A program made the translations under genes and the position numbers. Below are positions 1 to 32,778 of a DNA stretch of 32,778 nt, one piece after another; within the stretch, counting starts at the first letter, position 1; each line of letters begins with the position of its first letter. The notes under the pieces were generated by a model. That model was not told the DNA's origin, searched no databases, and saw only the letters and a list, made by a program, of their open reading frames with translations. The stretch comes from Pseudomonadota bacterium (GTDB lineage Bacteria > Pseudomonadota > Gammaproteobacteria > Burkholderiales > SG8-39), in assembly GCA_027624175.1 (NCBI GenBank), contig JAQBXT010000023.1, positions 1 through 32,778 on the forward strand. The letters are read 5' to 3'.

Positions 1-75
1 GGCGGCGCCGAATCCCGAATGGAAAGCGGCGGGTCTCTAAATCCGGCGGCTATACTGCCGGCGAGGAGAAAAATC

Positions 76-528
76 ATGTTTGTAGCTGACTCAAAGCGCC
101 TGACGCTGGCCGGGGCGAGGAAAATGGTCGATACCGCGACGGCGCTCGCGAAGGAAGCCAATTTCTCGATCACGGTGGCAATTGCCGACGCGGGCGGTCA
201 TTTGCTGCTTCTCGAGCGGATGGACGGCGGGCGTTTTCATACGCTTCACTCCTCAACCACCAAGGCCGCCTGCGCGGCGTCGAACAAGCGCCCGACCACG
301 GCGAAGGGTGCCGCCGGATAGGATCTCGACGTCGGCCACGCGATCGGACTCGCGCTGGCTGCGGGCCCGGAACGCTGGACCGCCATGGAGGGAGGGTTTC
401 CGATCATCGTCGAAGGCGAATGCATCGGCGGTGTCGGCGTATCGGGCGCCAACTGGGAGATGGACGAGCGCATCGCGCGCCAGGCGGTCGAGTCGATCGG
501 CGCCGGCTGGAAAATCGACAACCGCTAG
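76..528 (+). pseudogene. GlcG/HbpS-like (DUF336) protein with in-frame TAG
   Basis: The reading frame from ATG 76 (preceded by the ribosome site GAGGAG at 61-66) encodes a GlcG/HbpS-type protein of about 150 residues. It has the family's N-terminal stretch SITVAIADAGGHLLLLERMD and a C-terminal half with EGGFPIIVEGE and GGVGVSGA. A TAG at 319-321 interrupts it without changing frame: the sequence after TAG continues as DLDVGHAIGLALAAG to a second TAG at 526-528. Family members I recall have Gln in the pattern KGAAGQDLD here, so a single CAG to TAG change explains the break. Members of this family bind small ligands such as haem, or are of unknown function and accompany oxidoreductases and uptake receptors; the Gfo/Idh gene starts 9 nt downstream. 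As written, only 81 residues would be made from the first part. A base-calling error is an alternative. Confidence 0.8.
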
Positions 529-537
529 CGCCCGGCG

Positions 538-1585
538 ATGACATCCAAGCCGCTCAAGGTGGGTTGCCTCGGCATGGGCTGGTGGTCCGACGTGCTGGCC
601 GACGCCATCCAGCGCTCGGGCAGGCTCGAGATTGTTTCCTGCTTTACGCGCTCGAACGAGAAACGCGAAGCGTTCGCGAAAAAGTACGCCTGCCGGGCCG
701 CGCCGAGCTACCAGGCGATGCTCGAGGATCGCTCGATCGAGGCGATCATCAACACCACCCCGAACAATGTCCACCTGGAAACCACGCGCGCCGCGGCCAA
801 GGCGACCAAGCCGAAGACCGCGACCGACGACTACCGCGCGCTGCTGGACATCAAGGACCTGGACGCGGTGATTATTTCGGCAGCGCCCGAATCCACCCAC
901 TATCCGATGGCGCGCGACGCCTTGCTCGCCGGCAAGCACGTATTCCTCGAAAAGCCCATCGCGGTGGAGCCTGCCGAGGCCGACGAGCTGATTTCGCTCG
1001 CCCGGCGCGCCAGGGTCAAGTTCACGATCGGTTATTCGCAGCGCTTCAATCCGAAATTCGCCTACGTCCGCAAGAGCCTGCGCGAGGGCAGCATCGGCAA
1101 GCCGGTCAGCGCGCTGGTGAGCCGGCACATCACCCGCAACCTGGGCGCCACGATCAGCGGCCGCTCGAAACTCTCGCCCGCCGCGATGGAATCCACCCAC
1201 GACATCGATTTCCTGCTCTGGTGCCTGGAGCCGGCAAAGCCGGTGCGCGTGTATTCACAAGTCAACTACGGCACCATGCGCGAGCGCACCGGCGCGGCCA
1301 TTCCGGACGCCCAGTGGGTCACCGTCACTCTCGACACCGGTCTGTCGTTCGTGGTCGGCGGCGGCTGGAGCCTGCCTCCCGGCTATCCGAACCGGACCGA
1401 TGCACGCCGAGACGCTGCATTTCCTGGAGGCGGTGGTATTCGACCGGCCGGTCCTGGTGACGCCCGAGCAGGCTCGCGTGGTGATGGAAATCTATACCGC
1501 GGCCGACCTTTCCGCCGAGCGCAACGAGCCGGTGACGCTGCCGCTGAAGGAATCGCCCAAGCTGGCGGTGGCCGGGGCGGGCTGA
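538..1585 (+). pseudogene. Gfo/Idh/MocA oxidoreductase, chimeric and frame-broken
   Basis: The start is ATG 538. The product begins with a Rossmann NAD(P) fold (KVGCLGMGWWSD, residues 7-18) and carries the family's EKP motif (residues 138-140) and a GYSQRFNP segment. Two abnormalities are visible. First, the beta4-alpha4 segment occurs twice: residues 58-89 (YQAMLEDRSIEAIINTTPNN onward) and 99-131 (YRALLDIKDLDAVIISAAPE onward). Only the second continues into AGKHVFLEKP, as if the N-terminus of one paralogue had been joined to the body of another near nt 805-830. Second, after GGGWSLPPGYPN (ending about nt 1392) the normal C-terminus reappears in another frame at about nt 1403 (ETLHFLEAVVFDRPVLVTPE) and ends at TGA 1583-1585. 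That implies loss of roughly 50-60 codons plus a frame change. The uninterrupted frame from 538 would end at 1593 with a non-homologous tail. The product is probably inactive. Confidence 0.8.
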
Positions 1586-1589
1586 TGCC

Positions 1590-1895
1590 CTAGCGCGGCG
1601 TCGCTTCGCCGCCTTCGACGATCACGTTTTCCACCTCGCCGGCGCCCGCGCGCCGGAACGCGGCGGCTTCGCGATATTCAGACGACTCGAAGCAGGCCAC
1701 CGCCTGCTCGAAGGAGGGAAACTCGATCACCACGAAGCGCTGGAATTTGTCCGGACCTTCCATTATCTGGAAGCGTCCGCCACGCGCGAGAACCTTGCCA
1801 TGGTGGCGGGCCAGGATGCCCGGCACACGGTCGGTGTACTTCTTGTATTCGACGGGATCGTTGATTTTCGACCGCGCCAGCCAGTAAGCGGGCAT
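1590..1895 (-). CDS. DUF1330 domain-containing protein
   Basis: A 101-residue protein of the DUF1330 family, a small ferredoxin-like (dimeric alpha/beta barrel) fold with no established reaction. The family pattern is visible throughout: MPAYWLARSKINDPVEYKKY at the N-terminus, then GKVLARGGRFQIMEGP, RFVVIEFPSFEQA and a C-terminal SSEYREAAAFRRAGAG. Length matches the family. The ATG at 1895 is preceded on the minus strand by AAAGGA about 7 nt upstream, which supports this start. It is divergent from the Fe-S protein gene at 1958 (62 nt between starts). Its 3' end reaches the broken oxidoreductase gene. Such proteins are common beside catabolic genes; a function here would be a guess. Confidence 0.85.
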   Translation of the reverse strand: MPAYWLARSKINDPVEYKKYTDRVPGILARHHGKVLARGGRFQIMEGPDKFQRFVVIEFPSFEQAVACFESSEYREAAAFRRAGAGEVENVIVEGGEATPR

Positions 1896-1957
1896 ATTGC
1901 AGTCCTTTCGTTCGGCGGAGGACGCAGGAACGCCTTCCAGGCCGTAATATTAAGGCC

Positions 1958-2860
1958 ATGGAACAGCCGGCATTCGACGCGGTCGCGGCCAAGCAGGCAA
2001 TCTTCGAATACTGCAAGAAGCGCGGCGCGCTGGCGGTGGGGATCGCGAATCTCGCCGATTGCGAGCGCATCGCGCCGCCGGGGCACCGTCCGAGCGATCT
2101 CTTCCCGCGCGTTAAGTCGGTGATTTCGCTTGGCGTCGGCGGGCAGACGCAAGGTGCCTGGGCGCTGCCGTCGAAGGCGATGGCGTATTCGGGTTCGACC
2201 GAAGTGCGCGGCTACAAGGTGGCCTACGGGCTGGCCTTTCACATCGAGCAGAAGTTCGGCGCACCCTCGGTGTACGTGCCGCCGGATCTCGATCCGGAAG
2301 GCGGGCCGCGGGTTCCGCTGCAGAGCTTGAAGCTGCACGCCGAACTGGCCGGCATCGGCGCCCGCTCGCTCGCCGGCGATATCCTGTTGCACGCCGAGTT
2401 CGGCTTTCTCTACTACGCCTCGGTGTTCACCGAGCTCGAATTGCCGCCCGATGCGCCGATGGCGGAGAATCCCTGCCCGGCGCCCTCGTGCGTGAGCATG
2501 TACCGCCAGATCGGGCGCACGCCGTGCATGAAATTCTGCCCCGCGCAGTGTCTGTCGGGGGAGATCGACGACCAGGGCCGGCAGAAGATGATGCGCTACG
2601 ACATGGCGGCCTGCGCCGAGCTGACGCAGGAATACGAGGCGGTGCCGAAGATGCTCGCCGAGGCGGTGGCCGACGAAGTGCGTACGCAGGGCGCGCAGGG
2701 CCTGCTCGATCCGGACCGCAAGATGCTCTGGTACAAGGTGTCGGCGGGCTCCGGCGCCTGGTTCGCGCAGTGCTTCGAATGCATGCGGGTCTGCCCGATC
2801 GCGACCCGCGCTCCGCAGGCCGATCCGATCCTGCGCCGCGAGCAGAAAAAAACCGGCTGA
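1958..2860 (+). CDS. 4Fe-4S double-cluster protein, epoxyqueuosine reductase (QueG)-like
   Basis: A 300-residue soluble iron-sulfur protein. Two cysteine groups are visible: C173, C178, C190, C194 and C198 (NPCPAPSC, then TPCMKFCPAQC), and C272, C275 and C279 (CFECMRVCP). They resemble the two-cluster C-terminal half of QueG and reductive-dehalogenase-type proteins, but the first group is less regular than the canonical CxxCxxCxxxCP. True QueG acts in tRNA modification and is usually about 350 residues or more, with a cobalamin-binding N-terminus. This one is shorter, and its position at the head of a catabolic run suggests an electron-transfer or reductase role rather than queuosine synthesis. 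The stop codon overlaps the ligase start (TGATG at 2858-2862), so the two are probably translationally coupled. Start ATG 1958 has only a weak ribosome site; a slightly different start is possible. Confidence 0.75.
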   Translation: MEQPAFDAVAAKQAIFEYCKKRGALAVGIANLADCERIAPPGHRPSDLFPRVKSVISLGVGGQTQGAWALPSKAMAYSGSTEVRGYKVAYGLAFHIEQKFGAPSVYVPPDLDPEGGPRVPLQSLKLHAELAGIGARSLAGDILLHAEFGFLYYASVFTELELPPDAPMAENPCPAPSCVSMYRQIGRTPCMKFCPAQCLSGEIDDQGRQKMMRYDMAACAELTQEYEAVPKMLAEAVADEVRTQGAQGLLDPDRKMLWYKVSAGSGAWFAQCFECMRVCPIATRAPQADPILRREQKKTG

Positions 2861-4773
2861 TGGCCCGCGGTCTGTCGCGCGAGCAGCTCGGCATTACCGA
2901 TGCGCTGCTCGCCACCTTCGGCGAAACGGTGTTCCGCATGAGCCACAACCTGCAGGTGCGCGAGGCGGACCCGGTGCGCACGCTTGACTGGGCGGAGATC
3001 GAGCGCCAGCGCGAGGCCATGGGCCTCGCCGACGGCCAGATCGCGGCGCGCCTCGGCCTGACGCGTGGCCAGGTGATGTTCATCCGCAATTTCGAGGAAA
3101 GCCGGCGCTTTCGCGTCGGGCAGCAGGCCTATCTCCTCGACCTGGGCGGCGGCAAACGTTACCGTCCGGAGCGCGTGGTGCGCCTGGAGGACCGCGCTCG
3201 CTACAGCGAAGACGCACTGCGCTTGCGCGGGGTGTTCAGGTTCGACGCTGAACTCGCGCGCCACTATTGCGAGAAGGGCTGGTGGGCGGACGATACCGTC
3301 TCTGGATGGCTCGCGCGCCATGCCTCCAAACGTCCGGATGCGCCGGCGGTCATTTTTTCCGACCAGGTTATTACCTGGAAAGAACTGGAAGCGAGAGTAC
3401 TGCGCTTTGCCGAAGGCCTGAGGGGCGCCGGCGTCGCAGCGGGGGAAGTGGTGGCGGTGCAACTGCCGAATGTTCCCGAATTCATCGTGGCGTTTCTTGC
3501 CATTTGCCGGCTGGGTGCAGTCATGACCACGCTGCACATGCCCTACCGCGGCACCGAGATCCAGGCGCTGCTGCGCCACAGCCGGGCGCGTGTCGCGATT
3601 TGCCTCGCGCAGGCAAAAGACTGGTCGCCGCCCGAGACTTTCCTGACCTGCCTGAAAACCGTGGTCGCGCTGGGACCCCGCGTGGACGGCTGCCTCGCCT
3701 TTAACGACCTCGAGTCCGGGCCGCCGCTGTCGCGAGACCATGCCGAACCGGTGGCCGCCGATCCGTTCCTGCTGCTGTACACCTCGGGCACCACTTCGGC
3801 GCCGAAGGGGGTGCCGCACAATTATCACACCATGCTGTCGAACGCGCGCCTGGGCGTGCCCGAGCACCGGCTCGGCGCCGATGACCGAATACTATCGGCG
3901 GCGCCTTTCAGCCACCTTTTCGGCCTGTACGCGCTGCATTGCGCCTGGGCCTGCGGCGCGAGCAACGTGCTGCTGCCGGCGTTCACGCCGCCGGATCTGG
4001 CTGCCACAATCGAAAAGCACAAGCCGACGGCGCTGTGGACCGCGCCGGCGCACATCGCCGCGGTGCGCGCGATGGGCCTGCTCGAGAAGCACGACTGGTC
4101 TTCGCTGCGCCTCACCATCATGTCGGGCAGCGCCTGCCCGCCGCAACTGGTGCGCGAGTTCTCCGGGAAACTCAAAGCCTGTGCGGTGACCCAGCTCTGG
4201 GGGATGACCGAAACCCAGGGCGCGCTGTATACGCGGCCCGGCGACCCGCTGGAGACGCACTGCACGAGTGCCGGGCGGCCGAGCCCGGGTACCGAAGTGC
4301 GGGTCGCCGAGGATGGCGAACTGCAGGTGCGCGGCTGCCTGCTGTTCCCGGGTTTTTATGACAATGACGAGGCGAACGCGTCCGCGTTCACGCAAGATGG
4401 CTGGTACCGCACCGGCGACCTCGCCGCCGTGGATGCCGGCGGCAACATCGCCATTACCGGGCGCGTCAAGGACATCATCAACCGCGGCGGCGTGAAATTC
4501 AATCCGCGCGACATCGAAGACCTGCTGGACGCGCATCCGAAGGTCCTGCAGTCGGCGATCGTGCCGATGCCGGATGCGGTGCTCGGCGAGAAGGCCTGCG
4601 CCTTCGTCACCCTGAGGAACCCGAAACAGGCACTGACGCTCGAGGACCTGATCGACTACCTGTCGGACAAGGACATCGCCAGGAACAAGCTGCCGGAAAA
4701 GCTGGTGGTGGTGGCCGAAATGCCGTTCACGCCGACGCGCAAGATCATCAAGGGCCGGCTGAAGATTCCCTAG
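2860..4773 (+). CDS. AMP-forming acyl-CoA synthetase with extra N-terminal HTH-like domain
   Basis: The start is ATG 2860, overlapping the upstream stop; the frame stays open further upstream but over another gene. The 637-residue product is an ANL-superfamily adenylating enzyme, forming an acyl-AMP and then most likely an acyl-CoA. Visible motifs: phosphate-binding loop LYTSGTTSAPKGV (306-318), WGMTETQG (447-454), hinge region YRTGDLAAVDAGGNIAITGR (516-535), and a C-terminal catalytic lysine in PFTPTRKIIK (about 622-631; Arg replaces the more usual Gly before Lys). The ANL fold starts near residue 136. Residues 1-130 are an extension, with a helix-turn-helix-like segment GLADGQIAARLGLTRGQVMF (residues 55-74). 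The substrate cannot be read from sequence; ligases for aryl or cyclic acids are plausible given the monooxygenase downstream. Family assignment is secure; the N-terminal domain's role is unknown. Confidence 0.88.
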   Translation: MARGLSREQLGITDALLATFGETVFRMSHNLQVREADPVRTLDWAEIERQREAMGLADGQIAARLGLTRGQVMFIRNFEESRRFRVGQQAYLLDLGGGKRYRPERVVRLEDRARYSEDALRLRGVFRFDAELARHYCEKGWWADDTVSGWLARHASKRPDAPAVIFSDQVITWKELEARVLRFAEGLRGAGVAAGEVVAVQLPNVPEFIVAFLAICRLGAVMTTLHMPYRGTEIQALLRHSRARVAICLAQAKDWSPPETFLTCLKTVVALGPRVDGCLAFNDLESGPPLSRDHAEPVAADPFLLLYTSGTTSAPKGVPHNYHTMLSNARLGVPEHRLGADDRILSAAPFSHLFGLYALHCAWACGASNVLLPAFTPPDLAATIEKHKPTALWTAPAHIAAVRAMGLLEKHDWSSLRLTIMSGSACPPQLVREFSGKLKACAVTQLWGMTETQGALYTRPGDPLETHCTSAGRPSPGTEVRVAEDGELQVRGCLLFPGFYDNDEANASAFTQDGWYRTGDLAAVDAGGNIAITGRVKDIINRGGVKFNPRDIEDLLDAHPKVLQSAIVPMPDAVLGEKACAFVTLRNPKQALTLEDLIDYLSDKDIARNKLPEKLVVVAEMPFTPTRKIIKGRLKIP

Positions 4774-4786
4774 GCGCGGACCACGG

Positions 4787-5989
4787 TTGAGCGAAAATCT
4801 GCCTGTCCTGATCGTGGGCGCCGGTCCGGTCGGCCTTACCGCCGGCCTGGTGCTGGCCGACCACGGCGTGCGAGTGAGAATATTCGAGGCGGAGAAGGAC
4901 CTGCCCGAGGATCCGCGCGCCTCGACCTTCCATCCGCCTACGCTGGAGTTGTTCGAGCGCTTCGACATTACCGCGCGGCTGATCGCACAGGGGCAGATCT
5001 GCCCGGACTGGCAGATCCGCTGGCATCCGTCGGGCGAGCGCGCGGTGTTCGACCTATCGGTGCTGCAGGACGAGACGCCGCATCCTTATCGATTGCAGTG
5101 CGAGCAATGGAAACTCGCGCGCGAAGTGCTGGCGCAGTTGTCGGCGTCGCCGCAGGCGGAGGTCGTTCTGGGTGCCGAAGTCACCGCGCTCGAGCAGTCC
5201 GGGCAGGAGGTCGAAATCACGCTGCAGCGGGAGGGGCGGGAGGAACAGGCAACCGGCGCCTACGTTATCGGCGCCGACGGCGCGCGCAGCCTGGTGCGCA
5301 AGGCGATCGGCGTGTCGCTGGAGGGCGACACCTATCCCGAGACGGTCCTCATCGCGGAAACGGCGTTTCCTTTTCCGGCGCATCTGGAGGGCCTGTCCTA
5401 TAGCACCTATTGCTGGCGCGACGGCGGAAATTTCTCCATGCTCGGCCTGGCCGAGGATCGCTGGCGGGTGGGCATCTATCCGCTGGATGGCATGTCGGTC
5501 GAGGAACAATTGTCGGAGTCGAACATCGAGGCAAGCCTGCAGGCCATCGTCCGCCGCGATGAGCCCTATCACGTGATCACGAAGCGCGCGTACCGCGCGC
5601 ATAATAGAATTGCGCCGCGCTACCGGTCAGGGCGAGTGTTTCTGGCCGGCGATGCGGCCCACCTCAACAGTCCGACCGGCGGCATGGGGTTGAACGGCGG
5701 ATTGCACGACGCTTTCAACCTCGCCGACAAGCTCGCTGCGGTGATCCAGGGGCGGGCGCCCGAAGAACTCCTTGACGCCTACCAGCGCCAGCGGCGGCCG
5801 ATCGCGCAGGCGGAGATCCTCTCGCAGGCCGACCGCAACCGCGCGCGCATGCGCGAGAAAGATCCGGCGAAACGGCGAGCGATAATGGACGATTTGCAGG
5901 CGATCACACGCGATCGCGACCGGCTGAAGGCGCACGTGATGAAATCTTCCATGATCGAAGGCCTGCGCAGGGCGGCTTCAATTGCCTGA
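4787..5989 (+). CDS. FAD-dependent aromatic-type monooxygenase
   Basis: A 400-residue class A flavoprotein monooxygenase (p-hydroxybenzoate hydroxylase/UbiH/MhpA group), which uses NAD(P)H and O2 to hydroxylate aromatic or related substrates. The three FAD signatures are present: GAGPVG (11-16) with the acidic residue at E35, the DG motif IGADGARSLVRKA (161-173), and the GD motif RVFLAGDAAHLNSPTGGMGL (283-302). No other ATG fits the N-terminus, so the start is taken as TTG 4787, 13 nt after the ligase stop, where the protein begins immediately with the Rossmann strand. Its end overlaps the next gene by 8 nt. Length is slightly below that of MhpA-type enzymes and lacks their thioredoxin-like C-terminal domain. 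The substrate is unknown; context suggests an aromatic or heteroaromatic acid. Confidence 0.87.
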   Translation: MSENLPVLIVGAGPVGLTAGLVLADHGVRVRIFEAEKDLPEDPRASTFHPPTLELFERFDITARLIAQGQICPDWQIRWHPSGERAVFDLSVLQDETPHPYRLQCEQWKLAREVLAQLSASPQAEVVLGAEVTALEQSGQEVEITLQREGREEQATGAYVIGADGARSLVRKAIGVSLEGDTYPETVLIAETAFPFPAHLEGLSYSTYCWRDGGNFSMLGLAEDRWRVGIYPLDGMSVEEQLSESNIEASLQAIVRRDEPYHVITKRAYRAHNRIAPRYRSGRVFLAGDAAHLNSPTGGMGLNGGLHDAFNLADKLAAVIQGRAPEELLDAYQRQRRPIAQAEILSQADRNRARMREKDPAKRRAIMDDLQAITRDRDRLKAHVMKSSMIEGLRRAASIA

Positions 5990-6713
5990 GGTAGCCGCGC
6001 TCGATGCCAAGCGCGTCGGGATCGTCACGCCGCCGGCCAATCCTGCGGTCGAGCCGGAGCTGCGCGCGCTGCTGCCGGAGGAGGTGGCGACCTATACGAC
6101 CCGCCTGCCGGTTCTGCCGGGGGATTTGCGCGAGCGCAACGCGCGTTACGCCGAGCATTATGAGGCGGCGCTGGCAAGTTTCGGCGCGCTGCGCCTGGAT
6201 GCCTTCGCCATCGCGCTGACCGGCGCCTCCTACGCGCTTGGCGCGGACGGCGACCGTGCGCTGTGTGAGCGCCTTGCGGAAAAATCCGGCGCACCGGTGT
6301 GGACGGCGAGCCTGGCGCTGCATGAGGCACTGCAAGCGCTGGGAATCGCGCGCGTCAGCCTGGTATCGCCTTATCCGCCGTGGCTTACCGAGAACGCGGT
6401 CGGCTACTGGAAAAGTGCGGGGGTCGAGGTTTCGGAGGTGATCAAATTCGAAGGCGAATTCCGCGCTTACCAGCTGACCGATGCCGAGGTCGCCAAACGC
6501 CTCGCGTTGGCCAGGCCGCCGGCCGGGGGCGCCATCGTGATGAGCGGCACCGGCATGATGAGCCTGCGGGTGATCGCTGCGATGCGCGAGCGCTTCAGCG
6601 TGCCGATCCTGTCCTCGAATCTTTGCTGCGCCTGGCGATTGATGAAAGCGCTTGGCGCGCCGGCGACAACCGCACTGTCGCGCGCGGCGCCGGCACTGGC
6701 GCAGATGGTGTAG
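5982..6713 (+). CDS. Asp/Glu racemase-superfamily protein (maleate isomerase/AMDase-like), catalytic Cys absent
   Basis: A 243-residue protein with the fold signature of the maleate isomerase/arylmalonate decarboxylase branch: VGIVTPPANPAVEPELRALL at the N-terminus, then LTGASYALG (79-87), IVMSGTGMMSL (185-195) and ILSSNLCCAWRLM (209-221). Maleate isomerases use two cysteines, located in the segments that here read TGAS and SGTG. Neither has Cys, and the only nearby pair is C215-C216 in the next strand. Arylmalonate decarboxylase keeps the second Cys but not the first, so this gene departs from both. It may be a cysteine-independent lyase or isomerase of a little-studied subgroup. Start TTG 5982 overlaps the monooxygenase stop by 8 nt; ATG 6004 is in another frame and is rejected. 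It probably acts on a ring-cleavage or diacid intermediate. Confidence 0.8.
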   Translation: MPEVAALDAKRVGIVTPPANPAVEPELRALLPEEVATYTTRLPVLPGDLRERNARYAEHYEAALASFGALRLDAFAIALTGASYALGADGDRALCERLAEKSGAPVWTASLALHEALQALGIARVSLVSPYPPWLTENAVGYWKSAGVEVSEVIKFEGEFRAYQLTDAEVAKRLALARPPAGGAIVMSGTGMMSLRVIAAMRERFSVPILSSNLCCAWRLMKALGAPATTALSRAAPALAQMV

Positions 6714-6740
6714 ATTCAATTTCCAAGAGGGCCGTCCGAA

Positions 6741-7565
6741 ATGACCACTTCTCATCAGTCCGCGAAATTCAAATCCGGCGACGTGGAAATCGCCTACCGC
6801 CTGTTCGGTTCTCCCGGCGCCACGCCGCTGTTGATCGTTCACGGCCTGTCGTTCTTCTCCTACGACTGGATCGGACCGGCTTCGGCACTGGCAGACGGCC
6901 GCCAGGTCGCCGCGATGGACATGCGCGGTTTCGGCGATTCGGGCTGGTCGAAGGACTATTCGATCGGCGCGTTCGCCGGCGACATCATCGCGCTCCTGGA
7001 TCACCTCGGCTGGAAGGAAGTCATCCTGGTCGGGCATTCCATGGGCGGGCGCAACAGCTGCTTCTGTGCGGCCGAGAATCCCGGGCGCATCCGCGCGCTG
7101 GTGCTGGTCGACTGGTCGCCCGAACCCGCCGCGGCGGGTTCCAAGCGCACCTCGCAGACCGTCGCCGGCACGCCCGATACCTTCGCCACGGTGGACGAGG
7201 CGATGCAGCATTTCGGCAGCAGCAATCGTCAGCGCTTCGAGGCCTACCTGAAGCCGGTGTCCGGCGGCTTCGCGCTGAAGCGGGATTTGCATTTCGCCAA
7301 CCAGTTCCGCCGCATGTTGCAGACCGGCGAGCGGCCGGCGCTCGGCGTCGATCTGTGGGCCGTGCTGGCCAGGGTTTCGTGCCCGACGCTGGTTATTCGC
7401 GGCGCTCGCTCGGATCTTTTTGCGGCAGAGACCGCGCCGAAAATGCTCGCGGCGAACGCCCGCTTCGAATTGACCGAACTTGATACCGGGCACAATGTGG
7501 CGGGAGACGATCCCCAGGGCCTGGTGGGTAAGGTCAAAGCGTTTCTTTCCAGTCAGGGAGGCTAG
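6741..7565 (+). CDS. Alpha/beta hydrolase
   Basis: A 274-residue alpha/beta-fold hydrolase with a complete apparent catalytic triad: Ser100 in the nucleophile elbow VGHSMGG, Asp225 in RGARSDLF and His251 in DTGHNV. The oxyanion motif HGLS is at 34-37. There is no signal peptide, so it should be cytoplasmic. Start ATG 6741 has AAGAGGG about 11 nt upstream. The family includes meta-cleavage product hydrolases, enol-lactone hydrolases and N-formylmaleamate deformylase; the sequence alone does not choose between them. It lies between the racemase-fold enzyme and the VOC protein, 2 nt from the latter, so it very likely belongs to the same operon and hydrolyses a pathway intermediate. Confidence 0.87.
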   Translation: MTTSHQSAKFKSGDVEIAYRLFGSPGATPLLIVHGLSFFSYDWIGPASALADGRQVAAMDMRGFGDSGWSKDYSIGAFAGDIIALLDHLGWKEVILVGHSMGGRNSCFCAAENPGRIRALVLVDWSPEPAAAGSKRTSQTVAGTPDTFATVDEAMQHFGSSNRQRFEAYLKPVSGGFALKRDLHFANQFRRMLQTGERPALGVDLWAVLARVSCPTLVIRGARSDLFAAETAPKMLAANARFELTELDTGHNVAGDDPQGLVGKVKAFLSSQGG

Positions 7566-7567
7566 CC

Positions 7568-8128
7568 ATGGCGGAATCGACCCTGCGAGGCATCGACCAC
7601 CTTGCCTTCGTCACCGATGATCTGTCGGCGACGATGGATTTCTATACGCGGGTGATGCAGATGCGCCTGGTTCACGTGCGGCGCGTGCCCTACGAGCAGG
7701 ACCGCGGGCAGCCGCCCTACGAAAACCTGCGGCATTACTTTTTCGACATGGGCAACGATTCGCTGCTGGCCTTCTTCGAATATCCGCAGGGCCTCGCGCG
7801 CCAGAACCGCGACCTGCCCGGCGGCATGCAGCATATCGCCTTCCATCTTCCGCGCGATCGATTCGACCGTGCGGTCGAGCACGTCAAGTCCTGCGGCATC
7901 AGCGTCATCGGGCCGGTGCCGCTCGGGGATCGCTTCTGGTCGGCCTATTTCTTCGACAACAACGGCATCCGTCTCGAGCTGGCCACCAGCCTCGCCGATG
8001 CCAGCGCCGGCGTGGTGCGCTCGGTCATGCAGACCGAAGCCGTGGCACGCGCCGAGCTGGAAACCCTGTTCGACGATCCGGCCGACGTGGAGAGGTGGCT
8101 GCGGCAAATGCCGCTTCTGGCCGGATAA
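7568..8128 (+). CDS. VOC-family (glyoxalase/extradiol dioxygenase-like) protein
   Basis: A 186-residue vicinal-oxygen-chelate protein. The core two-module fold occupies residues 7-140, with likely metal ligands H11 (GIDHLAFVTDD), H89 (GGMQHIAFHL) and E137 (IRLELAT); a helical tail of about 45 residues follows. Enzymes of this fold include extradiol ring-cleavage dioxygenases, glyoxalases and isomerases; a single-domain protein of this size could be any of these. Start ATG 7568 has GGGAGG 7 nt upstream, and only 2 nt separate it from the hydrolase. As the last gene of the plus-strand run, it may catalyse ring cleavage of the hydroxylated product, but this is inferred from neighbours. Confidence 0.85.
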   Translation: MAESTLRGIDHLAFVTDDLSATMDFYTRVMQMRLVHVRRVPYEQDRGQPPYENLRHYFFDMGNDSLLAFFEYPQGLARQNRDLPGGMQHIAFHLPRDRFDRAVEHVKSCGISVIGPVPLGDRFWSAYFFDNNGIRLELATSLADASAGVVRSVMQTEAVARAELETLFDDPADVERWLRQMPLLAG

Positions 8129-8175
8129 GCTCGCGGAGACCTAGGCCCGCCGCGCTCCCGCCTTGAGCAACCAGC

Positions 8176-8577
8176 CTATCGGCTCAAGACCAGGACGCCG
8201 AGCGCGGCGAGCGCGGCCGCGAGAACGGCGCACACCCAGAGGAGAACGCGGGTGCGGGCGATCAGCACATCCATCGCCTTGACCATTTCGGAGTGCTGCT
8301 CGGACAGCGATTTCACCACGTCAAAGGACGAAACCATTTCGCCGCCGATCTGCTCCAATTCCTTCTGCATCGCTTGCAGCCGGATTTCGAGCGCGGCGGT
8401 CTGCTCGGTGGGCGAGGACTCGGCGACCCCCGGCGACCCTGGGCCCGTGGATACGCCGGCCTCCCGGTTGGCGAGCCGGCCCCACAGTTTCCTGCTGCCC
8501 TCGACCAGCGACGGGGCGACCTGGAGTACCTGCGTCCAGGGAATATTCCTGAGGGATGTCAGCCAGTGGACGGCCAT
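8176..8577 (-). CDS. Small coiled-coil protein with C-terminal membrane helix
   Basis: A 133-residue protein I cannot assign to a named family. Residues about 60-108 are rich in heptad-like hydrophobic spacing (ALEIRLQAMQKELEQIGGEM and the following region to SEQHSEMVKAMDVL) and probably form a coiled coil. Residues 110-131 (VLLWVCAVLAAALAALGVLV) are a single transmembrane helix near the C-terminus, giving a tail-anchored layout with the N-terminus cytoplasmic. The N-terminal part (WLTSLRNIPWTQVLQVAPSL) is amphipathic. It stands alone, with the plus-strand operon ending 48 nt away on one side and the toxin gene 84 nt away on the other. It resembles small hypothetical proteins seen in betaproteobacteria. 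Confidence 0.65.
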   Translation of the reverse strand: MAVHWLTSLRNIPWTQVLQVAPSLVEGSRKLWGRLANREAGVSTGPGSPGVAESSPTEQTAALEIRLQAMQKELEQIGGEMVSSFDVVKSLSEQHSEMVKAMDVLIARTRVLLWVCAVLAAALAALGVLVLSR

Positions 8578-8660
8578 GGGGCTCCCGTTATGTGTGGATG
8601 GATTCTAGCGCCGCGCGTCGCGCCTCGCCGCCAGGGCCGGGTTGATCCTCCTGCCGGTTT

Positions 8661-9188
8661 TTATTGCCTGCGCGCGAGCGCGGCCAAAGTGTCCAGTGCC
8701 GCGGGCACCTCGCCCGCGAGGGCATTGTCGATCGAGCGCAGCCGCGCGCCGATGTGCGCTGCCGAAAGGAGTCCCGCCTGCAGGCCGGCGTCCACCCACT
8801 CCAGGTCATTTTGCGCGCCGCGAATCAGTTTCGAGGCCGCCGCGTCGTTTGGATCGAGGAACCACGCGGTCACGCCGCCCTCCAGGGGCATCTGGATCAG
8901 GCGCGCCTCCCACTGCGCGGGCAACGACAGCGCTTCCGGCGGCAGCGCATCGGCGTAGTAGCCGTGCTTGACATGGAAGTCGGAACCTTCGCCCACCCGC
9001 GCATTGATCTCCTCCAGCCGCTGCGGATCGAGCTTCGGAAAAAGATCCACGTAGATCGACTGCACCATGCGCGCAGGCGGATCGGTCGAGGCGCCGATGG
9101 CGGCGAGGCTGCCGACGATGACGAAATGGCGGTGCTTGGTCGCGCGCGCGGCCTCGCGCAGCAGCCGCGCGACCGCTTCCAGCTTCAC
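8661..9188 (-). CDS. DUF6036-type nucleotidyltransferase, probable toxin
   Basis: A 175-residue protein with a minimal nucleotidyltransferase-like layout: HFVIVGSLAAIGA (residues 21-33), a strand with an acidic residue in SIYVDLFPKLD, GEGSDFHVKHGYYADAL, and a helical part containing LDPNDAAASKLIRGAQND. This pattern resembles DUF6036/AbiEii-like proteins, several of which act as toxins by modifying tRNA or other targets; the activity here is inferred. Start GTG 9188 overlaps the antitoxin stop as GTGA (9185-9188). An open frame continues upstream but only over the antitoxin gene. The classical second aspartate of a DxD motif is not obvious, so it could also be a non-catalytic or diverged member. 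Confidence 0.72.
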   Translation of the reverse strand: MKLEAVARLLREAARATKHRHFVIVGSLAAIGASTDPPARMVQSIYVDLFPKLDPQRLEEINARVGEGSDFHVKHGYYADALPPEALSLPAQWEARLIQMPLEGGVTAWFLDPNDAAASKLIRGAQNDLEWVDAGLQAGLLSAAHIGARLRSIDNALAGEVPAALDTLAALARRQ

Positions 9189-9646
9189 GCCGCGTCGCGC
9201 CGGCGCCGGGCGATCAGGGGCGTGAGCGGCGAATTGGCGAGCAATACGCGCGTGAGGTCGTCGCCCTGTGCGAGCTTCGCGCGCAGCGCTGTGCGTGGCA
9301 AGGCAAGCAGCGCGCGCCATGCCTTGATGTAGACGGGGCTGCAGAGTTGCTGCGTTTCCCAGCCCGCGACAACGGTCAGCGCCGCCGAGCGGTCCCGGGG
9401 TGCGAGATTTTTCGCGAATACCAGCTGTTCGCGCCGGCGCGCCTCGTGTTTTTCCGCCTGCAACGCGCGCGCACGGAGCATTGCCTGGACGCCGGAGGGC
9501 GGCGGCGCAACGCTTTCTGGCGGTACCACGTAGGCAACCACCCGTCCGTGGCGCACGATGCCCACCGGGCCTCGTGCCGCGCGCGCAAGCAGCTCGCCGA
9601 AGTGCTGCTTGGCGGCGGTGGCGCTGACGGTCCTGGAATCGTCCAT
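9185..9646 (-). CDS. Phd/YefM-type antitoxin
   Basis: A 153-residue protein whose N-terminus is a Phd/YefM DNA-binding antitoxin domain: SRTVSATAAKQHFGELLARA followed by GPVGIVRHGRVVAYVVPPE. The C-terminal 100 residues, rich in Arg and Ala, are longer than in classic Phd and presumably hold the toxin-neutralising region. It is translationally coupled to the downstream nucleotidyltransferase (GTGA overlap). ATG 9646 is chosen because it starts just before the conserved domain. In-frame ATGs at 9664 and 9673 would add MDKIDQ or MDKMDKIDQ, translated from the 9-nt repeats that probably form its operator. Antitoxins of this type repress their own promoter; the repeats across the start are consistent with this. 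Confidence 0.72.
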   Translation of the reverse strand: MDDSRTVSATAAKQHFGELLARAARGPVGIVRHGRVVAYVVPPESVAPPPSGVQAMLRARALQAEKHEARRREQLVFAKNLAPRDRSAALTVVAGWETQQLCSPVYIKAWRALLALPRTALRAKLAQGDDLTRVLLANSPLTPLIARRRRDAA

Positions 9647-9676
9647 TTGGTCTATTTTGTCCATTTTGTCCCAACT
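9641..9676 (-). repeat. Four 9-nt direct repeats at antitoxin start, putative operator
   Basis: On the plus strand, units of 9 nt follow one another: GTCCATTTG (9641), GTCTATTTT (9650), GTCCATTTT (9659) and GTCCCAACT (9668). The first three differ at one or two positions; the fourth is degenerate. They straddle the chosen antitoxin start and are AT-rich against the local background. A binding array for the Phd-type antitoxin is the simplest explanation, but they are also in frame with possible upstream starts, giving a repeated MDK peptide. Confidence 0.5.
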
Positions 9677-9686
9677 GGTCAACAGC

Positions 9687-10342
9687 TCATCCCGGTTGGC
9701 CGCCGAGCAGCACCGCCGCGGGAAAATTCGCAAAAGCCTCGGCCATGGAGATCGAACCCTCGCGCACCATGAGCGTCTCTCCGGTCAACAAGTTCGTAAG
9801 GCGCGCTCCTTCGGCGAGTCCGGCCGCCGCTACCGCGGTGTCGGACCAGGTTTCACTTCCCAGCGGCAGGCGGCTCGGCTCGCCGAGAAGTTTCGCAAAC
9901 AGGCGGCCGGCGATCAGCACCAGCGTTTGTCCCTCGTGCCGGCGCGCGTCGCCATCCACTCGGTATCGCCCCAGTCGTACTCGAGCGACCAGGCGCGCGA
10001 GGCGGTCGCCGGCGGGCACTCCGAACAGAGCGCGAACGGATCGGCCTTCTCGGCGACGAAACCGCCGGTATTCGATTCGATGCGGAACTTGTAGGAATGG
10101 CCCAGCAGCACGCCCGGAACCATCCCCTCCCAGATCCCCGAGCCGTCCCAGCGCGCCGCCAGCGGATGCTGGCCGGCGCTCCAGCCGTTCCAGTCGCCGA
10201 TCACCGATACCGCGCGCGCATTCGGCGCCCAGACCGCGAACTGCGCGCCCTGTCCGCCGGGATCCAGATGGCAACCGAGCCGTTCGTAAAGCCGGCTATG
10301 GCTGCCTTCGCGGAAAAAGTGAACGTCCTGATCGCTCAGCAC
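9687..10342 (-). pseudogene. Remnant joining the glgB 5' end to the treY 3' end
   Basis: Reading the minus strand from GTG 10342 (ribosome site GGAAAGGA upstream), about 130 codons encode the N-terminus of a 1,4-alpha-glucan branching enzyme: the CBM48-like module with GAQFAVWAPNARAVSVIGDW, LLGHSYKFRIES and YDWGDTEWM. The catalytic GH13 barrel never begins. From about 9,950 a second frame carries LVLIAGRLFAKLLGEPSRLP, GSETWSDTAV and a terminal FPAAVLL, which match the C-terminus of malto-oligosyltrehalose synthase (TreY), ending at TGA 9687-9689. The uninterrupted glgB frame stops at 9914. A single large deletion between glgB and treY, genes that often share a glycogen/trehalose cluster, explains both halves. 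The pieces are out of frame and cannot make either enzyme. Glucokinase upstream fits a former glycogen/trehalose locus. Confidence 0.78.
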
Positions 10343-10514
10343 GATAAGAAATCCTTTCCAGTCCAGTTGTTTAGCACAGGGTGCAGGTGGGAACTATTAC
10401 GCGTCCTGCGGAAATCCCCGGGGCCTGGGAGGTACGTACTGCGGGGGCAGCGCAGATGGCGCAAGGGCTGCCCAAGCATCGACGGAATGCATCGAAGAAA
10501 TGGTCAGTGCTATT

Positions 10515-11516
10515 TTACCACGGCGAGACCGAAGCCGCGTGAATCGCGCCGAGCAAACCGAGTTTCTCGTTGTTCACCAATCGCACCGGTATTGACGTCG
10601 CCAGAGAATCGTGCCGGCCCTTGGCGCCGAATGCCGCGATGAAATCGCGCTGCACGAAGCGCGGCGCGAGTTTCGCGGCGATTCCGCCGCACACATACAG
10701 TCCGCCGCGCGCGAGGAAGGCGAGGGCAATGTCACCGGCAAAGGCGCCATAGCATGCGATGAACAAGTCGAGCGCGCGAGCGGCCGTACTCGCCGGGTCG
10801 GCCAGCGCCAGCGCGGTGATGGCTGCGGCATCCTTCAGTTGAGGAGAGGGATCTGCGGGATCCTGCAGTCGCAGGAATTCGTAGATCGCCGGAATGCCCT
10901 TCCCGGAGACCACGCGCTCGGTGCTGACCCGACCGTGGCGCTCGCGCAGGTGGCGAAGCAGCGCGAGTTGCAGGTCGTCCTGCGGCGCAAAGGCGATGTG
11001 GCCCGCTTCGGTGGCAATCGGCTGGTGGCGCTCGCCGTCCCAGATGAGCGCCGAGACGCCCAGGCCGGTGCCGGCGCCGACCAGCGCCATGTTGGCCTGC
11101 GGCACCGGACGCCCCGGCTGCAGTTCGATCCAGTCTGCGGGCGAGCCTTGCAGCACGCCGTAGGCGAGTGCCCGAAAGTCGTTCAGCAGCACGATGTCGA
11201 TGCCGAGCGATTTTTTGAGCGCGCGCCGGTCGATCTGCCAGTCGGGTCGATTGGGCAGGCGCGCCGAGTCTCCCTCGACCGGTCCGGCGACGGCAATGGC
11301 GGCGCGCCCGGGGGCGAGCGCATTGCCGTGGGTCGCTTTTGCCTCCGCCAGGAACGCCCGCACCGCCGAACCGAGCCCCGGATGATCTGCCGTGGCATAG
11401 GTACGCTGGAACAGGATGCGCGCCGCGGCGGACCCCGCTTCGGCAATCGCAAAGCGCGCGTTGGTGGCGCCGATGTCCGCGCCGAGGACCGGGTTGCCGG
11501 AGGATGGCCGTTTCAC
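10515..11516 (-). CDS. glk: Glucokinase
   Basis: A cytoplasmic ATP-dependent glucokinase (glucose to glucose 6-phosphate) of the bacterial Glk group, about 333 residues as expected. Visible are the phosphate-binding start LGADIGATNARFAIAE, the substrate-site region VLLNDFRALAYGV, the glycine-rich ALVGAGTGLGVSAL, the EAGHIAFAP motif with sugar-contacting Glu/His, and the C-terminal GLYVCGGIAAKL. GTG 11516 is preferred because AAGG lies 7 nt before it; TTG 11522 in the same frame is the alternative but sits too close to that site. The gene is divergent from the selenoprotein candidate, with 84 nt between starts. Downstream, 172 nt separate it from the glgB remnant; I see no other gene in that gap. 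Confidence 0.92.
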   Translation of the reverse strand: MKRPSSGNPVLGADIGATNARFAIAEAGSAAARILFQRTYATADHPGLGSAVRAFLAEAKATHGNALAPGRAAIAVAGPVEGDSARLPNRPDWQIDRRALKKSLGIDIVLLNDFRALAYGVLQGSPADWIELQPGRPVPQANMALVGAGTGLGVSALIWDGERHQPIATEAGHIAFAPQDDLQLALLRHLRERHGRVSTERVVSGKGIPAIYEFLRLQDPADPSPQLKDAAAITALALADPASTAARALDLFIACYGAFAGDIALAFLARGGLYVCGGIAAKLAPRFVQRDFIAAFGAKGRHDSLATSIPVRLVNNEKLGLLGAIHAASVSPW

Positions 11517-11600
11517 GCTCAAGCCTTAAGCTAGCACAGGCTTGAATAACTCCGCGCGATGCATTAGGTTTGCGCCATCCAAGGAGAAAAGGGGAAAAAA

Positions 11601-12710
11601 ATGTCAGCGACGCTATTTGCCGGAAGCGCCCTCGCCGTGCGCGGCGATCTCGCGGAGGCCCACCAACGCGCCTGGAAGGCGATTGCCGCTCCGGGCACCT
11701 GGCTCACCGGCGAGCGCCGGGTGGCGGCGGCGGCGGAGATCCGCCGCGCGCGAAGCTGTGCTCACTGCGTCCTCATCAAGGCCGCGCTGTCGCCCAACGG
11801 GGTGAAGGGCGTTCACCAGACTCTCGGGGTGCTGGGCGAGGCGGAAGTGGAGCTGATCCATCGCGTGGTCGGCGATCCGGGCCGGCTGAGCGAATCCTGG
11901 GCGCAATCGGTGCTCGCCCGTGGCCTGTCCGACGGCGAGTACGTCGAGATCGTCGGCCTGGTCGCGATGGTGATGATGCTCGACACCTGCACTCGCGCGC
12001 TCGGCTTGCCCGAGCAGCCGCTGCCGGCGCCCCAGGCCGGTGAGCCGACCCGTTATCGTCCCGCCGGCGCGCGCAAACAGGCGGCCTGGCTGCCGTTGGT
12101 GGAGCCGCAGGATGCGACCGAAGCCGACGGTCCGATGTACCCCAGCCCCAAGGCGGGCTACATCTATCGCGGCCTGTCGATGGTGCCGCAGTCGATGCGC
12201 GACTACTGGGCACTCGCCAATTGCCACTACATGCCGGGCCAGTACGTCTACCAGTTCGACAAGTCGATACGCGCCATCACGCGCCCGCAGACCGAGATCC
12301 TCGCGGCGCGCGTCTCGGCGATGCACCAATGCGTGTACTGAACCACCGCACACTCCTACATGCTCCGTGAGAGCATGCAAATCGAAGGCAAGCAGATGGA
12401 TGTGCGCGGCGTCACGCAGGGATTCAACGAGCATATCGAGGTGCCGCACGCCGACGTGCTGGTGGAATTCGCCGAAGCCGTGGTGTTGCAGGACGCGGCG
12501 CGTACCGCCCGTGCGAGCAAGAATATGCGCGCGGTGCTGGGCGACGAGGGCTTCGTCGATGCGGCGGCGATCGTCTCCGCCTTTCATGGTTTCGTGCGCA
12601 TCGCCGATGCGATCGGCATTCCCTACACCTCGGCGGCGCAGGGCCAGGACCTGCCCGAGCTGCGCGAGCAGGTCGGAATCAACGAGTTCTACCGCGTAAA
12701 GGGCGCTTAG
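11601..12710 (+). CDS. AhpD/CMD-like redox protein, candidate selenoprotein (CxxU)
   Basis: One frame runs from ATG 11601 (AAGGGG 6 nt upstream) to TAG 12708-12710, interrupted only by TGA 12339-12341, codon 247. Homology-like features continue across it without frame change: EILAARVSAMHQCVY, then TGA, then TTAHSYMLRESMQIEG. The TGA falls exactly where the AhpD/carboxymuconolactone-decarboxylase fold has the second Cys of CxxCxxxH (C244, U247, H251). A perfect hairpin follows 17 nt downstream. Residues 41-130 form an earlier related module with its own CxxC (C53-AH-C56) and a helical region around HRVVGDP and GLSDGEYVEIVG. The full product would be 369 residues with selenocysteine at 247. Proteins of this fold are thiol peroxidases/reductases, and AhpD-like and CMD-domain selenoproteins are known. 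Ordinary termination would leave 246 residues lacking the redox site. No Sec machinery is in the window. Confidence 0.8.
12339..12341 (+). other. In-frame TGA, probable selenocysteine codon
   Basis: The TGA replaces the resolving cysteine codon of CVY(C)TTAH in the CMD-type active site. Downstream codons stay open for 122 more residues of family-like protein. A nonsense change from TGC or TGT is the alternative; the exact coincidence with a redox cysteine and the hairpin downstream favour recoding. Confidence 0.75.
12359..12377 (+). promoter_or_regulatory. Putative bacterial SECIS hairpin
   Basis: CATGCTC (12359-12365) and GAGCATG (12371-12377) pair perfectly over 7 bp around the 5-nt loop CGTGA. 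The loop starts 24 nt after the TGA and has G as its second base followed by U. Known bacterial SECIS elements lie just downstream of the UGA inside the coding region, with a short apical loop containing an early G, so spacing and loop both fit. There is no U-tract, so it is not a terminator. Confidence 0.68.
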
Positions 12711-12714
12711 CCCG

Positions 12715-13008
12715 CTAAGGCACCAGCAGCGCCGGCACTGCGCTCAGGGCCGAGTAGTCGAGCACGATGACCTCGGGCTTGTCCTCGAGGTTGGGCGAGA
12801 AGGGGTGGATCGACAATTCGCCGAACAGCCGGCCGAAGGCGATCTGCTGGTCGATGCTGATGTCCTGCTCGCGAAGGACGATCACCTCGTGCTCCACCAG
12901 CGCATCGTGAATCTGGCGAAACTCGGCGGGTGAAAGCGGGCGGCGCAGGTCCGCGCCGCGTATTTCGGCGCCGATGAATCCGTTCAGCGGAACGATCTCT
13001 GTGGGCAT
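12715..13008 (-). pseudogene. Truncated TauD/TfdA-family dioxygenase (N-terminal part only)
   Basis: The 97-codon frame from ATG 13008 matches the N-terminus of alpha-ketoglutarate-dependent taurine/2,4-D dioxygenases: VPLNGFIGAEIRGADLRRPL, EVIVLREQDISIDQQIAFGR and HPFSPNLEDKPEVIVLDYSA. It then ends in ten unrelated residues. Intact members are about 270-300 residues; the iron-binding HxD...H triad and the 2-oxoglutarate Arg lie in the missing part, so it cannot be catalytic. The remnant ends 4 nt from the convergent selenoprotein gene, so the deletion that removed its 3' end lies near 12,740. Confidence 0.8.
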
Positions 13009-13069
13009 TGCACGCCTCCGTGTACAGACTGCGCCTGCAGTTTAACGCACCGCATGGCGTGGCTCGCCA

Positions 13070-13828
13070 TCAGGCCATCGAGCGCCTGAGAAGCGCGCTC
13101 GCCTCGTCGACCAGCATAACTATCAGCAACATCGCCAGGATCACGCTGCAGGCCTGCGGACTGTGGAACAGCGACAGCGAGACATAGAGCATCTGACCGA
13201 GGCCGCCGGCGCCGACGAAGCCGAGCACTGCCGCCATGCGGATATTGATTTCCCAGCGGTACAGCGAGTAGGCGACGCACTGCGGCAGGACACCGGGCAG
13301 CGTTGCATAGAAAAATACGCTAACGCGTGAAGCACCCGAATTCACCAGCGCATCGGCGGGCTCGCTCGGCGCGTTCTCGAGGGCTTCGGCAAACAGGCGT
13401 CCCAGCACGCCGGTGGTGTGCAGGGCGAGCGCGAGGGTACCGGCAAACGGACCCAAGCCCGCCGCGAGCACCATCAGCGCCGCGAAGACGAGCTCGGGGA
13501 TGGAACGCAGCGCGTTCAGCACGAAGCGCGAGGCAAGCTGGGGCAGGGGGCCGAAACGCCCGGCGGCGGGCAGCGCGATCATGATTCCGCCAAGCGCTGC
13601 CAATAGCGTGGCGACGGCCGATATCGCCAGCGTCTCCAGCGTGCCCCAGGCAATCTGCGACAGGAAAGGCGCCGACAGGTCGGGCGGAAAGAATTCGCCG
13701 ACGAATTTTCCGAATGCACCCAGGGTGCCGGCGGCAAATAATCCTGCGGGATCGAGCCGCAGAAAGGCGGCGCTGGCCCACACCAGGCCCAGGATCAGCG
13801 CGGTTCCCGCGAGCCAGGCGCTCTTCAC
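13070..13828 (-). CDS. PhnE-like ABC transporter permease (second)
   Basis: A 252-residue inner-membrane permease of the PhnE type with about six hydrophobic helices. It has the EFFPPDLS segment typical of the family and the ABC-coupling region around DALVNSGASRVSVFFYATLP, followed by YRWEINIRMAAVLGFVGAGG. Start GTG 13828 overlaps the first permease's stop (GTGA); the open frame upstream of this is not PhnE-like. It forms the channel with the neighbouring permease, energised by the PhnC-like ATPase. Two non-identical PhnE subunits in tandem are normal for PhnCDE-type systems. The substrate (selenium oxyanion, phosphonate or phosphite) is discussed under the binding protein. Confidence 0.85.
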   Translation of the reverse strand: MKSAWLAGTALILGLVWASAAFLRLDPAGLFAAGTLGAFGKFVGEFFPPDLSAPFLSQIAWGTLETLAISAVATLLAALGGIMIALPAAGRFGPLPQLASRFVLNALRSIPELVFAALMVLAAGLGPFAGTLALALHTTGVLGRLFAEALENAPSEPADALVNSGASRVSVFFYATLPGVLPQCVAYSLYRWEINIRMAAVLGFVGAGGLGQMLYVSLSLFHSPQACSVILAMLLIVMLVDEASALLRRSMA

Positions 13829-14664
13829 GCCAGCGCCCGGCGGAAAAAATTGGACACCGCATCGGCCAGCATCACCAGCAGCAGGAAGGTGGCGAGGAAG
13901 GTGCAGGCTTCGGCACCATTGAGCATGCGCATCGACAGTTCGAGCTGCTGGCCCAGCCCGCCGGCGCCGACAAAACCCATGATCACCGAGGCGCGCACCG
14001 CGCACTCCCAGCGGTATACGGTGTAGGAGACCATTTCCCGCATCGAGCTGGGCAATACGCCGTAGAAAAACGCCTGGACGCGCCCGCTACCCGACTCCAT
14101 CAATGCCCGCGCCGCGCGCGTGCCGGTTGATTCGTAGATCTCGGCGTAAACCTTGGCCAGCATCCCGCCGTAGGTAATGGCGAGCGCGAGCACGCCGGCG
14201 GTCGCGCCAAGGCCGACTGCGCGCACCAGCAGCAGCGCCCAGACCAGCTCCGGGATGCCGCGCAGCAGAATGACAAACAGTCGCAGCGGATAGCGGATCG
14301 CGCGGCGCAGTCCGGCGTCGCGCGCCGGACCGAGCGACGATTGCGACAGCACCGCGGTGGTGGCAATCGACAGCGGAAACGCGACCAGGAAGGCCAGCGC
14401 AATGCCGACGTTGGCGATGGCCAGCGTCTCGAGCGTGGAGCGGCCCACCAGCAGCAGGAATTCCTGTGACAGCGCCGGCGGGAAGAATTGGCCGAGGAAC
14501 TGTCCCATCACCCTGAGGTTCGCGGGGTCGACGAGCGCCGCGGGATTGAACTCGGTCAGGCGGATGCCCGGCCACAACAGCAGCAGGGCCAGCGTGACGA
14601 TCGCCACGCGCGCCCATCGCGCCGGGTCGCGCTCGGCAGGCGCGAGCGCAGCGGCTACTTGCAT
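13825..14664 (-). CDS. PhnE-like ABC transporter permease (first)
   Basis: A 279-residue integral membrane permease homologous to its downstream partner. It has an N-terminal helix ([17 protein letters not shown]), the [10 protein letters not shown] segment, a periplasm-to-membrane core, and the coupling region [20 protein letters not shown] followed by [23 protein letters not shown] 14664 overlaps the end of the ATPase gene by 10 nt and the stop overlaps the next permease by 4 nt, so the transporter genes form one tightly coupled operon in the order binding protein, ATPase, permease, permease. Confidence 0.87.
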
Positions 14665-15482
14665 AGCGGCGATTGCAGCGGACGATTGCGGGACGCCTCG
14701 AATGGCCGCCCCTCCTGCGTCGGGAGATAGCCTTCCTGCGAGTAGAGCTGATCGAGCCGCTGTGCATCGATTTGTTCGGTGGGCAGGTCGAATGCGACGC
14801 GCCCATCGCGCAGGCCGACGATGCGCGGAAAGTGCGCCAGCGCCAGGTCGACCGCGTGAAGGCTGGCGAACAGCGTGACGCCGCGCGCCTGCGCTTCTGC
14901 TGCGAGCACGCCGACGGTATGGTTGGCAAGCGCCGGATCGAGCGCCGAGACCGGTTCATCGGCGAGGATCAGCTCGGGCTGCTGGTAAAGCACCCGCGCG
15001 ATGCCGACGCGCTGCGCCTGCCCCCCGGAGAGCCTGTCGCAGCGATCGAACAGGCGATCGGAAAGATCCAAGCGGGCAAGCTCGGCGCGCGCGCCGGCCA
15101 TGTCGAGCGGATAAGCCAGCGAGACCAGCGCTTTCCACAGCGGCCAGCTGCCAAGGCGCCCGGCGAGCACCGCGGTCACCACGCGCTGGCGCGGTGGCAG
15201 TGGCGGCGCCTGGTGAATCAGCCCGATACGTGCGCGCAGTCGCCGGCGCGCGCCCGCGTCGAGCGCCCAGGGGTCGGTTCCCAGGATCTCGACGCTGCCG
15301 TCGGTCTGGCGCAGCGCGGTGGCAAGCACTCGCAGGAGCGTGGTCTTGCCGGCTCCCGAGGGGCCGATGACGGCGACGCGCTCCCCGGGGCGGATGGACA
15401 GTACGACGCCATCGAGCGCGCGGCGCTCTCCTTCGCGCATGACCGTCAGGCGCTTGAGGGCGAGCGCGACTGCCGCAGTCAC
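14655..15482 (-). CDS. PhnC-like ABC transporter ATP-binding protein
   Basis: A 275-residue ABC ATPase. Walker A is GPSGAGKTT (40-48), the signature LSGGQAQR (151-158) and Walker B LILADEP (171-177), followed by a switch histidine in [10 protein letters not shown]. It resembles PhnC, the ATPase of phosphonate-type importers, and acts on the cytoplasmic face to drive uptake through the two permeases. GTG 15482 overlaps the binding-protein stop (GTGA); a longer open frame reads on into the binding-protein gene and is rejected. Length is typical. Confidence 0.88.
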
Positions 15483-16345
15483 TTGATGACGCCTACGTCG
15501 CGGCCGATGGCCTCGATGCTGCGGTAATTCTCGGCGCGGGTGGCAATGAAGCGGCTGGCGCGCTGCAGATCCAGGATTTCCTTGTGCGCAGGGTTGGCGG
15601 GATCGAGTTTGAGAAATGCGTCGGTCAGTTTCTTCACGATCAGCGGATCGAGATTGCCGCGCACCGTCCAGTTGTAGTCGTAATACGGCGGCGTGGTGTA
15701 GATCACCTTTACCTTCGAGACATCGACCTTTCTTGCGGCGACCAGCTTGTCCCATACCGAAGCGTTCAGCGCGCCGGCCTCGACCCGTCCGGATTCGACC
15801 CACGACGCCGTGGCGTCGTGCGCGCCGGAGAAGGCGATGCGCTTCAGGTCCTTGGCGGCATCGATGCCGTTCTGCTTCATATAGTGGCGGGGCATCAGGT
15901 GGCCCGAGGTCGAGGCCACCGATCCGAAGGCGAAGTTCTTGCCTTTGAGGTCGGCGAGGCTGTTGATGCGGGCCGACGTGCTGGCGATGATCTTGCTGGT
16001 GAAGCTCGCATCCTCCGCGCGCTGCACGATCGGAATCGCATTCCCGGTGCGCAAGCGCGCCTGTATGAAGGTAACGCCCCCCAGCCAGGCAAGATCGATT
16101 TTTCCGGCTGCCAATCCTTCGACGACGGCGGGGTAGTCATTCACCGGCGTCCAGTTGATCTTCATGCCGGTGTTCTGTTCGAGGTGCTTGCCCAGCGGCG
16201 TGAATTTTCGCAGCAGTTCGGTCGGCGATTCGTCGGGAATGGCGGATACGCGCAGGACCGGCTGCGCCTGCGCCAGCGATATGCCGCCGATGGCACAGGC
16301 GAGCAGGGCGACGCGCAAACGGGAAGCTAACGGACGCAAGACCAT
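15479..16345 (-). CDS. PhnD-like periplasmic binding protein, possibly selenium oxyanion type
   Basis: A 288-residue periplasmic solute-binding protein with a signal peptide ([17 protein letters not shown], cleavage near residue 28). The mature part starts [20 protein letters not shown] and has [32 protein letters not shown] and [12 protein letters not shown], the PhnD-like type II fold. The combination SAIPDE...PTEL...DLAWLGG is, as far as I remember, characteristic of the group named 'putative selenate ABC transporter substrate-binding protein', found in selenium-using bacteria, rather than of phosphonate-specific PhnD. No C-P lyase or phosphonatase gene is in the window, whereas a candidate selenoprotein lies about 2.8 kb away. 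The family (PhnD-like) is secure; the substrate is inference and could also be phosphonate or phosphite. Confidence 0.82.
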
Positions 16346-16403
16346 CGGAGGACTACCTTAACGGCCGCGCGCCCGGCGAACAACCCTCGTTTCTCAAACC
16401 AGG

Positions 16404-16895
16404 CTAATTCAGCTGGATGCCCAGTTCCTTGATCAGGCGTCCAAATTTCTCATAGTCCTCGCGGAATCGGGCGGCGAATTGGGCCTGGGAGCCGCCCACC
16501 GGGTCGAGTGCCGCTTTGGCGAAGCGCTCGCGCAGCGTGGCATCCGTCAGCGCCTTGTCTACGTCGGCGTTTAGGCGGCTGATTACTGTCGCCGGCGTGC
16601 CCGCGGGTACGAACATGCCCAGCCACTGGTCGAGGACCAGGCCTTTTACGCCCGCCTCTTCGTAGGTCGGCACGTCGGACAGCGAGGTCGAACGCGCGGC
16701 GGTGGTTTGCGCCAGGATCTTCAGCTTGCCGGACTTGTGGTGCGGAATCACCGGCGTCGAACCGAGCGAGCCGATCGGCACCTGCCCGCCGACCAGATCG
16801 ATAATCGCCTGGCCGCCGCCCTTGTAGGGCACATGCGTCAGCCGGATCCCGGCGAGGCCGAGTGCCGTAATCAATCTGGCAAAGCGTGCGTGCAT
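16404..16895 (-). pseudogene. Truncated Bug/TctC-type periplasmic receptor
   Basis: The 163-residue frame contains the C-terminal half of a tripartite tricarboxylate transporter receptor: LTHVPYKGGGQAIIDLVGGQ, SGKLKILAQTTAARS, PTYEEAGVKGLVLDQWLGMF, PAGTPATVISRLNADVDKAL and a typical terminal helix. Intact members are about 320 residues with a signal peptide and an N-terminal domain that closes over the ligand. Here the first residues MHARFARLITALGLA look like a start of signal-peptide type joined directly to the second half, behind a good ribosome site (GGGAGGAG). An in-frame internal deletion of about 150 codons is the simplest reading. The protein cannot form a complete two-lobed binding site, though a short product could still be made. 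Confidence 0.75.
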
Positions 16896-17035
16896 GGCGG
16901 TACTCCTCCCTAGGGAACCTCGCCGGGCATCATCGCACGACTTGCAGCGTTGTTGGGAAACGTCCCCGGGCCCCCACCCGCGGGCAATGACGGTGCTGAT
17001 AGAATCGGGAGTTCAACCTCTAGGAGGAGGCTTCA

Positions 17036-18043
17036 ATGATCAAGAACACACGCCTGCCATTCATTCTCGCCGCGAGCGCGCTGACGCTGTTTTCCGCGCC
17101 CGCTTCGTCGCAGGAGCTGCGCCTCTCGACCATGGTGCCGCCGGTGCACGTGATTTACCGCGAGATCATCACGCCCTGGGCGGCCGACCTTGCCAAGGCG
17201 ACCAACGGCGCGGTCAAAGTGACGCTGTATCCGTCGATGCAACTCGGCGGCAAGCCGCCGGAACTTTATCGGCAATCGGCCGACGGCGTGGTCGACATGG
17301 TGTTCACCCTGCCGGGTTATACGTCGCCGGCGTTCCCGCGCACCCAGATGATCGAGCTGCCGGGCCTGAAGCCCGACGGCGTTGCCGCCACCAACATGAT
17401 GTGGGATCTGCTCGACCCCTACCTGCTGCCGGAATACACCGCCACCAAGGTGATCGCGCTGTGGGGCGCCGAAGACGCCGGGCTGATGATGCGCGGCAAG
17501 GCGATACGTTCGCTGGAAGACCTCAAGGGTCTGCGCATGCGCGCGCCGTCGGCGGCGCAGGCGAGGCAGCTTGAAGTGATGGGCGCGGTGCCGATCGCGG
17601 CGCCGGTCACGCAGGTCTACCAGGGCCTGGAGCGCGGCACCATGGACGGCGCGATGATTCCCTTCACCACCATCCTCGATTTCCGACTCGGCGAAGTCGC
17701 CAAGGGCTACACCATTTCGGGGCCTATTTTCGGGCGCTCGTCGTTCCTCATCTCCATGAACAAGAAGAAATACGACAGCCTGCCGTCGACGGCGCGTGCG
17801 GCGATAGACAAGCTTTCGGGCCGTGCCTTGAGCCAGAAAGCGACCGAGGTGTATATCAAGCGTGCCGCGCAGGCGGTGGAAAGCGTGCGTGGCAAGGCCG
17901 AGGTATACAACTTCTCCGATGCCGAACAGGCGCGCATCGGCAAGTTGTTGCGTCCGATCATCGACGAGTGGATCAAGACCTCGGAAGGCAAGGGCATCCC
18001 CGCGCGCGACATGCTGCGCAAGGCCGGCTACCCGGGCATCTGA
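17036..18043 (+). CDS. TRAP transporter substrate-binding protein (DctP family), system 1
   Basis: A 335-residue periplasmic receptor of a TRAP transporter, with a signal peptide (LPFILAASALTLFSAPASS, cleavage near 24-26). The mature protein has LRLSTMVPPVHVIYREIITP, LYPSMQLGGKPPELYRQSAD and the family's central segment LEDLKGLRMRAPSAAQARQL followed by QVYQGLERGTMDGAM. The conserved Arg in RMRAP usually contacts a substrate carboxylate, so an organic acid is likely. Start ATG 17036 is preceded by TAGGAGGAGG, the strongest ribosome site in the window. It heads an operon with its two permease genes (7 nt then a 4-nt overlap). Confidence 0.9.
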   Translation: MIKNTRLPFILAASALTLFSAPASSQELRLSTMVPPVHVIYREIITPWAADLAKATNGAVKVTLYPSMQLGGKPPELYRQSADGVVDMVFTLPGYTSPAFPRTQMIELPGLKPDGVAATNMMWDLLDPYLLPEYTATKVIALWGAEDAGLMMRGKAIRSLEDLKGLRMRAPSAAQARQLEVMGAVPIAAPVTQVYQGLERGTMDGAMIPFTTILDFRLGEVAKGYTISGPIFGRSSFLISMNKKKYDSLPSTARAAIDKLSGRALSQKATEVYIKRAAQAVESVRGKAEVYNFSDAEQARIGKLLRPIIDEWIKTSEGKGIPARDMLRKAGYPGI

Positions 18044-18050
18044 AATTTTA

Positions 18051-18509
18051 ATGCTGGATCGCGCATTCCGCGCCCTCGCCCTTGGCGGGGGCGCGCTGCT
18101 TTTGGGCCTGATGGGCCTGATTGCCTTCGATGTGGTAATGCGCTATGTGCTGCGCCTGCCCTTTCTTGGCGCTTACGAGTTGACCGAACTGGGCATGGCG
18201 ATGATCGTGTTCCTTGGGCTGCCCTATTGCGCGGCAAGCGGCGGCCATGTGGCGGTCGACGTTCTTGGCCCGCTGCTCGACCGGCCCGGGATGCGCTGGG
18301 TCACCGTGCTGGTCCACCTCGCCGGCGCGGCGCTCACGGCGGTCATGGCCTGGGAGACCTTCCAGTATGCGCTCGGCTCGCGCGAGCGCGGCGAGGCGTC
18401 CCAGATGCTGACCATCGCGCAATGGCCGTTTGAAACGATGGCTGCCGTAAGCATGGCGCTGTTCTGCCTGGTTCTGCTGCTTCAGGCCTGGAAAGCACTG
18501 CGCGCATGA
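18051..18509 (+). CDS. TRAP transporter small permease (DctQ family), system 1
   Basis: A 152-residue inner-membrane protein with four predicted helices: around residues 8-30, 40-60, 80-105 and 125-148. It contains the family's VVMRYVLRLPFLGAYELTEL segment after the first helix. DctQ proteins bind the large permease and are required for uptake by the Na+-coupled TRAP complex. It starts 7 nt after the receptor gene and its stop overlaps the large-permease ATG (ATGA at 18506-18509). Upstream extension of the frame would run over the receptor gene and is rejected. Confidence 0.88.
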   Translation: MLDRAFRALALGGGALLLGLMGLIAFDVVMRYVLRLPFLGAYELTELGMAMIVFLGLPYCAASGGHVAVDVLGPLLDRPGMRWVTVLVHLAGAALTAVMAWETFQYALGSRERGEASQMLTIAQWPFETMAAVSMALFCLVLLLQAWKALRA

Positions 18510-19810
18510 CCCCCACCACCGCCGGCCTGATCGGCATGGCGGCGCTGCTGGTGCTGCTGTTTGCGCGCATGCCGATCGGCATCGCCATGGCGTTAGTCGG
18601 ATCCATCGGCATCGCCGTTATCAATTCACCGAACGCGGCGCTGAACAGCCTCGGCTCGTTTCCCTACTCGCATGCCTCGGTACAGGCGCTGGCGGTCATT
18701 CCGCTGTTCGTGCTGATGGGCAATTTCGCCGCCGTCTCGGGCATGGGGGCCGACCTGTACAAGGCCGCCTACGCCTGGATGGGCCACCATCGCGGCGGGC
18801 TGGCCTCCGCAACCGTCCTGGCCTGCGCGGGATTCGCCGCGCTGTCGGGCTCTTCGGTCGCCTCGGCGGTGACCATGGGACGCGTCTGCCTGCCCGAGAT
18901 GCGCCGTTACAACTACGATCCGCGCCTCGCCACCGGCGTGGTGGCGGCGGGGGGTACCCTCGGCATCCTCATTCCGCCCTCGACGGTGCTGGTGCTGTAT
19001 GCATTGCTGACGGAAGAATCGATCGGCCGGTTGTTTCTCGCCGGTTTCCTTCCGGGCATCCTGCTGACGGTTCTGTTTGTCCTTACGATAATGATTATCT
19101 GCGCTTTCCGGCCGGAATTCGGCCCGCCGGGAGAAAAGCAGTCGCTGCGAGAGCGCATGGCGGCGCTCGTCGGCGCCGGACCGTTCATCGCCGTGGTGGG
19201 GATAACCATCGGCGGCATCTACGCCGGCGTGTTTACCGTCAACGAGGCCGCCGCGGTCGGCGCGTTGCTCACCATGTCGCACGCCCTGTGGCGGCGTTCG
19301 CTTTCCTTCAGGGCGCTGGTGGACGCGCTGTTGCAAACCGTGCGCACCACGGCGATGGTTTTCCTGATCCTGATCGGCGCGCACATCTTCTCGCCCTTCC
19401 TCGCGCTCACCCGCATTCCCATCGACCTCGCAACCATGCTCACCAACTACGCGCTGCCGGCGCTCGCGGTGCTCAGCGTGCTGATGCTCGCCTACCTGAT
19501 TCTCGGCATGTTCCTCGAAGGCTTCGCCATGATGGTGCTGACGGTGCCGATCGTGTTCCCGATCGTCACGGCGCTGGGCATTAACCCGATCTGGTTCGGC
19601 ATTTTCATGGTGATCGTGCTGGAGATGGGCCTGATCAGTCCGCCGGTGGGGATCAACGTCTTCGTGGTCAAGGGCGTTGCCGAAGACGTGCCGATGGGCA
19701 AGATCTTCGCCGGCATCATTCCGTTCTGGATCGCGATGCTGGTGTGCCTCGGGCTGCTGGTTGCCTTTCCCCAGATCGTGATGATCCTCCCCGACACGAT
19801 GATGAAGTAG
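18506..19810 (+). CDS. TRAP transporter large permease (DctM family), system 1
   Basis: A 434-residue membrane protein, the elevator-type transport subunit of the TRAP system, with the usual dozen or so helices and re-entrant loops. Recognisable motifs: ARMPIGIAMALVGSIGIAVI near the N-terminus, GFAALSGSSVASAVTMG, AAGGTLGILIPPSTVLVLYA, FTVNEAAAVGALL and the C-terminal GLISPPVGINVFVVKGVAED. Length is typical. The start overlaps the small permease by 4 nt. The next receptor gene begins 56 nt downstream with its own ribosome site, which suggests a second system rather than a fourth subunit. Confidence 0.92.
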   Translation: MTPTTAGLIGMAALLVLLFARMPIGIAMALVGSIGIAVINSPNAALNSLGSFPYSHASVQALAVIPLFVLMGNFAAVSGMGADLYKAAYAWMGHHRGGLASATVLACAGFAALSGSSVASAVTMGRVCLPEMRRYNYDPRLATGVVAAGGTLGILIPPSTVLVLYALLTEESIGRLFLAGFLPGILLTVLFVLTIMIICAFRPEFGPPGEKQSLRERMAALVGAGPFIAVVGITIGGIYAGVFTVNEAAAVGALLTMSHALWRRSLSFRALVDALLQTVRTTAMVFLILIGAHIFSPFLALTRIPIDLATMLTNYALPALAVLSVLMLAYLILGMFLEGFAMMVLTVPIVFPIVTALGINPIWFGIFMVIVLEMGLISPPVGINVFVVKGVAEDVPMGKIFAGIIPFWIAMLVCLGLLVAFPQIVMILPDTMMK

Positions 19811-19866
19811 CGCCGCCCGGGGGGGTGTTAAGCTAGTGGACGTTTCCATTTGAGGAGGAAGACCCG

Positions 19867-20883
19867 ATGAAACAGCGTTTCTGTATTTTCGCGACCGCGG
19901 CTGCGTTAGCGGCTATCGCCACGCCGGCCGCCGCCCAGACCAAGCTCATCATCGGCTCGTGGGCGCCGCCTACCCACCATGTCAACGCGAAGTTGCTGCC
20001 GGGCTGGGCGAAGGACGTGGAAAAGGCCACCGGCGGCCGCGTCACGTTCGAAATCAAGTACAACCTAGCACCGCCGCCCGGAATGTTCGATGCGGTGCGC
20101 GACGGCGTCGCCGACGCGACCTGGGTATTTCACGGCTACAACCCGGGCAAGTTCGTCGCCACGCAGGCGATTGAATTCCCGGGTCTTGGCGCCGGCGCGG
20201 CCGCCGGGTCGGCGGCCTACTGGCGGGTGCACCAGAAATACCTGGCCAAGGCCGACGAGCACAAGGGTGTGCTGGTGGTGGCCCTGTCGACGCACGGCGC
20301 CGGGATCATCCAGTCGCAAAAGCCGATCAAGTCGTGGGCCGATCTCAAGGGGCTCAAGGTGCGCCTGCCGGGTGGCATCGCTTCCAAGGTGGGTGAAGCT
20401 TTCGGCGCGGTGGCGGTGACGGTGCCGGCGCCCAAGGTCTACGAGACGCTGTCGAGCAAGGTGGCCGAGGCGGTATTCATGCCCATCGAGACGCAGAAGA
20501 GTTTCCGCCTGGCCGAGGTGACCAAGTATCTGGTCGAAATCCCGGGAAACCTTTACGACGGCAGCTTCGCGATCGTGGTCCATCCGGGGAAGTTCAAGGC
20601 CCTGTCGGCGGCCGACCAGAAGGCGATCATGGCCGTTTCCGGCGAGAAGCTGTCGGCCAGCTTCGGCCGCTCCTGGGCCGGCGCCGAGACTGCAGGACGT
20701 GAAGCGGCCAAGGCGGCCGGCAATGAGATTTCGACTGCGTCGCCGCAGATGATGGCCGAACTGAAGAAAGTCACGGCGCAGATCGAGGCGGACTGGATAA
20801 AGCGCGCCTCCGGCAAGGGCTACGATCCGAAGGCGGCGCTGGCCGAGTTGCGCAAGACCGCGCGCAGCCTTGAGAAAAAGTGA
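19867..20883 (+). CDS. TRAP transporter substrate-binding protein (DctP family), system 2
   Basis: A 338-residue periplasmic receptor with a signal peptide (FCIFATAAALAAIATPAAAQ, cleavage after AAA or AAAQ). Mature features: LIIGSWAPPTHHVNAKLLPG, the central SWADLKGLKVRLPGGIASKV, and VYETLSSKVAEAVFMPIETQ. It is clearly not a recent duplicate of the first receptor: the two differ throughout, including the segment around the carboxylate-binding Arg (RMRAP versus RLPGG). Ribosome site GAGGAGG lies about 8 nt before the ATG. It is followed by its own small and large permease genes, the first overlapping its 3' end by 14 nt. Confidence 0.9.
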   Translation: MKQRFCIFATAAALAAIATPAAAQTKLIIGSWAPPTHHVNAKLLPGWAKDVEKATGGRVTFEIKYNLAPPPGMFDAVRDGVADATWVFHGYNPGKFVATQAIEFPGLGAGAAAGSAAYWRVHQKYLAKADEHKGVLVVALSTHGAGIIQSQKPIKSWADLKGLKVRLPGGIASKVGEAFGAVAVTVPAPKVYETLSSKVAEAVFMPIETQKSFRLAEVTKYLVEIPGNLYDGSFAIVVHPGKFKALSAADQKAIMAVSGEKLSASFGRSWAGAETAGREAAKAAGNEISTASPQMMAELKKVTAQIEADWIKRASGKGYDPKAALAELRKTARSLEKK

Positions 20884-21403
20884 TGCGCTAGCCGCCCGAA
20901 CGCGCAAAGCGCTGTGGCTCGGTCCCGACGTCATCGCCGGGGTGATGCTGCTGGCGCTGTGCGCGGTCACCGTCATCGACGTGGTGGGGCGCTATGTATT
21001 CAACGCCCCCATCGGCGGCGCCGATGAGCTGACCATTTTCCTGATGGCGATCGGCGTCTACGCCGTGTTTCCGCGCATCTGCTGGCGCGAGGAACATGTC
21101 TGCGTCGACATCGTCGATCTGTTCTATCCCCGCAGATGGATCGCGCCGCGCCAGGCGGCGCTGAATCTGCTGGCGGCGGCGCTGCTGGCGCTGGTCACCT
21201 GGCGCATGTGGTTCCTGGCCGGGCGGCTGATGGACGACGGCGAGGTCACCATGTACCTGCGCCTGCCCAAGGGGCCGCTGGCATATTTCTTCGTGGCCAT
21301 GTGCGCCGTGGCGACGCTGGCGCTGGCGGCGAACGTGGTGCGCTACGCGCTGGGCCGCGGACCGCTGCTGGCCGCGACGCCGGCCCGGCCCGCGCCGCAC
21401 TAG
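20870..21403 (+). CDS. TRAP transporter small permease (DctQ family), system 2
   Basis: A 177-residue membrane protein with four predicted helices and the DctQ pattern VTVIDVVGRYVFNAPIGGAD, then ELTIFLMAIGVYAVFPRICW and EEHVCVDIVDLFY. TTG 20870 is the only plausible initiator upstream of the first helix; the ATG at 20883 is in a different frame and stops at once. This makes a 14-nt overlap with the receptor gene and implies translational coupling. The C-terminal tail after the fourth helix (residues about 160-177) is Ala/Pro rich and of no obvious function. Confidence 0.85.
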   Translation: MRKSDALAARTRKALWLGPDVIAGVMLLALCAVTVIDVVGRYVFNAPIGGADELTIFLMAIGVYAVFPRICWREEHVCVDIVDLFYPRRWIAPRQAALNLLAAALLALVTWRMWFLAGRLMDDGEVTMYLRLPKGPLAYFFVAMCAVATLALAANVVRYALGRGPLLAATPARPAPH

Positions 21404-21427
21404 CGCCGCGTGAGGCGCTGAGCGTCG

Positions 21428-22738
21428 ATGGAGGTCGCGTTCACCGGGCTGGGAATCCTGATGGCGCTGATCCTGCTGCGCATGCCGATCGCGTTTGCGA
21501 TGGCGCTGGTGGGATTTGGCGGGTTCTGGTACCTGCGCGGATTTCCGGCCGCGCTGGCCACCACCGGCGAGCGGTTTTTCTCCACCGTCCTCAGCCTGGA
21601 ACTCTCGGTGCTGCCGATGTTCGTGCTGATGGGCAACCTGGTGTCGCGCGCCGGCATCGCGCAGGAACTGTATGCCGCCGGCCAGTCCTTCCTCGGCCAC
21701 CGCCGCGGCGGACTGGCGATGGCGACCGTGGTCGCCTGCGGCGGCTTCAGCGCGGTATGCGGTTCGTCGCTCGCGACCGCAGCGACGATGGCCAAGGTGG
21801 CGATGCCGCCGATGCGCAAGTACGGCTACCAGGATTCCCTCGCCACCGCCTCGATCGCCGCCGGCGGCACACTCGGCATCCTGATTCCGCCCTCGGTGAT
21901 CATGGTGATCTACGGCCTGATGACCGAGACCTCGATCAACCAGTTGTTTGCGGCGGGGTTCCTGCCCGGCCTGATTGGGGTGCTGTTCTACATGGCCGCG
22001 GTGCAGTGGGCGGTGTGGCGCAACCCCGCCGCCGGACCGCGGGGGGATTACGTCCCCTGGCCCGAGCGGTGGCGCGCCCTGCGAGGAATCTGGGCCGTGA
22101 TCGCGCTGTTCACCGTGGTGCTTGGCGGCATCTATGGGGGAATCTTCACCCCGACCGAAGCGGCGGGCATCGGCGCGGCGGGCGCGCTGGCGCTGGCGCT
22201 GGTGCGCAAGGTGTCGTGGCGAACCATATTCCAGGTGACGGTGGAGAGCGCGCACACCTCGGCCACGCTGTTCTTCATCCTGATCGGCGCACTGATCTTC
22301 TCGAATTTCGTCAATACCGCCGGGCTGCCCGAAGGGCTGCTGAAGCTGATCGCCGGGGAGGGCGCTTCGCCCTACGCGGTGCTGGTGGCGATCCTGCTGA
22401 TCTACGTGATGCTCGGCTGCGTGCTCGAGAGCCTGTCGATGATCCTGCTGACGGTGCCGATCTTCTTTCCGGTGGTGATGGGGCTCGACCTCGGCATCCC
22501 GCCGAAATGGGTGCTGGTGTGGTTCGGCGTGATCATCGTGATGGTGACCGAAATCAGCCTGATCACGCCGCCGATCGGGCTGAATGTCTACGTCCTCTCG
22601 AGCGTGCTGCCCGAAGTGTCGACCACCACCATCTTCCGCGGCATGCTGCCCTTCATCGTGGTGGATGTCCTGCGCCTCGCGCTGTTTACCGCCGTGCCCT
22701 GGATTTCTCTGGCGCTGCCGCGTCTGCTCTACGGCTAA
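21428..22738 (+). CDS. TRAP transporter large permease (DctM family), system 2
   Basis: A 436-residue DctM-type transport subunit with LRMPIAFAMALVGFGGFWYL, CGGFSAVCGSSLATAATMAK, AAGGTLGILIPPSVIMVIYG, GGIFTPTEAAGIGAAGAL and LITPPIGLNVYVLSSVLPEV, all diagnostic of the family. It lies 24 nt after the small permease. With the receptor and small permease it makes a complete second TRAP importer immediately downstream of the first. Both lack a neighbouring two-component sensor, so regulation is not visible here. Confidence 0.92.
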   Translation: MEVAFTGLGILMALILLRMPIAFAMALVGFGGFWYLRGFPAALATTGERFFSTVLSLELSVLPMFVLMGNLVSRAGIAQELYAAGQSFLGHRRGGLAMATVVACGGFSAVCGSSLATAATMAKVAMPPMRKYGYQDSLATASIAAGGTLGILIPPSVIMVIYGLMTETSINQLFAAGFLPGLIGVLFYMAAVQWAVWRNPAAGPRGDYVPWPERWRALRGIWAVIALFTVVLGGIYGGIFTPTEAAGIGAAGALALALVRKVSWRTIFQVTVESAHTSATLFFILIGALIFSNFVNTAGLPEGLLKLIAGEGASPYAVLVAILLIYVMLGCVLESLSMILLTVPIFFPVVMGLDLGIPPKWVLVWFGVIIVMVTEISLITPPIGLNVYVLSSVLPEVSTTTIFRGMLPFIVVDVLRLALFTAVPWISLALPRLLYG

Positions 22739-22746
22739 GGCGCGCC

Positions 22747-23091
22747 GTGCCCGCCAGGGCGCAGGTCGCCTTCGACGATCGCGGCATGACGCTGGCGCTG
22801 GAGAGCGAGCAGGGCGAGCCGGAGCGCTGGCAGGGCGAGCGCCTCGGCCAGGGGCATTACCGCATGAGCGGGCCGGTGCCGGGCATGGATGCCTCGCTGC
22901 ACCGGTTTGCCGACAGCACCATTCTCGAGGGGTTCTGGCGCAACGGGCGCGAGCGCGGCTTCTAGCGGTTGCACCTGCCGCTCGACACCGTGATCCCGAT
23001 ACAGCGGGCACTGAAGAAGAAGCTGCCGGGCGCTTCGCAAAAACCACCCGCAAACGCGCCGCGGAAACGCCGCGTGCGGGTCGCCGCCTAG
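22747..23091 (+). pseudogene. Small unknown protein gene with in-frame TAG
   Basis: From GTG 22747, 8 nt after the permease stop, a frame of 72 codons runs to TAG 22963-22965 and, without shifting, continues for 42 codons to a second TAG at 23089-23091. The first part includes GHYRMSGPVPGMDASLHRFA and ILEGFWRNGRERGF; the second starts RLHLPLDTVI and ends in a basic tail. The residue at the stop is probably Trp (GFWRL), that is TGG to TAG. I do not recognise the family and see no membrane segment. The final TAG lies in a CTAG palindrome shared with the stop of the convergent MetE-like gene. It may be two-part coding DNA broken by one base change, or not a gene at all. Confidence 0.45.
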
Positions 23092-24104
23092 TCGTAGAGC
23101 TTGCGGTGGATGCGCAGTAGCGCCGGGATGGTGGCCGGATCGCGCCGGCCCCAGCCGCATTCGGTGGCGACGCCGAACTCTTTGACCACTTTTTCCGCCG
23201 CTGCGATGCGCTCCCGGCTGCCCTCCTCGCCGTCGGTGTAGTGAATCAGGCCGAGCACCACCTCGGTGTCGGCTTTCAGGCGCAGGTCGGCGAGGGGCGC
23301 GAAGTAGGCGTCGTCCTTGCGCCCGCGCGGCACCGGCATGTGGATCCAGTCCACGCGCCGCTCCACGCGCGCCGCGATGCCGTTGGCGAACGCGACGGCG
23401 GTGGCGAGGTCCTTGGGTTCGACAATGTGCTTGTGATCGGGGTCGCCATAACAAAGGTGAAAGCCGAGCCGCGCCGCTTCCGGCACCGCGCCGCCCAGGC
23501 CCGCGAGGCGCACTAGCGTGTTCTCAAGCACATCGGCGTATTGAACCGGAATCGCACCGTCCTGCGCGCACACTTCATGGCAGACATCCCACTGGAGGGC
23601 GAATTGGTCGTGCGGAATCTTGGAGGCGATTTTTTTCAGCTCCGCCAGCAGCGCGCGTTCGTAGGCGGGTTCCAGCGCCGCGCGCAGCTCCGGAGTGACG
23701 AACGAAGTCACCACCGCGATCGGTGTCGGCAGCGCCACCAGGAAACGCACCGGTTGCGGCAGTTTCTGTTCCGACTTCAGACGCTTGAACACCTCCCAGG
23801 ATTCGAGCGCCGCGTCGGCGTAGCCCAGCGTCTCGAACTTCACGTCCTCGGGCTTCACGCCAATGCGCGGCTGGTAGACATTCAGCGGCGAGCCTTCGCG
23901 GTAGGCCTTGGCCTTGGTGTCGAGCTCGAGCTGCGGGTGCTTCTCGAATACCGCCTGCTGCCAGCGGATCCAGTAATGGCGCTCGCCGGTTTCGCCGTCG
24001 GGATACTGCGGCGCGCGCTCGCCGAGGTGTTCCGATAGGGCGCGAAAAACCGCTTCGGCGTTTTGTAGCGGCACGCTGCCGACGAGGTGGACATTGCGGC
24101 TCAC
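23088..24104 (-). CDS. MetE-like (cobalamin-independent methionine synthase superfamily) protein, copy 1
   Basis: A 338-residue protein with a TIM-barrel plan related to the UROD/MetE superfamily. It starts MSRNVHLVGSVPLQNAEAVF and has the QYPDGETGERHYWIRWQQAV block, FHLCYGDPDHKHIVEPKD (H216-x-C218), DWIHMPVPRGRKDDAYFAPL and ATECGWGRRDP (C316). The HxC plus distal Cys pattern resembles the zinc site that activates homocysteine thiol in MetE, but the protein is about half the length of MetE and lacks its N-terminal barrel. It may be a zinc-dependent methyl or alkyl transferase on another thiol, or a lyase. GTG 24104 overlaps the stop of the upstream paralogue (GTGA). The pair lies downstream of hutF on the same strand. 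Confidence 0.75.
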   Translation of the reverse strand: MSRNVHLVGSVPLQNAEAVFRALSEHLGERAPQYPDGETGERHYWIRWQQAVFEKHPQLELDTKAKAYREGSPLNVYQPRIGVKPEDVKFETLGYADAALESWEVFKRLKSEQKLPQPVRFLVALPTPIAVVTSFVTPELRAALEPAYERALLAELKKIASKIPHDQFALQWDVCHEVCAQDGAIPVQYADVLENTLVRLAGLGGAVPEAARLGFHLCYGDPDHKHIVEPKDLATAVAFANGIAARVERRVDWIHMPVPRGRKDDAYFAPLADLRLKADTEVVLGLIHYTDGEEGSRERIAAAEKVVKEFGVATECGWGRRDPATIPALLRIHRKLYD

Positions 24105-25126
24105 GCGCAGACCTCCTTGTGCACGCGCAGCAGCGCAGGGACGGTTTCAGGGTCGCGCCGGCCGAATCCGCATTCGGTGGCGACATCGAATTCCTTCACA
24201 TGGCCCTCGGCAGTGGCGATGCGCTTGCGCGTGCCCGCGCTGCCATCGGTGTAGTGCACCAGGCCGAGGATCAGCCGGGTCGCGGCGGGCAGGGCAAGTT
24301 GCTTCAGCGGGGCAAAGAACGCGTCGTCATTCCGATCGCGCGGCACCGGCATGTGCATGAACTCCACCGGCCGCGGCGACGCGGCGCAGATGCCGTTGGC
24401 GAAGGCCACGCAGATCCCGAGATCCTTCGGTTCGACGATGTGCTTGTGCCCCGGGTCGCCGTAGCACAGGTGGATGCCGAGCTCGACCCCCTTTCCGACC
24501 AGCCCGCAGAGGCGCGCGACGCGCTCGATCGAGCCTTCCACCGCGTCCGCATAGTGCAGTTTCGGCCCGCCGTCGGCGCCGATGACCTCGTAGCAGACAT
24601 CCCACTGGATCGACAGCCGATCGGCCGGGATGGCTTTCTGCAGGCGCTCGAGATCGCGCTGCATGGCGCGCTCGACCGGCCCCTCCATGGCGGCGCGGGA
24701 GTCGGCGACGATGAAGCCGCCAAGCAGCGCGACCGCCGTTGGTACGCAGACCTGAAAGCGCGTGCCGGCCGGGATTTTGCCGGCGTCGGCCAGGCGTTTG
24801 AATATGGCGTAGGAGGCGATCGCCTCGTCGGCATAGCCCAGGGCGGGCAGCTCGAGGCGCGCCGCATCGACCCCCGGCTTGGGGCGGTAGAACGGTCTCT
24901 TTACCGTGTCCTTGAAGCCCGGCAGTGTCTGCATCACTTCTTCAACAAAAAGATCAGGAACCGACTCGAAGGTCTTGTTTTGCCAACGAATCCAGTACCC
25001 GCGCCCGCCGGTTTCCCCGTCCGGGATGCGGGGGCAGCAGTCGCCGAGGATCTCCGCCACGGTAGAAAAGCAGGTCTCCGCATCCTTCAGGCCGAGGCTG
25101 CCGATCAGGTGTGCTTTGCGGCTCAT
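24101..25126 (-). CDS. MetE-like (cobalamin-independent methionine synthase superfamily) protein, copy 2
   Basis: A 341-residue paralogue of the following gene, colinear over its whole length. Shared blocks include RIPDGETGGRGYWIRWQNKT, IHLCYGDPGHKHIVEPKDLG, FMHMPVPRDRNDDAFFAPLK and ATECGFGRRDP, so the candidate zinc ligands are kept in both. Overall divergence is large, arguing for an old duplication and distinct substrates or a heteromer rather than redundancy. It starts 24 nt after the hutF stop and ends in a 4-nt overlap with copy 1. Reaction unknown; a thiol-directed methyl or acyl-fragment transferase is the family-based guess. Confidence 0.75.
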   Translation of the reverse strand: MSRKAHLIGSLGLKDAETCFSTVAEILGDCCPRIPDGETGGRGYWIRWQNKTFESVPDLFVEEVMQTLPGFKDTVKRPFYRPKPGVDAARLELPALGYADEAIASYAIFKRLADAGKIPAGTRFQVCVPTAVALLGGFIVADSRAAMEGPVERAMQRDLERLQKAIPADRLSIQWDVCYEVIGADGGPKLHYADAVEGSIERVARLCGLVGKGVELGIHLCYGDPGHKHIVEPKDLGICVAFANGICAASPRPVEFMHMPVPRDRNDDAFFAPLKQLALPAATRLILGLVHYTDGSAGTRKRIATAEGHVKEFDVATECGFGRRDPETVPALLRVHKEVCA

Positions 25127-25150
25127 CGGAGGGCGGTTCCTATCTGAGGA

Positions 25151-26515
25151 TCAGTTGGCATTGTGAAGCAACTCGGCCAGCGCTTTCTTGTACGAAACGG
25201 TCGCCATTTCCTCCCCCGCGTGGCGGCCGCCACGCACCGGCCATGCACCGCCCACCATGACGTCGCGCACCAGGCCGGTGGCGCCTGAAAAAATCAGCGC
25301 ATTGGCGATCGCGTCGCCGGATTTTCCGGCCAGGTCGGGTTGCCCGGCATCCAGCACCACGAGGTCGGCGCGCAGGCCGGGGGCAATCGCGCCCATGCGC
25401 CGGCCCAGTACCCGGCCCCCGGCCGCGGCTTCCAGCCACAGCGTGGTGCCGACCGCCGGCGTGCGCGCACCGACCACCAGATTGCGCCGCCGCGCCACCA
25501 GGCGTTGCACGTATTCCAGCGAGCGCAGTTCTTCGACCGGATCGCGCGACACATGACTGTCGCCGCCGATGCCGTAGCGCCCGCCCGCAGCGCGGTAGGC
25601 GAGCAGGGGAAATATGCCGTCGCCGAGATTTCCCTCGGTCGTCGGGCAAAGTCCGACGGTGGCGCCGCTCTTCGCCAGCGCCGAAGTTTCCCCGGGGGTC
25701 AGGTGCGTGGCGTGCACCAGGCACCAGCGGACGTCCGGGCTTGCGTTCTCCAGCAGCCATTCCACCGGGCGCCTGCCCAGCGCGGAGATGCAGTCTTCGA
25801 CTTCCTTCGTCTGTTCGGCGGCATGGATGTGGATGGGCGTTGCCGCGGGCAGCGAGGACACGAGTTCCCTGAGCGCGGCGGGATCGACGGCCCGCAGCGA
25901 GTGCGGCGCGACGCCCGCCACTACATCCGGCGATAACAGTTCCGCCACGCTTTCCAGCAGGCGGAGGACGAATTCCGGGCTGGAATCGAAGCGCGCCTGC
26001 CGGGGCTGCAACGGCTGGCGGCCGAAATTCGCCCAGCGGTACAGGGAGGGCAGCAGCGTGATCGCGATTCCCGCTTCAATCGCCGCGGCGTGGTGCCGGC
26101 GCAGCATTTCCGCACTGTCGGCATAGGGCTTGCCGCCGGGCTCGTTATGCACATAGTGGAATTCGCCGACGGCGGTATACCCGTGCTTGAGCATCTCTAT
26201 ATAGAGGTGGCGCGCGACCGCCTGCGCCTGCGCGGGGTTCATCCGCTGCAGGAACCGGTACATCAGTTCCCGCCACGACCAGAAGTCGTCGTCGGGCGCG
26301 GCGCGCACTTCGGTGAGGCCGGCCATCGCGCGCTGGAAGGCATGCGAGTGCAGGTTCGCCATGCCCGGCAGGACCGGGCCCGCCAGCGCTTCGCTGCCCT
26401 CGGCGCTGGCGCCGTGCGTTACCGAGGCGAAGTCGCCGGAGGAATCGACTTCGATGCGCACGTCGTTGGCCCAGCCTTCGGGCAGCAGCGCTTCGCGCGC
26501 GAACCACGTTCTCAT
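25151..26515 (-). CDS. hutF: Formimidoylglutamate deiminase
   Basis: A 454-residue amidohydrolase-superfamily enzyme converting N-formimidoyl-L-glutamate to N-formyl-L-glutamate plus ammonia, the fourth step of the five-step histidine route. Metal-site motifs are in place: [16 protein letters not shown] (first His pair), [21 protein letters not shown] and [12 protein letters not shown] with the catalytic Asp. The [10 protein letters not shown] segment and the length match HutF rather than guanine deaminase or AtzA-type relatives. Start ATG 26515 is 17 nt from the divergent hutI ATG. The two MetE-like genes follow on the same strand with short spacing, so they may be cotranscribed. Confidence 0.92.
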
Positions 26516-26532
26516 GCCGATATCATAGCGGG

Positions 26533-27738
26533 ATGGATGACGCGCTCTGGCTGAACGCGAATCTCGCCACCATGGCGGGCGCCGCGCCCTACGGCGCGCT
26601 GCGCGATGGCGCCATCGCGGTGAAGGATGGCCGCATCGCCTGGGTGGGCCCGCGCAAGGAATGCCGGCGCAAGGCGGTGCGCGAGCACGATGCGCGCGGC
26701 GCCTGGATCACGCCCGGGCTGGTGGACTGCCACACGCACCTCGTCTACGCCGGCAACCGCGCCGCGGAATTCGAATCGCGCCTTCAGGGGGCTAGCTACG
26801 AAGACATCGCCCGCGCCGGCGGCGGCATCGTCTCGACGGTCCGGAATACGCGAGCCGCGGCCGAAGACGATCTCGTGGCGTCGGCGCAGGCGCGGCTGCG
26901 CCAGTGGCTGGCCGAAGGCGTTGCGGTCGTCGAAGTGAAATCGGGCTACGGCCTGGACCGCGATACCGAATTGAAAATGCTGCGCGCGGCGCGGCGGCTT
27001 GAAGGCCTCACCGTGAAGACCAGTTTTCTGGGCGCGCATGCCTTGCCGCCCGAGTACCAGGGCCGGGCTGATGCCTACGTGGATTTTGTCTGCAACGAGG
27101 TGATGCCGCTGGCGCAGGCCGATGCGGTGGATGCCTTCTGCGAAGGCATCGGATTCGATGCGGCCCAAACGCAGCGGGTTTTTGAAGCCGCGCGAAAACT
27201 CAAAGTCCCGGTCAAGCTGCATGCCGACCAGCTGTCCGACCTTGGCGGCGCGGCACTGGCGGCACGCCATGGCGCCCTTTCGGCGGATCACCTCGAATAC
27301 ACCAGCGAGGAGGGCGTTCGCGCCATGGCGGCGGCAGGGACGGTGGCCGTGCTGCTGCCGGGGGCGTTCTACTTCCTGCGCGAGAAGCAAATGCCGCCGG
27401 TAGCGGCGCTTCGGCGCCACGGCGTTCCGATCGCATTGGCCACCGACCACAATCCGGGATCTTCGCCGCTGAGCTCGTTGCTCCTGGCGATGAACATGGC
27501 CTGCACCCTGTTTCGCCTGACGCCGGAGGAGGCGCTTGCCGGGGTCACGCGCCATGGGGCGCGGGCGCTTGGCCTGGAGGCAAGTCATGGCACGCTGGAA
27601 GCCGGCAAGCAGGCCGATTTCGCGTTGTGGCAGGTGCACTCGCCCGCCGAGCTCGCCTACGCGGTCGGCGCCAACCCTAGCGTGGGGGCGGTGCGCGCCG
27701 GGGCGCCGCGCGCAGGAACTCTTCCAGCAGCGCCCTGA
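26533..27738 (+). CDS. hutI: Imidazolonepropionase
   Basis: A 401-residue amidohydrolase that opens 4-imidazolone-5-propanoate to N-formimidoylglutamate, the third step of histidine degradation. Signatures: [58 protein letters not shown] and [20 protein letters not shown]. The catalytic domain ends near VGAVRAG; the last dozen residues ([11 protein letters not shown]) look like non-conserved run-on translated from the opposite-strand end of hutG, giving a 62-nt convergent overlap. It is divergent from hutF with only 17 nt between the starts, so the two promoters must overlap each other or the genes. Confidence 0.95.
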
Positions 27739-28474
27739 GCCGGGGCCGCACGCGCGCCGCCAGGTCTTCCCGAAACGCGTAGGGCGGTTCCTCCTCCATA
27801 TAGGTTGCCTCCGACAGCTCGAGCTGGACGGCGTGGACGTTGTTTGCCGGATCGCCGTAACGCCGCGTGATGTAGCCGCCCTTGAATCGGCCGTTGAGCA
27901 CGGCGCTGAAGCCTTTCACTGTTTCGACCAGCCGCTCGCCCATGCCGGGGGCGCAGGATTTTCCACCGGCGGTGCCGAGGTTGAAGTCGGTCAGGCGGCC
28001 GTCGAAGAAGCGCGGCACCACCGAGAAAATGGAATGCGCGTCCCACAGCAGCGCGGTGCCGTGCTCGGCCCGGATCGCCTCGAGCGCACCGGCGAGCTTC
28101 TGGTGGTAGGGCTGCCAGTAGGTTTCCACCCGCTGCCGGATTTCCTCCTCCGCCGGCGGCGCCGCGAGATAGACCGGCACCTTGAAGAAGGTATCGACCG
28201 GCACTAGGGCGGTGGTGTCCATGCCCGGATACAGGCTCCCGCCGTCGGGCGACCGGTTCAGGTCGATGACGTAGCGCGAATGGGTCGCCGCCAGCACCGA
28301 GGCGCCGAGCTCGTCGAGAAAATCGTACAGCTTTTCCAGGTGCCAGTCGGTATCGGGGAGCCGCCGCGCGGCCGGCGTCATGCGCGCCAGCAGCGGCTCG
28401 GGAATGTGCGTCCCGCTGTGCGGCAGCGACACCAGCAGCGGCGTGCGTCCGGCGCGAAATCGGTGCAACTGCAT
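27677..28474 (-). CDS. hutG: N-formylglutamate amidohydrolase
   Basis: A 265-residue enzyme of the N-formylglutamate deformylase family, hydrolysing N-formyl-L-glutamate to glutamate and formate, the fifth step of this histidine route. Characteristic blocks: [70 protein letters not shown] and [23 protein letters not shown] 28474 is chosen because the protein family starts here (MQLHRFRAG); an upstream in-frame GTG/ATG region overlaps the hutC operator and start. Its last 20 codons overlap the hutI 3' end. It is divergent from hutC across a 49-nt gap that holds a HutC-like operator. Confidence 0.93.
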
Positions 28475-28506
28475 GGGCCGTCCATCATAGCCGAAGCGTC
28501 GGCCTA

Positions 28507-28518
28507 TGGTATATACAA
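28507..28518. promoter_or_regulatory. Putative HutC operator between hutG and hutC
   Basis: TGGTATATACAA is an almost perfect inverted repeat (one mismatch from TTGTAT-ATACAA). It lies 5 nt before the hutC ATG and within the 49-nt gap between the divergent hutG and hutC starts. HutC repressors bind TGTATA-TACA-type palindromes and are released by urocanate. I infer autoregulation of hutC together with control of hutG. Confidence 0.65.
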
Positions 28519-28523
28519 GCGCC

Positions 28524-29225
28524 ATGGCGTCGCCGCACTACGCGAAGATCAAGACCTTCGTCAAGCAACGGATCTCGGCCGGCCGCTGGCTGCCCGGACA
28601 CCTGATCCCGTCGGAGAACGAGCTCACGCGGCAATTCAAGGTGAGCCGCATGACGGTCAACCGCGCGTTGCGCGAACTTTCGAGCGAGGGCTTCCTGCAC
28701 CGGGTGCAGGGCCTGGGAACCTTCGTCGCCGAGCTGACCCCGGTGTCTTCGCTATTGAAGATCCGCGATATCCGCGAGGAGATCGCCGAGCGCGGCCACC
28801 GCCACCGCGCGATGGTCAAGTTCGCGCTCGAGGAGCCGGTCACGCGCGAAGTCGCCGCGCTGCTCGAGGTCGAACCGCGCAGCACGGTGTTTCGCACGGT
28901 CCTGGTGCACTATGAAAACGGCGTGCCCGTGCAGTTGGAGGACCGTTTCGTCAATCCAGCGTTCGCACCGGACCTCTTGAAGATCGATTTCACGCGCGAG
29001 ACGCCGTCGCATTACCTGTTTCGGGTGGCGCCGCTGGCCGAGGCCGAGCAGGTCGTGGAAGCTTGCGCACCCGACGCGTTTGCGCGGCGCCTGCTCCGAA
29101 TCGGCGCGCAGGAACCCTGCCTGATCGTGCGCCGTCGCACCTGGGGCCGCAGCGGGGTGGTTGCCTATGCGGTGCTGACGCATCCCGGTTCGCGCTACCG
29201 GTTGATGGGGAGATTCAAGCCATGA
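28524..29225 (+). CDS. hutC: Histidine utilization repressor (GntR family, HutC subfamily)
   Basis: A 233-residue transcription factor. Residues 1-75 form the GntR winged helix (IPSENELTRQFKVSRMTVNR, then ALRELSSEGFLHRVQGLGTF). Residues about 90-230 are the UTRA/chorismate-lyase-like ligand domain (REEIAERGHRHRAMV, LEDRFVNPAFAPDLL, RRRTWGRSGVVAYAVLTHPG and RYRLMGRF). The HutC subfamily responds to urocanate. ATG 28524 is preferred over the ATG-like codon 18 nt upstream because MASPHYAKIK starts the family and the upstream stretch contains the operator. Its stop overlaps the next gene's ATG (ATGA), so the regulator is cotranscribed with the oxidoreductase and CoA-transferase genes. Confidence 0.93.
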   Translation: MASPHYAKIKTFVKQRISAGRWLPGHLIPSENELTRQFKVSRMTVNRALRELSSEGFLHRVQGLGTFVAELTPVSSLLKIRDIREEIAERGHRHRAMVKFALEEPVTREVAALLEVEPRSTVFRTVLVHYENGVPVQLEDRFVNPAFAPDLLKIDFTRETPSHYLFRVAPLAEAEQVVEACAPDAFARRLLRIGAQEPCLIVRRRTWGRSGVVAYAVLTHPGSRYRLMGRFKP

Positions 29226-30192
29226 AGGCCTGGCGCTGCACCAGCACCGGCGGGCCGCAGGCGATGGCGCTGGCGGAGGCCGAAGCGCCCGTCCCGGGGG
29301 CGGGCGAGGTGCTGGTTCGCGTGGGCGCGGGGGCGTTGAATTTCTCCGACCTGCTGATGCTGCGCGGGGCGTACCAGGTGCGCCCGCCCGTGCCTTTCAT
29401 TCCCGGGCAGGAGATCGCTGGCACCGTGGCGGCCGATGCCACGCGCTTTCGCCGGGGCGATCGCGTCGCCTGCAAAGTGCTTTGGGGTGGATTTGCGGAG
29501 CTGGCCGTCGCGCGCGAAGACATGCTGGTCCGCCTGCCCGACGATGTTCCGCTGGCCGAAGGCGCCTCCCTGCCGGTGATCTGGCCTACGGCGTGGATTG
29601 CGCTCCACGATCGCGCGCGCCTGCAAAAGGGCGAGACTATCCTCGTGCCGCCGCCGGTGGCGTGGGCGCGGCGGCGGTGCAACTCGCGTGCGCGGCGGGG
29701 GCGCGTGTTTTCGCAACCGCGGGCGGAGCGGACAAGCTCGCGCTTTGCCGCGAGCTGGGCGCGGAAGAGGCTTTCGACTACCGCGCGGGGCCGTGGCTGG
29801 AGCCGTTTCTCGAGCGCACCGGCGGTCGCGGCGCCGACGTGGTGTTCGATCCGGTCGGCGGAGAAACTACCGGGTTGAGCGTCAAGGCGCTCGCCCGCAA
29901 CGGACGCCTGCTGATCGTGGGATTTTCCGGCGGCGAGATACAGGCGATCAAGGCCAAAAGCTTGCTGCTGAAGAATGCCTCGGCGCTGGGCGTGTACTGG
30001 AGCCACGACACCGATGGCGCGCTGGTGGAGCGGTCCATCGCCGAAGTCCTTTCCCTGCGCGCAGCGGGAAAGGTCCGCCTCCTCGTCGGCTGGCGTTATG
30101 CGTTTGCCGAGCTGCCGCGCGCGCTGGAGGACCTGGCGGCGCGGCGAACCACGGGGAAAAGCGTGATCCTGATGGAAGGAGGAGAGACATGA
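29222..30192 (+). pseudogene. Zinc-type quinone oxidoreductase (MDR family), frameshifted
   Basis: From ATG 29222 (overlapping the hutC stop) the frame encodes the N-terminal half of an NADPH:quinone oxidoreductase-type MDR protein: MKAWRCTSTGGPQAMALAEA, AGALNFSDLLMLRGAYQV and PFIPGQEIAGTVA, to KGETILV. At 29,645-29,660, in a GC-rich CCGCCGCCGG run, the frame shifts by a net loss of one base (or the equivalent modulo three). The second half then continues in another frame: AAAGGVGAAAVQLACAAGAR (nucleotide-binding loop), AEEAFDYRAG, GADVVFDPVGGE and a normal end at TGA 30190-30192. The intact gene would give about 320 residues. The single lesion inside a repetitive GC tract is equally compatible with a sequencing indel. 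Confidence 0.8.
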
Positions 30193-31379
30193 GCGAGTCG
30201 CCGTTGGCGGGTCTGCGGGTGCTCGACCTGTCGCGCGTCCTGTCGGGACCGTACTGCACCGCGCTGCTGGCGGACCTCGGGGCGGAAGTGATCAAGATCG
30301 AAACCCCGGGGCGCGGCGACGATGCGCGGCATTTCGGGCCTTTCACCGGGGGCGCCAGCGTGTATTTCGCGCTCATCAACCGCAACAAGAAAAGCGTGGC
30401 GCTCAACCTGAAGGACCCGGCGGCGAGGGAGATCGTGTGCCGGCTGGCCGAACAATCCGACGTGGTGGTGGAGAACTTCCGCCCCGGCGTGGCGGCGCGC
30501 CTGGGCATCGATTACGAATCGCTTTCGCGGCGCAATGCGCGCCTGGTGTACCTGTCGATCACGGGATTCGGCCAGCAGGGTCCGCACGCGGGCTGGGCGG
30601 CCTACGACCTGATCATCCAGGCCATGTCCGGCCTCATGAGCGTCACCGGCGACCCGCAAGGCCCGCCCACTGCGCTTGGCGAATCGATCGGCGACCTGTG
30701 GACCGGCTTGATGGGATCCTGGGCGATATTGGCGGCGCTGCAGGCGAGGGCTCGCACCGGATCGGGCGAGCGCATCGACCTGGGCATGTTCGATTCGTTG
30801 CTGTCGATGCAGATGACCGGCCTCGCGAACCTGCTGGCGAGCGGAAAGGCGCCGCCTCGCGTCGGCAACCGCCACCCGGTGACCACGCCGGTGAACACCT
30901 ATCGTTGTCGCGACGGGCTGGTCGCGCTGGTGGTGACCAGCGACGCGCAGTTCAAGGCACTGTGCACGGTGATGGGCCGCGCCGAGCTGGCCGCGCAGGC
31001 GCGTTTCCTGAAAAATGCGGACCGCTTCGCCAACGAAGCGGCGCTGCGCGCGGCGATCGAGGAATGGAGCACTGCGCTCGCGGTGGACGAGGTGGTTGCG
31101 CGTTGCCACGCCGCGGAAATTCCCGCCGGACCGGTGTGGGATCTTGCGCAGGCGGCGACCAGCGCACAGGCCGCCGCGCGAGGACTGCTGCGTGCCGTGC
31201 CCCACCCGGCGATGGGAGAACTGAAAGTGGTGCCGCAGCCGGCCCGCTTTTCGCGCTCCGCCGCCGTGGAGCCGCGGCGCGAGCCGGCGCTGGGCGAACA
31301 CACGGACGAGGTGCTGGCCTCGCTCCTCGGCCTCAAGCCCGCGGAGATAGAAAAGTTGCGCGCCGGCGGCGCGCTTTAG
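30189..31379 (+). CDS. CaiB/BaiF-family (type III) CoA-transferase
   Basis: A 396-residue type III CoA-transferase that moves CoA between carboxylic acids through an Asp-bound intermediate. Family features: [20 protein letters not shown] at the N-terminus, [72 protein letters not shown] and the segment [13 protein letters not shown] carrying the expected catalytic Asp. Length is typical. Start ATG 30189 overlaps the oxidoreductase stop (ATGA). The 3' end overlaps the convergent hutH stop by 4 nt. The donor and acceptor cannot be told; the link to histidine metabolism is by position only. Confidence 0.9.
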
Positions 31380-32778
31380 GAATTCGCGACGGCGCCTGCG
31401 GCTTGGCTCGATGGCAGCATTGCCGGCAGCCATCGATGAAACCGGCCGGCGCGAACCTGCTGCTTCGCCGCCTCGATATCGGGCGCGAAAAACCGGTCTT
31501 CGGCATAAAAGGGAACGGCGGCGCGAATGCCGGCGTGCACCTCGCGCAGCAGCGGAGAGGTGGCAAGGGGAGCCCGCAGATCGACGCCTTGCGCGGCGGA
31601 CAGCAGCTCTATGGCCACGATGGCCGCCGCATTTTCCGCCATCTCGCCCAGCCGCCGCGCCGCGTGGGTGGCCATGCTGACGAAGTCTTCCTGGTTGGCC
31701 GAGGTGGGAATGCTGTCCACGCTCGAGGGATGCGCGAGCGCCTTGTTTTCACTCGCCAGCGCGGCGGCGGTCACCTGCGCCATCATGAAGCCGGAGTTGA
31801 TGCCGCTTTCGCGCACCAGGAACGCGGGCAGCTGGCTCAAGCTCGCGTCGATCAGCATGGCGGTGCGCCGTTCGGACATCGAGCCGATCTCGGCGATGGC
31901 CACCGCCAGCGCATCGGCCGCGAGCCCCACCGGTTCGGCGTGGAAGTTGCCCCCCGACAGGAGTTCCCCGCTGTCGGCGAACACCAGCGGATTGTCCGAG
32001 GTGCCGTTGGCCTCGGTGAGGATCACTTGCGCCGCGTAGCGCATTTGCGCGAGGCAGGCGCCCATGACCTGCGGCTGGCAGCGCAGGCAGTAAGGGTCCT
32101 GCACGCGTTCGTCGCCGCTGCGATGCGATTCGCGAATCGCGCTGCCGGCGAGCAGGCGGCGGTAGCAGCCGGCGACTTCGCTTTGCGCCGCATGGCCGCG
32201 GGCGGCATGGATGCGCTCGTCGAACGGCGTGTCGCTCCCCGCGGCGGCATCGACCGATAGCGCGCCCGCGGCCACCGCGGCGGCGAATACGTCTTCGATG
32301 GCCCACAGGCCCGCAAGCGCAAGCGCGGTGGATACCTGCGTGCCGTTGATCAGCGCGATGCCTTCCTTCGGGCCCAGCACCAGGGGCGACATGCCCGCGG
32401 CGGCCAGCGCTTCTCGCGCGGGCAGGCGGCGTCCGTCGAATACCGCCTCGCCTTCTCCGCTCAGCACCGCCGTCAGATGCGCCAGCGGCGCGAGGTCGCC
32501 CGAAGCCCCCACCGAACCCTTGGCGGGGATGCACGGCAGCAACCCCTGGTGGTAGCAGGCGAGCAGGGTATCGATCACTTCGGGCCGGACGCCGGAATAG
32601 CCCTGCGCGAAGCTCGCCACCTTGAGCGCGAGGATCAGCCTGACCACTGCGTCGTCCAATAGCGGGCCGGTGCCCACGGCGTGGGAGAGGATGATATTGC
32701 GCTGCAGTTTCGCGAGCTGGTCGCGCGCGATGCGCATGCTGGCGAGCTTGCCGATGCCGGTGTTGACGCCGTAGACGG
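31376..32778 (-). CDS. hutH: Histidine ammonia-lyase, 5' end beyond the window
   Basis: The 3' part (about 467 codons) of histidase, which eliminates ammonia from L-histidine to give urocanate, the first step of the pathway. The self-processed MIO cofactor triad Ala-Ser-Gly is in [14 protein letters not shown]; other family blocks are [55 protein letters not shown] and [10 protein letters not shown]. The frame is open to the right edge and the last visible codons read [13 protein letters not shown], the usual region near residue 50-60, so only about 50 residues lie outside. TAA is at 31376-31378. hutU is not in the window and may lie beyond hutH. Confidence 0.95.

Follow-up and report, generated by a model that had tools for sequence, protein, structure and literature searches.

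The window analyzed here, which is the whole stretch of 32,778 nucleotides, contains a reading frame at positions 11601-12710 of the plus strand whose sole internal stop is a TGA at 12339-12341, codon 247 of the translation, and which closes with TAG at 12708-12710. When the TGA is read as selenocysteine (Sec, U), the frame gives a protein of 369 residues with the motif QCVY-U-TTAH (CVYUTTAH) around Sec247. The preliminary description of this DNA had correctly recognized a frame with one TGA; its count of 369 sense codons, however, is corrected here to 368 sense codons plus the TGA. A purine-rich leader, aaggagaaaaggggaaaaaa, precedes the ATG at 11581-11600 on the plus strand and, judged from its sequence, is the probable ribosome binding site. 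No consensus promoter or terminator was found for the gene. On the minus strand, 12715-13008 encodes a 97-aa N-terminal fragment of a TauD/TfdA dioxygenase (PF02668 positions 2-83 of 267), which is convergent to the selenoprotein gene, ends a few bases past its 3' end and is probably a gene remnant. At 13070-16345, also on the minus strand, lie an ABC transporter permease (PF00528), an ATPase (PF00005) and a phosphonate-type periplasmic binding protein (PF12974).

The window is GC-rich, and long chance frames are frequent in it, such as a 324-aa open reading frame on the opposite strand; the open frame alone is therefore little proof, and the claim was tested by conservation. Scanning genome contigs turned up five relatives, and a search through the whole genomes of 300 members of the order yielded three strong matches in addition to the window; one of the three (L025) is the same contig as the homologue L019. 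Of the 98 genomes from the window's family, 14 (that of the window among them) contain a full-length member, and every one of these members has exactly one in-frame stop, which is a TGA. The alignment consists of 17 full-length genes including that of the window, where the homologues are 36-78% identical and come from beta-, alpha- and gamma-proteobacterial metagenome-assembled genomes (MAGs).

The TGA is present at aligned codon 247 in 17/17 genes, including those of an alpha-proteobacterial MAG (41% identity) and a gamma-proteobacterial MAG (36%). TGC, TGT or TGG does not occur at this position in the aligned homologues, and none of them ends naturally there. On either side of the TGA, the homologues differ from one another mostly at codon position 3; relative to L019, the numbers at codon positions 1, 2 and 3 are 32, 28 and 99 before the TGA, and 18, 19 and 50 after it. 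As read from the alignment, this pattern shows that the sequence before and after the TGA alike is constrained as protein-coding DNA, and the preliminary claim of family-like protein on either side agrees with it. Judged in the same way, the retention of the TGA in every aligned gene with related protein around it is beyond chance. A sequencing error or SNP that made TGA from TGC or TGT, which could be considered for a contig of a draft assembly, can for practical purposes be dismissed, as the TGA is found in the independent assemblies of many genomes.

No Cys-containing full-length member turned up among 300 genomes of the order, 398 of the phylum, 98 of the family and 369 of the class, which are overlapping samples, or in plasmids. 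This absence is a statement about sampling, because the 2005 study of the Sargasso Sea selenoproteome reported some Cys homologues of its 'hypothetical protein 1' (PMC1088965). One further copy of the gene (L077; G736:C66:94709-95389, minus strand) comes from a selA-containing genome and is missing residues 92-153 and 244-305; the deletions remove the Sec codon and the SECIS and shift the frames, and this copy is a pseudogene or an assembly artefact.

Downstream of the TGA, a hairpin is formed at 12359-12377 of the plus strand (CATGCTC-CGTGA-GAGCATG), with a stem of 7 bp and the loop CGTGA, which starts after 24 nt downstream of the TGA and has G at its second position. This corresponds to the arrangement of a bacterial SECIS, that is, a hairpin shortly 3' of the UGA whose apical loop has a G near its start. 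Among the 59 invariant columns of the alignment at which a choice of codon exists, only Leu255 and Arg256 show no codon variation across the 17 genes, being always CTC and CGT, even though CGT accounts for only 12% of the Arg codons in these genes; both codons form part of the 5' stem and loop of the hairpin. In three of the seven stem pairs both sides have changed, and 90% of the cells are paired. None of 500 shuffles reaches the observed covariation score and paired cells, which are also well above those of all slid versions. The single-sequence fold of the region is not exceptional relative to shuffles (z −1.05), 5 of the 16 distinct sequences lack pairing at the two outer positions of the stem, and one homologue (L023) has a lowest-energy fold of its own that differs from the hairpin. 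The hairpin thus fits a bacterial SECIS as a sequence-based assignment that is convincing through comparison, not through the single fold.

The window's own genome encodes selA, selB, selC and selD, and the absence of selB or selC, which had been named as a possible refutation, was not what was found. The tRNA-Sec gene (selC) scores 65.7 bits with the anticodon tca, and selB, selA and selD score 388, 588 and 433 bits, respectively, each of the four being over its cut-off. Contig C3 carries selA, selB and selC side by side, and selA, selB and selD have no internal stops when read. In the 98 family genomes, selA is over the cut-off in 14/14 genomes with a full-length member versus 41/98 overall, and the hypergeometric probability of this co-occurrence is approximately 1e-6, a statistic that ignores relatedness. 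In two genomes (G706 and G716) the selenoprotein gene is followed directly, on its own strand, by selA-selB-selC, and in two others (G752 and G749) Sec genes are located on the gene's contig within about 11 kb.

Apart from this link to selA-selB-selC in some genomes, no conserved gene neighbourhood was found. Two candidate neighbours were rejected: glucokinase had matches on two contigs that are mutual copies (L102 and L021) and was not the adjoining gene, and the TauD fragment had no match anywhere. A Sec-containing formate dehydrogenase gave no match over the cut-off in the window's own genome, which is 88.7% complete, and the partial matches are free of internal stops; the selenoprotein gene may therefore be one of few Sec users in this genome.

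If the TGA were a true stop, the locus would encode a truncated protein of 246 aa and a separate downstream ORF of 116 aa, or would be a pseudogene, and ORFs at 11601-12341 and 12360-12710 do exist in the standard code. The 17/17 conservation of the TGA led to the rejection of this reading together with those of a pseudogene and a sequencing error; the coding-type constraint on either side of the TGA, the frozen codons within the hairpin and the complete Sec machinery also stand against a true stop, which is extremely improbable. Reassignment or suppression of the TGA, for example its reading as Trp or Cys, retains slightly more weight and is still very improbable, since the TGA lies exactly at the position of a catalytic Cys, tRNA-Sec and SelB are present, and the SECIS-type hairpin is conserved. 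In addition, selA, selB and selD of the same genome are uninterrupted, and in several homologues the reading frame terminates with TGA. Judging from these sequence comparisons, the gene almost certainly encodes a 369-residue selenoprotein of the family NF041238. The conserved TGA, the SECIS-type hairpin, the Sec machinery and the co-occurrence with selA agree with the Sec decoding at an AhpD-type CxxUxxxH site that had been put forward in the preliminary description. As suggested by conservation and machinery, the UGA at 12339-12341 would be decoded by Sec-tRNA(Sec) and SelB, and the hairpin would direct the insertion of Sec at this codon.

The family itself is already known. The protein matches the NCBIfam model NF041238, AhpD_rel_CFYUT, 'alkylhydroperoxidase-related (seleno)protein', with 440.8 bits versus a cut-off of 175, over model positions 1-356 of 357 and residues 13-364 of the protein, and it is a well-supported new member. 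The match is of full length, with the CxxU motif and Sec at the same place. NF041238 is entered in a 2026 review as 'AhpD-related protein (hypothetical protein 1, Sargasso Sea metagenome)' with the motif CxxU (PMC13188914), and 'hypothetical protein 1' was first reported in the 2005 Sargasso Sea selenoproteome (PMC1088965). The lineage of the window's member differs from that of these marine records, and nothing essential was found to be different. Since the family is catalogued, automatic annotation need not split the gene into two, as had been expected earlier. AhpD-like and CMD-like selenoproteins are also catalogued under TIGR01926, NF041047 and PF02627 (PMC13188914) and share with the protein of the window the CxxU of an AhpD/CMD-type site. 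With its 178 positions, the TIGR01926 model spans a single domain, whereas in the window's protein another AhpD-like domain precedes it, and the match to this model is below the cut-off (52.8 versus 81.8 bits). The gathering cut-off of PF02627, the CMD family, is likewise not reached by the window's member (20.2 versus 23 bits), and all 17 members match PF02627 below E 1, with a best value of 5.8e-07. The N-terminal domain of one homologue has a weak match to NCBIfam NF053654, 'YciW-related (seleno)protein' (alignment A4, E 0.0065); by sequence, the use of Sec may extend to other fused AhpD pairs.

The AlphaFold2 model of the whole chain has a pLDDT of 80 and a pTM of 0.84 and is confident except for the linker at residues 155-194 and a short loop at 341-350. 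The model predicts two fused AhpD-like domains with the selenol in the C-terminal half. The active site of AhpD has the spacing E-x11-C-x2-C-x3-H. The C-terminal AhpD/CMD domain (about residues 186-345; 12156-12635, plus strand) matches AhpD structures with Z of 10-14.5, in addition to its weak PF02627 and sub-cut-off TIGR01926 matches. It carries the motif E232-x11-C244-xY-U247-T-x2-H251 at 12294-12353 of the plus strand, in which E232, C244, Y246, the TGA residue, T248 and H251 are all invariant in the 17 sequences, so that the catalytic set of Glu, CxxU and His (E232, C244, U247 and H251) is complete. Aligned to solved structures, codon 247 falls on the second Cys of the CxxC of AhpD, in line with the earlier proposal that the TGA replaces a redox Cys to give CxxUxxxH. 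The AhpD of Mycobacterium tuberculosis (1knc, 1gu9, 1lw1) shares the E-x11-C-x2-C/U-x3-H spacing and the fold (Z about 10); the protein of the window differs from it in having Sec for the second Cys and two domains in one chain, at about 10% identity.

The N-terminal domain (residues 1-148; 11601-12044, plus strand) is modelled with a pLDDT of 93, and its 16 best PDB matches are all of the AhpD family or close relatives, with Z of 6.8-8.7, where the next unrelated structure has 4.2. It contains only the CxxC, C53xxC56 at 11757-11768 of the plus strand, invariant in the 17 aligned genes, and is without the catalytic-relay residues Glu and His. The preliminary description had assigned the protein a separate N-terminal module with its own CxxC; the C53/C56 motif stands, and the module is predicted from the model and the PDB matches to be a second AhpD-like domain. 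Compared by profile, the two domains show only a weak similarity (hhalign P 0.017), in which CxxC and CxxU line up, and their relation is clearer in the structure comparison.

The best structural match of the whole chain is human Sestrin2 (Z 16.2, 243 residues, 3.4 Å, 11% identity). Human Sestrin2 (5t0n, 5dj4) and bacterial Sestrin-like fused AhpD pairs (PMC11429811) have two AhpD-like domains per chain, as predicted here. The complete active centre, however, is in the C-terminal domain with Sec in the window's protein, whereas the redox Cys125 of Sestrin2 is in the N-terminal Sesn-A domain. No Sestrin chain appears among the hmmsearch matches up to E 10. In the portion consulted of the study of bacterial Sestrin-like fused AhpD proteins, these proteins are described and no Sec member is mentioned, and the electronegative hinge of Sestrins is given as a DDYDY-type motif that replaces the active site of the C-domain (PMC11429811). 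Such a hinge is absent from the C-domain of the window's protein, which carries CVYUTTAH instead.

By analogy with AhpD, the C244/U247 pair of the C-terminal AhpD-type site would cycle between a reduced thiol/selenolate and a selenenylsulfide, and it would reduce a hydroperoxide or act as a redox partner of another peroxidase. A peroxide-reducing role like that of AhpD is, on this analogy, fairly likely. The protein might instead be a redox sensor or thiol-disulfide partner on a Sestrin-like fused AhpD fold and no peroxide reductase, which is a less likely reading that competes only with the functional part of the explanation and leaves the Sec identity untouched. The similarity to Sestrin2 as the closest whole-chain structure and the N-domain that retains CxxC without the catalytic Glu and His speak for this reading, and the full and invariant AhpD set in the C-domain, E/C/U/H with the motif Tyr, speaks against it. 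In Sestrin2, the Cys of the N-terminal domain reduces alkyl hydroperoxide (PMC4674687).

Since the N-domain has an invariant CxxC but no relay Glu and His, its role may be a structural one, that of a dithiol for resolving or relay, or that of a metal site. A more speculative and rather unlikely proposal is that, in a bacterial Sestrin-like fused pair, the N-terminal C53/C56 dithiol would relay for, or resolve, the C244/Sec247 selenenylsulfide within the chain, which would make the protein a two-centre thiol/selenol relay.

As the family is known already, the main practical gain is the correct annotation of the gene and the precise SECIS. The gene is a clean and strongly conserved case of stop-codon recoding. 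With no Cys form among the full-length relatives found, and with a Sestrin-like frame of two domains that holds the selenol, the protein offers a concrete test case for the contribution of Sec to an AhpD-type centre.
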